This document shows, one piece after another, positions 1 to 64,000 of a stretch of 64,000 bases of DNA (position 1 is its first letter; each line of letters begins with the position of its first letter). This stretch comes from Halobacteriovorax sp. HLS (lineage in GTDB: Bacteria > Bdellovibrionota > Bacteriovoracia > Bacteriovoracales > Bacteriovoracaceae): positions 310,001-374,000 of the forward strand of contig NZ_QOCL01000014.1 in NCBI RefSeq assembly GCF_004006665.1, written 5' to 3'. Position numbers and translations under genes: made by a program. The notes under the pieces are model-generated. The model was not told the origin of the DNA, made no database searches, and saw nothing but the letters and a program-made list of their open reading frames with translations.

Positions 1-1
1 G

Positions 2-790
2 ACGATCGTTAAGGCAAATTATACTTTATCTGTTAAAAACAAAAAGGGACAAATTGAGCTTCCAGAGTTTTTTGAAAAGTATGTTTACTCCTTCAAGACT
101 GGAGCTAAGAAGCTAGGGCTTAGTTACTTTGATGAGTTTATGGATTTTGATGAATTTGATGGAGATAATTACTATGGAAGATCAAAAGGATTTATTATTA
201 ATTTTGAACATGATGTGAGAGATATTCAAGGGACTCCTTCAAAAGGCTTTCGATCTTTCGTAAATCTTGCTCATGACTTTGGAAGTGACTCAAGAAGTAA
301 GTACACGAAACTTGAATTTGATCATTCAAAATACTTTAAGATTCCAAACTTCTCATTTACTACATTGCAAGTTATCGCTCTTAATGCCTTCTATTCAACA
401 ATGTTAGATTATGATGAAAGTAATCCTCCTGCATGGTTTGCTCAGGCAAACTTAGGAGGAAGTAAACGACTTAGGGGTTATAGACAAAGTCGCTTCTATG
501 GAAAGAATGCCTTATATGGTTCTGTTGAATATAGAACTAGGCCAAAGTTAAATATTTTTAAGCAAATTCCTATTATTGATAAAATTGATATTCCGTGGTG
601 GCAACTTGTTGTGTTTGGAGAGGTCGGAAATGTTAATAATCAAAAGAATTTTGATTTAAGAATACCTAGTACCTATTATTCCTATGGCTTTGGCCTAAGT
701 GCAATGGTGGAGGGTCTTGTGGCAAGGTCAGATTTAGCTTTCGGAGAAGATACTTATTATATTAGATTCTTTGTTAATCAATCGTTTTGA
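2..790 (+). CDS. Omp85/BamA-family outer-membrane barrel protein, C-terminal part
   Basis: The reading frame is open from the window edge (base 2), so only the last 262 residues are seen. The visible part is rich in alternating aromatic/hydrophobic strands. It carries the LRGYRQSRFYG stretch typical of the 'RGF/RGY' lid-lock region of Omp85 proteins, and it ends in VNQSF, a C-terminal Phe beta-signal recognised by the BAM machinery. It therefore belongs to the BamA/TamA/surface-antigen group in the outer membrane. Whether it is BamA itself cannot be decided because the POTRA region lies outside the window. Its 3' end overlaps the convergent rlmN by 13 bases. Confidence 0.75.
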   Translation, partial: TIVKANYTLSVKNKKGQIELPEFFEKYVYSFKTGAKKLGLSYFDEFMDFDEFDGDNYYGRSKGFIINFEHDVRDIQGTPSKGFRSFVNLAHDFGSDSRSKYTKLEFDHSKYFKIPNFSFTTLQVIALNAFYSTMLDYDESNPPAWFAQANLGGSKRLRGYRQSRFYGKNALYGSVEYRTRPKLNIFKQIPIIDKIDIPWWQLVVFGEVGNVNNQKNFDLRIPSTYYSYGFGLSAMVEGLVARSDLAFGEDTYYIRFFVNQSF

Positions 791-1860
791 GCAGTATTCA
801 GTTGTCCGCAAGCGGCAAGAACATCATCACCTTTAGTTGTTCGAATCAGAGCAGGTATTTTAAATTTTTGTAATTCCTTTTTAAAGTCTTCAACTTTTTG
901 ATCAGTTGGTCTTTCGTAAGATGTTCCTGGGTAAGGATTAAAAGGAATTAAGTTGATATACGCTTCTTTTCCTTTTAAAAGCTCTCCCGTTTTTTTGGCA
1001 TCTTCAATACTATCGTTGAAATCTTTAATAAGTAGATATTCATATGTAATAAACTGTTTCTTACTCAGAGGGATTGAGTCAATGTATGTGATAACATCTT
1101 CAAGCGGATATTTCTTATTAATAGGAATGAGCTCATTTCTTTTTTGAGTTTCCGTGGAGTGGAGTGACAAGGCAAGATTAACTCCTGGGATTTCATCTTT
1201 CCATCTTTTTAACCCAGGAATGTAGCCAGATGTCGAAATTGTTATTTTCTTAGGACCAATTGAAGTACCATTTTTAGAAAGAAAAATTTCGCAAGATTTC
1301 TTAACAGCATCAAAGTTATGTAATGGTTCCCCTTGGCCCATATAAACAATATTTAAAATTCTAACTTCATTAGGTCGATTTCTTTCAAGCCATTGCCATG
1401 CAGCTATGAATTGTCCCACAATCTCAGAAGTTGCTAGATTTCTCTTTAGCCCCTGCGTTCCTGTAAAGCAAAAAGAGCATTTCATCGCACAGCCAACTTG
1501 AGAGGAGAGGCAGATCGAATACTTTTGATGAAAGGGGATGAGCACTGTCTCTACTTTAGAGCCGTCATTTAGCTCAAAGAGAAATTTTACTGTCTTATCT
1601 TCAGATTCAATAACTTTATGTATTTTTGGAAGATCAAAAGAATATCTATTTTCAAGAAAGTTCTTCGTTTCCTGAGATAGCTCCATCTTACAAGGATAGG
1701 ACTTTTTTTGTTTATAAAACCAGTTGTATAGGTTTTGTGCACCAAAGCTATTGAGCTGATTCTTATGTAGCACTTCAAGAAGGTCTGTAAAAGTAAGGTC
1801 GTAAAAGGACAATTTCATATAGCGAAAGTAGAATAGTTCGAACCTTTTGGCAATCTTCAT
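778..1860 (-). CDS. rlmN: 23S rRNA (adenine-2503-C2)-methyltransferase RlmN
   Basis: Radical-SAM enzyme that methylates C2 of A2503 in 23S rRNA (and A37 of some tRNAs). The 4Fe-4S cluster motif CAMKCSFC is present, preceded by the ICLSSQVGC segment that holds the family's extra conserved Cys. The C-terminal GDDVLAACGQLN carries the methyl-carrying catalytic Cys. Length (about 350-360 aa) fits the family. The start is uncertain: a GTG at 1875, an ATG at 1860 and an ATG at 1818 (protein MKLSFYDL...) are all in frame and none has a strong Shine-Dalgarno. The last fits the usual family N-terminus best. Confidence 0.95.
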   Translation of the reverse strand: MKIAKRFELFYFRYMKLSFYDLTFTDLLEVLHKNQLNSFGAQNLYNWFYKQKKSYPCKMELSQETKNFLENRYSFDLPKIHKVIESEDKTVKFLFELNDGSKVETVLIPFHQKYSICLSSQVGCAMKCSFCFTGTQGLKRNLATSEIVGQFIAAWQWLERNRPNEVRILNIVYMGQGEPLHNFDAVKKSCEIFLSKNGTSIGPKKITISTSGYIPGLKRWKDEIPGVNLALSLHSTETQKRNELIPINKKYPLEDVITYIDSIPLSKKQFITYEYLLIKDFNDSIEDAKKTGELLKGKEAYINLIPFNPYPGTSYERPTDQKVEDFKKELQKFKIPALIRTTKGDDVLAACGQLNTAQND

Positions 1861-1977
1861 ATAATATATATCCACTTGTAAAATCAGTAGGTTGGGGTAT
1901 GTCTTATATAGTAGCTATTCTGAAAGCATAGACTTAAAATATTGTAGTTAACCAACTAGTAATAATGAGAATAAAAT

Positions 1978-4311
1978 ATGAATAATAAACTTCCATTGGA
2001 ATTAAAGAACTTAGTAAATAAAGTCGTAGGACTTCTCGGGGGAGTTATTGAAGAAGAGGCCGGTAGCTCAGTCTATAAGAAAGTTGAGAAAATACGAAAA
2101 GAAATGATTCTTTATAGAACTAGCTCAGCTTCAAAAAAAGATGAAATTCTTGAAACTCTTTACTTGAGATTAGATAAAGAGAATAAGAACGATAAACATC
2201 AAATAGCCCATTCTTATACTTTAATGCTAGAGCTTATAAACGCATGTGAAGCTGCATATAGAACTTATTCTTTAAAAAAGAAAGGATCTATTACCTGTGT
2301 TGAAAGACAACAGAATACAATGGTGTATGTTCTTACTGCTCACCCTACTGAGGCGAGAACTCCTGAAAATATTGAACTATTTAGTAGAATTCAAAATGTA
2401 CTCATTAGAATTTTAAATAATACTGAAGAGGAAGCCTACTTACAGTCTATCATAAAGCATAATTTAAAATTAGCTTGGTTAATTCCTATTACAAGACATG
2501 AAAGTCCTGAAGTTTTAGATGAGGCGAAACATTTATTTTCTATCATTATGAGAGCGGATATTTTTGATACGATCTTGAGGGCGGATAGAGACCTTGGAAA
2601 TGTTCGCATTCGAACTTGGGTTGGGGGAGATAAAGATGGGCATCCTGGTGTAGACGAGAAAGTTATGCTGGATTGCTTAAATGCTTCTAGATTTTATTTT
2701 GTAAACTTTTTAACAAAGATTTTATCTGAATTAAAAAAAGATATCGACCTTATTGGAAATGAAGAGTTAAAGAGAAATCTTGCCATACTTGAGTTTAGCA
2801 TAAGTAATATTACAAGTATTAGTAGTAATGACGGAGAGAGATTAAATGGACTTAAAGGATCGCTCAAAAAGCTCATTGAGAGTTACGTTACTTTAGTCGG
2901 AATGCAAAGTCCTAGACTCTTTAAAATTGAATCAATCTTGAAACTATTTCCAGGTTTAGTTATTCCTATTGAACTTAGAGAAGATAGTGAGATTATTGAG
3001 CAAGCTCTTAGTTCAGATACTCCTATAGCAATCGAAAGGATGCTAAGAAAACTAGCATTTATTTCTAAAGGAACGAATATTAGAAATTATGCTCAAGGTA
3101 TGATTATTAGTATGTGTTGTTCATTTAAAGATGTTCAAAATGCTATAAAATTAGTTAAGAAGTCAGTCGGTAATATCTCTCTACCTATAATTCCATTATT
3201 TGAAACAGCTCAAGCACTAGAAGACTCACCAGAAATCGTAAATCAAATGATTGCAAATAAGCAGTACTTATCTTGTGTTAAGAATAAGTGGAATAATCGT
3301 CTCGAAGTCATGCTTGGATATTCCGACTCATCTAAAGGTATGGGGGTTTTACCTAGTAGAGTCGCAATAGCCAAAACTCTAAGAAACTTAGATATGATCA
3401 TTACTAAAGCATCGATTACTCCTGTTTTCTTTCATGGGTCTGGTGGATCAATCGATAGAGGTGGTGGAAGTATAAAGGATCAAACTGCGTGGTGGCCGAA
3501 GTCCGCCCTGAATATATATAAAGCGACTATTCAAGGAGAGATGGTTGAAAGAAATTTCAATTCTTCTGAAGTTACACTCTCAGGAATAAATAAGATTTTA
3601 GAAAATTTCCAGAGAGCTAAAACGAAGAAAGGTGCTATTAAAATAGATAAAGCAGTGGAGGAGTTTAGTAGTTGCATAAAAGATCACTATGTTGAAAAGA
3701 TAGAAGATGAAAAGTTTTTTAGTATGATTGAAAAAGCAACACCTTATTCTTATTTAAAGGTTTTAAGACTTGGCTCAAGACCTAGTAAAAGATCTAAATC
3801 TACAACTTTTGACTTTAGTTCAATTAGAGCAATACCGTGGATTTTATGTTGGACTCAGACGAGACTACTCTTTCCTACTTGGTGGGGAGTTGGCCATGCT
3901 TGGACAAGTTGTAAAGTTAATAAAACGCAATCGGCTGCACTTAAAAAGTCTTACAAAGAAAGCTATATTTTCTCCTCCTATGTAAGGAGTTTAGGGTTTA
4001 CGCTTAGTAAGGTCGATTTAAGTGTTTTTAAACTCTACCTTAAAAAGAGTACTTTAGCTGAATCGGAGCAGGATCGAATTTATAATGAAATTAGAAAAGA
4101 GTTTTTAAGGTCTGTCGATTTTGTAAAAGAAATCACGGGACAGAAGAATATTCTTTGGCATAAGCCTTGGTTGGCAGAGTCGATTCAGCTTAGGTCTTCT
4201 ATGATTCATCCTCTAAATATATTACAAATTCAAGGTAATAAAAATGGAGATTTAGATCTAGTAAGAAAGACTGTTGCTGGAATATCTTCAGGAATGATGA
4301 CAACAGGATAA
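1978..4311 (+). CDS. ppc: phosphoenolpyruvate carboxylase
   Basis: Carboxylates PEP with bicarbonate to oxaloacetate, feeding the TCA cycle. All landmark motifs are visible: LTAHPTEARTP with the catalytic His near residue 122, GGDKDGHPGVD, MLGYSDSSKG (445-454), HGSGGSIDRGGG (486-497), LGSRPSKR, the RAIPWILCWTQ block and the C-terminal GMMTTG. At 777 aa it is about 100 residues shorter than the E. coli enzyme. The first Arg of the usual HGRGGS block is Ser here, while the second Arg (the DRGGG one) is kept. The start ATG has only a weak ribosome-binding site. No terminator is visible in the 85 bases before the ATP-grasp gene, so read-through is possible. Confidence 0.95.
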   Translation: MNNKLPLELKNLVNKVVGLLGGVIEEEAGSSVYKKVEKIRKEMILYRTSSASKKDEILETLYLRLDKENKNDKHQIAHSYTLMLELINACEAAYRTYSLKKKGSITCVERQQNTMVYVLTAHPTEARTPENIELFSRIQNVLIRILNNTEEEAYLQSIIKHNLKLAWLIPITRHESPEVLDEAKHLFSIIMRADIFDTILRADRDLGNVRIRTWVGGDKDGHPGVDEKVMLDCLNASRFYFVNFLTKILSELKKDIDLIGNEELKRNLAILEFSISNITSISSNDGERLNGLKGSLKKLIESYVTLVGMQSPRLFKIESILKLFPGLVIPIELREDSEIIEQALSSDTPIAIERMLRKLAFISKGTNIRNYAQGMIISMCCSFKDVQNAIKLVKKSVGNISLPIIPLFETAQALEDSPEIVNQMIANKQYLSCVKNKWNNRLEVMLGYSDSSKGMGVLPSRVAIAKTLRNLDMIITKASITPVFFHGSGGSIDRGGGSIKDQTAWWPKSALNIYKATIQGEMVERNFNSSEVTLSGINKILENFQRAKTKKGAIKIDKAVEEFSSCIKDHYVEKIEDEKFFSMIEKATPYSYLKVLRLGSRPSKRSKSTTFDFSSIRAIPWILCWTQTRLLFPTWWGVGHAWTSCKVNKTQSAALKKSYKESYIFSSYVRSLGFTLSKVDLSVFKLYLKKSTLAESEQDRIYNEIRKEFLRSVDFVKEITGQKNILWHKPWLAESIQLRSSMIHPLNILQIQGNKNGDLDLVRKTVAGISSGMMTTG

Positions 4312-4396
4312 AAATAATAGTTAAATAAAACTTTCATTTATATTTTTTTCTACTATATAATTAGGCATGAATCTGTTCTATAAATAGTGAGGATGT

Positions 4397-5518
4397 ATGA
4401 CAGTTCTATTGATGGGCTTTCGCTCGGGGGCTGCAAGAGCTCTTGAGAAAATGAAAGTACCTTATATTATTTGGTCTGAAAAAGAGTTGTTAAACTCAAG
4501 AACTGCGAAAAAGATTATTATAGATAAATTTCCAGTTGAAAAAAATGATCTTCAAATTTATCTATCTGACTTATCTGATGTAACACATGTCATTTCATCT
4601 ACAGAAGCTGGAGTCATTCCAGGAAGCAAGATTCGAAAGTGGCTTGATCTTCATAGAAATAAAGATAGTGTCATTACGAGATGTACAGATAAGTTAGAAA
4701 TGAAAAAATTCTTATCTCAAAAAAATATACCGATGACTAAATTTCTACCTTCTAGAGCTATGAAGGCCGAGGATATTGTTGGTGAGTTAGGTTTACCAGT
4801 TGTCAATAAAGTTAGATTAAGTTCTGGCGGGCGAGGGGTTCAGTTCTTATCTACTTTGGAAGAGGTAGAGTCTTCAATGAGTAGAGATTCATACTTCGAA
4901 AAACCTTTGGACGGCACAGAAGGAAGTATTGAGTCTTTCGTTATAAATGGAGAGATTGTTTTTACCAATATTACACAATATTTTAAAAATGGTGAGTGTA
5001 ATATAGTTCCCGGACAATACACTCAGCAAATTAATGAGAAAATTGAAGAATTAAACAGTAATGTTCTTAGTGCTTTAAGAATAAAGTGGGGAATGACACA
5101 TCTAGAGTATTACTTACTTGATAATGGAGAAATTCTATTTGGAGAAGTCGCTTTAAGGCCCCCTGGTGGCTATATTATGGAGGCCCTTAAGGAATCATAC
5201 GGTATTAACTTTTGGGAGCTTTTTATTAATGTAGAGATTAATATGCAAAAGACAGAGCTGAAATTCAAAAAAAGCAATTCAAGTACTATCATTATTCATC
5301 CTGGAGAGGGGACTGTTTCTTCTATTACAGGAATTGATAAAATAAAGAAGTTAGAAAGTTTTAAGAAGTTAAAGCTTAAGATTAATATAGGTGACAAAAT
5401 TGATCAACGAGATGGTGTTGGAGAAGACTATGGGCATGCTATTATGACTAATACGAATTCGAAAAATCTACTAAGAGATATTAAATCTTTCTATTCTCTA
5501 CTTGAGATAACCTTGTAG
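4397..5518 (+). CDS. ATP-grasp ligase of unknown substrate
   Basis: A 373-residue ATP-grasp protein. An N-terminal Rossmann-like pre-ATP-grasp domain (about 1-105) is followed by the nucleotide-binding loop with SSGGRGVQF and the late metal-binding strand FGEVALRPPGG, the acid/Arg/Gly-Gly signature of carboxylate-amine ligases. This family joins a carboxylate to an amine through an acyl-phosphate. The substrate cannot be read from sequence; it is not a recognisable PurK, Ddl, RimK or CarB. It lies 100 bases upstream of a QEGLA-type metallopeptidase in the same direction, a pairing of ligase and peptidase that may act on the same bond or pathway (inference). Confidence 0.75.
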   Translation: MTVLLMGFRSGAARALEKMKVPYIIWSEKELLNSRTAKKIIIDKFPVEKNDLQIYLSDLSDVTHVISSTEAGVIPGSKIRKWLDLHRNKDSVITRCTDKLEMKKFLSQKNIPMTKFLPSRAMKAEDIVGELGLPVVNKVRLSSGGRGVQFLSTLEEVESSMSRDSYFEKPLDGTEGSIESFVINGEIVFTNITQYFKNGECNIVPGQYTQQINEKIEELNSNVLSALRIKWGMTHLEYYLLDNGEILFGEVALRPPGGYIMEALKESYGINFWELFINVEINMQKTELKFKKSNSSTIIIHPGEGTVSSITGIDKIKKLESFKKLKLKINIGDKIDQRDGVGEDYGHAIMTNTNSKNLLRDIKSFYSLLEITL

Positions 5519-5618
5519 TCTATTAACCAACTTAACTACTTATCAAGTTCGATAGTATTTTACTGATTTATCTCATTTATTTCTAAAGTTATCTATTCTC
5601 ATATACCGAAATGTTTAT

Positions 5619-6875
5619 ATGAAGAAGAGTTTATTAACAATAAATAAACAAGTTATAGAGATCGTAAAAAATATCAAAATACTAGAGAAGGTCAGCTGGC
5701 CCGAAGAGATCGAAAAAGATTTTTTTTACAATAGATCTAGAGGCTTAAAACATCAAATTAGTTTTAAGTATCCTAAATTTGACTTACGTGAGCAGAAGCA
5801 AGAATTAGTAAAGCTTTACAGTTTATTGTCTGCTGAAGATCCACTATCACAATTTACTCGTTCTACTATTGAGAGCTATACTAAGTCTATAGATATGATT
5901 CACGCAGTCGGGACAAAGAGCTTTGAAGACCTAAGTATTGAAGTCTATGGCAGGCCTTCACATATGTTATTTGGTAGTAAATATTCTCATCTTGAGACGG
6001 CTAAAATTTTCATTTCTTCTCTAGAGGATTATGAGCATCCCTATATGAAAGACATTCAAGAACTTACTTCTGCCAAGGTATTGCAGAAAAAGTTACAAAA
6101 GGATTCTAATAAATTCTTCGGTCATTATGCTCCAGCTGTAACCCTTAGTGATACTCTTGTTTCTAAAGCTTCCGCTGGCAGAACTTCAGTAAGATTAAGA
6201 AAGGGTGAAATGTTTACTGGCTATGATTATGGTCAATTACTTGTTCATGAAATTATGACTCACTCTCTGACCGCAATTAATGGCTCTCTCCAGAAAAGGC
6301 TTCCATTGTTATCAATGGGTGCTCCAAGAACAACCAAGACGCAAGAGGGGTTAGCGACTTTTAGTGAGATTATCACTGGTTCATTAGATTTAAGTCGCTT
6401 GAAAAGAATTTGTCTAAGAGTTATCGCTCTTGATATGGCCTTAGATGGAGCTGATTTTTACGACTTATTTAATTACTTTCTTTCGCATAATGGAGGCAAT
6501 GAAAAAGATTGTTACTTATCCGCTTCTCGAATTTTAAGAGGAGGATATGCAAAAGGTGGAGTTTCATTTACTAAAGATGGAGTCTACTTGGAAGGACTTA
6601 TTCGAGTGCATAGTTTCTTTAAATGGGCCTTTAAGACAGGTAACTTAGATCTTGTTCATTTACTATTTTGTGGAAGATTAGATATAAATGATATTTTTCT
6701 TTTAAAACCTGCTCTAGAGGCAGGAGATATTACTGCTCCAAAATTTCTACCTACTTGGTATACAAATATTGACCTCTTTGCAGGGAAGCTTGCGTTTTCA
6801 CTCATTTTAAATGGTATTGATCTGGACTTAGTTGAGAAGCATTTTTCTACTAAAATTCTTAAATTTGCAGCTTAG
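5619..6875 (+). CDS. QEGLA-motif (DUF1704) metallopeptidase-like protein
   Basis: A member of the DUF1704 family, annotated in bacteria as 'flavohemoglobin expression-modulating QEGLA motif protein'; animal MATCAP tyrosine carboxypeptidases belong to the same family. Visible signatures are the HEIMTH zinc-type motif (His210, Glu211, His215) followed by a conserved Asn-Gly, and TQEGLA starting near residue 241. These are the expected metal ligands and catalytic acid. Length 418 aa is normal. No signal peptide is seen, so it is probably cytoplasmic. A function as a C-terminal residue-trimming peptidase is inferred from the family. It may be co-transcribed with the ATP-grasp gene before it. Confidence 0.85.
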   Translation: MKKSLLTINKQVIEIVKNIKILEKVSWPEEIEKDFFYNRSRGLKHQISFKYPKFDLREQKQELVKLYSLLSAEDPLSQFTRSTIESYTKSIDMIHAVGTKSFEDLSIEVYGRPSHMLFGSKYSHLETAKIFISSLEDYEHPYMKDIQELTSAKVLQKKLQKDSNKFFGHYAPAVTLSDTLVSKASAGRTSVRLRKGEMFTGYDYGQLLVHEIMTHSLTAINGSLQKRLPLLSMGAPRTTKTQEGLATFSEIITGSLDLSRLKRICLRVIALDMALDGADFYDLFNYFLSHNGGNEKDCYLSASRILRGGYAKGGVSFTKDGVYLEGLIRVHSFFKWAFKTGNLDLVHLLFCGRLDINDIFLLKPALEAGDITAPKFLPTWYTNIDLFAGKLAFSLILNGIDLDLVEKHFSTKILKFAA

Positions 6876-6936
6876 GTCTTCATGAATTAGCAAAAATGGA
6901 AAAGATTTTTTGACTTGCTTATGAGATAGTTTTTGA

Positions 6937-7845
6937 ATGAGTATCTATATTGATAAAATTTGCTTAGCTTTAAAGCTAATTGAGAAGAAACTTCCTGAGA
7001 ATTTTGACTGGAATGAAATTTCAAAAGAATGTGGCATTAGCTATTTCCATTTTCATAGAATATTTTCAGCTTATTTAAATGAAACACCCGGAGATTATAT
7101 TTCAAGAAGAAGGCTTGAGAAATCAATCTCACTTATAGCATATGGCAGTAATGTCAGTCTTTCACAAGTTGCATTTAGTTGTGGTTATTCTTCTCAAGCA
7201 AACTTTTCAAAGGCCTTTAAGAAGTATTTTGGAGTTACTCCTGGACAAGTCCTCAAAGGTGAGGAATTAAAAAGCAAAATAGGAAAATTACAAAGCAAAT
7301 ATGGAAAAGAATTTAAAATACAAAACCTCTATCCTAAAGAAGAGATCAATAGTGATCTATATATCAAAGAGGTGAAAATGAAGTACGAAATTAAAGAATT
7401 CCCTAAGAGAAGAGTTATATTTCTCTCATCACAAAGAGGATATGAAACTCAGTCCATTTATAATACTTGGAAAGAAATTTCTAAAATATTAACTGATTCA
7501 GGTCGAGATATTAACTCTCTAGAAAAATTTGGTGTGGGTCATGATAATCCAGAAGTTACTGCCCAAGAGAAGTGTCGATATGATGCTTGTGTTGAGATAT
7601 CTGAATCAGAAAATATCCCGAGAGGTCTTAATGAAAATTTCTTTCCTCAAGGCAAGTATGCTTGCTTTCACTTTAAAGGGAGTAGTGAAAAACTGCTTCA
7701 GTTTTATTTGGATATATATAAAAATTGGTTCAGCTCAAACGGATATGAGCCAGGTAACTTTCCACTAATTGAGAGATATATCTATGTTGATGAAGAAAAC
7801 CCTCGCGCTGATATTGAGCTAGAGACCCAATTCTTCTTAAAGTAG
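6937..7845 (+). CDS. AraC-family regulator with GyrI-like effector domain
   Basis: Residues 1-100 form the two-helix-turn-helix AraC DNA-binding domain (SYFHFHRIFSAYLNETPGDY, then the second HTH with CGYSSQANFSKAFKKYFGVTP). Residues about 145-302 are a GyrI-like small-molecule-binding domain (KYEIKEFPKRRVIFLSS at its start, FPLIERYIYVDEE near its end). This order, HTH first and GyrI-like last, is that of Rob-type regulators, which often respond to hydrophobic compounds and control efflux or stress genes. The target is unknown. It starts 61 bases after the QEGLA gene and could belong to that transcription unit. Confidence 0.88.
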   Translation: MSIYIDKICLALKLIEKKLPENFDWNEISKECGISYFHFHRIFSAYLNETPGDYISRRRLEKSISLIAYGSNVSLSQVAFSCGYSSQANFSKAFKKYFGVTPGQVLKGEELKSKIGKLQSKYGKEFKIQNLYPKEEINSDLYIKEVKMKYEIKEFPKRRVIFLSSQRGYETQSIYNTWKEISKILTDSGRDINSLEKFGVGHDNPEVTAQEKCRYDACVEISESENIPRGLNENFFPQGKYACFHFKGSSEKLLQFYLDIYKNWFSSNGYEPGNFPLIERYIYVDEENPRADIELETQFFLK

Positions 7846-7963
7846 TGAGCTCTTTTAATGGTGTGCTGAGCAATTTTTGGTGCACCTTTATTTATCTTTT
7901 ATGATCCAGGAAAATTACTTTCTTTGTTTCCTCTGATAGGAGATTATAATTAGAGGAATCGAA

Positions 7964-8536
7964 ATGATTATAAATAAAAAAACTCTTTTAATTTTAATTT
8001 CTGGGCTTTCTTGTACTGGGAAGACTTCAATTGCTAAGCAACTGTCTGTACATTTTAAACTTCCACTTTTTGGAAGAGACTGTATAAAGGAATCTCTATT
8101 TGATAGTTTAGGATGTAGGGATAGAGAGTGGTCAAAAAAACTTGGTACAGCTAGCTATGAGCTTCTGTACAAAATTATAGAGTCTCAATTAGGTGCTACA
8201 AACTCGTGCATTGTAGAAAGTAATTTTAATTCAAAATTTGATACTCCCATTTTTTTAAATCTTCAAAAGAAGTATAAATTTTCAACAATTATTATCCACT
8301 GTGAAGCAGAAGGTGAAACCTTATTTAATAGATTTAAAGCGCGCTCTGAATCTGGACAAAGACATCAGGGGCACTGTGATCATTTAAACTATGATGAATT
8401 TAGGGACGTATTATTAAATGGTAGGCTTGATATTTTGGATATTGATGCCGAGGTAATCAAACTAGATACAACTGATTTTAGCGAGTTAAATTTAGATGAA
8501 GTTTACGAAAAAATAAATAAGGAAATAACTAAGTAA
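7964..8536 (+). CDS. P-loop kinase/AAA_33-type small ATPase
   Basis: A 190-residue protein with Walker A GLSCTGKTS at residues 14-22 and a later Arg-rich lid segment (RFKARSESGQRHQGH). It resembles the small kinases grouped with chloramphenicol phosphotransferase and zeta toxin. The family phosphorylates small molecules; the substrate here is unknown. No antitoxin-like gene stands beside it, which argues against a zeta-type toxin. A purine-rich site (TAGAGGAA) precedes the ATG. The stop codon lies only four bases from the decayed tRNA-Leu copy on the other strand. Confidence 0.65.
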   Translation: MIINKKTLLILISGLSCTGKTSIAKQLSVHFKLPLFGRDCIKESLFDSLGCRDREWSKKLGTASYELLYKIIESQLGATNSCIVESNFNSKFDTPIFLNLQKKYKFSTIIIHCEAEGETLFNRFKARSESGQRHQGHCDHLNYDEFRDVLLNGRLDILDIDAEVIKLDTTDFSELNLDEVYEKINKEITK

Positions 8537-8539
8537 TGA

Positions 8540-8626
8540 TGGTGGCCCGGGCGAGACTTGAACTCGCACAGTATTGCTACCGGCGGATTTTGAATCGTCG
8601 TATCTACTACTTCACCAACGCTCTCT
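8540..8626 (-). pseudogene. degenerate tRNA-Leu(CAA) copy
   Basis: The 30 bases at the 3' end (8540-8569, encoded CCA, acceptor 3' strand and T-arm) are identical to the intact tRNA-Leu at 9565-9650, and the CAA anticodon loop is also kept. The 5' half is diverged: the 5' acceptor strand reads AGAGAGC where GGCCCGG would be needed, and the anticodon stem has mismatches. No TTGACA/TATAAT-like promoter is seen upstream, unlike the intact gene. It is best read as a non-functional tandem duplicate or a remnant of recombination at a tRNA 3' end. Confidence 0.75.
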
Positions 8627-8773
8627 GTTTCCGGTAAGAATATTTAGATATTTATTTCCCCCCCTCACGTTAGATCTTTTGTAGGCTGGATCATTATAAT
8701 GAGAATATCCATAAATAAATGACTGAATGTCGTGGTATTTATGTTCATTGTTTTTGAACATAAATTTACATTT

Positions 8774-9346
8774 TTAAAAGTCTACAAAGTTTCGACTAGT
8801 TTGCTCGTATGTTTGAAAGCTTGTCGTGTAGACGAGAACTCTTCCATTTGGGTTTTGGAAGGGGACACTGGACTTTAGTACATATTTTCTTGTGCACTGG
8901 CAGTTTCTATTTAATTCTATAAAAGTCTTTTCAACACCTTTTTCACTTTCAAGATAGCTTTTACTTGTGCATGCTCCAAAGTTTTGTTTAATAGAGATTG
9001 ATAGATCAAGTAAATAGCAAAAGGATTCTTCAATTGGTGAGTTCACACTTTCGTTTAACTCTTCAGCAAGATTTGAGTCACCGATAATTTTTCTGCTACC
9101 TTTTATTCCACAGAGCCCAGTCCAGCTTGAACGAAAGAGCTTATAAGCCCCTTTCATTTCAACAGTTACGAGTTTTCCTTTCATGCTAAATTTAAACTTC
9201 TTTACTTTCGCTTCCAGAGTGAGGCCTAGGGCCTGTTTTCTTCCCTCAGCTATTGGGTTTTCGGATACTCCAATTAGATCTGTAAACCAGTTTGCCTGAG
9301 ATGATATAGAGCATGACAAAAGTAGTAAAATTAGTAGTTTACGCAT
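8774..9346 (-). CDS. secreted hypothetical protein
   Basis: Not recognised. The ATG at 9346 gives a clean signal peptide (MRKLLILLLLSCSISSQA, then NWF) with an AGG about 10 bases upstream. Longer in-frame starts (to 9391) would bury that signal, so 9346 is preferred. The mature protein has about 170 residues and several Cys (CGIKG, CYLLD, CTSKS, CQCTRK), compatible with disulfides in the periplasm or outside the cell. It is the only gene between the decayed and intact tRNA-Leu copies. Confidence 0.6.
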   Translation of the reverse strand: MRKLLILLLLSCSISSQANWFTDLIGVSENPIAEGRKQALGLTLEAKVKKFKFSMKGKLVTVEMKGAYKLFRSSWTGLCGIKGSRKIIGDSNLAEELNESVNSPIEESFCYLLDLSISIKQNFGACTSKSYLESEKGVEKTFIELNRNCQCTRKYVLKSSVPFQNPNGRVLVYTTSFQTYEQTSRNFVDF

Positions 9347-9564
9347 TACTGTTAACCTGTTTTCTCTTATCATATCTTTTTTTACAATCAAGCTCAGTAA
9401 GTTGGAAAGACTTACAAGGGGTGTCGTATTTCTTTACATAGAAAATATTGAGTTCACTTCACAAAGAATAAGGAAAGATAAGTTTTGGTTTGAATCTCGC
9501 ATTCTTTTAAATTTAGGGGATAAGGCTGAAAAGGGTTAAATATGCTGTTGTTTCTAGGAAAAAG

Positions 9565-9650
9565 TGGTGGCCCGGGCGAGACTTGAACTCGCACGCTTTT
9601 AACGGCGGCGGATTTTGAATCCGCTGTGTCTACCATTCCACCACCGGGCC
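9565..9650 (-). tRNA. tRNA-Leu (anticodon CAA)
   Basis: Complete 86-nt class II tRNA: acceptor GGCCCGG pairs with CCGGGCC, discriminator A, encoded CCA, long variable arm, T-arm GCGAG/CTCGC and anticodon loop TTCAAAA on stem GCGGA/TCCGC. It reads UUG leucine codons. Confidence 0.95.
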
Positions 9651-9663
9651 ACATTGAGATAAA

Positions 9664-9692
9664 ATATTAAAACCTCTCAGAAAGTTAGTCAA
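9664..9692 (-). promoter_or_regulatory. sigma-70-type promoter of tRNA-Leu
   Basis: On the minus strand TTGACT (9687-9692), a 17-base spacer and TAATAT (9664-9669) stand 13 bases before the mature 5' end of the tRNA. Confidence 0.7.
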
Positions 9693-9822
9693 TGTGTATA
9701 TATAGTGCCCTGCGGTGCTAGAGGTTGTTTTGTCAGTAAATATCAAGACAAGTTGAATTTATAAATCTTTAAATTTGGTATTAGCTTTAATAGAATAAGT
9801 CTAAATAGTTAAAGGAAGATTT

Positions 9823-10491
9823 ATGTTATTTTTACGAAAGAATGTGATGGCATTTACAGGTTTGTTCTTATGTATTTTTCTTGTCGTTCACTTAGCAGGG
9901 AATTTGATTTTACTCTTGCCCGCTGGCTTATCAAAAAACCTTTATAATATATATTCTCATACATTGGGAGAAAATATATTGATAAAGGTAGTTTCAATTA
10001 TTTTATACCTTTCAATAATTTTACATACTGTTTATGCTTTTTTAATAACGATGAAAAACAAAAACTCTCTTGGAGAAGTTGATTATTTTGTTAATCATAA
10101 ACAGGACAATAGTTCTTGGACTTCTCAGAATATGGGGCTTCTGGGAATGGTAATACTTGTTTTTATCGTTGTTCATATGGTCAACTTTTGGATGAGGGTG
10201 AAGTTAGGATTTGGCGAGGTCATACCACTTGATCAGAACGGATATAAAGATGTGTACCTTGTTGTTTCAGAATTATTTAGAAATCCTCTTTATGTGATCT
10301 TCTATAGTGTATTGATGATTCCGCTGGGCCTACATTTGAAGCATGGATTCTCTAGTGCGTTTAAAACACTTGGTGTTTATAAAAAATCATATATTCAAAG
10401 AATAAATATTATTTCGTTAATATTTTCTATCGTTACTTTTATAGGTTTTTCAGTAATTCCTATCGTTGTTTATTTAAGAGGGTTGTCATGA
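9823..10491 (+). CDS. sdhC: succinate dehydrogenase cytochrome b subunit
   Basis: Membrane anchor of complex II: 222 aa with five predicted membrane segments and well-placed His residues ([31 protein letters not shown]) for two b hemes. This is the single-polypeptide, diheme anchor type, so no separate sdhD is expected. It passes electrons from succinate oxidation to quinone. A purine-rich AAAGGAAG precedes the ATG. It overlaps sdhA by four bases, which fits translational coupling. Confidence 0.9.
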
Positions 10492-12398
10492 AACTTGATG
10501 CAAAAATACCTAAGGGTGAATTGGAAAAGAAATGGTCTAATTATCAAGCGAACTGCAATCTTGTAAATACCGCCAATAAAAAGAAGTTCGATATAATCGT
10601 CGTCGGCTCTGGTCTTGCTGGTGCTGGCGCTGCTGCTACTCTTGCAGAATTAGGCTACAAAGTTAAATGCTTCTGTTATCAAGATTCTCCTCGAAGAGCT
10701 CATTCAGTTGCTGCTCAAGGGGGAATTAATGCGGCAAAGAATTATCAACATGATGGTGATAGTGTTTGGCGAATGTTCTATGATACTTTGAAGGGTGGTG
10801 ACTTTAGATCACGAGAAGCGAATGTTTATAGACTAGCCGAACTCTCTGCGCCTCTCATTGATCACTTTACTGCTCAAGGTGTTCCTTTTGCTAGAGAATA
10901 TGGTGGTGTTTTATCTAATAGAAGTTTTGGTGGAGTTCAAGTACAAAGGACTTTTTATGCCAGAGGGCAAACTGGACAACAATTACTTGTTGCTGCCTAT
11001 TCTCAGCTTTCTAAAATGGTGGCCAGTGGTGGTGTAACTATGTTTACACGTGAAGAAATGTTGGATCTCGTAACCATTGACGGTAAGGCAAGAGGTATTG
11101 TCACCCGAGACCTTGAAACTGGTGAAATTAAAAAGCATAGTGCTCACGCAGTTGTTTTGGCAACAGGCGGTTACTCTAGGGTTTTCAGATTATCTACTTT
11201 AGCAATTGGTTGCAATGGATCTGCAATATGGTCTGCTCATAAAAAGGGTGCTCTCTTTGCTGGCCCAAGTTTTACACAAATTCATCCAACAGCTCTACCG
11301 CAAACGAGTGAGAGTCAGTCAAAGCTTACTTTAATGTCAGAGTCACTTAGAAATGATGGCAGAATATGGGTTCCACTTAAGGCCAATGATTCTAGAAAGG
11401 CCGAAGATATACCTGAAGAAGAACGAGACTATTACTTAGAAAGAAGATATCCAAGCTTTGGGAATTTATGTCCGCGAGATATTGCTTCAAGAGCAGCGAA
11501 AGAAAGAATAGATAATGGGCACGGTGTAGGTGCTTTAAAGAATGCTGTTTACTTAGATTTTAAGCATGCTATAGCTAGACTTGGTGAAGATACTGTTAAG
11601 GATCGATATGGAAATCTTTTTAATATGTATGAAAAAATAACCGGTATTAATGCATACAAAGAACCAATGCTTATCTCTCCAGCCGCTCACTTCTCTATGG
11701 GAGGTCTTTGGGTCGATTACGAATTAATGACTACTGTTAATGGATTATATGCTATTGGAGAATGTAATTACTCTGATCATGGGGCGAATAGGCTTGGTGC
11801 AAACTCATTATTACAAGCAAGTATTGATGGATATTTCATACTTCCTAATACTATAAATAACTATCTTTCAACTGAATTAAATAAAGAAATTCCTGGAGTT
11901 GATCATAGTGAATTTTCTAAATCAGAGAAACTCGTTAAAGAAAAGATTGAACGATTGATGAATATTAACGGTCGTAAAACCGTTGATGAGTTTCACCGTG
12001 AACTTGGTGCGGTTATGTGGCAAGAGTGCGCAATGAGTAGAAATAAGTTAGGTCTTGAAAATGCGATAGAGAAGATTAAAGAAATTAAATCCTCTTTTTG
12101 GAATGAGGTGATAGTTACTGGAAGTGATAAGGAGCTAAACCCTGAACTGGAAAAAGCTCTTCGTTTGTCAGATTTCATAGAATTAGCTGAGCTAATGTGT
12201 TTGGATGCCCTTGAAAGAGATGAGTCTTGTGGTGCTCACTTTAGAGAGGAATTTCAAACAAAAGAGGGGGAGGCGTTAAGAGATGATGAAAAATATTCTT
12301 ATGTTTCTGCCTGGGAATATAATGAAGGCGACTATAAAGTTCATAAAGAAAAACTAGAGTTTGAATATATTAAACCTACTGTAAGGTCATATAAATGA
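10488..12398 (+). CDS. sdhA: succinate dehydrogenase flavoprotein subunit
   Basis: Catalytic subunit holding covalent FAD and the succinate/fumarate site. The dinucleotide-binding [10 protein letters not shown] is followed by [12 protein letters not shown], which includes the FAD-linking His. Later come the substrate-binding [11 protein letters not shown] region, [16 protein letters not shown] and the active-site segment [16 protein letters not shown]. Length 636 aa is normal for the non-classical (Bacillus/Bacteroidetes-like) type that pairs with a five-helix SdhC. It overlaps the genes on both sides by four bases. Confidence 0.95.
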
Positions 12399-13138
12399 AA
12401 GTATTTTTTAAAATTTGGAGACAACTTAATTCTGATACGAAAGGTCAGTTCCACGACTATGAAGTTGATAATATAAGCTCTGAAATGTCTTTTTTGGAAG
12501 CATTAGATACCCTTAATGAATCATTAGTAAAAAAGGGTGAATCTGTGATTGCTTTCGATCATGATTGTAGAGAAGGGATTTGCGGACAGTGTGGAGTTTT
12601 TATAAATGGTAGAGCACATGGTCCTAATGATAATACTACAACATGCCAGCTACATATGAGAAGTTTTTCACAAGGGGATACTATTGTTGTTGAACCTTGG
12701 CGAGCAAAAGCATTTAGAGTCGTGAAAGATCTTGTAGTTGATAGAAGTTCTTTTGATCGTATCATTCAAAGTGGCGGTTTTATGAGTACTAAAACTGGAA
12801 CTGCTCCTGAAGCAAACTCGATACTTATTGGTAAAGATGTTGCAGATTATTCGATGGACGCTGCTGCATGTATTGGATGTGGTGCATGTGTAGCAACTTG
12901 TAAAAACTCTTCCGCAGCGCTTTTTACATCAGCAAAGATTACTCACTTAAATTCTCTTCCTCAAGGAAGTCCTGAACAAAATGCTAGAGTGTTGGGCATG
13001 ACAAATCAAATGGAGCTAGAAGATTTTGGGCACTGTTCTTTTACAGGGGCATGTGAAATAGAGTGTCCCGAGCAGATTTCTATTTCTAATATTGCTAGAA
13101 TGAATCATGACCTACTAAAGGCAAACTTGTTAAAATGA
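12395..13138 (+). CDS. sdhB: succinate dehydrogenase iron-sulfur subunit
   Basis: Electron-transfer subunit of complex II, 247 aa. The [2Fe-2S] ligands are in [10 protein letters not shown] plus a later Cys (TTTCQLH). The second half has [11 protein letters not shown] and [12 protein letters not shown] for the [4Fe-4S] and [3Fe-4S] clusters. It couples SdhA to the heme anchor SdhC and closes the sdhCAB operon. Its 3' end converges on the DASS transporter gene, and a hairpin lies directly after the stop. Confidence 0.95.
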
Positions 13139-13165
13139 AAAAAAAAGCAGGCCATTAGGCCTGCT
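13138..13165 (-). terminator. rho-independent terminator for the DASS transporter
   Basis: On the minus strand the 8-bp stem AGCAGGCC/GGCCTGCT with loop TAAT is followed by a run of eight T. On the plus strand it follows sdhB but lacks a T tract, so it serves mainly the transporter. Confidence 0.85.
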
Positions 13166-13170
13166 GAGAT

Positions 13171-14586
13171 TTAATAAAGACCTAGTATTTTCCACCAAGC
13201 TCCACCAATTATCATCCATATTAGTATATTGACAATGGACATGATGAAACCAACTTTCCACCAATCGCCAAGCTCTACAAAACCTGATCCAAATAATACC
13301 GGAGCGGGACCCATTCCATAATGAGTTAAGCAACCAAATAGGTTTGAGAAAAAACCTAAGGAAATTGCCATTAAAAACGGAGGAACACCAACAGCAATAC
13401 CAACGGCCATAAATACAGCGGCCATAGCTGTCACATGGGCCGTTGCAGATGCAAACATGTAGTGAGAATAGAAATAGATTCCAAGAAGTATCGGGTAAGC
13501 AACCATCCAAGACAGGCCAGTAACTTCTGCAGAAACAAACTGACTAAACCATGGAACAAAGCCTAGTTTATTTAAGAAATCGGCCATCATCACTAGTACA
13601 CCAAACCAAATCAGCGTATCCCAAGCACCTTTTTCAGATTTAATATCTTCCCATTTTAGTACTCCTGTAATTAAGAGAGCGGAAAGACCACCAAAAGCTG
13701 TTACTGTGGCATTTATACCTAGTGTTGTTCCTAATACCCAAAAGATAATAAGAAAGCAGAAGACGCCAATCATTATCCATTCTTGTTTAGAAATAGGTCC
13801 CATTTCAGTAAGTTTTTCCTGTGCAATTTTTTTGGCATTAGGAGTTTCTTTGATTTCTGGGGTGTAGAGTTTATAAATAATGAGAGGAACAACAAGTAAT
13901 GAAACAAGGCCTGGAACTAGTCCTGCTAGGGCCCAATTTCCCCATGTAATGGTTACTCCATTATCACCAGCAAATTTCTGAATAAGTGGGTTTGCAGCCA
14001 TTGAAGTAAGAAACATGGCAGAAGTTATAACATCAACTTGAAAACAACTCAGGGTTAAAAATTCTCCAATTTTCTTTCTAGAAGGCTCATTAGGTTTAGA
14101 GTCATAACTTAAAGATAAAGACTTCATAATAGGAAAAATAATTCCCCCCGCTCTCGCTGTGTTTGACGGAGTCGCAGGAGCGAGAACTAGGTCTGTAAGT
14201 GCCAGTCCATAAGACAAACCTAGCGTTTTCTTACCAAGTGTATAAACAAAGAAGTAAGCAATTCTATTACCAAGGCCTGTTTTGATAAATCCTCGTGCTA
14301 TAAAGAAAGCAATGACAATTAACCAGATCGTTCCATTTGAAAAGCCCGAAAGTGCCTCTCCTTTAATATTAAGTGTGTTTGTAAAAAGAGCTATCGCTAA
14401 AGATGCCATACACATTGAACCCATAGGCATAGCTTTAAGAATAATACCAAGAATGGTACTCGCAAATATTGCAAAGAGATGCCAAGCTCTAGGGTCGAGT
14501 TCTTTAGGAACAGGCATGAACCATATTATAGAACCAACGACGATCGTACCGATGAGTTTCGGTAAATTAACTTCTGATTTAGTCAT
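13171..14586 (-). CDS. DASS-family (SLC13/CitT-like) anion or dicarboxylate transporter
   Basis: A 471-residue membrane protein with about 12 hydrophobic segments and the family motif APATPSNTARAGGI, the first SNT-type substrate/sodium loop. A second loop occurs near SATAHVTAMAA. Members move di- or tricarboxylates such as malate, succinate, 2-oxoglutarate or citrate, either with sodium or in exchange. Its position convergent with sdhCAB supports a C4-dicarboxylate role (inference). The exact substrate cannot be told. A terminator follows the stop. Confidence 0.85.
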   Translation of the reverse strand: MTKSEVNLPKLIGTIVVGSIIWFMPVPKELDPRAWHLFAIFASTILGIILKAMPMGSMCMASLAIALFTNTLNIKGEALSGFSNGTIWLIVIAFFIARGFIKTGLGNRIAYFFVYTLGKKTLGLSYGLALTDLVLAPATPSNTARAGGIIFPIMKSLSLSYDSKPNEPSRKKIGEFLTLSCFQVDVITSAMFLTSMAANPLIQKFAGDNGVTITWGNWALAGLVPGLVSLLVVPLIIYKLYTPEIKETPNAKKIAQEKLTEMGPISKQEWIMIGVFCFLIIFWVLGTTLGINATVTAFGGLSALLITGVLKWEDIKSEKGAWDTLIWFGVLVMMADFLNKLGFVPWFSQFVSAEVTGLSWMVAYPILLGIYFYSHYMFASATAHVTAMAAVFMAVGIAVGVPPFLMAISLGFFSNLFGCLTHYGMGPAPVLFGSGFVELGDWWKVGFIMSIVNILIWMIIGGAWWKILGLY

Positions 14587-14659
14587 ATATAATCCTTTGT
14601 AGTTTTATTTATTTTAAGGTTCATAATATGACTTGGCCATAATTGGTGGACGTATTTGT

Positions 14660-15130
14660 TTAAATAAAGAGACTTTTTAAATACTCAAGTCCTTCAAAAT
14701 AGATAAAATATAGACAAACTCCAATAGAGGACTTTATTAAAGAGTTTCGATCTCCTATGAGAGATCTATTAGCGAGAAAGATTATAAGGCCTATTGATAT
14801 TAAAGAAAGAATTTCAAAAATGCGATAGGCTTCATTGTTCGTTATAAATCCTTTGTCTGACAAGACCAAGAGGATTACTGGTGCCGGAATAACTATAAAA
14901 ACGCCAAGAATTTGTCTTATCTGTCTTTTTGTACTTGAAAAATACTTTGAGTATATTTTTATAAGAAATATGGATAGACACGCGCCAACTACTGAAAAAA
15001 TAGCATCTTTTTCAGCAATCAAGTTTTTGTCCATAAGAATCATTATAGAAGTTACTGAGTAATTCGCATAAAGAAAATATTCAGTAAAAGGAGTGAGTTT
15101 AAATTTTCTTGGAAGATCACTTATGCCCAT
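14660..15130 (-). CDS. hypothetical integral membrane protein
   Basis: Not recognised. 156 aa with four to five hydrophobic helices and short charged loops, and no cytosolic domain. It starts seven bases after the epimerase-like gene ends, so it is probably the last gene of an acyltransferase-epimerase-membrane protein operon and may act on the same envelope lipid or glycolipid (inference). Confidence 0.55.
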   Translation of the reverse strand: MGISDLPRKFKLTPFTEYFLYANYSVTSIMILMDKNLIAEKDAIFSVVGACLSIFLIKIYSKYFSSTKRQIRQILGVFIVIPAPVILLVLSDKGFITNNEAYRIFEILSLISIGLIIFLANRSLIGDRNSLIKSSIGVCLYFIYFEGLEYLKSLFI

Positions 15131-15137
15131 CTACTAC

Positions 15138-16094
15138 TTACCTTAGTTTTAGTAACTCTAGTGACTCTCTTGTAGTAAAACGAAAGAGATCGTCTTTTAT
15201 ATGTTTCTTTATTTCAGAATTATCGATTATGCATGAGTATTTTAAATATTCCAAAAGATAATCCGGAAAACTCCAAAGTTTTTTTACAGCGATGGCCATT
15301 GGAGAAAGCGCAAATATAGGAAGACTAATAGAAGGAATTCCAATTTGCTTTTTAGCTTCTCTAATACTAATGACTTCGTCAGGGGCAATATTATAAATTC
15401 CTGTTGGGACGTCATTGATACATTTAAATAGAATATTTGCCATATCAAATTCATGTATAAATTGAAACATAGGGTTAAAGTCTATGCCAACTGGAGCATA
15501 TGGAGTTGTTAAGTATTGGCTCATTGAGTTCTTAATTTGTGGACCAATTATACTGCATGGTCTTAGAACGATTGTTTCTATTTGGTGTTGATTTTTCCAC
15601 ATCCAATTGGTTGCTAATTGATCCATTTCTGTTACATCTCTAAGCTCTGGATGCTTGATACTTGCTTTTAGAGGAGAGTCTTCTGATATAAATGTAGGAT
15701 TATCTGAAAGTGCACCATACACATGATAGGTGCTAAGGATAACCACTTTTTTCACTTCAAACTTTAGACATAATTCTAAAATTCTATTTGTACCCATTAT
15801 ATTAAGGTCAAGTCTTTGTGCAAGATTTGTCTTGTTAGACTGAGCATGGCTCATACGTGCTAGGTGGAAAACAGTGTCAAAGTTATTGTCTCTGAATAGT
15901 CTTTCAAAGTCTCCGCGTGTATATTTAATTTTTTCGTATCTTATATTTGCTTTTTTAGGAAGATGACTTAAATCCCTAGTATCAACGCCAATAATTTCAT
16001 ACTGATCAAGTTCTTTTGCAGTAAGACCACTAAGAATTCGAGCAAGTCCTCCTACGGCACCTATTATAAGAATTTTCTTTTTATTTTTTAACAT
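15138..16094 (-). CDS. NAD-dependent epimerase/dehydratase (extended SDR)
   Basis: 318 aa. The N-terminal Rossmann segment IIGAVGGLARILSGL is an atypical GxxGG form of the NAD(P) loop. Next come the D at the end of strand 2 (GVDTRD), VFHLARMSH, the catalytic-type STYHVYG with Tyr, and LRPCSIIGP. Such proteins modify nucleotide sugars or act as reductases. The YHVYG lacks the usual Lys three residues after Tyr, so catalysis needs checking. It overlaps the upstream acyltransferase by 14 bases, showing an operon. Confidence 0.75.
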   Translation of the reverse strand: MLKNKKKILIIGAVGGLARILSGLTAKELDQYEIIGVDTRDLSHLPKKANIRYEKIKYTRGDFERLFRDNNFDTVFHLARMSHAQSNKTNLAQRLDLNIMGTNRILELCLKFEVKKVVILSTYHVYGALSDNPTFISEDSPLKASIKHPELRDVTEMDQLATNWMWKNQHQIETIVLRPCSIIGPQIKNSMSQYLTTPYAPVGIDFNPMFQFIHEFDMANILFKCINDVPTGIYNIAPDEVISIREAKKQIGIPSISLPIFALSPMAIAVKKLWSFPDYLLEYLKYSCIIDNSEIKKHIKDDLFRFTTRESLELLKLR

Positions 16095-16932
16095 TGGCCC
16101 AAAATTCCCTTCTACTTTTTAGCCCTTCATTCACCATTGATTGAATTGTACTTTCTATTTCAAAGATATGTTGATTGATTTCCTTGTCAGGAGAATCAGC
16201 ATTGAGTCCCTTTGGTAATTCATATGGTTTTCCTATATATATATCTATAGGAGAGGGAAGAGGTAGATAATTAGCACTAATAGGTAAGGCCGGAAGACCC
16301 AGCATACGAGCAATGCTCTTTGCTTGGTAAACATATGGAAAAGTTTCTTCAGCACCTATTACTGCAACAGGGAGAATAGCACAGTTTGAACTCAGAGCGA
16401 TTCTAAAAAATCCTTTAGTAAAGCTTTGGACTTTATAATAGTCTGGAGTACTTTTAGAAACACCTCTAACTCCTTCAGGGAATACTAGAACTGATTGATT
16501 CTTTTCAAGGAGCTTTATACAATTTTGTCTGTCTCCTAAAACTGCTCCACCTTCTGCGGCCCAGGTTCCTACGAAAGGTAGTCCCGTGAAAAACCTTTCA
16601 ACCATGGCCCTTAAAATTCTAGGCGGGTCAACGTCCATAGCAAATGCTGTTGAAATGAGCATTCCATCTATAGCAATCTGTCCTGAGTGATTTGAAGTTA
16701 TTATATAAGGTTGGTCCTGTACATTTTCTTTGCCGAACACACGAACTTTAAAGTAGTCCTTGTAAAGAGGATAGATATACTCCATGCTCTTTCTAGCTTT
16801 GTGAAGATTTAAGCCCCATGGGTCTTCTGTCTTCCCATAAACTTTATATAGTTTAGAAAAAGCTTGATCAAATTTCTTTTGATCTTCTTTTGGAGAAATT
16901 ATGTGTAGTTTAGATAATAAGTCTTTAAGCAT
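16081..16932 (-). CDS. PlsC-like lysophospholipid acyltransferase
   Basis: 283 aa. Acyltransferase block I reads SNHSGQIAIDG, so His and Asp are six residues apart rather than the usual four; this variant occurs in a PlsC subfamily. Block III is VFPEGVRG, and a later Pro block (ILPVAVIGAEE) is present. It likely transfers an acyl chain onto a lyso-lipid at the inner membrane. It leads the operon with the epimerase and the small membrane protein. An inverted repeat lies in the divergent region upstream. Confidence 0.8.
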   Translation of the reverse strand: MLKDLLSKLHIISPKEDQKKFDQAFSKLYKVYGKTEDPWGLNLHKARKSMEYIYPLYKDYFKVRVFGKENVQDQPYIITSNHSGQIAIDGMLISTAFAMDVDPPRILRAMVERFFTGLPFVGTWAAEGGAVLGDRQNCIKLLEKNQSVLVFPEGVRGVSKSTPDYYKVQSFTKGFFRIALSSNCAILPVAVIGAEETFPYVYQAKSIARMLGLPALPISANYLPLPSPIDIYIGKPYELPKGLNADSPDKEINQHIFEIESTIQSMVNEGLKSRREFWANVKK

Positions 16933-17007
16933 ATGAAACTATTATAGAGGCATATTGATTATATAGGCAGAGGTTATTGTTTACCGACTCAAGTCTCAAT
17001 GGACAAT

Positions 17008-17059
17008 TTTTATCAATTAATGGAAGTATAATCTTGTCTTCCCATTAATATTGATAAAA
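17008..17059. repeat. long imperfect inverted repeat in divergent intergenic region
   Basis: Left arm 17008-17026 and right arm 17038-17059 are complementary over about 18 positions with small bulges (TTTATCAATTAATGG against CCATTAATATTGATAAA). The 11-base loop contains TATAATCTT, repeated at 17062-17070. The repeat lies between the acyltransferase start and the 97-aa gene, so it may be an operator or a transcript hairpin. Confidence 0.6.
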
Positions 17060-17096
17060 GTTATAATCTTCATGTAATTACTCATAGGAGCTAAGC

Positions 17097-17390
17097 ATGC
17101 AAAAACAACCTCAATGGAAAGATAAAATTAACGATATCGTTCAAACATGTCAGGAAGAGCTTAAGAAGACGACCGAAATTGGGAAAAAAATGTTAAGTGC
17201 TTCGAAGACAAACTCTGTCTTAAATGAGTCTTATGAAGAGTTGGGTCACCTTGCTTTTAAAGCGGTTGAAAAAGGGGAGCTTAAATGGGAACACATGAGG
17301 GTTCAAGAGCTCGTAAATACAATCAAGAAATGTGAAGCTGATCTAGAGACTATAGAGAATGACGTTTCTGAAATTAAAAAGAATAGCTAG
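17097..17390 (+). CDS. small helical hypothetical protein
   Basis: 97 aa, charged and almost entirely helix-forming, with no signal peptide or membrane segment. It has a good ribosome-binding site (AGGAG, seven bases before the ATG). It is not recognised; the composition resembles small coiled-coil proteins of 80-100 residues found next to ribosome-assembly genes in Deltaproteobacteria-like genomes, but no function can be given. It overlaps the 76-aa gene on the other strand by four bases at their ends. Confidence 0.6.
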   Translation: MQKQPQWKDKINDIVQTCQEELKKTTEIGKKMLSASKTNSVLNESYEELGHLAFKAVEKGELKWEHMRVQELVNTIKKCEADLETIENDVSEIKKNS

Positions 17391-17617
17391 AGTATTATCA
17401 TTCCATTAAATATTCTTAATAAATAAGTTATCGAACCAAGAATTATACTTGTGAGAAAAAGTAAAAGGGCCAAAGCTGCCCTTATGCGAATTGTGCCAAA
17501 ATTAAAGTCAAATCTATCTAGAAATGTAGGTCGTGAAAAGAATAAAAGAGTGGCGTTTAATATAAGAATATAATATATAAACGCACCCAGATAAACATTT
17601 GCAATTTCACTACCCAT
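17387..17617 (-). CDS. small hypothetical membrane protein
   Basis: 76 aa with two hydrophobic helices (about 8-27 and 48-72). It is not recognised. It overlaps the end of ysxC by eight bases and is probably translated from the same message. Confidence 0.5.
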   Translation of the reverse strand: MGSEIANVYLGAFIYYILILNATLLFFSRPTFLDRFDFNFGTIRIRAALALLLFLTSIILGSITYLLRIFNGMIIL

Positions 17618-18290
17618 CCATTGATTGTAGTAAACTTTCCTGTCTTAATAAATAGGATATAATTGCTTCTTCAACTTGAGATAGGCCATCCTTACTCTCT
17701 GCCGAAGTGAAGTACATTTGCTTTACCCACTTAAACTCTTTGGATAATACTGGTTTAAGCTTATTTAGTGCTGCTCTTTCTTTTTGTTTCTTCAGTTTGT
17801 CTATTTTATTAAAAAGAATAAAAGTTTCAAAACTAAACTCTTTTAAGAAAGAATGAAACTCTTGATCAGATTTTTGATTAGGGTGTCTTGCATCTTGAAT
17901 ATTAAGCATTAAAGTATGTAATGATATTTCACTAAAGAATGTGCCTATTAGCACTTCCCAGTTCTTAGACATTTCCTTGGAAACTTGAGCATGACCATAT
18001 CCTGGTAAATCGTAAAAGTAGAACTCAGGTAGAGACTCGTCTAACTTTCCATCATTATTCAAACGAAAAGAAAAAATATTAATTTCTCTGGTACGACCAG
18101 GTGTTTTTGAGGTTTTGGCCATTTTTTTGCCAAAGAGAGAGTTTATTGTAGATGACTTACCAACATTAGATCTTCCTACAAAACTAAGTCCAATGGCCTT
18201 TGGATTTTCTTTTAGCCAAGCATCTAGTTGCTCTGGATTGCTCATTCCAAATCTAAATTTACATGTATCTTTTGCTATTTCGTAGGCCAT
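17610..18290 (-). CDS. ysxC: ribosome biogenesis GTPase YsxC/EngB
   Basis: TRAFAC-class GTPase needed for assembly of the large ribosomal subunit. G1 is GRSNVGKSS, G2 is the Thr of KTPGRTREI, G3 is DLPGYG, G4 is NKIDK, and G5 (TSAESKDG) completes the set. Its 226 aa fit the family, which is usually 195-220. The protein is cytoplasmic. It is followed without a gap by a small membrane protein gene. Confidence 0.95.
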   Translation of the reverse strand: MAYEIAKDTCKFRFGMSNPEQLDAWLKENPKAIGLSFVGRSNVGKSSTINSLFGKKMAKTSKTPGRTREINIFSFRLNNDGKLDESLPEFYFYDLPGYGHAQVSKEMSKNWEVLIGTFFSEISLHTLMLNIQDARHPNQKSDQEFHSFLKEFSFETFILFNKIDKLKKQKERAALNKLKPVLSKEFKWVKQMYFTSAESKDGLSQVEEAIISYLLRQESLLQSMDG

Positions 18291-18434
18291 TATTCTTTCC
18301 TTGTACCTGTGGTCAAATTTCTATACCACTAAAATTTCTATATCGTCGAAATCACTTTATATAGTATGGCACTGATAATGAAAATGTCTGGACTGAAAAA
18401 AATACACATAAATACCTAAATTAAGGAGAAAAAA

Positions 18435-19670
18435 GTGAGATTAAATCAAGATCTAGAAGATTCACAATTATTTTACTCTAAGTTGTTGATAAGGCCTTTA
18501 TACGGGAAATCACAAAAGGTGACTTTAAATAGAACAAAATATGAAATTCACTCAAATTTCGATGGTGATACTAGTCTAAGTGGAACACAGTTTTTGCTAC
18601 CTTCATTTAAAAATGAAAGCTTAGAATTTGAATTAGTACTCAACCAACAAGTACATGGACAGTTCTATATTTTAAATTCTTTAAATAAAATACCTTTTAA
18701 GCTTAATGGAAATCTTGTTTTCAGTGCAATAATCACTCAAGGAGACAAAGTGGACCTTGGACACAATCGTTTAGAATTCGACTATATTCGTTACAAAGAA
18801 AAGAAACATTTTAAGATGGCCGCCCAAATTGTGCGATCGAATTTACCAGTTCTTATCGAAGGGGAAACCGGTGTTGGTAAGAGTTATTTGGCGAAAGAAA
18901 TTCACAGAAGAAGCGAGAGAGTGGGACCATTTGTACACTTGAATCTGTCTTCTTTTTCAGCAAATCTTTTAGAGTCTGAACTTTTTGGACATATTAAAGG
19001 CGCCTTTACAGGTGCAATCAACGAAAAGGTTGGTGCTATTGAGCAGGCATCAAGCGGAACTCTTTTTCTTGATGAGATCGATTCAGTTTCATTGGAGCTA
19101 CAAACAAAACTATTACTATTTTTGGATAGCAATAGTTTTAGAAAGGTAGGTAGTAATGAAGATAAGTTTGTTGATATCAGAATCATATTTGCCTCCGGTC
19201 AAAATTTGAACTCGCTAGTAGAAATGCGAAGATTTAGAAAAGATATGTACTATAGAATAGCTTGTGGAGAAGTTATACGCCTGAGTCCTTTAAGAGAGGA
19301 TGTTAATAAAATTAAAGAAGTCATTAAGGATTTTGAATTAGAAAAAGATTGTGTCGTTAGTATCAGACTTGAAAAATTTCTGTGCTCGTTTTCTTGGCCT
19401 GGAAATATTAGGCAACTACGTGGTCATTTAGAAAAAAAGAGAGTTCTTAGTAGTGGGAGACGTTTAGATTATGATTTTATAGATGAACAACTTTTAGGTG
19501 AAATTGTCACTGCTGAAGGAGGCACTTATAATTCTATGAATTATAAAGATGTTAAGGCGAGTTATTTTTCAAATATCGTTTCGAAGTGTCATGGTGATAT
19601 TAAAATTGCCGCACAAACATTGGGGGTCTCTGTTAATACTGTAAAGAATGTATTGAAGACTGCGGCTTGA
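18435..19670 (+). CDS. sigma-54-dependent transcriptional activator with FHA-like N-terminus
   Basis: 411 aa. Residues about 20-125 look like an FHA-type beta sandwich (ends GDKVDLGHNRLEF). The AAA+ domain has Walker A GETGVGKS (143-150), the sigma-54-contacting GAFTGA loop (189-194), Walker B TLFLDEID and an R-finger region. A Fis-type HTH (IAAQTLGVSVNTVKNVL) closes the protein. FHA domains usually read phosphothreonine, so a Ser/Thr kinase input is plausible. The start is GTG at 18435 with AAGGAG seven bases upstream. No -24/-12 promoter was recognised close by, so its targets are unknown. Confidence 0.9.
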   Translation: MRLNQDLEDSQLFYSKLLIRPLYGKSQKVTLNRTKYEIHSNFDGDTSLSGTQFLLPSFKNESLEFELVLNQQVHGQFYILNSLNKIPFKLNGNLVFSAIITQGDKVDLGHNRLEFDYIRYKEKKHFKMAAQIVRSNLPVLIEGETGVGKSYLAKEIHRRSERVGPFVHLNLSSFSANLLESELFGHIKGAFTGAINEKVGAIEQASSGTLFLDEIDSVSLELQTKLLLFLDSNSFRKVGSNEDKFVDIRIIFASGQNLNSLVEMRRFRKDMYYRIACGEVIRLSPLREDVNKIKEVIKDFELEKDCVVSIRLEKFLCSFSWPGNIRQLRGHLEKKRVLSSGRRLDYDFIDEQLLGEIVTAEGGTYNSMNYKDVKASYFSNIVSKCHGDIKIAAQTLGVSVNTVKNVLKTAA

Positions 19671-19671
19671 A

Positions 19672-20550
19672 TTAACCTGCGAGTATTGATGTGATATGGA
19701 CCTCGTCAATTTCGCCCTTTATATCAAGTTCTTTTATTAAGGAGTTGAGCTCAATTTGTATCTTCTCCTTAATGATCTTTTTCCCCTCTGCTTCTAGAGG
19801 AAACTCTGGAATTAAAGGTTGAATAGTTGAGTTCATTCTATCTTTTATTAAGTGCCTATTGCGATCAAAAAATGTTTTGATATATCTATTTGAGCTAACA
19901 AAAGTAAAGTCAATACTTAGAGATTTCAAATTAGCTGTTGTTCCAATATAAACTGGCATTGTCACATTAGTGATCATAAATCTTTTTTCTTCTAGTTTAT
20001 AGTAACCTTTTCTTTTACTTACTGCTGTCGCGTTTTCAACCTCAGATGCTGGCTCTCTAGCACTAGCTGTCGCTTTTTCAGATATCTTTTTACTTTGTGT
20101 ATAGATCGAAATGGAAGAGAGTGTTGCAATAGTAATTGCAAGGGTAGAGGAAATAATTGTTTTTGGACCAAGAGCTCCTACCCATGATTTAACCTTAGCA
20201 AAAACTGGTGTAATAAAGAGAAATAATCCAAAGATAAGTTTCTTATAATCTACTTTCTTGTAATCAACTTCTTTTGCTTTAGTAACAATTTCTAAGCTTT
20301 TACTTTGTATTTCATCTGCTTTTTTTAATGTTTTATTTTTAATGTCTAATGTGTTTGCGAGGGCCTGTTCACCTTTATTAGCTATAAAGTCTTTAGTATT
20401 TTTCTTTGTTTGTTCAATTTTACTTCTACTAGAGTCAATCTTCTTCTTTATATTTTCAGGAGTAGATTTTGAGATTCCACGACCAAGCATAGAAAGAATA
20501 CTTTCTATGATTTTATTTAGAAATGTTTCGATTTTTATCCAAAACTTCAA
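19672..20550 (-). CDS. membrane protein with C-terminal FliL-like domain
   Basis: About 292 aa. The N-terminal third is helical and Lys-rich, a membrane segment lies near residues 120-165, and the last about 120 residues look like the FliL stator-associated domain: a strand series (ERRFMITNVTMPVYIG-like), a DRNRHLIKDRMNST helix and a final KIQIELNSLI...VHITSI strand. FliL supports torque generation at the flagellar stator; here no flagellar gene is nearby, so the role is open. The start is taken as TTG at 20550 because GGAGG stands exactly five bases upstream; a GTG at 20577 is possible but has no ribosome-binding site. Confidence 0.6.
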   Translation of the reverse strand: MKFWIKIETFLNKIIESILSMLGRGISKSTPENIKKKIDSSRSKIEQTKKNTKDFIANKGEQALANTLDIKNKTLKKADEIQSKSLEIVTKAKEVDYKKVDYKKLIFGLFLFITPVFAKVKSWVGALGPKTIISSTLAITIATLSSISIYTQSKKISEKATASAREPASEVENATAVSKRKGYYKLEEKRFMITNVTMPVYIGTTANLKSLSIDFTFVSSNRYIKTFFDRNRHLIKDRMNSTIQPLIPEFPLEAEGKKIIKEKIQIELNSLIKELDIKGEIDEVHITSILAG

Positions 20551-20747
20551 AGCTGCCTCCAGCTTGCTTATCGACACAATTTTAGTAATTCTTAGGATTT
20601 ATGTGATTTAGAGGCCAAGAAAATACTCTATTCTGGAAAAAATGTCCTGTTCCTATAAAAAAGTCTCAAATTTTCATTTTAGCTTTTGGATTCACCGATA
20701 GATATATTGTTACTCCAATAGTGGTGTAAGTTTAACAGGTATTAGTT

Positions 20748-21398
20748 ATGAAGATGACAAGACTAGGAACTTTACTGGTATTACTTGTAATTACAAGTAG
20801 TTGTACTCAGTTACTCACGAATAGAAGTTTCATAGATGAAATGGAACACGAAACTGATTCATTTTGGGTGGCCGGAAGAGATTTTGAGCAAACTGCTGGA
20901 GATACAGGCCGAGCACATAGGACCAGAGAAGAAGTAATGAAGAGAACTCCACTTGATGGGGCAACTAAAGAAGAAGTTGAGCAGATGAGTTCTGTTCAAA
21001 AAGAGCTCTCTAGGAAAGTGAATGGACTATCAGACGAGCAATATACACAATATCAGTCAGTTATAGATTATTTGAACTCTGACTCTGAGAAAATTTACTA
21101 TTTAAATCTCTCTGCCTATGAAAGAGAGAGCTATGTCCAAAGTAAGATGTTTAGTGTTTATAAGGAAAATATACGTAGACCTGCTAGCCATGAGTTTGGA
21201 TATAAAACAGCAGTTGCTCCAACGGTACTAGTTGGTATGAAAAAAGAAGATGTTATGAGAAGTTGGGGGCGACCTGCACAAGTTGATGTTGCAGGGGATC
21301 CAAAATATGAAAATGAGCGTTGGTCTTTCTATGATAATGGCGAAGTTAAGCAAGTTTACTTTGAAAATGGAAAGGTGAGTGGTTGGGTTTTAGACTAG
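20748..21398 (+). CDS. lipoprotein with OmlA/SmpA-like C-terminal domain
   Basis: 216 aa with a lipoprotein signal (LLVLLVITSSC, lipidated Cys at 20). The last about 55 residues, VGMKKEDVMRSWGRPAQVD... to VYFENGKVSGW, have the 'GxxxxDVxxxWGxP...W.Y...YFENGKV' pattern of BamE/OmlA-like small barrel-associated domains. The middle is a charged helical region. Probably anchored in the outer membrane; a BamE-like helper role is only a family-level guess. It is followed by a strong terminator and stands alone. Confidence 0.7.
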   Translation: MKMTRLGTLLVLLVITSSCTQLLTNRSFIDEMEHETDSFWVAGRDFEQTAGDTGRAHRTREEVMKRTPLDGATKEEVEQMSSVQKELSRKVNGLSDEQYTQYQSVIDYLNSDSEKIYYLNLSAYERESYVQSKMFSVYKENIRRPASHEFGYKTAVAPTVLVGMKKEDVMRSWGRPAQVDVAGDPKYENERWSFYDNGEVKQVYFENGKVSGWVLD

Positions 21399-21426
21399 AA
21401 AAAAGATATAAATTACGCAAAGCATG

Positions 21427-21452
21427 AAAGAGGTCTAAGACCTCTTTTTTTT
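21427..21452 (+). terminator. rho-independent terminator after the OmlA-like lipoprotein
   Basis: Stem GAGGTC/GACCTC with loop TAA, flanked by AAA and followed by eight T, 30 bases after the stop codon. Confidence 0.85.
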
Positions 21453-21562
21453 GTGCCAAAACTTGAAGTATTCCATCATTTTTCCTAGTATGAGGGGCTT
21501 ATAATCGGACCAAAAGGTCTCATTTTTATGCGCCATAACTACACAATTAAAGTGAGGTAAGA

Positions 21563-22543
21563 ATGAGTGATATACTCAATAACTACACATTAGAATTTGA
21601 AAAGCCCGTTCGCGATTTAGAGAATCAGATTAAAGAACTCCAGGAAGCTTCACTTCGACCTGAAATTGATATTAGTAAAGAGATTAATGCTCTTCAAAAA
21701 AAGGTATCAGTTTTGATTCAGGATATATATACGAACTTAAATCCTTGGGAGCGCGTTCAGCTTTCAAGACATCCAAATCGTCCTCACACAATTGATTATA
21801 TAAATAATATGGTTGAAGACTTTAAAGAGGTTTGCGGTGATCGCCACTTTGCTAATGATCATGCAATGATAACTGGCTTTGGAAAAATTGATGGACACAA
21901 AGTTGCTATTATTGGAATTGAAAAAGGTAGTAAAACCAAAGAGAAGGTTAAGCATAACTTTGGAATGGCCAGACCGGAAGGTTATAGAAAAGCTCTTCGT
22001 ATTATGCAAATGGCAGGAAGATTTGGTATTCCAATTGTAACTCTAGTTGATACTCCAGGTGCATACCCTGGGATTGGTGCCGAAGAAAGAGGTCAAGCAT
22101 GCGCTATCGCTGAAAACTTGGCCGAGATGTTTGATATTAAGTCTCCGATTATCTCTTTAGTTATTGGTGAAGGTGGATCAGGTGGTGCATTAGGAATTGC
22201 TATTGCTGATAAGGTTATGATGATGGAGTACTCGATCTATTCTGTAATTTCTCCTGAGTCTTGTGCTTCGATTTTATGGGCCGATCCTAAGAAGGCAGAG
22301 GATGCTGCAAATGCACTTCAGCTTGGACCTAGTAAGGCCTTTGAATTAAAAGTTGTTGATTCGATTGTTAAGGAGCCTATCGGTGGAGCTCACAAAGATA
22401 AGAGCGCGACATACGAATTAGTTAAGAAGGCCATTTCCAAAGAAATTGTAGAGCTTTCAAAAGTTAAAACAGATAAGCTGCTTGAGCAGAGATTTGAAAA
22501 ATTTAGAAGAATGGGAAATCAAACCATGACTTCTGTTCAGTAG
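21563..22543 (+). CDS. accA: acetyl-CoA carboxylase carboxyltransferase subunit alpha
   Basis: Transfers the carboxyl group from biotin to acetyl-CoA in the first step of fatty-acid synthesis, together with AccD. 326 aa with a helical N-terminus and the crotonase-fold signatures GMARPEGYRKALRIMQMA, TLVDTPGAYPGIGAEERGQ and VIGEGGSGGALGIAIAD followed by SPESCASILW. GAGGTAAG precedes the ATG. It leads a tight cluster: yicC follows after 10 bases, gmk after a further 2 and spoT after 13. No accD or biotin-carboxylase gene is in the window. Confidence 0.96.
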   Translation: MSDILNNYTLEFEKPVRDLENQIKELQEASLRPEIDISKEINALQKKVSVLIQDIYTNLNPWERVQLSRHPNRPHTIDYINNMVEDFKEVCGDRHFANDHAMITGFGKIDGHKVAIIGIEKGSKTKEKVKHNFGMARPEGYRKALRIMQMAGRFGIPIVTLVDTPGAYPGIGAEERGQACAIAENLAEMFDIKSPIISLVIGEGGSGGALGIAIADKVMMMEYSIYSVISPESCASILWADPKKAEDAANALQLGPSKAFELKVVDSIVKEPIGGAHKDKSATYELVKKAISKEIVELSKVKTDKLLEQRFEKFRRMGNQTMTSVQ

Positions 22544-22553
22544 GGAGATTTTA

Positions 22554-23426
22554 GTGACCATACAGTCGATGACAGGTTTTGGAAAAGGCGAAGCAAGTAA
22601 TGATGATTGGACTATCACTTCTGAAATAAAGAGTGTTAATCATCGTTTCAAAGATATGCGTTTTAAAATGTCTTCTATGTTTACACCTATTGAGCTCGAC
22701 CTTAGAAATAAAGTCGCAGATGTATTCAAAAGAGGAAGTTTTGAAATTTCTTTAAACTATAAAAAGTCTGAAGGTAAATCAAAATTTGATGATATTGATA
22801 CTGAGAAAGTGAATGCTTTCATTGATATTTTTAAAGAGATCTCTAAAAATAAGGGAGTTGAACTTACAATCTCTCCAGGTGAATTCTTAAGACAAGACTT
22901 CTATAAAGACCTAGAAGACTCGTCGGAAGAAACTATTTCGTTAGCAAAAGAAGCCTTTTCTCTTGCTTTAGAGAGCCTCACGAAGTCACGCCAGTCTGAA
23001 GGCGAGAAAATGTTAAAGGTTATCAACTCACATAGGGCACAATACGAAATTCACTACAAGGAGATTGTTGCCTTAGCTGATCAATTTCAGTCTAACGTAG
23101 AAGAGAGACTTAGAAAGAAGTTTTCAGAGTTTTCTACAGAGCTGAGTGTTGATGAGCCTCGTTTTTTACAGGAAGTGGTCTATTACTTAGAAAAAGTCGA
23201 TGTTCATGAAGAAATAAATAGAATTCAAGCACATCTTGAAAAGTTTGATTCAATATTGAGTAGCGGTGGAGAAATTGGTAGGCAGATAGATTTCTTAGTT
23301 CAAGAGCTTAATAGGGAAACAAATACCATAGGTTCAAAATCTTCATTAAAGGAAATCTCCGATAATGTCGTACAGATGAAAGTACAATTAGAAAAAATTA
23401 GAGAACAAGGCCTAAACTTAGAGTAA
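22554..23426 (+). CDS. YicC/YloC-family endoribonuclease
   Basis: 290 aa starting at GTG 22554 with GGGAG eight bases upstream. The N-terminus IQSMTGFGKGEA is the family hallmark, and the C-terminal DUF1732 segment (RLLEVVYYLEKVDVHEEINR-like, then GRQIDFLVQELNRE TNTIGSKS) is complete. YicC/YloC proteins are hexameric RNases. Its position directly before gmk is conserved in many bacteria, which supports the assignment. Confidence 0.93.
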   Translation: MTIQSMTGFGKGEASNDDWTITSEIKSVNHRFKDMRFKMSSMFTPIELDLRNKVADVFKRGSFEISLNYKKSEGKSKFDDIDTEKVNAFIDIFKEISKNKGVELTISPGEFLRQDFYKDLEDSSEETISLAKEAFSLALESLTKSRQSEGEKMLKVINSHRAQYEIHYKEIVALADQFQSNVEERLRKKFSEFSTELSVDEPRFLQEVVYYLEKVDVHEEINRIQAHLEKFDSILSSGGEIGRQIDFLVQELNRETNTIGSKSSLKEISDNVVQMKVQLEKIREQGLNLE

Positions 23427-23428
23427 TT

Positions 23429-23995
23429 ATGAGTATTGGTAAAATAATCGTTATTGTCGCTCCTTCGGGGACTGGAAAATCAACTTTAATCAAAAAGATT
23501 AAGGACAGTGTTACGTCTTTAGTCGAGTCGGTTTCCTATACAACTCGACCAATACGTCCTGGTGAGGTTGATGGTGTTGCTTATAATTTTATAGATAAAG
23601 ATACTTTTCTTAAAATGAAGGAAAATGGAGAATTCTTAGAGTGGGCAGAAGTTCATTCAAATTTTTATGGAACCTCTAAAAAGTTCGTTGAATCCGAATT
23701 AGAGCAAGGTAAGCACTTACTCTTTGATCTTGATGTTCAAGGAACTGATTCTTTTAAGGCCTACTTTAAGGATAAGGCCCAGGCCATTTTTATTGCTCCT
23801 CCTTCAATTGAAGTTTTAGAGTCAAGACTTCGAGGACGTGGTACGGAGAGTACAGGTATAATTAATCTAAGACTATCTAACGCTAAGAAGGAAGTCTTAC
23901 GAAAAGACGATTATGATTATTGCGTAAAAAATGAAGACTTAGAGACTGCGTTTAACGAATTAAAGACTATCATAAATAATATAATAGAATCCTAG
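23429..23995 (+). CDS. gmk: guanylate kinase
   Basis: Phosphorylates GMP to GDP with ATP. 188 aa with P-loop APSGTGKST (11-19), the GMP-binding segment VSYTTRPIRPGEVDGVAYNF and the lid RLRGRGTES. It is separated from yicC by two bases and from spoT by 13. The rpoZ gene that often lies between gmk and spoT in proteobacteria is absent here. Confidence 0.96.
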   Translation: MSIGKIIVIVAPSGTGKSTLIKKIKDSVTSLVESVSYTTRPIRPGEVDGVAYNFIDKDTFLKMKENGEFLEWAEVHSNFYGTSKKFVESELEQGKHLLFDLDVQGTDSFKAYFKDKAQAIFIAPPSIEVLESRLRGRGTESTGIINLRLSNAKKEVLRKDDYDYCVKNEDLETAFNELKTIINNIIES

Positions 23996-24008
23996 GAATG
24001 ATAATTAG

Positions 24009-26198
24009 ATGTTTCACCCTTTAGACTTCTCTCATGAAAGAGATTTAAATATTGATGAATTAGTTAAGAGGATGGAAGCTTATTATCCTGATGCGGATTT
24101 TGCTCTATTGAGAAAGGCCTACACCTTTGCGGCCAAGGCCCATAGCGGGCAGATGAGAAGTTCTGGTGAAGAATATATTATTCACCCAATAAATGTTTCT
24201 GGAACTCTGATCAAGCTTAGAATGGATATGGATAGTGTCGTTGCGGGTCTTCTTCATGATGTCGTTGAGGATTGCGATGTTACTCCTGAAGAAATTGAGA
24301 AAGAGTTCTCTAGCGATATCGCACAAATCGTTGTCGGTCTGACTAAAATTTCTAAAATTAAATTCAAAACAAAAGAAGAGTCTCAGGCCGAGAACTTTAG
24401 AAAGATGGTCGTTGCAATGGCAAAGGACCTTAGAGTTATCATAGTTAAGCTTGCAGATAGAATGCATAATATGAGAACTCTTCAGTATGTATCTGATGAA
24501 AAACAGAAGAAGATTGCTTTAGAGACTCTCGAGATTTATGTTCCTCTTGCTAGTCGTCTTGGTATTAACTCAGTCAAGGCCGAGTTAGAAGACTTGTGCT
24601 TAAGGTTTATGAAACCTGAGATTTATTATCGCTTAGCTGAAAAGATAGCGATGAAAAAATCTGAAAGAGAATCTTATATAAAAGAAACGATCGAAGAGAT
24701 AAAAGATAAGCTTATTGAATACTCTTTAAAGTGTGATGTGAAGGGAAGGTCTAAGCATTTCTACTCAATTTATAAGAAGATGAGTGCTAGAGGTGTAGAC
24801 TTTGAGCAGATTCAAGATGTTCTGGCCTTTAGAATAATGGTTAGTAATATTACTGAATGCTACAAGGCCTTAGGGATTATTCACTCTTCATTTACTCCTA
24901 TCCCAGGTCGTTTCAAAGACTATATTGCAATACCTAAAGTTAATAATTATCAATCATTGCATACAACTGTAATTGGACCTAGAGCGGAGAGAATTGAAAT
25001 TCAAATTCGTACTAGTGAAATGGATGATGTTGCAGAAAGAGGTATCGCTGCTCATTGGAAATATAAAGAAGGAAATAATGAATTTGGTAAAAAGCTTGAT
25101 TGGGTTCAAGAACTTTTAGAATTCAATATGAGTGTTGATAATAACGCTGAGTTTATGGATGTTATTAAAAATGATCTTGATGTGGGAGGTGTTTTTGTTT
25201 TTACCCCTACAGGGGATGTTCGTGAACTACGTTATGGAGCAACACCACTAGATTTTGCATATGCTGTACACACTGAAGTTGGGCACAAAACTGTTGGCGC
25301 TAAGGTTAATGGTAGAATGGTTCCACTTAGATATACGTTAAAGTCTGGGGATACAGTTGAGATACTTACTAGTAAGAACCAAACTCCTAATAAGGACTGG
25401 GTTAACGTAGTAAAGTCTTCAAAGGCAAAACAGAAAATAAAACAATGGCTTCTAAAAGTAGAGAGAGATAAGAATAGAGATGTCGGTAAAGAGATTCTTG
25501 AAAAAGCTTTTCGCATTGTTGGCACCTCTTTCAAGAATGCTTTGAAGTTGCCAGAGACGAAAAAAGTTCTTAAAAGTCTGAACGTTGCCAGTGATGATGA
25601 CTTAATGGTTAATGTAGGGACAGGTAAATTTACAGCAAAACAAGTTATAGCGTGCTATAGCTCTCTTCAGTCGGCTGAAGACGAGAAAGTTAGTACGGAG
25701 CTTGATGAAATAGATTCTTTCTCAAAAACTCTTTCTAAGAGCGCTAGAAAAAAATCCAATAAAGATAATGCAGTTATAGTAGACGGTATGAATGACGTAC
25801 TTGTTAGAATGGCAAGATGTTGTAATCCAATTCCAGGTGATCCGATAATAGGTTATATCACAAGAGGAAGAGGAATCACTGTACATACTGCGGGCTGCAA
25901 CAGGGTCGATGCTGGTGATATTGGGAGAAATGTAAATGTAGAGTGGAACTCTGAATTTACTTTTAAGCATCCTGTGAATATTAGAGTTATAACTCACGAT
26001 AAGCCAGGAATTCTTTCTCAGATATCTAAGAATATAAATAATATCGGTGTTAATATTCGCTCTGCACTTGCAAAGTCTTTACCTGATCGAAAAGGTAGCT
26101 TTATCTTTGAAGTTGAAGTAAATGACTTTTCAGAATTACTGAAAACTATTAACTGTGTTGAAGCGGTTGAAGAAGTTATTTCAGTAGATAGAGTTTAA
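24009..26198 (+). CDS. spoT: bifunctional (p)ppGpp synthetase/hydrolase (Rsh/SpoT)
   Basis: Makes and degrades the stringent-response alarmone. 729 aa in the usual order: HD hydrolase domain with intact HDVVED (near 81-86), synthetase domain with GRSKHFYSIYKKM, the RFKD signature typical of bifunctional enzymes and NYQSLHTTVIGP, a TGS domain (VFVFTPTGDVRELRYGATPL), a zinc-finger-type CCNPIPGD helical region and a C-terminal ACT domain. Both catalytic halves look active. It ends the accA-yicC-gmk-spoT cluster, linking fatty-acid and guanine-nucleotide metabolism with starvation signalling. Confidence 0.95.
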   Translation: MFHPLDFSHERDLNIDELVKRMEAYYPDADFALLRKAYTFAAKAHSGQMRSSGEEYIIHPINVSGTLIKLRMDMDSVVAGLLHDVVEDCDVTPEEIEKEFSSDIAQIVVGLTKISKIKFKTKEESQAENFRKMVVAMAKDLRVIIVKLADRMHNMRTLQYVSDEKQKKIALETLEIYVPLASRLGINSVKAELEDLCLRFMKPEIYYRLAEKIAMKKSERESYIKETIEEIKDKLIEYSLKCDVKGRSKHFYSIYKKMSARGVDFEQIQDVLAFRIMVSNITECYKALGIIHSSFTPIPGRFKDYIAIPKVNNYQSLHTTVIGPRAERIEIQIRTSEMDDVAERGIAAHWKYKEGNNEFGKKLDWVQELLEFNMSVDNNAEFMDVIKNDLDVGGVFVFTPTGDVRELRYGATPLDFAYAVHTEVGHKTVGAKVNGRMVPLRYTLKSGDTVEILTSKNQTPNKDWVNVVKSSKAKQKIKQWLLKVERDKNRDVGKEILEKAFRIVGTSFKNALKLPETKKVLKSLNVASDDDLMVNVGTGKFTAKQVIACYSSLQSAEDEKVSTELDEIDSFSKTLSKSARKKSNKDNAVIVDGMNDVLVRMARCCNPIPGDPIIGYITRGRGITVHTAGCNRVDAGDIGRNVNVEWNSEFTFKHPVNIRVITHDKPGILSQISKNINNIGVNIRSALAKSLPDRKGSFIFEVEVNDFSELLKTINCVEAVEEVISVDRV

Positions 26199-26401
26199 GT
26201 CGTACTCATCTTTTTTACTCAGTTACTTTTCGTGTTTTCTTTTACTTACGCATGGAAATCGCTTCGTATTTCTCTGTTAAAGTATTCTCTTTAGGCAATA
26301 TTGAACAGTACTTACGATATTTTTGCCCACCCTGTCATTTTCTTATATGAAGTGAGAAAATGTGCAAGAGTATTATAAAAACATTTTAAGTTGAGTGATG
26401 T

Positions 26402-28693
26402 GTGAAAAGTTTAAAGCAATCTATTATTGAGAAGACATTTACAAGTTTAGTGAATGACTACTTGAAAAAGAAAGACCGACAGGCCGCGCGTGCTAGCTTT
26501 CACCTTCAAAGTAAGGATCTTCTTAGTGAGACCTATCTAGATCTTGTTTCTCAAATTGATAAATTAAAAGAAGAGTACACTAAGTTAATAAGTTCTAATA
26601 ATTTGGCAAAAAAAGAAAATCAGCAACTAGAGAGTAAAGTCGAGCTAGTTTATGAAAAGTTTCTAAACCATGACAAATTATTAAGGCAAAAGAAGTTGGA
26701 TGAAAGTATCCTTCTGAAGTCCAAGGAAGTTCTTGAAGATAAGAATAAAGAAATACTCTCTTCAATTGTAGTTATTGGAAATGAAAAGTCTCAAATAGAA
26801 AGAAGACGTTTTGATATTGAAAAAGAAATTGATCAATTAAATATTCAGATTTCTAATTCTAGCAACCTTCTAAAAAAATCAGAACAAGAGTTAGATTTCT
26901 CTCAACAACGCTTTGGTTCTCTTGAAGAGAAAGTTTCTAGAATGAAAGTAATCTTTGACTTAAAGCAAAGGGAAGTTAGAACTCAGAGCTCACATAGGGA
27001 AGCAATTCAGAAAGAAATTCAACTTTTAAATAATGAAGTTGATGAAATAGAAGCAAATAATATTGAGTGTACTCTTAATATAGAAAAAATTAAAAAAGAT
27101 ATAGAAGTATATAAAGAAAAATCTCTAGAGCTTAAAGAATTAAACAACAAAGAAGAAGAAAGTAGAGATAGACTTGAAAATGAAATATCTCAAGCAAGAA
27201 AAGAGCATGATTTTCAAAGAGATGTGGTTCAAGATCTCGAATTTCAAAATCAAGATTTAAAGTTTAGTATTGAATCTAAAAATAAAGAATATTCTTTGCT
27301 AAGAAAATCGGTACAAGAAATATTTGTAGCTAAGTCGAGTATTGAAAAAGAGATGGATGAGTTAGATTTATCTCTATCTAAGCTTAATCATTGTACGAAT
27401 GAGATTAAAGCTGAGATTAAGTTAATCGAAAGTGAAAAGAGAGAGCTTAGTAGAACTGTTAATGAACTTAAGCAAGAAGTTATTAATAAGAAGATGCAGC
27501 TCAATGGACTTGAACAAAGTCTAGAAAGTAGTACAACTGAAAAAAGTAAATTAAGTAGTGAGATTGAGAAGCAACGCCTTGAAATACAGGAGCTAACTAA
27601 GAAGCTCGCATTAACAAAAGATGATGTGAAGTCATGCTTGATTGAAATTGAACAGAAAAACGTAGTTGTCTTAGAAGAATTAAAGACCAAGCAAGAGTTG
27701 AGTGAAGAAAATCATAAGGCATCTGAAGAACTTCATGAACTTACTCTTAAGAAAGAAAATCTGACTAAGGAATTGATTCATTTGAAAGAGTTGAAGCTCG
27801 TAGAAGAGAATGAAAAGTCAGACCTTAGTCAAAGAATATATCTTAAAGCAAATGAAGTATTTATGAGTGAAGCTCAATTCAATACTCTAACTCTAGAATT
27901 AGATAAGGTTCGTGTTGAAAATGATGAGTTGATAGGCAAGGAAGATAGTTTAGTAAAAAGTAAAAATAAACTCGACTTTAGTATTGAAATATCAAGGATG
28001 AATCTATCGTCTCTAAAAGAGACGAAGGAAAGTTTAGAGAGATCAATTAACAAGTTGTCTCAAAAGAAGCTGAGTACTGCTAAGAAGGAAGAAGTGTTAC
28101 TTAAAGAGCTTGCTGGTGAACAAGAGAAAATATCTTCTTTAAGATCAAGCTACGAAAAGAGTAATAATGAATCTTCTTATAAGATTGAAGAAGTTAATAA
28201 ACTTCAAGAAAACTATAAAAAATTGAAACAAGAGCGAGTAGAGTTAGAAAAAGTTGGTAAACAACTCTCTTTAAAGAAAGAACAAGCTATCGTCGAAAAA
28301 GAGCGACTTCACAAAGATATAGAGCAAATCATTGCTCAGAATATTCAACTTATGAAGAATAATGAAATGCAGGGAATTGCTCTTTCAAATTCTTATAAAG
28401 ACTTAACTAGAAAGAAGAAAGAGATTAAGAATGCAATTTCGAGTAGGGATATTAGTAAGGCCAGAGATGAAGAGCTTAAGAAGAAGAACTTAATTCTAAA
28501 AGAAGAGTTAGATGAGATTAATTTAATTCTTCGTCTTGAGAGAGCAAAAAATCTTAAAGTAGATCTTCCAAGTGTTGCTGAGATTGAAAATGAAGACATG
28601 AGAAAAGAGTTAAATGCCAAAAGAGAAGAACTCGCAGAACTTCTTGAGTCTAGTGAATCTAAAAAGCGTATACGAATAACACGAAATTGTTAA
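26402..28693 (+). CDS. long coiled-coil protein
   Basis: 763 aa. Residues from about 40 to 745 are an almost unbroken heptad pattern rich in Glu, Lys, Leu, Ser and Gln, without Pro or Gly breaks of note. There is no Walker A, so it is not an SMC or Rad50 ATPase, and no signal peptide or membrane segment. It may be a cytoskeletal or scaffolding filament. The short N-terminus (SLKQSIIEKTFTSLVNDYL) and a basic tail (KKRIRITRNC) could be attachment points. The start is GTG at 26402. The 203 bases upstream show no clear element. Confidence 0.7.
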   Translation: MKSLKQSIIEKTFTSLVNDYLKKKDRQAARASFHLQSKDLLSETYLDLVSQIDKLKEEYTKLISSNNLAKKENQQLESKVELVYEKFLNHDKLLRQKKLDESILLKSKEVLEDKNKEILSSIVVIGNEKSQIERRRFDIEKEIDQLNIQISNSSNLLKKSEQELDFSQQRFGSLEEKVSRMKVIFDLKQREVRTQSSHREAIQKEIQLLNNEVDEIEANNIECTLNIEKIKKDIEVYKEKSLELKELNNKEEESRDRLENEISQARKEHDFQRDVVQDLEFQNQDLKFSIESKNKEYSLLRKSVQEIFVAKSSIEKEMDELDLSLSKLNHCTNEIKAEIKLIESEKRELSRTVNELKQEVINKKMQLNGLEQSLESSTTEKSKLSSEIEKQRLEIQELTKKLALTKDDVKSCLIEIEQKNVVVLEELKTKQELSEENHKASEELHELTLKKENLTKELIHLKELKLVEENEKSDLSQRIYLKANEVFMSEAQFNTLTLELDKVRVENDELIGKEDSLVKSKNKLDFSIEISRMNLSSLKETKESLERSINKLSQKKLSTAKKEEVLLKELAGEQEKISSLRSSYEKSNNESSYKIEEVNKLQENYKKLKQERVELEKVGKQLSLKKEQAIVEKERLHKDIEQIIAQNIQLMKNNEMQGIALSNSYKDLTRKKKEIKNAISSRDISKARDEELKKKNLILKEELDEINLILRLERAKNLKVDLPSVAEIENEDMRKELNAKREELAELLESSESKKRIRITRNC

Positions 28694-28696
28694 TTT

Positions 28697-29335
28697 CTAT
28701 TCCGGTGACCAAAGTAGTAAGAATGCATAAGTTCTTATCCACTTATATAGTTCTTTGGACATAATCTTGATATTTCTTGGATTTGAATAATCAGCATTTA
28801 CTGCGAAGTAGTTAATTTCAACATTTTCATCACTATCCATCAATTCATTAAAAATTAGTTTAATTCTCATAATATGATAATCATGAGAGATCACAATAAT
28901 TTTCTTATTTCCATTATTCTCACGTAGATGTCTAAGTGTAGAAATTACATTCTCAACTGTATTTCTAGCAAGATAATCAATTGTAAGCATATTTGAATCA
29001 AAGGAGCCATCTAGCTCAAATGGCTTAAGTAAAGAGTCTACAGAGTTGCTTGAGTAGACTCCAGTAATGAAGATATTACTTTGTTTGTACTTTTTCGCCA
29101 CTTCAATGGCGAGCGGAATTCTTCCCGAGTCCCCTGTGAAAACAACGATTAAGTCAGGAGAGAGATTAAAAAAGTTCTGAGTTGTTTGTTGATTTAAGTT
29201 TCTAGCTGTTAAAATAAAGAGTAATGAAATAATAGCGTAAAGTATTGTTGAAACTAAAAGAACAAATAGACTATTTTGAAAATAGCGAAGGAACTTCGTT
29301 CTTTTAGTTTCAAATATATACTTCTTTTTAAACAT
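28697..29335 (-). CDS. YdcF/SanA-type DUF218 protein, membrane-anchored
   Basis: 212 aa. One membrane segment (about 18-42) is followed by a DUF218 domain: LIVVFTGDSGRIPLAIEVAKK, an ITG turn, NTVENVISTL with the conserved Asn-Thr-x-Glu-Asn and ISHDYHIMRIKLIF. Family members (SanA, YdcF, ElyC) are linked to envelope or peptidoglycan homeostasis; the chemistry is uncertain. It starts one base after the ridA stop codon, so it is the last gene of the maeB-ridA-ydcF unit. Confidence 0.85.
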   Translation of the reverse strand: MFKKKYIFETKRTKFLRYFQNSLFVLLVSTILYAIISLLFILTARNLNQQTTQNFFNLSPDLIVVFTGDSGRIPLAIEVAKKYKQSNIFITGVYSSNSVDSLLKPFELDGSFDSNMLTIDYLARNTVENVISTLRHLRENNGNKKIIVISHDYHIMRIKLIFNELMDSDENVEINYFAVNADYSNPRNIKIMSKELYKWIRTYAFLLLWSPE

Positions 29336-29336
29336 A

Positions 29337-29720
29337 TTATCTTGCCGCTATTACCTCTATTTCTACCAGGGCCCCTTTTGGAAGGTTGGGTACTTCTACA
29401 CAACTTCTCGCTGGGTAAGGCTCTTCGAAATACTTAATATATGCTTCATTAACAATATTAAACTTTCCTAGATCAGTTACAAAAATACTTGTTTTGATAA
29501 TATGTGTTCTATCAATACCTTGTGAGTTTAGTAGGCCATCAATATTCTTGAGGATTTGTTCCATTTGGTTTTCAAAACCTTCCAGTAGCACAGAAGTCTT
29601 TGGGTCTATACCAATCTGACCAGAGAAGTAGAAAACTCCGTTATGCTCTACACCCTGAGAGTATGTTCCAACAGCAGCTGGTGCCTGGTCAGTGTTTACA
29701 ATATTTTTAGTAAAGGCCAT
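29337..29720 (-). CDS. ridA: RidA-family enamine/imine deaminase
   Basis: 127 aa. Hydrolyses reactive 2-aminoacrylate-type enamines released by PLP enzymes. Signatures are AVGTYSQGVEHNG, YFSGQIGIDP and the C-terminal ARSCVEVPNLPKGALVEIE, which contains the substrate-binding Arg and the catalytic-site Glu. It has a GAGGAG ribosome-binding site inside the end of maeB and starts two bases after that gene. Confidence 0.93.
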   Translation of the reverse strand: MAFTKNIVNTDQAPAAVGTYSQGVEHNGVFYFSGQIGIDPKTSVLLEGFENQMEQILKNIDGLLNSQGIDRTHIIKTSIFVTDLGKFNIVNEAYIKYFEEPYPARSCVEVPNLPKGALVEIEVIAAR

Positions 29721-29722
29721 GT

Positions 29723-32014
29723 TTACTCCTCTTCTGCCAGTAGCGCAGTTATATTACTCATATTTAAAATTTCTGAAACAGGTGCAGTTCTTTGTATAAT
29801 ATTAACAGTGTCTTTCATACTTACTAGAATAGGACCAATTGCATCTGCTTCACTTAACTGCTGTAGAAGTTTATAACTTATATTTGCAGAGTTAAGGTCT
29901 GGGAAAATTAAAATATCTGCCGGCCCTTTCATGTCTGAAAACTCAAATAACTTCTCTCTAATGAATCCATTTACAGCAACATCTGCTTGCATTTCACCTT
30001 CAACTTTAAGAGAAGGGTATCTTTCGTGACACAGCTTAACTGCTTTTTTCATTTTCTTCGCATTTGGATGTGAGTTCGAACCGAAGTTTGAAAAGCTCAC
30101 AAATGCAATATTAGGGTCTCTGTTAATAAGTTGCTTAAATAATTTAGCAGTTGATCTTGCGATATCGCAAAGATCTTCTGGAGTAGGTCTTACTTGCGCT
30201 GTAGTATCGGCCAAGAATAAAATTCTATTCTTGAAAATCATTATGTATACACCCGCAGCTTTTGTTCCTTCTTGAGTTCCTATCACATTAATAACAGGCT
30301 TGAAGCATTCGGGGTAACTAAGGGTTGGGCCAGATAGCATTGTATCTGCCATACCTTTTCTAACCATCATTGCTCCAAAGTAGTTCTCTTGGGCCATTTT
30401 ATCTTCTGCGTGATAAATACTAACTCCATCTCTTTGTTTCATTGAACAGTATTCTCTATAGAACTCTTGAAACTTTGGATGCTTAGACGGTTGAATAATC
30501 TCAATATCTTTAAGAGACTCTAGTCCAAGCTTATCCATACGAGCGTGAATGATTTCAGTTTTTCCTAGAAGAACTGGCTCGATTCTACCTTCTTCTCTTA
30601 AAATATTTACAGCTTCTAGAATTCTCGTATTTGCACCTTCGGCGAAAACAACTCTTGTCTTCTTGCCTTTTGCTTTTACCCTTGACGATAGTCTATCTCT
30701 TAAGCTCTTTAAGAATCTTGCTGAAGAGCCTAGTCTTTCTTCAAGATCTTTTGCGTATTCAAACATATCCTTTATAGGATTCTTGGCAACACCTGAATCC
30801 ATTGCGGCTTTAGCAACAGCAGGCGATACTCTTGTTAATACTCTTGTATCGAAAGGCTTAGGAATAAGGTATTCTCTACCAAAGTTAAACTCTTGACCGG
30901 AGTAGGCCATTTTAACTTCCTCAGGAACTTCTTCTCTTGCAAGATCAGCAAGGGCCTTAACGGCGGCAAGTTTCATTTCATCATTAATTTTAGTCGCTCT
31001 TACGTCGAGAGCACCTCTAAAAATAAATGGAAACCCTAGTACATTATTAACTTGATTAGGAAAATCACTTCTACCTGTCGCCATGATAACATCGTCACGA
31101 ACCGCTTTTGCTTCGTCAGGATAAATCTCTGGCTCTGGGTTTGCCATTGCAAATATGATTGGATCTTTGGCCATTGTTTTAACCATATCACCAGTGAGAA
31201 CGCCTCTAGCTGAACAACCAATAAATGCATCAGCATCAATCATTGCATCTGCTAAAGTTCTCTTCGTTGTTTCAGTTGCAAATTCTTCTTTATAACTATT
31301 CATTCCTTCAGTACGGCCCGTGTAAATTACACCTTTAGAATCACACATAAGAAGGTTTTCTTTTTTTACTCCAAGCTTGTAGAACAGTTTAGCACATGCC
31401 ATAGCAGCAGCTCCTGCACCACTAAAGACAACTCTCACGTGATCCATTTTCTTATTAGCAATTTCTACGGCATTTATAAACCCAGCAGAAGCAATAATGG
31501 CCGTTCCATGTTGGTCATCATGAAATACTGGGATATTCATTTTCTCAATAAGTTGCTTTTCAATTTCAAAACATTCTGGAGCCTTGATATCTTCTAGGTT
31601 TATTCCACCAAAAGTTGGCTCTAGAGCGCTAACGATATTTACCATGCCCTCAACTGTATTCTCATTAACTTCGATGTCGAATACATCAACATCTGCAAAT
31701 CTTTTAAAGAGGACACCTTTACCTTCCATTACAGGTTTACCTGCAAGAGCTCCGATGTCTCCAAGTCCGAGTACTGCAGTACCATTTGAAATAACAGCAA
31801 CAAGGTTGCCTTTACTGGTATACTTAAATGCCGCTTCAGGGTCTTTTGCAATTTCAAGACATGGAGCTGCTACACCTGGTGTGTATGCAAGAGAGAGGTC
31901 TTCCGCTGTAAGGCATGCCTTAGTTGGATTCACTTCAATTTTACCTGGTCTTCCTCCGCTGTGGTATGCGAGGGCCTGCTTATTTCTTTCTTCGTTTGTA
32001 GGTTTCGTAGTCAT
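29723..32014 (-). CDS. maeB: NADP-type malic enzyme with phosphotransacetylase-like domain
   Basis: Oxidative decarboxylation of malate to pyruvate. 763 aa with two parts. Residues 1-430 are the malic enzyme: [48 protein letters not shown] and the NAD(P) loop [10 protein letters not shown]. Residues about 435-763 are a phosphate acetyl/butyryltransferase-like domain that usually regulates rather than catalyses. This is the MaeB architecture. Together with ppc and sdh it connects C4 acids to pyruvate and acetyl-CoA. ridA and ydcF follow with gaps of two and one bases. Confidence 0.95.
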
Positions 32015-32128
32015 CGAAACATCCTTTTTTAAATATGTATTTGTGGCCTTAAAGAATAATTCAAAGAATAGAAAATGGCACGAAAAGGTGAGATTTTTTT
32101 TAAATGATTTCGCGCCGAGTTGATTAGA

Positions 32129-33556
32129 TTAAGCTTTTTTTATGGACTTAAAATAGAAAAATATCAGTAAAAGACCAGTCGTGGCCACACCAATATAGAG
32201 TTCATCCACATTTGCCCAGAATCCATGATGATTTGCGTTGCGCCAGTAGGATGTAGTAATGACTCCAGAAAGACATACTGCAACAAATTGATTGTCAGTT
32301 ATTCTGTTCGGAAATAGGTAACCAAAAAGAACAGGAAAGAGAAGACATGCAGCAGAGAGACTACCTAAAGTCTTCCAAACGGTTTTAATATCTCCATTAA
32401 AAACTTCGGACATAATAACTGCAATGACACCAACTAGCACAACACCTATGTGGTGAATTAGCGGATTATTCTTAAACTTTTTAGGAGCAAGGTCAAAGGC
32501 CAAGGTTGTGCCTGCCAAGAAAAGGTAAGAGTCGATGGTAGATAAGATTGTCGCTAAAATTCCCGCGAACATAAAGCCTCTTAATCCATTTGGAAGTAAT
32601 TGAGCCGCGTAAATTAAATATGCGTGAGCAGAGTCAGCTTCAGGAATAACTGCTTTAGCATACATTGCACCAAAGGTTGTACATATATCGAAACAGAACC
32701 AAATAAATGTAGAGATAAGGATACCTTTCTTAGCTGTTTTAGATGAGGTTGCAGCAAAACACCTTTGATAAAAGTTCGGGTCAACTAGAGTACTAAGCGC
32801 AATAAAGCCCCAGACAAAAGTGGTTGCGACACCTACTGTACCTGTTAGAGAAAAGTAGCTTTCAGGTAAATTAGTTTTTAAAAATGAAATTCCCCCAAAG
32901 TTAAAAACACTTAATCCTAAGATAAGGGCTACAGCTAAGCACATTACAAAGAACTGAACTAAATCAGAGAAAACAACTGCTCTAAAACCCCCCCACATAG
33001 AGTAGAGGAGTACAAAAGTTATTCCTATAGTTGTATTAACCCATAAACTTCCTCCAAAAATCATTTGAGAAAAAGTTCCAAGACTTATTGCATAGGCGAT
33101 AGGTAGAACATTGAAGAAATTAAAGACCGCGCTTAGCCTTTCTGATTTTGGACCAAACATTTTTCCAATAAGGTTAGGTAGTGTTAGCGCTTCATAGCTT
33201 TTAATTTTATCAATTAAGAAAAATGCGAAAATCAAATAGGCCACATACCAGAATGCACCTTGAGTAACAAAGTTGAATATTCCTTGATTGAATGCAATTT
33301 TAGTCACACCAAAAATACCACCGTACCAAGTTGCAACTAAAGTCGCTACGAAAAGAGGCAAGGTTAGTTGTCTTCCCATAAGTAATAGGTCTAAGTAGTT
33401 GTAGTCGTTTTCATCTTTATCAGTAGGCGTTTTCTTTTTTAAAGAATTTCCCCAGATTACACTTGCCGCCGTAAGTAGTAGAACTGCAGAAAAAATAACC
33501 CAATCTAAGGGGGTAATAATATCTACTAAATTTAATGTTGGTGAAAAATTTTTCAT
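32129..33556 (-). CDS. SSS-family sodium:solute symporter, probable thiamine or thiamine-precursor transporter
   Basis: 475 aa with about 13 hydrophobic segments in the SSS/PutP-like order (LFVATLVATWYGGIFG early, GGFRAVVFSDLVQFF in the middle, FAGILATILSTIDSYLFLAG later, the sodium-site region). The family name gives no substrate. A textbook TPP riboswitch directly before the start codon shows that expression is shut off by thiamine pyrophosphate, so thiamine, HMP or the thiazole moiety is the most likely cargo. SSS-type transporters under thi-box control (ThiV group) have been predicted before. It stands alone, with no thi biosynthesis genes in the window. Confidence 0.85.
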   Translation of the reverse strand: MKNFSPTLNLVDIITPLDWVIFSAVLLLTAASVIWGNSLKKKTPTDKDENDYNYLDLLLMGRQLTLPLFVATLVATWYGGIFGVTKIAFNQGIFNFVTQGAFWYVAYLIFAFFLIDKIKSYEALTLPNLIGKMFGPKSERLSAVFNFFNVLPIAYAISLGTFSQMIFGGSLWVNTTIGITFVLLYSMWGGFRAVVFSDLVQFFVMCLAVALILGLSVFNFGGISFLKTNLPESYFSLTGTVGVATTFVWGFIALSTLVDPNFYQRCFAATSSKTAKKGILISTFIWFCFDICTTFGAMYAKAVIPEADSAHAYLIYAAQLLPNGLRGFMFAGILATILSTIDSYLFLAGTTLAFDLAPKKFKNNPLIHHIGVVLVGVIAVIMSEVFNGDIKTVWKTLGSLSAACLLFPVLFGYLFPNRITDNQFVAVCLSGVITTSYWRNANHHGFWANVDELYIGVATTGLLLIFFYFKSIKKA

Positions 33557-33559
33557 CGA

Positions 33560-33634
33560 GTCTCCTTACGTCAGCATTACCTGAATCAAGTTATAGGGTC
33601 GAGTCATAAACTCCTCTCAGCCAAAAGCTCCCCT
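33560..33634 (-). promoter_or_regulatory. TPP (thi-box) riboswitch
   Basis: Read on the minus strand, the conserved aptamer parts occur in order: GGGGAGC, a short loop, GGCTGAGAG, ACTCGACCC, CTTGATTCAGGTAATGCTGA and CGTAAGGAGA. These match the thi-box blocks (GGGGxGC, CTGAGA, ACCC, CTGATxxGGxTAATxCC, GCGTAxGGA). The last block contains the AAGGAG ribosome-binding site of the SSS gene, six bases before its ATG. TPP binding should hide the Shine-Dalgarno directly, as in translational thi-boxes. Confidence 0.9.
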
Positions 33635-33697
33635 GATTAGTTGTAGGAAAGAAATAACTTTATTATAATGATTTATCAACAAAATTGGAGATTTTTC

Positions 33698-34642
33698 ATG
33701 ACATTAACTCAATTAGAATACGTTGTGGCCGTAAATAAACATCGCCACTTTGGTAAGGCAGCTAAAGAGTGTCATGTTACCCAACCAACACTGAGTATGC
33801 AGTTGCAAAAGTTAGAGGATGAATTAGGGGTTATTCTTTTTGATAGATCTAAATCACCCATTCTTCCTACTAGTGATGGAGAGAAGGTCGTTAAGCAAGC
33901 GCAGGTTGTGATTAAAGAATATAATAGAATTCATACAATCTTAGAGGATAATAACGGTCAGATCTCTGGTAAATTTCGACTTGCAGTAATTCCAACTCTT
34001 GCAGCTTATGTTATTCCATTATTTGCCAAGAAGTTCGCCGATTTATATCCGCAGGTAGAGCTTATTATTGAAGAATTTAAAACTGAAGAAATTATAGATC
34101 TTCTTGATAGGGAAGAGATCGACGCGGGAATATTAGTAACACCTCTTCATGAAGGAGCATTAATTGAGAGAGTGCTTTTCTATGAACCATTTCACTTATT
34201 TGTCTCACAAGATCATGAACTTTATAAGAAGTCTGAAATTCAAGAAAGTGAACTCTCTGATGAAAGTCTTTGGCTTTTGAACGAAGGTCATTGCTTTAGA
34301 GCACAGGTCTTGAAAGTTTGCTCAATGAACTTTGATGGAGGAAGCTATAAGAATTTGAGATTTGAATCGGGAAACTTAGAGACATTAAAAAATCTTGTCG
34401 TTCAAAGTTCAGGCTATACTCTCTTGCCTCACCTGGCGACACTTGATCTTAGCGCTGCAAGAAAGAAAATGGTTAAGCCATTTAGAAAACCTGTACCGAC
34501 TAGAGAAGTATCTATTGTCTATGGTAGAACATTCTTGAAAGAAAAAATTATAGATGCTTTAGAGGAATTAATTGTTTCTGTATTACCTAAAGAAATTCAT
34601 TCCCATAAAGGCGAAGAACTCTCTGTTGTTGAATTCAAATAG
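33698..34642 (+). CDS. oxyR: hydrogen-peroxide-sensing LysR regulator OxyR
   Basis: 314 aa counted from the ATG at 33698, which has GGAG eight bases upstream; an earlier in-frame ATG at 33668 has none. The N-terminal winged HTH (TLTQLEYVVAVNKHRHFGKA, TQPTLSMQLQKLEDELG) is followed by the regulatory domain. In the GHCFRAQVLKVC segment Cys199 and Cys208 fall at the same positions as the peroxide-sensing pair of E. coli OxyR. It should therefore form the activating disulfide and induce peroxide defence genes. No catalase or peroxiredoxin gene is adjacent. A GC-rich hairpin follows the stop codon. Confidence 0.93.
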   Translation: MTLTQLEYVVAVNKHRHFGKAAKECHVTQPTLSMQLQKLEDELGVILFDRSKSPILPTSDGEKVVKQAQVVIKEYNRIHTILEDNNGQISGKFRLAVIPTLAAYVIPLFAKKFADLYPQVELIIEEFKTEEIIDLLDREEIDAGILVTPLHEGALIERVLFYEPFHLFVSQDHELYKKSEIQESELSDESLWLLNEGHCFRAQVLKVCSMNFDGGSYKNLRFESGNLETLKNLVVQSSGYTLLPHLATLDLSAARKKMVKPFRKPVPTREVSIVYGRTFLKEKIIDALEELIVSVLPKEIHSHKGEELSVVEFK

Positions 34643-34648
34643 ATCTAG

Positions 34649-34670
34649 GGGAGTGTCATAACGCACTCCC
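34649..34670 (+). terminator. hairpin after oxyR, possible terminator
   Basis: Perfect 7-bp stem GGGAGTG/CACTCCC with an 8-base loop, starting seven bases after the oxyR stop. It is followed by A-rich rather than T-rich sequence, so intrinsic termination on the plus strand is doubtful. Confidence 0.4.
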
Positions 34671-34795
34671 TCAAAAAACGTGATCATGTCTAAGTGATTG
34701 AAATACTTAAAACCAGTCTCTTTTTTTTATGAAAGAAGATGTTAGTAAAAACTACAGGTCAAAGACCTATCGAATCGGTATAGTTTTTTCAACTT

Positions 34796-34816
34796 TTCTA
34801 GGACCAGCTCCTAGAA
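34796..34816. repeat. inverted repeat before the secreted protease gene
   Basis: TTCTAGGA and TCCTAGAA are perfect 8-base arms around CCAGC, 28 bases before the protease start codon. A shorter one, AGGTC AAA GACCT, lies about 30 bases further upstream. They may be operators or mRNA-stabilising hairpins. Confidence 0.5.
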
Positions 34817-34844
34817 TTTCATATTTGGGAAAGGGAGTCCTACT

Positions 34845-36356
34845 ATGATGATCACCTCGAAGAAAAACGGCCACAAAACTTTACTAGTTCTACTTACTTT
34901 AATGACTACTTTATTCATTTCGTGTGGAAAACAGGACCAAGGGCCAGTTGGCGCAATGGAGCTTTTTGATTCACAAATCATTATCGGTGATTTGGATTGG
35001 AAAGAAATCACTACTTTAACTTCTACAAATTCTATCAGAAAGGCGTCTAGTCCAGTTGCAGACATCACTCTTCCAGTTATGGGTTCTAGATGTACAGGTT
35101 TTCTTATTTCTGAAGATGTTTTAATGACAAATGAGCACTGTATCCCTTCAAGAGATCATGCAGAAGGAGTGACAGCAAGCTTTAGACATTTAAAAGGAGT
35201 TTCTCCAAGCGATTGGGAAACTTATGAGTGTTCAACATTTCTAATGAATAGTGCAAAGTATGATTTCGCATTACTTAAGTGTTCTGGTGCTCCTGGTAGA
35301 AAATTTGGATTTGTAAAAATTGACTCAGTTGCGAAAAGACAAGGAACAGGAATTTATATAGTACAACAAAATTGTGATTATTATTCTGAAAGAGGATGTG
35401 ACTTCTCTAAAAAATATTCGAAAGGTAGTATCACTAAAGTTGAAGATGAATACACTCATAATGCAGATACTTTAGGAGGATCTTCAGGGTCTCCAGTATT
35501 TGATTCTTCAACTCATAAAGTAGTGGCCATTCATCATGCTGGGTATGGTAATAATGGAATGGGAAGAGGTTATGAAAACTATGCTGTCCCTATGTCTAAA
35601 ATTGTTCCGACGATTAAAGCTAAGTTTCCAACTCTAATTGGATCTAGTTCTTCTACAGGAACTAACACTACAACTGATAAAACAGAACCAAATGATACTA
35701 TTTCTAAAGCATATACTCTATCAGGTAAGACACAAAAGCTTTCCGGGTTAAAAGTTTCTCGTACTGACGATTTAGACTTTTTCTCAATAAACGCAAAAAG
35801 AGGTTCTAAAGTTGACATCACCGTTACATTTACTCACTCAAAAGGTGACTTAGATTTATTCACAGTGGACTCATCTGGAAACGTGATTTCAAAGGTTGAG
35901 TCATCTAGTAATAATGAAGGCTTTTCTTTTGTTTCGACAGGTTCTAAAGCATACTTTGTAATTTTTGGTTATAAAGGAGCAATAAATAGTTACGATTTAG
36001 CTGTAACGGTTAAGGCCCCTGTAAGTGCACCAACTTCTGATAATACAATGAGTACTGCAAACTTGTTGAGTTCTAGTGCGGACTTCTCAGAATCAATTGA
36101 TTATAAAAACGATGTAGACTACTATAAGTTTACTGTTACTAAAACTACGACTATTAAAGCTCAGTTAAACTTTTCTAATAGCAAAGGTGATATTGAGTTA
36201 AAGTTATATAGTTCTGCGGGAAAGGTTCTATCCTCTTCAACTACGACTAAAGATTTCGAAAGTATTTCGAAGACTGTTAATGAGGGAACTTACTATTTAA
36301 AAGTTTATGGTTACAAAGGTGCTACTAATAACTATCAAATGAAATTTTCTAAATAA
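34845..36356 (+). CDS. secreted trypsin-like serine protease with two PPC domains
   Basis: 503 aa. A lipoprotein signal ends in LFISC (Cys27). The chymotrypsin-fold protease spans about 65-270 with the triad His98 (TNEHC), Asp140 (YDFALL) and Ser216 (GGSSGSP). Two tandem PPC (bacterial pre-peptidase C-terminal) domains follow, about 278-388 and 395-503, both with 'DLDFFSI/DVDYYKF' and 'KGDLDLF/KGDIELKLY' strands and ending in GYKGA plus Y. PPC domains help secretion or substrate binding and are often clipped off. A role in degrading host or environmental protein is plausible. Ends at a strong terminator. Confidence 0.9.
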   Translation: MMITSKKNGHKTLLVLLTLMTTLFISCGKQDQGPVGAMELFDSQIIIGDLDWKEITTLTSTNSIRKASSPVADITLPVMGSRCTGFLISEDVLMTNEHCIPSRDHAEGVTASFRHLKGVSPSDWETYECSTFLMNSAKYDFALLKCSGAPGRKFGFVKIDSVAKRQGTGIYIVQQNCDYYSERGCDFSKKYSKGSITKVEDEYTHNADTLGGSSGSPVFDSSTHKVVAIHHAGYGNNGMGRGYENYAVPMSKIVPTIKAKFPTLIGSSSSTGTNTTTDKTEPNDTISKAYTLSGKTQKLSGLKVSRTDDLDFFSINAKRGSKVDITVTFTHSKGDLDLFTVDSSGNVISKVESSSNNEGFSFVSTGSKAYFVIFGYKGAINSYDLAVTVKAPVSAPTSDNTMSTANLLSSSADFSESIDYKNDVDYYKFTVTKTTTIKAQLNFSNSKGDIELKLYSSAGKVLSSSTTTKDFESISKTVNEGTYYLKVYGYKGATNNYQMKFSK

Positions 36357-36386
36357 AAAAAGCCCCTCTTTTGAGGGGATTTTTTA
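36357..36386. terminator. bidirectional rho-independent terminator
   Basis: Stem CCCCTC/GAGGGG with loop TTTT, preceded by a run of A and followed by ATTTTTT, between the convergent protease and YheT genes. Confidence 0.88.
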
Positions 36387-37367
36387 TCTCTTAATAATAT
36401 CTTCATCCATGATAAAAGCTTGGGCCCTAAGTTCAGACCAAAGAATATCTTTTCTAATTGATTCAAAAAAACCTACGTGACCACCAGTCTTTGGGATTTC
36501 AAGATATAAATTATCATTATCCCTTGCTTCTTTTATAGGGAAACAGTCTCTACCTAAGAACGGGTCATTCTTTGCATTAACCATTAGAGTTGGTATCGCA
36601 ATATTTTTTAACTTAAGTTTGCAACTTCCTTTTTCATAATAGTCATATGCATCCTTAAAGCCATGTAGGGGAGCGGTAAATCTATTATCAAACTCTTCAA
36701 AGCTTTTGATTTTACCAATATGTTTAACATCAACTTTAGATAGTCCAATCGTGTTGTGTTTAAGGAGAATCTTCTTTCTCATGGTACTTAGAAAGTTCTC
36801 TAGATACATTTTATTCATTGGTCTCGAAAGCTCTTTAACAGAAGAATAGAGGTCACAAGGAGTAGAAAACACAGTAGCTTTCTTTATAAGTGGATCTACT
36901 TGTTGAGCTTTTTCGCTAAGATAATTACTTGTTAGAATTGCTCCAAGACTAAAACCAATTAGGTTAATTTCCTGATAAGACTTTCTTGACTTCGAAAATT
37001 CAATAACCTGATCAAGATCGCTTGTCATCAGCGCATGATAGAATTTCTCTGTCCAATTTAGCTCTCCTGAGCAGCTTCTCATATTCCAGGAGACCACATC
37101 AAATCCTAAATTATTAAAGTGTCTAGTCATTCCTCGAATATACTGAGTATCACTTGAGCCTTCTAAACCATGAGATAGAACAATCAATTTAGAAGAATTA
37201 ATATCACTTATATCAATATCGAGAAAATCATTGTCTGGAGTCTTAAGTCTCTTTCTTGAGAAGTTAATATCCTTAACTTTTCTGAAAAAATAAGGGTAAA
37301 GTGTCTGAATATGACCATTTTTCATTAACTTAGACGGTCTATATGTGGATTCTTTAATTAGTGGCAT
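36384..37367 (-). CDS. YheT/EMB8-family alpha/beta hydrolase
   Basis: 327 aa with the N-terminal RPSKLMKNGHIQTLYPYF that is characteristic of the YheT group. VLSHGLEGSSDTQY is the oxyanion-hole region, and NMRSCSGELN and GFSLGA (nucleophile elbow with Ser) follow. An Asp appears in NAKNDPFLG and the catalytic His in TGGHVGFFE. A serine hydrolase acting on lipid esters or similar substrates; the physiological substrate is unknown. No membrane segment is seen. Confidence 0.9.
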   Translation of the reverse strand: MPLIKESTYRPSKLMKNGHIQTLYPYFFRKVKDINFSRKRLKTPDNDFLDIDISDINSSKLIVLSHGLEGSSDTQYIRGMTRHFNNLGFDVVSWNMRSCSGELNWTEKFYHALMTSDLDQVIEFSKSRKSYQEINLIGFSLGAILTSNYLSEKAQQVDPLIKKATVFSTPCDLYSSVKELSRPMNKMYLENFLSTMRKKILLKHNTIGLSKVDVKHIGKIKSFEEFDNRFTAPLHGFKDAYDYYEKGSCKLKLKNIAIPTLMVNAKNDPFLGRDCFPIKEARDNDNLYLEIPKTGGHVGFFESIRKDILWSELRAQAFIMDEDIIKR

Positions 37368-37625
37368 AGTATCTAACTCTAGTTTAAATTTTCTTATAAT
37401 TCTAGCCTAAATGATTAATTCTACGAAGACGGAAGAATTTCCTGCCTAGAACAGGTGGCATATTCAAGAGTACGTGGTGGATATCTTAAGTTAAGTTAAA
37501 AATTACAACTCTTTGAAATCGCGCAAAACTTGATAAATGTTGAAGATATATTCTCAAAGTGCCGAGAAGTAGGTGAAAGTTAAAGATAAGAATTAGTTAA
37601 CTTTCAGTAAACATTAAGAGATTTT

Positions 37626-38270
37626 ATGAGCTTAGCATTAACTATAGATTCAAATTTAGAAGTATCCTCCAAAGCGAGAAAGCACTCCCGAATTCAGTTT
37701 AAGAATGAAGCGGAGTCTTTTCAAATGGCGAAGGGATTTTTTAAAGAATACTCTCAAAAGGGTATATCAAGTTTTGCATTTTCAACAGTTGGGTATAAGA
37801 ACTCTCAACAAAAGGCCATGTTAGCTGTTGCTTGCTACTTCTCTCAGGTTCAATTTCAAAAAACTAGTTTGATTACCGATAGTTTAGATGGAGTATTTAA
37901 GCCTCTTATCGCCGGAGCAATGGAAGTCGAAATTCTTACTCGTGATGGAGTTGTTGTTACTGGTTATCAATTTGAAGGCATGTATATTTTTGATATGGAA
38001 AGTATCATGGACCTAGCATCAGATGAGAAGATTTCTTTGGAGTCAATTTTAGCAACGATTAAAGAGTATTCCGATGTAATATTTTTTGACTTACCTGAAT
38101 TAGAAACAATAAAAGAAAATTTAAATATATATCGCCCTATAGTATCGGCCATCGAAAGTTTGAGCGTTATTTACTTTGAAGATAATGAAAATAAAATTGT
38201 TGAAGAGGTTTATAATCACTTTGATCGTAATGGCATAGACTTAAGAGGGAGTTTGATTCAAACTCCTTAG
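37626..38270 (+). CDS. BY-kinase/MinD-like protein lacking the Walker A motif
   Basis: 214 aa, not firmly recognised. The pattern follows the CpsD/CapB tyrosine-kinase fold: an N-terminal ESFQMAKGFF helix, a first strand SSFAFSTVG, a long helix, a strand TSLITDSLDG and a later DVIFFDLPE strand equal to Walker B/A'. The P-loop site reads VGYKNSQQKAM with no GKS/T. There is also no Tyr-rich tail. It is therefore probably a non-ATP-binding relative used as a scaffold or regulator. It is encoded head-on against a WecA-type gene (4-base overlap) at the edge of a polysaccharide locus, where BY-kinases normally occur. Confidence 0.5.
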   Translation: MSLALTIDSNLEVSSKARKHSRIQFKNEAESFQMAKGFFKEYSQKGISSFAFSTVGYKNSQQKAMLAVACYFSQVQFQKTSLITDSLDGVFKPLIAGAMEVEILTRDGVVVTGYQFEGMYIFDMESIMDLASDEKISLESILATIKEYSDVIFFDLPELETIKENLNIYRPIVSAIESLSVIYFEDNENKIVEEVYNHFDRNGIDLRGSLIQTP

Positions 38271-39439
38271 TCTTTCTTTTGTTCTGAGTCGATTATAATT
38301 TCAAAGTCTTCAACAATCTTACTGCTGATTAATTTTATATTTTTTGACTTTAAGTTTTTTCCAACTTCAATACTTTCTTGCATCTCAAGATCATGATCTT
38401 TTTTCCAATACTTATAGCAAACTAAAATATAAAGCCCCATTGAAGAGAATCCATGAATAAAGTAGGTTAAAACTACGTTGTCTTGAAGAATGAAAAGACA
38501 GACAAGAGTAGGTACTAAGAAAATTAGAGCTGTTGCTGATGCAGCTTTGCTCGCAGAGTATTTTCTTTCTCTAGTGAGAATATGATGGATATGGAGTCTA
38601 TCTGACTTAAAAGGAGACTTCTTAAAATAAAGCCTTCTTAGGAAGCTAACCGCTAGTTCAATCATAGGAATTGAAAGAGGTAGAAGAGAGAGGAAGATTG
38701 CCTGTGACGGTCCAATTTCTTTAAATGTGTTGATATAAATCAAAGATGATAGGAAAATATAAGTGAGTCCCAGAAGATTGGCTCCAATTTCTCCCAGATG
38801 TATTTTTGCAGGTTCTTTGTTAAAGAAGTAAAAAGAGCAGATCCCAATATATAGTAGAGGCGTAATCAGGATAATGTTTTTAATATTATAAAGAAAGCCA
38901 ATACTGTAAAAAGTTAGAAAGACAACAGAAGAGACCTTAACTGTCATCGTATCTAACCCGTCTAAAAGATTACTCCCATTAAGAGTTCCAAATCCCCAAA
39001 ACACTGCAATAGGTATAAAGAAGATGATGAATTCGCGCTGAAGAATAATGACTAGAAAAAGAGAAAAGGTCATAACAGCAAAGAGCTGACTTAATAATTT
39101 TATTCTTGGGGATATCTCAAACTTATCATCAAGATAACCATGAATTGTAACTAGAAAAATCGAAAGGATAAACCCAAGGCTTGAGAATTTTTCTAAAGTG
39201 ATCATGAGGGAGTTCGAATAGAAATAGTAAACTACAAAGAGCGTTGAAAATGAAAGGGCCAGTCCACCCAAGACAACAGCATTTGTTTTAGATTTTCTTG
39301 CTGGAATGTAGAAAAGTTCTCGGAGGATAGTGTTCTTAATACTTCTAGACCTAGCTACAGTAAAGAGAAGTCCTAGGTTTATTAGGACTGTTCCAATGAG
39401 AAGAATCTTATGGTTCATTAAGAAATCTAGTAAAATCAT
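38267..39439 (-). CDS. WecA/TagO/Rfe-type undecaprenyl-phosphate sugar-1-phosphate transferase
   Basis: 390 aa with about 11 membrane segments. Family motifs are GGLALS, the metal-binding YLDDKFEIS, NGSNLLDGLDT and LHIHHIL, the HIHH-type cytosolic loop. Such enzymes attach the first sugar phosphate (often GlcNAc-1-P) to undecaprenyl phosphate and so start O-antigen, enterobacterial common antigen or wall-polymer synthesis. It is divergent from the glycosyltransferase cluster beginning at 39624 and is its likely initiator. A hydrophilic C-terminal tail of about 45 residues is longer than usual. I could not assign the sugar. Confidence 0.88.
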   Translation of the reverse strand: MILLDFLMNHKILLIGTVLINLGLLFTVARSRSIKNTILRELFYIPARKSKTNAVVLGGLALSFSTLFVVYYFYSNSLMITLEKFSSLGFILSIFLVTIHGYLDDKFEISPRIKLLSQLFAVMTFSLFLVIILQREFIIFFIPIAVFWGFGTLNGSNLLDGLDTMTVKVSSVVFLTFYSIGFLYNIKNIILITPLLYIGICSFYFFNKEPAKIHLGEIGANLLGLTYIFLSSLIYINTFKEIGPSQAIFLSLLPLSIPMIELAVSFLRRLYFKKSPFKSDRLHIHHILTRERKYSASKAASATALIFLVPTLVCLFILQDNVVLTYFIHGFSSMGLYILVCYKYWKKDHDLEMQESIEVGKNLKSKNIKLISSKIVEDFEIIIDSEQKKD

Positions 39440-39623
39440 AAACTATTATATTCCAAATCTAATTTTATAGGTTAAGAAAGTGTTTTTTTGTTGTTAACTT
39501 TTTAATTATTACAGTTGTTTATAGCATTATCGGCTAGAAAGTTAAATATCTAAAATAAATGAATTTTTTTCCTTTTAAAACGTAGAACCCTAATGATGTC
39601 TATAATCATATCAAGGAGTTAAC

Positions 39624-40511
39624 TTGATAACATTGATTGTTCCTACATTTAATCGGGCATATGCCCTTAAGCAGGTCTTAGACACTTTTTATACACAGGA
39701 AGATGTCTCTGAGGTGATTTTTATTGATGACTGCTCGGAAGATGACACTAAAGAAGTTGTTGATCAATTTTCTAAAAAGTACCCAGAGATTCAAACGAAG
39801 TACTTTAGAAATAATGAAAACTTTGGAGCGTCTTACGGAAGGAAGCTAGGTTATCAGCAAGCGTCGAATGAGTATGTGATGTACTGTGATGATGATGAGT
39901 TTCTTGGCGAATTATATGCAAAAACTTGTTTGGAAAAATTATTATCAAGTGGTGCAGACGTTGTATCCGGACGACATTTTTACCGCGAAGTTGGAGAGAG
40001 CTTTGAGTCTTCACTCTCAAGATTTGGAGATGGTTTAAATAATGATGTTGTGTTCGATAAATTTAGATTTCAAATAAAGACTGACTCAATACATAGAACC
40101 GATATTGAAGTTCCTTTTACTCATGCAATTTTTTTAACGAAGAAATCTTTGCTTGAAAAATATTCTTTTGATGTTTTTTACTCTAAAGGGAATGGTTTTC
40201 GCGAGGAAAGTGATTTCCAGTTAAACCTCTTTTGTAACGGGGGGAGAATTCTTGTCACTAATGATGTTCATTGCATACATATGAATTTAAGTGAGGTTAA
40301 GTCAGGCGGACAAAGGGTAAGTCGTTTAGAGAGATTTTACTGGACTCTTTACTATACAAACTATTTTATGAATAAGTATTTCTATAAGGTTAGAGATAAG
40401 CTTAATATAAGATACCCTCTATGGGTAGGTAAGGGGATTTACTTTATCCTTACCTTTGACCAGTTCTTTATTAGACCATTTCGTGTTCTTCTTTCGAGGG
40501 GGTTCAAATGA
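39624..40511 (+). CDS. family-2 glycosyltransferase
   Basis: 295 aa GT-A enzyme: ITLIVPTFNRAYALKQVLD, FIDDCSEDDT, NFGASYGRK and the metal-binding YCDDDEFLGE. The start is TTG at 39624 with AAGGAG five bases upstream, which decides the start. It adds a sugar from a nucleotide donor to the growing lipid-linked glycan on the cytosolic side. It is the first gene of an eight-gene run to 47367 and overlaps the next gene by four bases. Confidence 0.92.
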   Translation: MITLIVPTFNRAYALKQVLDTFYTQEDVSEVIFIDDCSEDDTKEVVDQFSKKYPEIQTKYFRNNENFGASYGRKLGYQQASNEYVMYCDDDEFLGELYAKTCLEKLLSSGADVVSGRHFYREVGESFESSLSRFGDGLNNDVVFDKFRFQIKTDSIHRTDIEVPFTHAIFLTKKSLLEKYSFDVFYSKGNGFREESDFQLNLFCNGGRILVTNDVHCIHMNLSEVKSGGQRVSRLERFYWTLYYTNYFMNKYFYKVRDKLNIRYPLWVGKGIYFILTFDQFFIRPFRVLLSRGFK

Positions 40512-41302
40512 GATGGCAGATAGGAAAAAATGTAATTCAATCTATATTCTATAAGAATCAAAATTTGATAAATCCATGGGGCGTCGAGACGTCAGATACA
40601 TCATCATTTTATAGCCTTGAAGACGGTATTGGATACAGATACAAAGTAGAAGATGAAAAACAAATAGTCAAAGAAAGTTCGCATGAGTATGGCGCCAAAA
40701 TTCTTATGAAGGATGGTGCCTTTAATATTAAATTAATAGAAAACTTAGACGACGCAAAAGTTAGTCGAAAATTAGAGCTAGAAGTTTTGGAAGATATCCC
40801 ACTTATGGACTTTGTTTTAAGGTTTCGATTTAAAGACAAATTCTTTCCTACTGCGAAAATAGCAGCAAGAGAGTTCTCTTGTGACAATTCAAACCTTTAT
40901 CATATGTATCCAACGGATCGAGTAGAGCTTTTCGGTGAAAAATATCAAATAAATTTGCAGGTAAAGAAGTTTCAGGCCCCAAGTGGTTTTGAACAAAATA
41001 TGTACGTAAGATCTCGTCATGGAGAGTGGATTGTTCATGCTCGAATGATTCCTAACAGATCGGACAAAGAAGTAATTAAACTATGTAGTAAGTGGTTTAT
41101 GACTAGACCTCTTCCGCAATGGTTAACAAACTTTTTATTATATTTTAAACCTATTAAGAATTGCCTATGGTACCGAGGAGAAAAGAACCCCTTTAAAAGT
41201 AGAATAATTAATATTTTCAATCCAAATGCATTCCCTATGATTGAGCTTAAGAAAGGTGAAGTCCTAAAGTGGGAAGTCGAGTGTGAAATAAGTGAAAGAT
41301 AA
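40508..41302 (+). CDS. hypothetical protein of the polysaccharide locus
   Basis: 264 aa, not recognised. No signal peptide or membrane helix; the predicted content is mainly beta (KLELEVLEDIPLMDFVLRFRF and similar alternations). The Cys residues are scattered and form no motif. It overlaps both neighbours (four bases with the GT2 gene, eleven with the flippase), so it is certainly translated with them. A sugar-modifying or glycan-binding role is only suggested by position. Confidence 0.6.
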   Translation: MRWQIGKNVIQSIFYKNQNLINPWGVETSDTSSFYSLEDGIGYRYKVEDEKQIVKESSHEYGAKILMKDGAFNIKLIENLDDAKVSRKLELEVLEDIPLMDFVLRFRFKDKFFPTAKIAAREFSCDNSNLYHMYPTDRVELFGEKYQINLQVKKFQAPSGFEQNMYVRSRHGEWIVHARMIPNRSDKEVIKLCSKWFMTRPLPQWLTNFLLYFKPIKNCLWYRGEKNPFKSRIINIFNPNAFPMIELKKGEVLKWEVECEISER

Positions 41303-42605
41303 ATTAGTCAATAATATATTATATTCTTTTCTAGAGAAGCTTTTTCAAATTCTCTCTGGATTTGTGTCTTCATTTTTCATTATTAGAATGCTTGAACGTG
41401 AGAGTTATGGTGTTATTGGAATAGTCGCAGGCTTTTACGCTCTAGTAAATATTTTCAATTTCTCTTATGAGGCAATAATTGTTAGAGATCATAAGAAGTT
41501 TGATGATGATGAGTTAGGACATTTTCTTGCGTTTAGTCTTTATAAAATGATTGTCTTATTCTTTTTGAGTCTAGTGCTAGCGATCGGGCTTAGCTTTCAA
41601 CATTCGAACTTTGAATTCTATTATGCGGTAGGCTCAATTTTTGCAGTCTTTAGCTTAGACTTTCTCTCTGCTCCAATTGTATTGCTAGCAACTTCGAGAT
41701 TTAGACATGATTTAGTTAGTAAGGTTTCATTTCTTAGGTATGTATTGAATGTTGTATTACTAGGAGGACTTTTTTATTATCCTAATCTTAAATATCTTTT
41801 TATTAAAGATATTTTTGTTTTATTTGTCGTATCTGTTGCATGGATCATAGTTCTTAAAAAAAGTTTAAAGGTGAAAACAGCTCTGGTAAGACAGTTTATA
41901 AAGTTTGATACAATTAAATTCTATAAGAATATTAGCGATTATTCTTTATGGACACATTTGATTGCGTGCGTGACATATTTCATTTATCGCGCAGATACAA
42001 TTTTTCTCTCCTTTATTTCTCCACTTAGAACTATAGGTAATTATAATGTGGCATTATCGTGTGGGAATTTTGCCAATATTGCACCTGCTATTTTAGGGTT
42101 TCAAAATTCTGTGGCCATCTCAAATGTTGAAGATCATTTGGAGATCGAAAGAGTGAGTTCTTCTTTTACTAGGATATCAATAATTGCTTCTGCTCTTATG
42201 CTGGCAGGACTTTTTTTTACTGGAGAATTTCTGTTAGAAATAGTCACGGGGCAAAATGATGTTTCTGAAATATTTTTCTACACGAAATGTATTGTAATAG
42301 GACTACTCCTCGTGAAATCACTTGCTTCTCCAATGGTTTCAGTTATTCAGATGAAGGGGAATGTAAAAGAATTGTTTCTTAAAGTTAATATACCTGTTTT
42401 TTTTATAACAGTGATAACTTACTCTCTAAGTTCTATATTCTATGGTGCTAGAGGAGTTGCCATTGCAAATATAATAAATTCATTAGTGTGGATAGTTCTG
42501 TTGTATTTTGAATTTAATAAAATGGGCTTCAAGTTAGTTCTAACTTCTGGTTATGGAGATGATTTGAAAAAGTTATGTGATGTTATAAGGAGAAAGTTTT
42601 GTTAA
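41292..42605 (+). CDS. Wzx-like polysaccharide flippase
   Basis: 437 aa with about 12 hydrophobic segments and the early FFIIRMLERESYGVIGIVAG pattern of the polysaccharide-biosynthesis (MOP superfamily) exporters. It should turn the lipid-linked repeat across the inner membrane. The start is GTG at 41292, inside the previous gene. No wzy polymerase is evident in the window, so either the unit is not polymerised or the polymerase lies elsewhere. Confidence 0.85.
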   Translation: MKDKLVNNILYSFLEKLFQILSGFVSSFFIIRMLERESYGVIGIVAGFYALVNIFNFSYEAIIVRDHKKFDDDELGHFLAFSLYKMIVLFFLSLVLAIGLSFQHSNFEFYYAVGSIFAVFSLDFLSAPIVLLATSRFRHDLVSKVSFLRYVLNVVLLGGLFYYPNLKYLFIKDIFVLFVVSVAWIIVLKKSLKVKTALVRQFIKFDTIKFYKNISDYSLWTHLIACVTYFIYRADTIFLSFISPLRTIGNYNVALSCGNFANIAPAILGFQNSVAISNVEDHLEIERVSSSFTRISIIASALMLAGLFFTGEFLLEIVTGQNDVSEIFFYTKCIVIGLLLVKSLASPMVSVIQMKGNVKELFLKVNIPVFFITVITYSLSSIFYGARGVAIANIINSLVWIVLLYFEFNKMGFKLVLTSGYGDDLKKLCDVIRRKFC

Positions 42606-43171
42606 TAGTAGAAAAGATTTTTGATAGACTTTGTTTCTATTTGTACTTTCGTAATCAATATAAAAAGAAGTTCCTTAAGTATGGTGACAATATAAGATGG
42701 GGAAGGGATGGGCGTTTTCTAACCATTCCGCGTAGTATTCGTATCTCATGTCCTGAGAAAATTTCTCTTGGTAATAATGTAAGAATCGATGAAGGTGTTT
42801 ATCTACAGTGTCATCCTAAAGGTGGTGGGATAGAGATTAAAGATGATTGTCGCATCAACTCTCATACACATATTCAAGCATTTTCAAAAATATCTCTTGG
42901 AGAAAAAGTTTTAGTTGCGCCATTTTGCTTGATGAATAATGGGAAACATGGAATAGGCGACAATAGTGCTATCATGGATCAGGATTATGTAGATTGTGGA
43001 GAGATTAGTATTGCGGCTGGTGCTTGGTTAGGGCATGGAAGTAAAGTTCTTGGAGGCGTTTCCATCTCTAGCAATTCAACTATAGCCTGTAGTGCTGTTG
43101 TAACAAAGTCTTTTTATAGCAGTGGAGCAGTTATAGTCGGTATTCCAGCGAGAGAAGTCCGTGAAAAATAG
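42599..43171 (+). CDS. hexapeptide-repeat (left-handed beta-helix) acyltransferase
   Basis: 190 aa. Isoleucine-patch repeats run from about residue 50 to 175 (ISLGNNVRIDEGVYLQ, WLGHGSKVLGGVSISSNS) and end in the typical VVTKSF...VIVGIPAREVR. Members O-acetylate sugars of O-antigens or act as Maa/LpxA-like transferases. The start is TTG at 42599 with AAGGAG upstream; a seven-base overlap with the flippase supports coupling. Confidence 0.9.
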   Translation: MLIVEKIFDRLCFYLYFRNQYKKKFLKYGDNIRWGRDGRFLTIPRSIRISCPEKISLGNNVRIDEGVYLQCHPKGGGIEIKDDCRINSHTHIQAFSKISLGEKVLVAPFCLMNNGKHGIGDNSAIMDQDYVDCGEISIAAGAWLGHGSKVLGGVSISSNSTIACSAVVTKSFYSSGAVIVGIPAREVREK

Positions 43172-44597
43172 ACTAACTTCTTTAAGTGACTTTTTAAATA
43201 ATAGAATAACTACGCTTTGTGATAGTAAGGAGTTTTCTAAATATAGAAGCTTTTATGGAGAATGTTTTGCAATTGCTTCTTTAGACTTGAAAGATATGTT
43301 GTCCGAAGAATGTAAGAATTATTTGATTGAACTTTATAGGCAACAGGATAAAGAAGATAGTGAGTTTCATTTTGAGTTCAACAACTATGCAATGACAACG
43401 TCTCGCTTACGTGAAGAGTTTAAATCAGACTTTTTTCCTCTTAAATTTAAGGGAACACCATGTACAAATTGGACATTGTTAAGAAATAGAGTTCTTCTTG
43501 ATAATTCTGACTCTGGTTTAAGTGAAATACTTAATAAGATAGAAAAATATCAGCTAGCAAGTGGACTTATATTAGATGATATTGGTGTTAAATCCTTTCA
43601 GTATCATTGCTTCTCTATGGCGATGATTGCAGAGAGTTATGAGCTAACTAAAAATGAAGAGCTTCTAAGATCTTTTCGACTTGGTGTTAACTTTATAAGA
43701 AATTTTATTTCCCCAACGGGGGAGACATTATTTGTCGGTCGTGGTCAGAATCAATCGTTTGGATATTCAACATTGTTGTACATACTCGTCTTAGCACAAG
43801 ATCTTTGTAACATGAGCCTTGTGCAAGAGATTGAACTTGTGCTATCTCTTCTAGAAAAACAAGTATCACTCTATAATGATTTACCTCTCATGTTAAATCA
43901 GCCTCTAGTCAAACCATACCTTGTTGATATGAATGATCCTAAATTCTATGGGTGGTATCCTTATAATAATTATATAGACTATTTCTGTTTTAGTTCTTAT
44001 TTTATTACTAAAGCTAGTTTGTGTTATCAGGAGCATTCTGGAACTGAAGAAAATCAATCACAGCAGTACTCCGACGATTCCTTTAAAGTATTAAAGAAGA
44101 AGTACTTCAGTGTTATGTCATGTGTAGGCGGTTATTGGACAAACGATTTGCCAATTCCTTTTATCCAATATGAGAATGAAAATATAACTCCGCTATACGG
44201 TGGTGAGCAGTTTCAACATAGTTGTTACAACTTAAATGATGTTCCTCTTCCTATTAATAATTTATTTGATATTTCAATAAGAAAGCGCGCCCGTTCTAAA
44301 TTTGTTGATAATTTTTTAATTGTGAAGTCTCCTCTTGGTAGTTTGCGACGAGAGTATATTTTCAATGAATCCAGTATCGTGATAAATTCAGATCATTTCT
44401 TGCCATTTTTGTTTTCAACGCCGTATTTTTTCTTTAGAGGTGCTGAAGTGGTTAGCTCTAGGGTAATTCGATATAAGAATGTGGAATTTCATTTTTCTAA
44501 AGATATTACTTCACAAGGAAAAGCGATAACTGTTTCTGGTGAATTAAGTAGGTTTATGGTTCGTGGTAATCATCGTTTGGAGATAAAATTTTTATGA
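43161..44597 (+). CDS. hypothetical protein, possible alpha-toroid carbohydrate-active enzyme
   Basis: 478 aa from a GTG at 43161 that overlaps the acyltransferase gene. Residues about 130-300 are helix pairs resembling an (alpha/alpha) toroid (LASGLILDDIGVKSFQYH, VGRGQNQSFGYSTLLYIL), and the C-terminal third is beta-rich (GSLRREYIFNESSIVI). That two-part layout is seen in heparinase II/III-like lyases and related enzymes; no catalytic motif was identified with confidence. No signal peptide is visible, which would be odd for a periplasmic lyase. It could cut or edit the glycan made by this locus. Confidence 0.5.
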   Translation: MKNRLTSLSDFLNNRITTLCDSKEFSKYRSFYGECFAIASLDLKDMLSEECKNYLIELYRQQDKEDSEFHFEFNNYAMTTSRLREEFKSDFFPLKFKGTPCTNWTLLRNRVLLDNSDSGLSEILNKIEKYQLASGLILDDIGVKSFQYHCFSMAMIAESYELTKNEELLRSFRLGVNFIRNFISPTGETLFVGRGQNQSFGYSTLLYILVLAQDLCNMSLVQEIELVLSLLEKQVSLYNDLPLMLNQPLVKPYLVDMNDPKFYGWYPYNNYIDYFCFSSYFITKASLCYQEHSGTEENQSQQYSDDSFKVLKKKYFSVMSCVGGYWTNDLPIPFIQYENENITPLYGGEQFQHSCYNLNDVPLPINNLFDISIRKRARSKFVDNFLIVKSPLGSLRREYIFNESSIVINSDHFLPFLFSTPYFFFRGAEVVSSRVIRYKNVEFHFSKDITSQGKAITVSGELSRFMVRGNHRLEIKFL

Positions 44598-45358
44598 AAG
44601 TGACTGTAGTTATTCCGACATATAAGAGATATGATTATTTAGAAAGACTTCTACTTTCAATAGAAAGACAGACGTACAAGGGATTTGAAGTTATTGTTGT
44701 TGATGACTGTTCTCCTGCTCAAGATGAATATCAAAAAGTAATAGAAAAATTTTCTAATTCATTTGAGAAAATAACTTATCTATCTAATGAGAAAAATAGT
44801 GGCGCACCTCATTCTAGAAACCGAGGAATTCGATTAGCTAGGGGGGAATTTATAGCTCTTGTTGATGACGATGATGAGTGGTTTGAAACAAAATTAGAAA
44901 AACAATTAGAGGTTTTTGAAAAAGGTGATCAGTCTCTTGGACTGGTGTATACGTGGGCGGATGTTGTTGACGAAAATAAAGTTAAAATTGGAGAAAATAG
45001 AGAGAGTGTTGCAGGCGATGGAAGGAGATCGATTGTTGATCGTTGCTTTGTCTGTAGTCCATCTGTGATGCTTAGAAAGTCTTCATTAATTGAGGCCGGT
45101 CTCTTTGATGAGGAGTTTCCTAGTTGCCAGGACTGGGATATGTGGACACGGATTCTTTTTAATGGAAATACTTGTGACGTAGTGAAAGAGCCCCTTGTTT
45201 ATTATTATAAGCATGGTGGAGAGACTATAGGTAAATCTCCTAGGGCGTTGGTTGGTTTTAAAAAATACTATGCAAAGCACTTCATTAAGCTAATTAGGTA
45301 CTTAAAGTTGAGACATTTGGTTCGCTTTGCGAGGTATTTAATAATGGTAAAGTCTTGA
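44594..45358 (+). CDS. family-2 glycosyltransferase
   Basis: 254 aa GT-A enzyme with VTVVIPTYKRYDYLERLLLS, VVDDCSPAQDE, HSRNRGIRLARGEFIALVDD and the DDDDEW metal site. It lies in the polysaccharide run, overlapping the previous gene by four bases, and adds a sugar whose identity is unknown. A gap of 112 bases separates it from the next transferase; no terminator is visible there. Confidence 0.93.
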   Translation: MKVTVVIPTYKRYDYLERLLLSIERQTYKGFEVIVVDDCSPAQDEYQKVIEKFSNSFEKITYLSNEKNSGAPHSRNRGIRLARGEFIALVDDDDEWFETKLEKQLEVFEKGDQSLGLVYTWADVVDENKVKIGENRESVAGDGRRSIVDRCFVCSPSVMLRKSSLIEAGLFDEEFPSCQDWDMWTRILFNGNTCDVVKEPLVYYYKHGGETIGKSPRALVGFKKYYAKHFIKLIRYLKLRHLVRFARYLIMVKS

Positions 45359-45470
45359 AATATTTAGTTAATATTGAGCTGTGGGCGATAAGTACCATTT
45401 ATATTTTTTAAGTTAATTTTCTTCATTTAAAAGGTTTTTACTCCGATAAGTTTAATACTAGGAGAGCCTT

Positions 45471-46703
45471 TTGAAGTTATTATTTTTAACTCCGCAATTA
45501 CCATTTCCATCAAATAGTGGTGGAAAGATCAAAACTTTCAAAATGATTGAGCATTTTGGAAATCAGTATGACCTATCTCTAGGCGTTCTTATTAAAAAAG
45601 ATCAAGTCTCTTTAATTCCAGAATTTATGTCTAGGGTTAAGGTTAGTCAGACTTTTTCTGAAGTTGTTGATAAACCTAGGACTATTGTTAACTTTCTTAA
45701 GTCTCTCTTTGCGAGAAAGCCGCTTAGTGTTTTTAGAAACTACTCTTCTAGTTTTAAAGTAGAGTTATCAAAAAATATTTATAATTACGATACTGTTGTT
45801 GTTGACCATTTTTTGATGTTTCAATATATACCTCAAGATTATAAAGGAAAAATAATTTTTCATGCACATAATGCTGAATTTTTGATGTGGAGTAGATACT
45901 CAAAATTATCAACTAATGTGATTAAGAAGTTTCTCCTTTTCTTTGAAAGTAAAAGAATCAGGCAGTACGAAAGAAAAATATGTAAGAAATCAAATGTTGT
46001 GCTGGCTTCTCCAAATGACATTTTAGAGTTGAAGAAATTAGCTCCTAGTACGGAGTTTCGTGAAACATTTCATCTTGGTGATGATGGGTTGTTAAGATTC
46101 TATCATCCTGGTTTTGATTCTTGCCAAGAGCAGATTAGTTATGTCGGTTCATTAGACTGGCAACCCAATGAAGATGGTCTAAGATGGTTTATTTCAAATG
46201 TTTGGAATGAATTCCACTTTAAGTTTCCAAAAGCAACGCTTTCTATAATTGGGAAAGGTGCCTCTGAAGATTTTGCAGAATTTTGCAATAAATATGAAAA
46301 TGTTGAATTACATGGTTTTGTAGAGAACCTAGAAAATGAATTATCTAAAACAAAGGTATTGATTGCTCCGCTTCGATTTGGAAGCGGTATGAAAGTAAAG
46401 ACAATTAATTCTCTTTATACGGGAATTCCTCTTGTGACGACTTCAGTTGGGTCAGAAGGAATTGAGATTGTTGATCAGATGCACTACTGTAAAGCCGATA
46501 CAGCACGTGATCAGCTGCATTCTCTTACGCAATTATTCACAGATAAAGACTTTTGGGAACATATTGGTGGTGAAGCCAGAGAGTTAGCAAAAGTTAAATA
46601 TACTTGGAAAAATAATTTAAATAACATAACTGAGGTAATTAATGGTAGCAGTGAAGTTCGCAAATATCGAATTCAAAGCACTGAAGAAAAGTTCGCTGCT
46701 TAA
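45471..46703 (+). CDS. GT4-type glycosyltransferase
   Basis: 410 aa GT-B protein: an N-terminal FLTPQLPFPSNSGGKIKTF glycine loop and a C-terminal donor domain with YVGSLDWQPNEDGLRWF, LIAPLRFGSGMKVKT and the EGIE region. This layout matches family-4 transferases of polysaccharide gene clusters. The start is TTG at 45471 with GGAG six bases upstream. It overlaps the WecG-like gene by 62 bases, far more than the other overlaps here. Confidence 0.9.
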   Translation: MKLLFLTPQLPFPSNSGGKIKTFKMIEHFGNQYDLSLGVLIKKDQVSLIPEFMSRVKVSQTFSEVVDKPRTIVNFLKSLFARKPLSVFRNYSSSFKVELSKNIYNYDTVVVDHFLMFQYIPQDYKGKIIFHAHNAEFLMWSRYSKLSTNVIKKFLLFFESKRIRQYERKICKKSNVVLASPNDILELKKLAPSTEFRETFHLGDDGLLRFYHPGFDSCQEQISYVGSLDWQPNEDGLRWFISNVWNEFHFKFPKATLSIIGKGASEDFAEFCNKYENVELHGFVENLENELSKTKVLIAPLRFGSGMKVKTINSLYTGIPLVTTSVGSEGIEIVDQMHYCKADTARDQLHSLTQLFTDKDFWEHIGGEARELAKVKYTWKNNLNNITEVINGSSEVRKYRIQSTEEKFAA

Positions 46704-47367
46704 TGATGAGAAAGGCCTGAAGTTAGTTGTTACTGCTAACTCAGAGATCATTATCAAAGCAAATGAAACACCAAAGCTGCAAGAAATTATGAATAATAAT
46801 TTTACTACTTTTGATGGTAAAATTCCTCATGTTTTAGCAAAATTAGATTATAAGAATGAGGAAATTGAAAAGATATCAGGCTCCGATTTTATCTATGATT
46901 GTTGCAGAACCGCTAGAAAGAATGGAGAAAGAATTTTTCTTTTAGGTTGTCGCGAGGATGTTAATCGCATGGCCGTAAATAATATTAGGGAACAGTATGG
47001 TATACAAGTAGAAGGCTTTTCTCCTGTATTAGCAGATTATCCGTTTCCAGAGTTACACAATAAACAAATCTTAAATAGAATAAAACTATTTCGTCCTCAT
47101 TATCTCTTTGTTGGCTTTGGTGCTCCCAAGCAAGAGTTTTGGATGGATGCTCATAAGGAATATCTAGAAGAACTTGGCGTAAAAGTTGTTGTAGGTTCTG
47201 GTGGAACATTTGACTTTGTGGCCGGTGCTGTAAAGCGTGCCCCTGTATTTATTCAGAATATAGGTCTTGAAGGTGTTTGGAGATTTTTAGTTGAACCAAA
47301 ATGGTTTAGAGTAAAGAGAGTGTTAGTGAGTTTTAAGATATTTTATTATTGGCTACAGAAGAAATAG
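46642..47367 (+). CDS. WecG/TagA/CpsF-family (GT26) glycosyltransferase
   Basis: 241 aa. The family core is clear: SGSDFIYDCCRTARKNG, ERIFLLG, LFVGFGAPKQEFWM, VVVGSGGTFDFVAGAVKRAP and GLEGVWRFLVEPKWF. These peripheral enzymes add the second sugar (for example ManNAc or ManNAcA) to an undecaprenyl-PP-linked first sugar, which fits the WecA-type gene in the same locus. The N-terminal 60 residues are variable. The long overlap with the previous gene makes the start less certain; the ATG at 46642 is used. Confidence 0.88.
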   Translation: MVAVKFANIEFKALKKSSLLNDEKGLKLVVTANSEIIIKANETPKLQEIMNNNFTTFDGKIPHVLAKLDYKNEEIEKISGSDFIYDCCRTARKNGERIFLLGCREDVNRMAVNNIREQYGIQVEGFSPVLADYPFPELHNKQILNRIKLFRPHYLFVGFGAPKQEFWMDAHKEYLEELGVKVVVGSGGTFDFVAGAVKRAPVFIQNIGLEGVWRFLVEPKWFRVKRVLVSFKIFYYWLQKK

Positions 47368-47401
47368 CCGATGCAACGAAATTACACCGGCATTTATAAT
47401 A

Positions 47402-49114
47402 TTACTGTAATTCTTTCGGAACACCTTTAGGAATTGCACTAAGAAGTCTCTTAGTATACTCATCTTGAGGGTTCTTGTAGATTTCATCTGAAGATGCATA
47501 CTCAACAATTTGACCATTATTCATTACACATACTTCGTCTGAAATATACTTCACAACAGAAAGGTCGTGAGAAATAAAGATATAAGTTAAGTTAAACTCT
47601 TCTTGTAGGTCTTGTAGAAGGTTTAAAACTTGTGCTTGTACAGAAACGTCTAGTGCCGAAACTGATTCATCACAGATGATGAATTCTGGTTGAAGACCTA
47701 GTGCTCTCGCTATACAAATTCTCTGTCTCTGACCACCAGAAAATTCATGAGGATATCTATTTAAGTGGTCACCACTTAAACCAACTTTTTCAAGAAGGTC
47801 TGCTGCTGTTGCATATCTTTCCTTCTTAGTCCCACCAATACCATGAATAACCATTGGTTCAGTGATGATATCTCCAATTGTCATTCTTGGATTAAGTGAA
47901 GAGTACGGGTCTTGAAAAATAATTTGCATTTTTCTTCTAAGAAGTCTCATCTCTTCATGACTGATATTAGTTATGTCTTGACCGTGATAAAAAACTTGTC
48001 CAGCAGTAGGCTCGATCAGTCTTAGGATCGCTCTACCAAGAGTAGTCTTACCACAACCAGATTCTCCAACTAGTCCAAGAGTTCTACCTCTTCTAACTTT
48101 AATATTTACATTATCTACAGCTTTAAAGTGATCAACAGTTCTTCCAAAAAGCCCGCCCTTAATAGGAAAAAACTTTTTAAAGTCTTTAACTTCTAAAATA
48201 ACTGGGTTTTCTGTTTCATCAATTGGACGTGGAACTTTGATTTCTTTTTTAAGAGGATCTAACTTCTCTAAAGCGCCTTCTTTAACAAAGTCTTCTACTG
48301 TCATTAGTCTTTTAGGATTTTCAACTAAAGAAGGACGACAAGCTAACAACCCTTTAGTATATGGGTGTTTAGGAGCTTCAAAAAGTTCCTTTGTTGTATT
48401 TTCTTCAACTAGGTCACCTCTGAACATAACAGCTACTTCATCAGCTATATCTGCAATCACTGCAAGATCGTGAGTGATGAATAGCATAGACATACCGTGC
48501 TTTCTTTGAAGTTCGAACATAAGCTCGAGAACTTGTTTTTGAATAGTAACATCTAGTGCAGTTGTAGGCTCATCACAGATAAGAAGTTCTGGTTCACAGG
48601 CCATTGCCATTGCGATCATAACTCTTTGTTTTTGACCACCAGACATTTGATGCGGATATTTGTTAACAGATTCAGCTGGTTCAGGAATCCCCACTTCGTC
48701 TAAAAGTTGAATAGATCTAGTTCTTGCTTCACTTTTTGATTTTCCTTGATGAAGCATTAGAACCTCATCAATTTGATTTCCAACAGTGTAAACAGGATTG
48801 AGTGAAGTCATTGGCTCTTGAAAAATCATGGCAATCTTATTACCTCTAATCTTTCTCATTTCTTCTTGAGTCATCTTCGTTAGGTCTTGACCTTTAAAGA
48901 GAATCTCTCCTTCTGCTATTCTACCAGGAGGGCATGGAATTAATCCCATGATTGCTAATGAAGTAACAGATTTACCGGAACCAGACTCACCAACGAGTCC
49001 AACAGTCTTTCCTCTTGGGATATCTAAGTTTAAATTTTTAACAGCTCTAACTGTCTCATCTTCGGTTTTAAACTCAATTGTTAGGTTCTTAATACTTAAA
49101 ATAATTTCGGACAT
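47402..49114 (-). CDS. fused dipeptide/oligopeptide-type ABC transporter ATPase (two ATP sites)
   Basis: 570 aa containing two complete ATPase halves, DppD-like then DppF-like. Half 1 has GESGSGKS, MSGGQKQR and LLICDEPTTALD; half 2 has GESGCGKT, FSGGQRQR and FIICDESVSALD, each followed by its switch His. Such YejF/GsiA-type fusions energise peptide or opine uptake with separate permeases and a binding protein. No permease or binding-protein gene lies next to it, so its partners are elsewhere. It runs opposite to the polysaccharide genes and appears as a single-gene unit. Confidence 0.93.
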   Translation of the reverse strand: MSEIILSIKNLTIEFKTEDETVRAVKNLNLDIPRGKTVGLVGESGSGKSVTSLAIMGLIPCPPGRIAEGEILFKGQDLTKMTQEEMRKIRGNKIAMIFQEPMTSLNPVYTVGNQIDEVLMLHQGKSKSEARTRSIQLLDEVGIPEPAESVNKYPHQMSGGQKQRVMIAMAMACEPELLICDEPTTALDVTIQKQVLELMFELQRKHGMSMLFITHDLAVIADIADEVAVMFRGDLVEENTTKELFEAPKHPYTKGLLACRPSLVENPKRLMTVEDFVKEGALEKLDPLKKEIKVPRPIDETENPVILEVKDFKKFFPIKGGLFGRTVDHFKAVDNVNIKVRRGRTLGLVGESGCGKTTLGRAILRLIEPTAGQVFYHGQDITNISHEEMRLLRRKMQIIFQDPYSSLNPRMTIGDIITEPMVIHGIGGTKKERYATAADLLEKVGLSGDHLNRYPHEFSGGQRQRICIARALGLQPEFIICDESVSALDVSVQAQVLNLLQDLQEEFNLTYIFISHDLSVVKYISDEVCVMNNGQIVEYASSDEIYKNPQDEYTKRLLSAIPKGVPKELQ

Positions 49115-49337
49115 ATTCTTTCCCGTTGTTTAATATAATCGGTAATTTACATTTCTATAATAAAGTAGCTAGATAGACAATAGTTGACTTTGTTGCATAT
49201 AGTCTTTTCTTTGTCTAACTTATTGAAATTATATAAAAGTTAATGAGAGGCAGTGAATCTTTACTCAACTAAACTTAAAATTATGCAGATAGTTATGAAT
49301 TATCGAGATATAATAGTTCGTAAATCGAGGACTAATT

Positions 49338-49697
49338 ATGAGTAAAATTCTTATAGTCGATGACGAGAGAGTTATTTGTGACATGATGGCGGATCTCTAT
49401 CGAGCGAAAGGACATGACGTTACGGTTGCTTACAGTGGCAATGAGGGCTATAGGCTAGTTGAGCAAAATGTCTATGATTTAGTTATTTCTGATGTCTTAA
49501 TGGATGATGGAGATGGGCTGGAAATGGCAGCTAATATAAAAAGATTTAATGATTCATTATCAATTATTCTTGTTACGGGTTATTTTGATGATACAACTTC
49601 AACTGTTCCAACAAACGTGAAAAAAGTCTTTAGAAAACCAATTAAATTTAAGGAAGTTCTTTCTTATACTGAAAAGCTTTTAGGCACAGTGGCCTAA
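49338..49697 (+). CDS. CheY-like single-domain response regulator
   Basis: 119 aa receiver domain only: acidic pair DDE (8-10), phospho-acceptor Asp54 in LVISDVLM, the Thr of LVTGYF and the Lys of FRKP. It has no output domain, so it acts through protein contacts, as in chemotaxis or phosphorelay. No histidine kinase is adjacent. A strong hairpin overlaps its stop codon and serves as terminator. Confidence 0.92.
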   Translation: MSKILIVDDERVICDMMADLYRAKGHDVTVAYSGNEGYRLVEQNVYDLVISDVLMDDGDGLEMAANIKRFNDSLSIILVTGYFDDTTSTVPTNVKKVFRKPIKFKEVLSYTEKLLGTVA

Positions 49698-49712
49698 AAG
49701 CGCTCAATTTTT
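49676..49712 (+). terminator. rho-independent terminator overlapping the receiver stop codon
   Basis: Perfect 10-bp stem GCTTTTAGGC/GCCTAAAAGC with a six-base loop (49676-49701), then AATTTTTATTT. It begins within the last codons of the CheY-like gene. Confidence 0.8.
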
Positions 49713-50244
49713 ATTTCTTTGTAAATGTCTTATTATATAGATCTATGGCCTCTTCAAGGCACTTCGTTGCATGTGTTGGTCCAAGAAAGTCTGAAACTAT
49801 GACTTCTTTTTTCTCTAGCGCCTTGTAATCTTCAAAAAATCTTCTTAATTCATGGATTCTGTGAGGAGGAAGTTCGCTTATCGAATTATAGTGAGCGTAT
49901 TCAGGATCGTTGGCATGGACAGCAATTATTTTATCATCTGCTTCGCCTTGGTCCATCATTTTCATCAAGCCGATTGGTTTCGCTTTCATTATTGTTAATG
50001 GGTAAACTGGTTCTTGACCAAGAACTAGGACATCTAGGGGGTCGTTATCCTCACAATAAGTTTTAGGAATAAATCCATAGTTGGCGGGATAGTGAACTGA
50101 GCTAAAAAGAACTCTATCAACCATTATCATGCCTGTATCTTTATCAAGCTCGTATTTATTCTTTGATCCTTTTGGTACTTCAATTACAACATTGAACGTA
50201 TGTGGTACATCGTCACCTAAACTTATATCATGCCATGGGTCCAT
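49711..50244 (-). CDS. ppa: inorganic pyrophosphatase
   Basis: 177 aa family I enzyme hydrolysing PPi to phosphate. Metal- and PPi-binding residues are in [24 protein letters not shown], seen here as NYGFIP and EDNDPLDVL, followed by the later DQGEADDKI and FFEDYK segments. Length is normal. It is a single-gene unit convergent with the receiver gene. Confidence 0.95.
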
Positions 50245-50357
50245 AAAAATATCCTTTGTTAAAGCTCATTATACATTATCTTGGCCAAATTAAAGCTAGG
50301 AATTTTTAATCATTTAATATAATTTTTTTTTATTTTAATAACTTTAAAAGGCTACAT

Positions 50358-50849
50358 ATGAAAACACTTTGCTCTCTTATTATACTACTACTTATCTCTT
50401 CTTGTGCCATGACTGAAACAAAGAAAGAGATGAGTATGCAAACTAAAGTTGAACTCTCAACTGCTCCAGATTTAAGTAAACCAATGATTGCTCAATTGCT
50501 CCTCGAAATACTAAAGAATTCCGAAATTGAAAATGAAGAAAAATTAAAAATTCTAGATGCGATTAAAATTTATATTACTGAGTTTACTTTTGTAAGGGCC
50601 CAAAAAAATAGGGCATTCTCAGCATTTTTAAAAACGCTTAATAGTCCTGATGACAAAGCTTTTAAGGAAATTAATGAGTTATTAAAAGAGCTTGCAAAGA
50701 AAGAGCTTGATATTCAACTTAAACTTCTTTCTTATATTAAGAAAAACCTAAAGGGTAAGGGTGATGATCAGTTAACTCAATCGATAATTGATGCTATTAC
50801 AAACCAAAGTCAAGGTTTTCAAACAAATCAAGAGATGAATCAGATTTAA
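50358..50849 (+). CDS. small helical lipoprotein
   Basis: 163 aa with a lipobox LISSC (Cys16) after a short hydrophobic signal. The rest is charged and helical with no recognised domain. Probably anchored in the inner or outer membrane. Its stop overlaps the end of the convergent MOSC gene by four bases. Confidence 0.6.
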   Translation: MKTLCSLIILLLISSCAMTETKKEMSMQTKVELSTAPDLSKPMIAQLLLEILKNSEIENEEKLKILDAIKIYITEFTFVRAQKNRAFSAFLKTLNSPDDKAFKEINELLKELAKKELDIQLKLLSYIKKNLKGKGDDQLTQSIIDAITNQSQGFQTNQEMNQI

Positions 50850-51481
50850 GATAATTCTATTTTTTTTAAGGCCTTATTCTTCCAGCTTGCTGAGAGAATA
50901 GGGTTCTTGATCATCTCCTCTAGTACCTTTTCCTGATTATCTTCATTTAAAGCATTTATTACCCTATCTAGAGAGAGCTTAGGGTAGGGTCTATCTAAGA
51001 GTGTAATCTTATCTTTAGTCGTAATCGTTCCATCTTCTAAAACATTCGAAAACCAACCTAGCTTTCGAGCAAAGAGTGCCTCTTTGTGAAGTGACTTTAT
51101 TTCAAATTGAAGGTCTATTATTCCACATGGAAAACGTGGTTCTGTAATTTGACACTTTATATTTCCTACTTGATAAATATCTCCAATATTTACATTCAAT
51201 TCATTTAGACCTTTAGTGGAAATATTCTCACCAATACTGCCAGGAATAAATAAAGTGCCAGAGTAAATCTCTTGAAAATATTGGTAATGCTCAATAGGAT
51301 AGAAGTGAAGAACTCTATTTGCTCCACCGTGATATTTTTTATTAGAAACTTCATCACCAATTAATAGTTTGTTGGAAATCTTAATCTCCGATACTTCTTG
51401 TCTATTAATAGAGCTTTTGAGGCCAGGCTTTTTAAATTGTTGGGGCTTCCCAATATATAGCGCATTGATAGTGAAATTCAT
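50846..51481 (-). CDS. MOSC-domain protein (YiiM-like)
   Basis: 211 aa. The MOSC core is visible: YHGGANRVLHFY, IGENISTKGLNELNVNIGD and EPRFPCGI with the conserved metal-site Cys. A three-helix tail follows (about 165-211), as in YiiM-type proteins. These bind molybdenum cofactor and reduce N-hydroxylated compounds; this function is inferred from the family. No molybdopterin genes are in the window. Confidence 0.85.
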   Translation of the reverse strand: MNFTINALYIGKPQQFKKPGLKSSINRQEVSEIKISNKLLIGDEVSNKKYHGGANRVLHFYPIEHYQYFQEIYSGTLFIPGSIGENISTKGLNELNVNIGDIYQVGNIKCQITEPRFPCGIIDLQFEIKSLHKEALFARKLGWFSNVLEDGTITTKDKITLLDRPYPKLSLDRVINALNEDNQEKVLEEMIKNPILSASWKNKALKKIELS

Positions 51482-51609
51482 AGTTTGTCCGTTTCTTGAT
51501 AAATTCTATATATAGTATTAACTCTCATTTCTAGGTTGGCAATTTCTTATATTCTTGATGAATTGAGTTTTTTTTAAGATTAGAGCGAGACCTATCCGAT
51601 ATTTATCTC

Positions 51610-52212
51610 ATGAAAAAAGTACTAACTGCTTTATTTATTGGATGCTGGGTTATTGGAGTCTCTTATGCGATTACGATGATGCACTCTTGGCACTATGTGG
51701 ACCTATCTCCAAGTTCTACGGAAGATTTTAAGCTCGCAAGTATATTGCCTGAGGTTAAAGATCATGGTGTTGTTCATTTTTTAACACCTAAGTGTAGTTG
51801 TTCAAAGAGTATTTTTGAACATTTGAATAGTCGTGGTCCTCTTGGAAAAACTGTTGCAAGTGAAGTTGTTATCTTAATTGATGATGATAAAGAAGAGTTC
51901 TTAAAACCTTTAAAGAAAAATGGTTTTCAAGTTTATAATTATTCAACAGCTCAAATGAAAGATGAATTCAGTACCTCGATAAAGGGTGTTCCTCTACTTG
52001 TTATCTATAACAAAAGTAAAGATGTTCGCTATGTTGGAGGTTACTCTGATGCTTCAATAACTCCATTAACCCAAATAAACATAAAGAACTATTTACTAAC
52101 ACTTAATGAGGGGAGAAAAATCGCTTCAAAGCCAGTGATAGGTTGTAGTGTTAGTAAAGAATATCAAGCGATATTAGATCCCTTAGGGCTTAAGTATAAA
52201 AAGGAAAATTAA
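51610..52212 (+). CDS. membrane-anchored thioredoxin-fold protein
   Basis: 200 aa. One N-terminal membrane segment (3-24) and a thioredoxin-like domain outside it: a strand [17 protein letters not shown] with Cys pair CSC, and the cis-Pro segment [11 protein letters not shown] followed by RYVGGY. The CxC spacing differs from the usual CxxC. A further Cys is in [10 protein letters not shown]. The stop codon overlaps the start of the chemoreceptor gene by one base (TAATG), so the two are translationally coupled and may work together, for example in redox-linked taxis (inference). Confidence 0.65.
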
Positions 52213-53612
52213 TGAATCTCTATGAAGAAAATCTGCATAAAACTATGAAGTATGGAGGTATTGCAATACTGGCCCATATTCCAATATTCTTTGCTATGGC
52301 GAAATTTTTTAGTACCGAAATGAGCATCGCAATTCTTGGTCCAGTTTTATTATTTCTAGGACAATTTATTATTAGTAAGATTATAAAAAATATTAGATTA
52401 ACTTCTATTTTGATGGGATTTTCGACCATTGCTCTTTCTGGAATTATGATTCATTTAGGAAAAGGTATGATTGAATGGCACTTTCATATTTTTGTAACAA
52501 TTGGAATATTATGTTTGATGGCCAATCCTTTAGTTATAGTCGCAGCGGCCCTGACTGCGGCAGTTCATCATGTTGGGTTCTATTTCTTTTTACCTGAGAG
52601 TTTATTTAACTATAAAGCTGGACTAGAAATTGTTGCTATTCATGCTACATTTGTTGTTGTGGAAGCAATTGCTTGTACATATCTTGCATATAAGTTTAAA
52701 AAAGTCTTAGATTTGCAAGGGCAGATAAATGATGAGATTTCACCTCTTGTTTTGAGTGTTGATGTTGCTTCTAGGGAAAGTCGACAATCATGTTCTGGAT
52801 TACTTTCACTTTCTAATCAAAATGCTAGTGCTGTGACAGAAATTTCTTCTACATCTGAAGAAATTTCTCAAATGGTTAGAACAACGAAGGATCAGCTTAA
52901 TAAAGCACTTGTAAGCATGAAGGAGACTTCAGATTCTGTTGCAAAGAGTTCTGAAGCTATCTTGAAAGGAGAAACATTTCTCGCTTCTTTGAATAAGATT
53001 AAAAAAAATATGGAAGAGTTACAAGTAAGCTCTTCACAACAGCTTCAATCAGTAGTTGAATCAGTTAATTTTATCAGTGAAAAAACGAGTATTATTACTG
53101 ATATAGTTTTTCAAACGAAACTACTTTCATTTAATGCTTCTGTTGAAGCTGCTAGGGCCGGAGAGCATGGGAAAGGATTTGCGGTTGTGGCCGAAGAGAT
53201 TGGAAATCTTGCTTCAAATTCAGGTGTTGCCTCTGAAGGTATTAATGAAATCGTTGACAAAAGTAAGGGGCAACTGACATCTTCGGTGGGCTCAATTACA
53301 GAAAATTTAGAATCATTTCAGTCTCAATTAGATGAAGCTTTTAATAGCTGGGCAGAGATAAGTAATACCTTAAAAAGTTCTTTTGATATTGTTGAGAAGA
53401 GCTCTAAGAACCAAGAATCATTTTTGAGTGAAATTTCTACAGCAGCTAATGAACAGAGTGCGGGAGTTAATGAGCTGACCGCGTCTTTAAATAATATTCA
53501 ATCTTCTAGTAATGATGCTTTATTGAAAATCAAAGAGCTTGAAGAAGTGGTTACGAATTTAGAAAGTTATTCGAATAGATTAACGGGAATAAGTGAAAAA
53601 ATAGCGGCCTAG
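52212..53612 (+). CDS. methyl-accepting chemotaxis protein with His-rich six-helix membrane domain
   Basis: 466 aa. Residues 1-165 hold about six membrane helices with clustered His (IEWHFHIFV and AVHHVGFYF), a membrane sensor type also seen on GGDEF proteins and kinases. Methylation helices flank the hairpin tip [19 protein letters not shown] (near 315-333), which binds CheA/CheW. There is no periplasmic ligand domain, so the signal is probably sensed in the membrane, by redox, oxygen or a cofactor (inference). Ends at a bidirectional terminator shared with the tRNA genes. Confidence 0.92.
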
Positions 53613-53630
53613 CTTTAGTTAGTAGATACA

Positions 53631-53659
53631 AAAAAGCCCTCTTAAAAGAGGGCTTTTTT
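53631..53659. terminator. bidirectional terminator between the chemoreceptor and tRNA genes
   Basis: Stem GCCCTCTT/AAGAGGGC with A-run before and T-run after, 20 bases after the chemoreceptor stop and directly after the 3' end of tRNA-Glu on the other strand. Confidence 0.88.
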
Positions 53660-53661
53660 AT

Positions 53662-53739
53662 TGGTACTCCCAAGGGGATTCGAACCCCTGTTACCGCCGT
53701 GAAAAGGCGGTGTCCTAGACCGGGCTAGACGATGGGAGC
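53662..53739 (-). tRNA. tRNA-Glu (anticodon TTC), copy 1
   Basis: 78 nt cloverleaf: acceptor GCTCCCA with its partner strand, anticodon loop TTTTCAC on stem CCGCC/GGCGG, T-arm CAGGGGTTCGAATCCCCT and encoded CCA. Identical to the copy at 55304-55381. Confidence 0.95.
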
Positions 53740-53752
53740 ATAATTGAAAAAA

Positions 53753-53829
53753 TGGTGATCTCGCTGTGACTCGAACACAGGACCCTCTCCTTAAAAGGGA
53801 GATGCTCTAACCAACTGAGCTACGAGACC
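53753..53829 (-). tRNA. tRNA-Lys (anticodon TTT), copy 1
   Basis: 77 nt cloverleaf: acceptor GGTCTCG, D-arm TAGCTCAGTTGGTTAGAGCA, anticodon loop CTTTTAA, T-arm and encoded CCA. It is transcribed first in the Lys-Glu unit, 13 bases before tRNA-Glu. Confidence 0.95.
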
Positions 53830-53848
53830 ATTTTTCTCAAGAACCGAA

Positions 53849-53877
53849 TTTATAGAAAATTTAGACGGAACTGTCAA
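53849..53877 (-). promoter_or_regulatory. promoter of tRNA-Lys/Glu unit 1
   Basis: On the minus strand TTGACA (53872-53877), a 17-base spacer and TATAAA (53849-53854), about 19 bases before the mature tRNA-Lys. Confidence 0.8.
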
Positions 53878-53937
53878 CGAACAAAATGAATAATACTTTC
53901 TATTTGTGCTATTTTAGATATTCTATATAGTGGATAT

Positions 53938-54498
53938 ATGAGTAAAATAAAAAAGCTTTTATTGCTGACTTCCATAGTCGCTGTGGCAGCGATCATCATT
54001 AATATTATAGGTGTCGATCAGATTTTTTCGGTTGATCAATTAAAGCAAATGTTAAATGAAAATAAGCTCTTGGCCATAGTAGTTTTCTGTTTAGTATTTT
54101 CTGCTGCTAACCTTTTATATATCCCTGGATTCCTCTTTGTAGCTGCTCCTGTTTCTCTTTTTAGTGTTCGAGAAGCTTTTGTAATTGTCTATATCGCCTG
54201 TATTGTTTGTTCAAGTATCAGCTACTACTTTGTCTCGTTTTTTGGCAATGATCTTTTAAGGACATTTGATAATAGGCTGTCGCGTTGGGCGTTTGAAAAT
54301 ATAGATAAAAGGCCAATCTTTTCAGTGATTGTGCTTAGAACGCTAATGCAAACAACCCCTGCACTGAATTATACATTATCTTTAAGTGGAATTAAGTTTA
54401 GTAATTACATTTTAGGGTCGATGATAGGATTAATAATCCCTATATTTATATACTGTGCAATATTTGCTTTAATATTAAATAATAATTATGTTTTTTAA
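53938..54498 (+). CDS. TVP38/TMEM64 (VTT/DedA-like) membrane protein
   Basis: 186 aa with four to five membrane helices. The VTT-domain core is visible as NLLYIPGFLFVAAPVSLF, the SISYYFVSFFG re-entrant region and VIVLRTLMQTTPALNYTLSLSGI. Relatives act as lipid scramblases or undecaprenyl-phosphate flippases in some bacteria; the substrate here is unknown. It overlaps the following solute-binding protein gene by 11 bases. The pair lies between two tRNA-Lys/Glu units. Confidence 0.85.
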   Translation: MSKIKKLLLLTSIVAVAAIIINIIGVDQIFSVDQLKQMLNENKLLAIVVFCLVFSAANLLYIPGFLFVAAPVSLFSVREAFVIVYIACIVCSSISYYFVSFFGNDLLRTFDNRLSRWAFENIDKRPIFSVIVLRTLMQTTPALNYTLSLSGIKFSNYILGSMIGLIIPIFIYCAIFALILNNNYVF

Positions 54499-55249
54499 AC
54501 TATTTACCATATTTATAATCTCTTCGGCCTCAATGGGTCTTGAACTTCGTTTTTGTTACGAGTTTGACACTTATTACCCTTTTACTAATAAGGCGACAGA
54601 GACTAATAAGCAGGGAATTATTCCAGATATAGTTGCTGCCGCTGCTGCTGAGGTTGGAGTCGAATTAGTCACCTACAGAGCATCTTGGAAGCGTTGTTTG
54701 ATGGATTTTAAAAATGGAACCTCCGATGTCATTGCTGCTGCGATATGGTCTAAAGAGAGAGATGAGTGGAGCCAGTTTCCTAAAATCAACGGACAGTTAG
54801 ATAAGGAAAACTATCTTTGGAAAGCGGATTATCTGATTCATCAGCATATTGAATCTCCTCAGCTTTGGGATGGAGAAAAGTTTATTGATAAGAATCTGAA
54901 GATATCTGCTCCAGAAGGTTATATTGCTTATAAAAAACTGGCCGAAGCTGGCGTTCTTAATGAAGAGAAATTAAAAGCAGACCAAGGAATGTTACTTGTT
55001 CAAGCTAAGCGTATTGATGGTTATATTGTAGAGGCCTTAATAGGTAGAAATATAATTAAGAGACTAGGCATAGAAGATAAAATTGTCCCAGCTGAGAAGC
55101 CTTACTTTTCAAGTCTATGGTACGCCCCACTATCTAAGAAGTTCTCAAAGAAATATCCAAGTTTATCTGAAAAGTTTCTTCAATCGGTCGGCTCTAAGAG
55201 AAAAGAATTAAAAGAAAAATTATTAAAGAAGTATGGTGTTTCACACTGA
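54488..55249 (+). CDS. periplasmic family-3-like solute-binding protein
   Basis: 253 aa. A short signal peptide (FKLFTIFIISSASMG) is followed by a bilobed binding-protein pattern: ELRFCYEFDTYYPF, GIIPDIVAAAAAEVGVEL, the SWKRCLMDFKNGTSDVIAA lobe switch and later VQAKRIDGYIVE. No ABC permease or ATPase is adjacent, so it may be a free-standing periplasmic sensor or ligand carrier. Overlap with the VTT membrane gene suggests co-translation. Confidence 0.75.
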   Translation: MFFKLFTIFIISSASMGLELRFCYEFDTYYPFTNKATETNKQGIIPDIVAAAAAEVGVELVTYRASWKRCLMDFKNGTSDVIAAAIWSKERDEWSQFPKINGQLDKENYLWKADYLIHQHIESPQLWDGEKFIDKNLKISAPEGYIAYKKLAEAGVLNEEKLKADQGMLLVQAKRIDGYIVEALIGRNIIKRLGIEDKIVPAEKPYFSSLWYAPLSKKFSKKYPSLSEKFLQSVGSKRKELKEKLLKKYGVSH

Positions 55250-55261
55250 TATTTTGGGTAT

Positions 55262-55286
55262 AAAAAAAGCCACTTTGCAGTGACTT
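55262..55286 (-). terminator. terminator of tRNA-Lys/Glu unit 2
   Basis: On the minus strand GTCACT, loop GCAA and AGTGGC (one G-T pair) are followed by seven T, about 20 bases after the 3' end of tRNA-Glu copy 2. Confidence 0.75.
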
Positions 55287-55303
55287 ATTATTTCGAAAGT
55301 AAA

Positions 55304-55381
55304 TGGTACTCCCAAGGGGATTCGAACCCCTGTTACCGCCGTGAAAAGGCGGTGTCCTAGACCGGGCTAGACGATGGGAGC
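55304..55381 (-). tRNA. tRNA-Glu (anticodon TTC), copy 2
   Basis: Same 78-nt sequence as 53662-53739, with encoded CCA. Flanking bases differ from copy 1. Confidence 0.95.
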
Positions 55382-55396
55382 ACATTTTGAAAAGAA

Positions 55397-55473
55397 TGGT
55401 GATCTCGCTGTGACTCGAACACAGGACCCTCTCCTTAAAAGGGAGATGCTCTAACCAACTGAGCTACGAGACC
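55397..55473 (-). tRNA. tRNA-Lys (anticodon TTT), copy 2
   Basis: Same 77-nt sequence as 53753-53829. The Lys-Glu spacer is 15 bases here and unrelated to that of copy 1. Confidence 0.95.
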
Positions 55474-55497
55474 TAATCATTTCTAAACGTGAGACTG

Positions 55498-55526
55498 AGA
55501 ATAAGGTCAAAGAGCTTTCCTGTCAA
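55498..55526 (-). promoter_or_regulatory. promoter of tRNA-Lys/Glu unit 2
   Basis: On the minus strand TTGACA (55521-55526), a 17-base spacer and TATTCT (55498-55503), about 24 bases before tRNA-Lys copy 2. Confidence 0.75.
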
Positions 55527-55637
55527 ACGAAAATTTGGATATTCTTCAGAAATTATATAAAAAATATACTTTGCTACTTGTCTGAAAGCGCGTCATTAAC
55601 TATGGTGTCCCTGTTAATCGTATAATAGGTATAAGAA

Positions 55638-56939
55638 GTGGAAAATACAGCTAATAATTCAACAAAAAAAGTTTCGATGCATACTTTGGGATGTCGTCTA
55701 AATTTCTCTGAAACAGGCTCTCTTGCTGAAGGTTTTGTAAAAAGAGGCTATGAGGTCGTTGATTTTGGACAAAAGGCCGATGTTGTCTTTATTAATACTT
55801 GTACGGTAACAGACTCTGCGGATTCGACTTGTAGAAACTTAATTAGAAAGGCCCATAAGTCTTCTCCTGAGGGAAAGATTGTTGTTGCTGGTTGCTATGC
55901 TCAAATGGAGCCAGAAACTATTGCTAATATGCAAGGGGTCGATCTTGTACTAGGAACTTCTGAAAAATATAAAGTTTTTGATTATTTAAATGAAGAAGAG
56001 GCAACGGCCATTCATGTCGATAAATCAATGGATTTCTATGGGGCGGCTACAACTAATTCTGATGGTCACACTAGAGCATTTTTAAAAATTCAAGATGGAT
56101 GTAATTACGTTTGCTCATTTTGTATTATTCCTTTTGCAAGAGGAAGGTCTAAGGCCATCTCGATTGCCGATGCCGTAGCTAATGCGAAAGAAATTCTTTC
56201 ACAGGGCTTTAAAGAGATTGTTTTAACTGGTGTTAATATTGGTGAATACGAAACTGCTTCTGGTGAGAAACTTGTTGATATGGTTAAGTCGTTATTAGAG
56301 CTAGAGGACTTAGAACGATTAAGACTTTCAAGTGTTGAGCCAAATACGATAACAGATGAGCTTTTAGCTGTTTTTAAAAGCTCTCCAAAGTTCTTGGATC
56401 ATTTTCATATCCCACTTCAAAGTGGTGACGATGATATTTTAACAGGGATGAGAAGAAAGTATACTGTTGCAGATTATAAGAAAGTCATTGATAAAATTAT
56501 TACTGCATTTCCTGATGCTGGAATAGGTGCCGATCTTATTTGTGGCTTCCCTGGTGAGACAAATGAGCAATTTCAAAATACATATAACCTTGTAAAAGAA
56601 CTTCCAATAACTCATTTCCACGTTTTCCCTTATTCTAAAAGAAAGGGGACTACAGCTTCAAAAATGGATAACCATATTCACAATGCTACTAAGAAAGATA
56701 GAGTGAACTCTCTCATTCATTTAGGGGAAGCAAAGCTTTCAATGTTTAGTGAAGATCAAGTAGGAACTAAGAGTAATGTACTATTTGAAAGAAGAAACAA
56801 AGATGGTCTCTATACAGGTTATACAACGAATTATGTAAAAGTTTTCGTTGATACTAGTGAAGAACTTAAAAATACTGTTCGTACTGTTTATTTAAAAGAG
56901 TATAAAAACGGTAAACTATTTGCTGAGCTTGTTCAGTAA
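55638..56939 (+). CDS. mtaB: tRNA t6A37 methylthiotransferase MtaB
   Basis: Radical-SAM enzyme converting t6A37 to ms2t6A37 in ANN-decoding tRNAs such as tRNA-Lys. 433 aa: N-terminal MTTase domain (HTLGCRLNFSETGSL, NTCTVTDSAD, VAGCYAQ) with three cluster Cys, radical-SAM motif CNYVCSFC, and a short C-terminal TRAM-like part. The HTLGCRLN start marks the MtaB rather than the MiaB branch. The start is GTG at 55638 with only a distant purine stretch (AAGAAG) upstream. Confidence 0.95.
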   Translation: MENTANNSTKKVSMHTLGCRLNFSETGSLAEGFVKRGYEVVDFGQKADVVFINTCTVTDSADSTCRNLIRKAHKSSPEGKIVVAGCYAQMEPETIANMQGVDLVLGTSEKYKVFDYLNEEEATAIHVDKSMDFYGAATTNSDGHTRAFLKIQDGCNYVCSFCIIPFARGRSKAISIADAVANAKEILSQGFKEIVLTGVNIGEYETASGEKLVDMVKSLLELEDLERLRLSSVEPNTITDELLAVFKSSPKFLDHFHIPLQSGDDDILTGMRRKYTVADYKKVIDKIITAFPDAGIGADLICGFPGETNEQFQNTYNLVKELPITHFHVFPYSKRKGTTASKMDNHIHNATKKDRVNSLIHLGEAKLSMFSEDQVGTKSNVLFERRNKDGLYTGYTTNYVKVFVDTSEELKNTVRTVYLKEYKNGKLFAELVQ

Positions 56940-57024
56940 TCCTTGCAAACTCTTGACATCTAGCTGACAAATAGAACTCTTATATTATGCATACTAACTA
57001 CACGAACAAACGTGGAGGTTTGGT

Positions 57025-57669
57025 ATGTTGAAGAGATCGTTTATTATATTAGTTTTTATGAGTGTTGTTACAACTTCTGCATTTGGTAATCAGAATGTAA
57101 AAGTTGTAAAAGAAAGTGAGATGACTCTTCAAGATGTCGTAAGTAGAGTCTCCTACGTCTCCGGTCAAAAATATATTTCAAGTATTGATTTATCGAAGAA
57201 AATTCTATCTATTAACTTAGAAATTACCAAAGAGAATTCAGATACAGTTTTAACAAGCTTTCTACATGAAAATGGTCTTACAAGAGTTGAGGAAAGTGAA
57301 GGGCTTTTTAAAATAATCTCTGTGAATGAAATCAGTAATACTGTTTTAAAAAGCTATGTTGCTGATAAAAAATTGAATCCAAAATTGCCAAGAACATATG
57401 ATTTTTATCTTCTTAAATATTCAATAGCAAATCGAGAGCAAATTAAAGACTTGGCTAAAAAAGTTGAGCCATACCTGTCTTCAAATGGTGCTCTTTTGTA
57501 TGCAAATATAGCAGGGGAAATCATTGTTAGAGATAATGCGCATAATTTATCAAAAATTTATCGTGTTTTAAAAAGAGCTGAAATCCAACTTGAACAGAAG
57601 GCCCTTTCATTAAATGACAGAGAAAATGAACAGCATGTATTACAAGAAAATGGTGAAAGAGAATCATAA
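57025..57669 (+). CDS. secreted secretin N0-N1-like protein without barrel
   Basis: 214 aa with a signal peptide (cut after TTSAFG). Residues about 30-110 follow the secretin N0 pattern: LQDVVSRVSYVSGQKYI, KKILSINLEITKENS, TSFLHENGLTRVEESEGLFKII. Residues about 125-190 follow the N1 ring-building pattern: YDFYLLKYSIANREQIKDLA, EIIVRDNAHNLSKIYRVLKRAE. The protein ends there, so there is no N3 or membrane barrel domain. It may form or cap a periplasmic ring, or be a soluble partner of a secretin made elsewhere. A paralog broken by a stop follows after 22 bases. Confidence 0.7.
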   Translation: MLKRSFIILVFMSVVTTSAFGNQNVKVVKESEMTLQDVVSRVSYVSGQKYISSIDLSKKILSINLEITKENSDTVLTSFLHENGLTRVEESEGLFKIISVNEISNTVLKSYVADKKLNPKLPRTYDFYLLKYSIANREQIKDLAKKVEPYLSSNGALLYANIAGEIIVRDNAHNLSKIYRVLKRAEIQLEQKALSLNDRENEQHVLQENGERES

Positions 57670-57691
57670 TATTTAAACTGGAGAAATTAGA

Positions 57692-58348
57692 ATGAACAAA
57701 AGTAAAGCTCTACCCCTTGGATTAATGGCGATGATGACACTGGCATCTCCCAAGATTATGGCCGATGAATATGAATGCGCAGAAATCGAAAAGTGTTTAG
57801 ATGTAGCATATTCGATATCAGGAACTAAATATTATTCATCAAAGAAACTTAAGGGGAAAGTATAGTTTTCTCAAATAAAACTCAATAAAGAAAATGTGGA
57901 TAGAATTATTTCAAGCGTTCTATTTGATCACGGTTATTCAAGAATTAAAGAAGATGAAGGACTGTATCGCATCGTTCGCTCTCGTGATTTGAGATATAAC
58001 ACTGTTCCACTGGTAGAAGTTTCAAAAGATAAAGCTCCTCAACTACCAAGCAATCACGATTATTTTATGATGGAATATAAGCTAGATCATCCTTCATCAT
58101 CGAGAATCATCTCTAAGAATTTAAGACCATTCTTATCTAGATATGGAAGGGTCATCGCCCCTGATGGCGTAAATAGAATTTTAGTACAAGATAGTGCTAA
58201 TAACTTAAATCGAATTTATCAATTAATTACTCATCTTGATCAAGAGATTGATAAAGAAATATTAAGAAAAGTAGAAAAAAGAGAGCAAAGGCATCACGCT
58301 TTAAAGCTCGCATCAACAAGGAACTGTTCGCATGAAAAGTTACAATGA
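57692..58348 (+). pseudogene. second secretin N0-N1-like gene interrupted by an in-frame TAG
   Basis: From the ATG at 57692 (AACTGGAGAAATTAGA upstream) the frame gives a signal peptide, then the N0 start, and reaches TAG at 57863-57865 (codon 58). The same frame continues without any other stop to 58348 and encodes the rest of N0 and a full N1 domain (YFMMEYKLDHPSSSRIISK, RILVQDSANNLNRIY). Aligned with its neighbour at 57025, the TAG falls in the middle of the N0 domain with no insertion or deletion, so a single base change explains it. Alternatives are a sequencing error or amber read-through. A downstream GTG at 57896 would give a 150-aa protein with no signal peptide. Confidence 0.75.
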
Positions 58349-58349
58349 A

Positions 58350-58378
58350 AAAGGGCCTCTTTAGAGGCCCCTTTTTTT
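58350..58378. terminator. bidirectional terminator between the N0-N1 pseudogene and purA
   Basis: Stem GGGCCTC/GAGGCCC with loop TTTA, A-rich before and CTTTTTTT after, ending just before the purA stop codon. Confidence 0.88.
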
Positions 58379-58380
58379 AT

Positions 58381-59649
58381 CTAGAAGAAATCTTTTCTAA
58401 ACTTTATTTCACTTCTTTCTGGCCCATAAGCAATTATTGAAACTGGAATTCCAAGTTCTTTTTCAATAAGCTCAATATAAGTTCTAAGGTTTTCTGATGG
58501 CTCACCTTTGAAGTCATCATCAAATGGAGCTAAATCAGTAAAGATAGGCTCAACCTTAGATAGGTCAATTCCTGGATAGGCACAATCGATATCTTTACCT
58601 TCGTAGCGATAAGATTTACAAACCTTAAGTTCATCCATACCACTTAGAATATCTACCTTAGTAAGGGCAATACTTGTTAAGCAAGATGCTTTGACAGAAT
58701 ACTTTAGAAGAGGGAGATCAAGCCAACCACACCTTCTTTTTCGACCTGTAGTTGCACCAAATTCACCACCTTTCTTTTGAATGAACTCACCAACTTCTGA
58801 AAAGAGCTCTGTTGGAAATGGACCCTCTCCAACTCTTGTTGTGTACGCTTTAGTTATTCCTAAAACTTCATCTACTTTTCCTGAAGGCATTCCTGCTCCA
58901 GTGAAAATACCTCCATAAGAAGTGCTAGAAGATGTTACAAATGGATATGAACCGTAGTCGATGTCTAGTAAAATTCCTTGAGCGCCTTCAAAAAGAATAT
59001 TTTTATTTTCTTTGACTGCATGGTCTAAAATACTAAAAGTATCACAAATGAATGGAGCTATAATTTTCCCTAGCTCGAATAAGCGTGAAGCTTCTTCTTC
59101 GATAGTAGGATATTCAGTTTTATATAAGTTCTTTAGAAGGAACTCTTTTTCAGTTAGGTTATTTTCTAACTTTTTAATAAGTTCTTCTTTATTTAAAAGG
59201 TCTCTAAGTTTGATCCCTCTTCTTGAAATTTTATCTTCGTATGCAGGGCCAATTCCTTTTCCAGTTGTGCCAATCTTAACTGTTCCTTTTGACTCTCTTT
59301 GAGCATCCATTAATTTGTTATACATAGTGATAACTGTTGCATTTGCGGAGATTTTAAGCTTTTCAGGAGTAACAGTAATATTATTATTTAAAACATTTTC
59401 AAGTTCAACTTTAAACGCTTCAGGGTCAAAGACAACACCATGTCCAATAATAGAGGTGCAGTGATCATGAAGAATTCCAGAAGGGATTAGATGGAGAACA
59501 ATTTTCTTGTCTCCAACGATAATTGTATGACCAGCATTGTTTCCTCCTTGATAGCGAACAACGAGATCACACTTCTGACTGAGAAGATCAGTAATTTTTC
59601 CTTTTCCTTCGTCTCCCCATTGAGAACCTATTATGGCTAAAGACTTCAT
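58381..59649 (-). CDS. purA: adenylosuccinate synthetase
   Basis: First committed step from IMP to AMP, using GTP and aspartate. 422 aa with GSQWGDEGKGKITDLL at the N-terminus, RYQGGNNAGHTI, GTTGKGIGPAYEDK, GAQGILLDIDYGSYPFVTSSS and TTGRKRRCGWLD, all expected motifs. Its start codon shares a base with the serA stop (TAATG), so the two genes are coupled. Confidence 0.97.
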   Translation of the reverse strand: MKSLAIIGSQWGDEGKGKITDLLSQKCDLVVRYQGGNNAGHTIIVGDKKIVLHLIPSGILHDHCTSIIGHGVVFDPEAFKVELENVLNNNITVTPEKLKISANATVITMYNKLMDAQRESKGTVKIGTTGKGIGPAYEDKISRRGIKLRDLLNKEELIKKLENNLTEKEFLLKNLYKTEYPTIEEEASRLFELGKIIAPFICDTFSILDHAVKENKNILFEGAQGILLDIDYGSYPFVTSSSTSYGGIFTGAGMPSGKVDEVLGITKAYTTRVGEGPFPTELFSEVGEFIQKKGGEFGATTGRKRRCGWLDLPLLKYSVKASCLTSIALTKVDILSGMDELKVCKSYRYEGKDIDCAYPGIDLSKVEPIFTDLAPFDDDFKGEPSENLRTYIELIEKELGIPVSIIAYGPERSEIKFRKDFF

Positions 59650-60593
59650 TATACTCTAACCTCGTTTAATAGATTGTCATTGATGAAAAACTCTTTTAAT
59701 TGGTGAACGGCCATTTCTCCAACTCTAAATTGAGCTTCTTCTGTAGATGCGCCTAGGTGAGGAGTCATAACAAGGTTTTCAAGACTTCTGAGAGGAGAGT
59801 CTTCTTCGAGTGGCTCTGTTGCAAACACATCAAATCCGGCACCTCTAATCTTACCCTCTTTTAATACTTCTATAAGATCTTGTTCATTAACAATTCCACC
59901 TCTGGCAGCGTTGATTAAAATTGCATCTGACTTCATAAGGGACATTAGATCTTTGTTTATTAAGCCTTTCGTTGCTTCCATTAGTGGAGTGTGGATTGAA
60001 ATAATATCACATTCTTTAAAAAGAGTTTCTAGATCACTCTTTTTTGCATATGGAAGTTCACTAGATTCTTGGAATGGATCATAGAAGAGAACTTGTGGCT
60101 CAAACCCTGATATTCTCTTGGCCACAATTTGTCCAATTTGACCAAATCCAACGATACCAACTTTTTTATTAGCTAACTCCATCCCTGTAAATTTTGATTT
60201 ATCCCAACCTCCATTACTCATGGTTTTGTGGGCCCATGCCGTCTTTCTAAGAACTGTCATCATTAGTGCGATTGCATGTTCAGCTGCTGAATTATTATTT
60301 GCACCTGGAGTATTTGAAACTTTAACTCCTATCTCTTGGCAAGATGCTTTATCAATATTATCTGTCCCAGCACCTGCTCTAATGACATATTTTAAATTAG
60401 GGGCAAGGTCTAAATACTCTTTCGTTATTTCTGTAGCAGATCTAATCACGATACCGTTAACTTTTGGTAAAAGTGTTTTTAACTCATCTTGATTCATTTT
60501 TGGTGAAGGATGAACTTCAAATTCAGTAATACTTTTTAGTTCTTCGAATAAGCTTTGATCAAAGCCATCTGCTACAACAATAAATGGTTTCAT
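59649..60593 (-). CDS. serA: D-3-phosphoglycerate dehydrogenase (short form)
   Basis: 314 aa hydroxyacid dehydrogenase: RAGAGTDNIDKASC, NAD loop GIVGFGQIGQIVAKRI, catalytic Arg in NAARGGIVNE, Glu in GFDVFATEPLEED and His in TPHLGAST. It lacks the C-terminal ACT domain, so serine feedback through that domain is absent. It directs 3-phosphoglycerate into serine synthesis; a related 2-hydroxyacid substrate is possible. It is the first gene of a serA-purA unit. Confidence 0.88.
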   Translation of the reverse strand: MKPFIVVADGFDQSLFEELKSITEFEVHPSPKMNQDELKTLLPKVNGIVIRSATEITKEYLDLAPNLKYVIRAGAGTDNIDKASCQEIGVKVSNTPGANNNSAAEHAIALMMTVLRKTAWAHKTMSNGGWDKSKFTGMELANKKVGIVGFGQIGQIVAKRISGFEPQVLFYDPFQESSELPYAKKSDLETLFKECDIISIHTPLMEATKGLINKDLMSLMKSDAILINAARGGIVNEQDLIEVLKEGKIRGAGFDVFATEPLEEDSPLRSLENLVMTPHLGASTEEAQFRVGEMAVHQLKEFFINDNLLNEVRV

Positions 60594-60635
60594 AGTCCTC
60601 TCCCGGAGTAGTTTGAAAGTGTGATTGACGAGGTA

Positions 60636-60641
60636 ATTATA
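60636..60641 (-). promoter_or_regulatory. possible -10 element of serA-purA
   Basis: TATAAT on the minus strand, about 43 bases before the serA ATG. No good -35 hexamer was recognised. Confidence 0.4.
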
Positions 60642-60665
60642 GAAACTTTTACAGAGACCTAAAAG

Positions 60666-60695
60666 GAAAAAGGACCCCGAAGGGTCCCTTTTTTT
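60666..60695. terminator. terminator with UUCG-type loop
   Basis: Stem GGACCC/GGGTCC; on the minus strand the loop is TTCG followed by five T, and on the plus strand CGAA followed by CTTTTTTT. It ends the 115-aa gene on the minus strand and insulates serA-purA. Confidence 0.88.
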
Positions 60696-60733
60696 CCCTT
60701 GGACGGGGAGTGTTAAAAACCAGGAGTTTTTAT

Positions 60734-61081
60734 TTAAGCTGCAATTGGAGACATTTCCATCTTTAATTGCAGATGCTTCAAAGTTTCCTGAAACTCTGAA
60801 AGTGAAGGTAAGTTACCAAAATGAGTATTTTCATTTGGGTTCTTCGAAATAAAGTCATAGAGCTCTATTGAAGTAGACTGCTCTTTGTCTTTAAGAAAAG
60901 CCTTCCAATTTGACCTACCAGTTTCCTTGTAGTGCTTGAAAAGACTTTGAACAACTTCTTCGCGCGTCATTGCGCCAATTGAAACCACACTTCCTCTCGC
61001 GTCAAGTTCTAGATGCCAAACGCGATAATTGGACTGGTTAGCAGGATGGTGTGAGTTTTCTACAGCGATAGCCATGTACAT
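60734..61081 (-). CDS. small hypothetical protein behind a structured leader
   Basis: 115 aa, not recognised. There is no signal peptide or membrane segment; it is a soluble protein with mixed alpha/beta content (YRVWHLELDARGSVVSIG, then helices). The ribosome-binding site AAGGAGG, six bases before the ATG, is the strongest in the window. A 305-nt hairpin-rich stretch precedes it and a UUCG-loop terminator follows, so it appears to be a strongly translated, separately controlled gene. Confidence 0.6.
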   Translation of the reverse strand: MYMAIAVENSHHPANQSNYRVWHLELDARGSVVSIGAMTREEVVQSLFKHYKETGRSNWKAFLKDKEQSTSIELYDFISKNPNENTHFGNLPSLSEFQETLKHLQLKMEMSPIAA

Positions 61082-61386
61082 ATCTCCCTCCTTAAAGGTA
61101 GCGACCTTAATGGTCTTTTTCCTTAGGGTAAACTTCCTGTTAGGCCCTAAATGTGTGTTCGAGCTTTTTGGGCTTCCTGCCCCTTTCGCTCAACTAAAGC
61201 ATGTCATGTTAGATGATAGAAAGTCTTGAAAATAAGACTAACAAAGGGTTTCCGCCTGGATGGCCTTTGTAAGAAAAACTAGGGCCTAAGTGAACTGGCC
61301 GGTGTCAAAGAGAAACTGTGTGTCACAAATTGGTTAAGTTTGTAGGCCAATAGTTAGGAAAGTAAACTTTTAGTAGTAAGCTTACT
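61082..61386 (-). promoter_or_regulatory. gene-free, hairpin-rich leader region (possible cis-regulatory RNA)
   Basis: No supported gene in these 305 bases. Read on the minus strand it contains, in order: CAAAGG/CCTTTG around a 16-base loop, AGTCTT/AAGACT, a two-tier GAGC(GGGC/GCCC)GCTC hairpin, TTAGGG/CCCTAA, and close to the gene two hairpins that share bases and exclude each other (GACC-ATTAA-GGTC at 61103-61115; AAGGT-CGCT-ACCTT at 61095-61108). The latter touches the ribosome-binding site. This suggests translational control. It matches no riboswitch class I know. Confidence 0.45.
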
Positions 61387-61944
61387 CTATAGAACTTGAT
61401 CAAGTAGTGTTTGAAAATGAACGTGCATGTCATTAATCAAACTATCTTTAATATTTAATTGTCTAAATTTAATTCCAGCTAGGTCAAAAATTTTCTTAGA
61501 GATTCTATTGGACTCAGTAGTGCAATGTTTATCACTTAGATAGATAACTTCTTTGACTCTAGAACTAGCAAGAAGTTTAGCGCATTCATGGCATGGAAAT
61601 AAAGTGACGTAGGCCCTTGTATTAGCTAGGCTTTCTTTAGAGTGCAGGATTGCGTTTGCTTCAGCATGAACGACATATCCATACTTTTGAAACTCTAATG
61701 GTGCTGAAGGATCTTTTCCCCAAGGCAATTTATTTTCATCAATACCAGCTACAAAACCGTTATATCCCATCGTGACCTGATGATTGTTTTCATCAACAAA
61801 AACGGCTCCAACTTTAGTTGAAGGATCTTTAGATTTAAAGCTTGCCATCATAGCTTGCAACATAAAGTATTCATCCCACTCTAGAGGAGATTTTACTGGG
61901 AAAAAGTTAATATCATGGGAACAATTAGTTTTTGAATCTGTCAT
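61387..61944 (-). CDS. dCMP/cytidine deaminase-family protein
   Basis: 185 aa zinc deaminase: KDPSTKVGAVFVD, then HAEANA (zinc His and proton-shuttling Glu) and PCHECAK (two zinc Cys). The layout, with an insert before HAE, is that of ComEB-type deoxycytidylate deaminases, which supply dUMP for dTTP synthesis. It runs in the same direction as the 115-aa gene and is separated from it by the structured region; no terminator of its own was recognised. Confidence 0.88.
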   Translation of the reverse strand: MTDSKTNCSHDINFFPVKSPLEWDEYFMLQAMMASFKSKDPSTKVGAVFVDENNHQVTMGYNGFVAGIDENKLPWGKDPSAPLEFQKYGYVVHAEANAILHSKESLANTRAYVTLFPCHECAKLLASSRVKEVIYLSDKHCTTESNRISKKIFDLAGIKFRQLNIKDSLINDMHVHFQTLLDQVL

Positions 61945-62099
61945 ATTCTTAAAATATATGAACTAAATTAATTTGCAAAGAAAGAAAAAGTTTAACTTTT
62001 AGATTTTAAGAAACTCAGTGACTTAGGAATTAACTGCTTATAGAATTCTAACTAATAATAAATTGTCAGAGCTAGATCTTGAATTAATAGGAACATTAT

Positions 62100-62657
62100 A
62101 TGAAGAAAAAAAATGCCTTCTTTATAGTATTACTTCTTAATATTGTTTTTATTTTTATCTATTTCTTTATGATTGAATCTGAGAAAAAACTGAGTGAACT
62201 GCCTAAGGTCGAACCAGGCTCCATTAACGATCATAATAAAATCATTGATTCAGGACCATTAGAATCAAAAGAAAATACTAATGTCACAAGTTATTGCCTA
62301 GAAGAATTTTCAAAAAATAATTTTAAAGAACTAGAAAGAAGTTCAGAACTTCTTTGGAGAAATATACACATAGAAAATCCTTCGGGAATTGTTTATAGAG
62401 TTAGATATTTTTATGATGATGGTCCTAACGGTCAATTTAAGAAAACAATTGTCTATAAAGAAAATGATGAAGGATTTCCGCTGATACATAAGAAGTTGGT
62501 GGGTTTTAGCGATATAGAAGAGAAGTCTTTACTTAAAAATGGAAAAATAATTTGGGAAGAAAGAGCATTTAATTCTCCAAATGATTTATATTGGCGAGTC
62601 ATAAACAATAAAGTTGTTGAATTTAAATCAAAAAATCAAAAACAATGTAATCTATAA
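62100..62657 (+). CDS. hypothetical membrane-anchored protein
   Basis: 185 aa, not recognised. One N-terminal hydrophobic helix (about 6-25) without a clear cleavage site, a Pro/Ser/Asn linker, then a domain of about 110 residues with beta-type pattern (PSGIVYRVRYFYDDGPNG, FKKTIVYKENDEGFPLIHK). Two Cys (YCLEEF and QKQCNL at the very end) could form a disulfide outside the inner membrane. Confidence 0.55.
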   Translation: MKKKNAFFIVLLLNIVFIFIYFFMIESEKKLSELPKVEPGSINDHNKIIDSGPLESKENTNVTSYCLEEFSKNNFKELERSSELLWRNIHIENPSGIVYRVRYFYDDGPNGQFKKTIVYKENDEGFPLIHKKLVGFSDIEEKSLLKNGKIIWEERAFNSPNDLYWRVINNKVVEFKSKNQKQCNL

Positions 62658-62796
62658 TTGAGTCACTTTGTCAGCCTTTGTGATTAAGTCTTAAAATTAT
62701 CGTGTTTAAAAAAAATTAATATCTAGAAACAAATAAATATAACTTGGCCTATTAATTGCTATGAATATATGTCGATACTATGTGTATGGAGTAGTA

Positions 62797-63900
62797 ATGA
62801 TGTTAAAAAGTTCTAAAGTTAAAATTTTTCTAATGCTAATTCTTTGTTTAGGTGTCTTAACCTCTTGTAAAAGTGATGAAGAGGCCATTGTTGATGCGGT
62901 AAATGATCAAATTAATCCACCTGGAAACACTGATCCCATTAAACCTGATCCTACGGATCCGCCAAGTGGTCCTATTTTGGGAAAGAATAGAGTCATTATA
63001 GGAAACTATTTTGACCCCGAATCTCAAAGTCCTAAAAAGGATAGTAAGGGATATTCACAAGAAGGTAATTGGATTCAAAGCTCACTCACAGGCCATAAAA
63101 ATAGTATTTCTAGGTATTCGCTTGAAGCAGATGCAAGAGTTTCATATGAAACTTCTAAATTAGGACAAGATAAATACTGTGTTTCTGTATTTCAAGTTGC
63201 TCATTCTAATTCTGAGTCAGATGTTCTTGTGAAGTTATTTGATGATGGTAATGAGATTTTTTCAAAGAGCATAGACTATAGAGAAGGTGGTGGATGGGTT
63301 CATCTTGGTGAGTTTGATTTTGCTGGAGAAAAAAAATCTCAAGTGACAATTGAACGTGGAGTGTTTTCAAATGGAGGAGCTCTGCGAGCAGATGAAGTAC
63401 GTTTCTCTAGAGTAAAAGATGGTTTTGATTGTTTAGGGAGAAAATTTGCAAATATTAAAAAAGGGAAAGTTTTTGATAATAAATTCGACCCTTCTATTTC
63501 AAAGCCTAAGAGAGACTCAGTTGGTTTAAGAGAAGTTGGAACGTGGTATAAGAGTAGCTTAGCTGGATTTAAGGATAGTATTTCTAGATATTCAAGAGAT
63601 GAAAATGCTTACGTAACCTATTCTGCTAATGTTCAAGAGTCTAGCTATTGTTTAAAGGTTTATCGTGTTACTCACCCAAATAGTGCTTCTAGAGTAAAAA
63701 TACAGGTGATGCAAGAGAGTTTAATAGAAGAGTATTTTTTAGACTACTCTTTGAATGAAGATCAGAAAGGCTGGGTTACTCTTGGCAATGTTAATTTCGA
63801 CACAACAAAACCGGTTGTTGTAAAAATAAGTAAAGATCAAGGTGATAGTGGAGTTCTAAGGTCTGATGCTCTTAGATTTCAAAAAAAGTCTTGTGAATAA
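62797..63900 (+). CDS. lipoprotein with two golvesin-like domains
   Basis: About 367 aa from the ATG at 62797, which has GGAG six bases upstream; an in-frame ATG at 62761 would place 12 hydrophilic residues before the signal. The lipobox is VLTSC, followed by a Pro/Asp linker. Two repeats (about 75-225 and 230-367) share 'FDPxxxxPKxDSxG', 'W.xSSLxGxKxSISRYS', 'W..LG..xF' and a closing 'LR(A/S)DxxRF'. This matches the golvesin C-terminal/Xly-like carbohydrate-binding domain. Each copy has a conserved YC pair. Probably a surface glycan-binding protein. Confidence 0.72.
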   Translation: MMLKSSKVKIFLMLILCLGVLTSCKSDEEAIVDAVNDQINPPGNTDPIKPDPTDPPSGPILGKNRVIIGNYFDPESQSPKKDSKGYSQEGNWIQSSLTGHKNSISRYSLEADARVSYETSKLGQDKYCVSVFQVAHSNSESDVLVKLFDDGNEIFSKSIDYREGGGWVHLGEFDFAGEKKSQVTIERGVFSNGGALRADEVRFSRVKDGFDCLGRKFANIKKGKVFDNKFDPSISKPKRDSVGLREVGTWYKSSLAGFKDSISRYSRDENAYVTYSANVQESSYCLKVYRVTHPNSASRVKIQVMQESLIEEYFLDYSLNEDQKGWVTLGNVNFDTTKPVVVKISKDQGDSGVLRSDALRFQKKSCE

Positions 63901-64000
63901 TATAAATTAGGGAATTTATATAAATATAGTAGGCTAATTGTAAAAATTATTTAAATCTTTTGGTTAGGAAACACTGAGTAGGTTGTTATAATTAGCTGTG

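What the first reader, a model, noticed from the sequence alone, without database searches (positions are those of the whole stretch)
32129..33634. TPP riboswitch controls an orphan SSS-family transporter and embeds its ribosome-binding site
The minus strand before the symporter gene carries all thi-box blocks in order, and the last block contains AAGGAG six bases before the ATG. This fixes the otherwise unknown substrate class of an SSS symporter as thiamine or a precursor. It also gives an unusually compact switch in which aptamer and Shine-Dalgarno are the same bases. No thi gene is nearby, so this may be the cell's salvage route.
Basis: partly seen in the sequence, partly recalled or inferred. 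Interest (0 to 1): 0.65.

Follow-up and report, generated by a model that had tools for sequence, protein, structure and literature searches.

The report
Vitamin-B1 riboswitch on a thiamine importer
A marine predatory bacterium that apparently cannot make vitamin B1 carries one vitamin-B1-sensing RNA switch, placed so that it can hide the ribosome landing site of a sodium-driven membrane transporter, which therefore very probably imports the vitamin; both the switch design and this kind of gene pairing are already known.

Summary
An Rfam TPP riboswitch (60.5 bits, cut-off 54.3) lies at 33644-33546 (-). AAGGAG at 33567-33562 is inside it, 5 nt (not 6) before the ATG of a 475-aa SSS/PF00474 symporter. 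It is the only TPP switch found in this Halobacteriovorax-type genome. ThiC, ThiD, ThiE and ThiL were not found there, though searches for the first three succeed in a congener; a thiamine pyrophosphokinase is present. HMP would be useless to this cell, so thiamine itself is the likely cargo. Comparative support: in 32 of 129 class genomes a TPP switch sits at the start of the orthologous gene, and helix P1, whose 3' strand begins with the last G of the Shine-Dalgarno, covaries. Orthologues in Bradymonadales and Cloacimonadota also carry the switch. In one genus without the symporter, a TPP switch precedes ykoE-type ECF genes at the same locus; YkoE and the symporter never co-occur (0 of 20 against 87 of 109). 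Transport and regulation are inferred, not measured.

The parts
33662..33667 (-). TATAAT, probable -10 box of the symporter promoter (no good -35 seen)
   Evidence: invariant in the alignment of five Halobacteriovorax-group loci; function inferred; not among the promoter scan's hits
33546..33644 (-). TPP riboswitch aptamer (RF00059, full length)
   Evidence: 60.5 bits, gathering score 54.3, E 2.2e-9; only one found in the genome
33635..33639 (-). 5' strand of aptamer helix P1 (UAAUC)
   Evidence: RF00059 alignment; P1 has double changes at all five pairs across 24 relatives
33558..33562 (-). 3' strand of P1 (GACUC); its first G is the last base of the SD
   Evidence: RF00059 alignment; 3 of 5 pairs are standard in this copy
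33562..33567 (-). Shine-Dalgarno AAGGAG inside the aptamer, 5 nt before ATG
   Evidence: sequence; purine-rich stretch conserved at the start of the linked genes
32129..33556 (-). SSS-family (PF00474) sodium:solute symporter, 475 aa; proposed thiamine importer
   Evidence: Pfam 7.5e-24; AlphaFold model pLDDT 81.7; Foldseek matches SGLT, CHT1, NIS and SiaT at probability 1.00; orthologues in 87 of 129 class genomes
33698..34642 (+). divergent LysR-family regulator (best NCBIfam model OxyR, below its cut-off); conserved neighbour, not shown to take part
   Evidence: start at MTLTQLEY inferred from relatives; neighbour conserved
29723..32014 (-). malic enzyme-phosphotransacetylase fusion, conserved downstream neighbour; co-transcription not tested
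   Evidence: synteny

Best explanation
A TPP riboswitch of the 'direct translation attenuation' type controls a thiamine:Na+ symporter that is the salvage route for vitamin B1 in an auxotrophic Halobacteriovorax-type predator. When TPP is scarce, the 3' part of the aptamer is loose, the AAGGAG pairs with 16S rRNA and the importer is made. Imported thiamine is turned into TPP by TPK. TPP then folds the aptamer, closes P1 and the core around the GGA and hides the SD, and synthesis of the importer falls. Shown here by sequence: the aptamer, the SD inside it and its conservation, the SSS fold, failure to detect a usable biosynthetic pathway, a TPK candidate, and the swap with YkoE-type ECF genes. 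Inferred: ligand binding, translational control, Na+ coupling, thiamine as substrate.
For: Aptamer hit, single in the genome. No ThiC, ThiE, ThiD or ThiL in G000 (PF02581 only a partial hit at 22 bits). The ThiC, ThiE and ThiD searches find ThiC and a ThiDE fusion in congener G044, which also has a TPP switch before ThiG-like and ThiH-like genes (named from their sequence). TPK in G000. In 32 class genomes a switch lies at the start of the SSS orthologue with the start codon close to the aptamer end; four thiC switches (L009, L011, L012, L017) lie 47-71 nt before their start. P1 covaries at all five pairs. TPP switch also before orthologues in Bradymonadales L132 and Cloacimonadota L098, L101, L104, with a second, divergent switch at several Cloacimonadota loci that precedes a TonB-receptor-like gene where read. 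YkoE and SSS never co-occur, 0 of 20 against 87 of 109; in genus g4 the switch plus ykoE and two further ECF-type genes sits beside the same LysR and malic-enzyme genes.
Against: No uptake, binding or expression data. P1 of this copy has only 3 of 5 standard pairs, and thermodynamic folding without ligand does not return the aptamer (z 0.84). The TPK match is weak: PF04263 31.0 bits against 30.7, TIGR01378 39 against 76.4. Many SSS orthologues have no adjacent switch, and Elusimicrobia orthologues had none at the gathering cut-off. Three SSS-bearing genomes also have ThiC. The genome is a draft in 16 contigs.
Confidence: 0.82

Rival explanations
1. The symporter is a ThiV-type importer of the precursor HMP, as proposed for SAR11, under the same riboswitch.
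For: ThiV of SAR11 is a TPP-switch SSS protein linked to HMP uptake (PMC11452348).
Against: G000 has no detectable ThiD or ThiE to use HMP and has a TPK; of the 87 SSS genomes 84 lack both ThiC and ThiE.
Confidence: 0.1
2. The symporter carries another solute and TPP control only matches its expression to TPP-dependent metabolism.
For: SSS proteins carry many substrates; pairwise sequence similarity to solved SSS proteins is weak; the downstream neighbour is malic enzyme-PTA, not a thi gene.
Against: The pairing with TPP switches recurs in several phyla, the gene is mutually exclusive with YkoE, and no other known B1 importer was found in G000: no YkoE, no PnuC, and a ThiB-model hit only below cut-off.
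Confidence: 0.06
3. The switch acts by transcription termination or Rho rather than by hiding the SD.
For: Such mechanisms are known for other TPP switches; there are no RNA data here.
Against: The aptamer reaches the ATG, leaving no room for a terminator, and the scan finds none between aptamer and gene; the SD lies in the aptamer in relatives too.
Confidence: 0.12

Closest known systems
ThiV/SSSP sodium:solute symporters under TPP riboswitches (SAR11, Methylobacillus, algae; PMC4260697, PMC11452348)
   Same: SSS/PF00474 transporter with its own TPP switch, in cells with incomplete B1 synthesis
   Different: SAR11 keeps enzymes that use HMP and is thought to import HMP; here neither ThiD nor ThiE was found and thiamine is the likely cargo. 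Sequence relation to ThiV was not tested.
Dur31/SSSQ thiamine transporters of fungi (PMC5997356, PMC4260697)
   Same: SSS (solute carrier 5) family, TPP switch; Dur31 shown to transport thiamin
   Different: Eukaryotic; the switch there controls splicing, not ribosome access
Direct translation attenuation TPP riboswitches (Barrick and Breaker 2007, PMC2258182)
   Same: RBS within the conserved purine-rich 3' part of the aptamer, no extra expression platform
   Different: [quoted passage not shown] here in Bacteriovoracaceae and relatives
YkoEDC ECF-type transporter
   Same: Downstream of a TPP switch with SD next to or in the aptamer end, beside the same neighbouring genes in genus g4
   Different: Unrelated ABC/ECF machinery; replaces the symporter rather than accompanying it

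Membership tests
TPP riboswitch (RF00059) | covariance-model score above the gathering cut-off over the full model | tested here: met
   60.5 against 54.3 bits, positions 1-105
TPP riboswitch (RF00059) | helices supported by covariation | tested here: met
   24 related switches: 88% of cells paired, 11 of 17 pairs with change on both sides, 0/500 shuffles reach this; sliding the partners lowers all measures
TPP riboswitch (RF00059) | binds TPP and changes expression | not testable with these tools
   needs in-line probing and reporter assays
Direct translation attenuation type | RBS inside the aptamer core, start codon immediately after | tested here: met
   AAGGAG 33567-33562, ATG at 33556; conserved in relatives
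SSS family (PF00474) | Pfam SSF domain above cut-off and the fold of solved SSS proteins | tested here: met
   84.8 bits against 22.8; Foldseek probability 1.00 to SGLT2, CHT1, NIS, SiaT
SSS family (PF00474) | sodium coupling | not testable with these tools
   S339/T340 fall in the stretch that aligns with the SS pair of vSGLT; no assay
ThiV/SSSP HMP-thiamin symporters | own TPP switch in a B1-salvaging cell | tested here: met
ThiV/SSSP HMP-thiamin symporters | signature residues Y78, D139, F254 in SiaT numbering (PMC11452348) | not tested
   no SiaT or ThiV sequence was obtained; SiaT did not appear or 70
ThiV/SSSP HMP-thiamin symporters | falls in the SSSP/SSSQ clade | not tested

The most novel reading that the evidence does not exclude
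This is a bacterial SSS clade, spread over Bacteriovoracaceae, Cloacimonadota, Elusimicrobia and others, that imports thiamine itself rather than HMP, works with a TonB receptor under its own TPP switch in some lineages, and is exchanged in place for YkoEDC in others.
Probability: 0.6. Interest if true: 0.42.

Novelty: new member of a known kind. Interest (0 to 1): 0.3.

Why it matters
It assigns a likely substrate to a widespread unannotated symporter clade, predicts that most of these predatory bacteria depend on thiamine from prey or water, and shows one vitamin importer traded for an unrelated one at the same locus under the same RNA control.

Tried and rejected
An upstream UUUCCU that pairs with the SD in the unliganded fold was rejected as a general anti-SD, because it is not conserved in four relatives. 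ThiL-model and ThiB-model hits in the class were mostly far below cut-off and not counted; the partial PF02581 hit in G000 (22 bits) is not counted as ThiE. RNAalifold alone does not call P1; it was counted explicitly instead. The published SiaT-numbered signature could not be tested. The plasmid search gave only distant SSS proteins, under 32% identity in the rows listed.

Full report
What is there. On the minus strand, a full-length TPP aptamer (RF00059, 60.5 bits, gathering score 54.3, E 2.2e-9) covers 33644-33546. The ORF 33556-32129 encodes a 475-aa SSS protein. AAGGAG at 33567-33562 runs from the 3' strand of the last stem into P1; its last G is the first base of the 3' strand of P1. Five bases separate it from ATG. 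A TATAAT at 33667-33662 is invariant in five close loci, so the transcript probably starts just upstream of the aptamer (inference).

Organism. The closest named relative of the symporter locus is Halobacteriovorax marinus isolate 36_234_T64 (81% identity); its contig of 587193 bases has exactly the length of contig C15 of G044, a congener of G000. The window is therefore from a Halobacteriovorax-type predator; its own name is not known.

Is it chance? No. In 129 genomes of the class, 62 have a TPP hit and 87 have an orthologue of the symporter. In 32 genomes, own copy included, a switch lies at the start of that gene, the start codon estimated within or next to the model's 3' tail in each; a few of these switches score below the gathering cut-off. 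Fifteen of them, the window's included, were read directly and all show the purine-rich SD-like stretch at the aptamer end. In an alignment of 24 such switches, P1 has compensating changes at all five pairs and the whole structure has 51 double-change cells, which none of 500 shuffles reaches. In this copy, P1 keeps three of five standard pairs.

How it probably works. The aptamer overlaps the ribosome site, so no further expression platform is needed: TPP binding would hide the SD. Four thiC switches of the class, by contrast, sit 47-71 nt before their start codon (L009, L011, L012, L017). The direct design is described for TPP switches in PMC2258182. That TPP does this here is inferred.

What is carried. 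G000 gave no hit for ThiC, ThiE, ThiD or ThiL; a wider ThiE family gives only a partial hit of 22 bits. The ThiC, ThiE and ThiD searches do find ThiC and a ThiDE fusion in congener G044, which also has a TPP switch before genes that I name ThiG-like and ThiH-like from their sequence. G000 has a weak but above-cut-off TPK (PF04263 31.0 bits against 30.7; the stricter NCBIfam model is not met). A cell with TPK and none of the others can use thiamine, not HMP or thiazole. Absence rests on profile searches of a 16-contig draft, so divergent enzymes cannot be excluded.

Independent comparative evidence. YkoE is found in 20 class genomes and none of these has the symporter, while 87 of the other 109 do (Fisher 3.6e-12 for genomes, which are not independent; 7.5e-4 for no overlap at genus level). 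In genus g4 (L069) a TPP switch precedes ykoE and two further ECF-type genes, between relatives of the malic enzyme and LysR genes that flank the symporter here. Outside the class, TPP switches precede orthologues in Bradymonadales (L132, 70.6 bits) and Cloacimonadota (L098, L101, L104, near the cut-off). Many Cloacimonadota loci have a second, divergent switch; at the four where a gene could be read (L091, L099, L101, L113) it looks like a TonB-dependent receptor by sequence. That was not checked against Pfam; only class members L002 and L016 were, and they match the TonB plug domain.

Protein. An AlphaFold model (pLDDT 81.7; low confidence at residues 69-80) matches SGLT2, CHT1, NIS and SiaT. 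The stretch ILST aligns with the serine pair of vSGLT, compatible with Na+ coupling. The HMP/thiamin signature residues of PMC11452348 were not tested.

What is known already. ThiV/SSSP in SAR11 and Methylobacillus, SSSP/SSSQ in algae and fungi (PMC4260697; PMC11452348) and Dur31 of Candida, shown to be a thiamin transporter (PMC5997356), are SSS proteins under TPP switches. The present case adds a predator lineage, a thiamine rather than HMP reading, and replacement by YkoE-type ECF genes at one locus. Novelty is modest.

Noticed in passing
53662-53829 and 55304-55473 (-): A tRNA-Glu/tRNA-Lys pair is duplicated about 1.64 kb apart, nearly identical (96-99%), with two ORFs in between.
   Followed up: partly
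33668-34642 (+): The divergent LysR/OxyR-like ORF probably starts at 33698 (MTLTQLEY), not at the first ATG 33668; the relative in L069 begins with this motif.
   Followed up: partly
L002, L003, L004, L005, L007, L008, L016, L029: Several class genomes have a TPP switch before a long ORF that looks like a TonB-dependent receptor; L002 and L016 match the plug domain, the others were judged from sequence only.
   Followed up: partly
L069 734-3417: ykoE (PF09819) with two further ECF-type genes behind a TPP switch, directly before a relative of the window's LysR gene: in-place replacement of one importer by another.
   Followed up: yes
L066, L067 (G044): One congener keeps ThiC, a ThiDE fusion and ThiG/ThiH-like genes behind TPP switches, while the other four genomes of the genus, G000 included, have no detectable ThiC, ThiD or ThiE.
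   Followed up: partly
L068 6134-6721 (G000 C13): A 195-aa ORF is largely AKKATKKV-type lysine/alanine repeats, resembling a histone H1-like tail.
   Followed up: no
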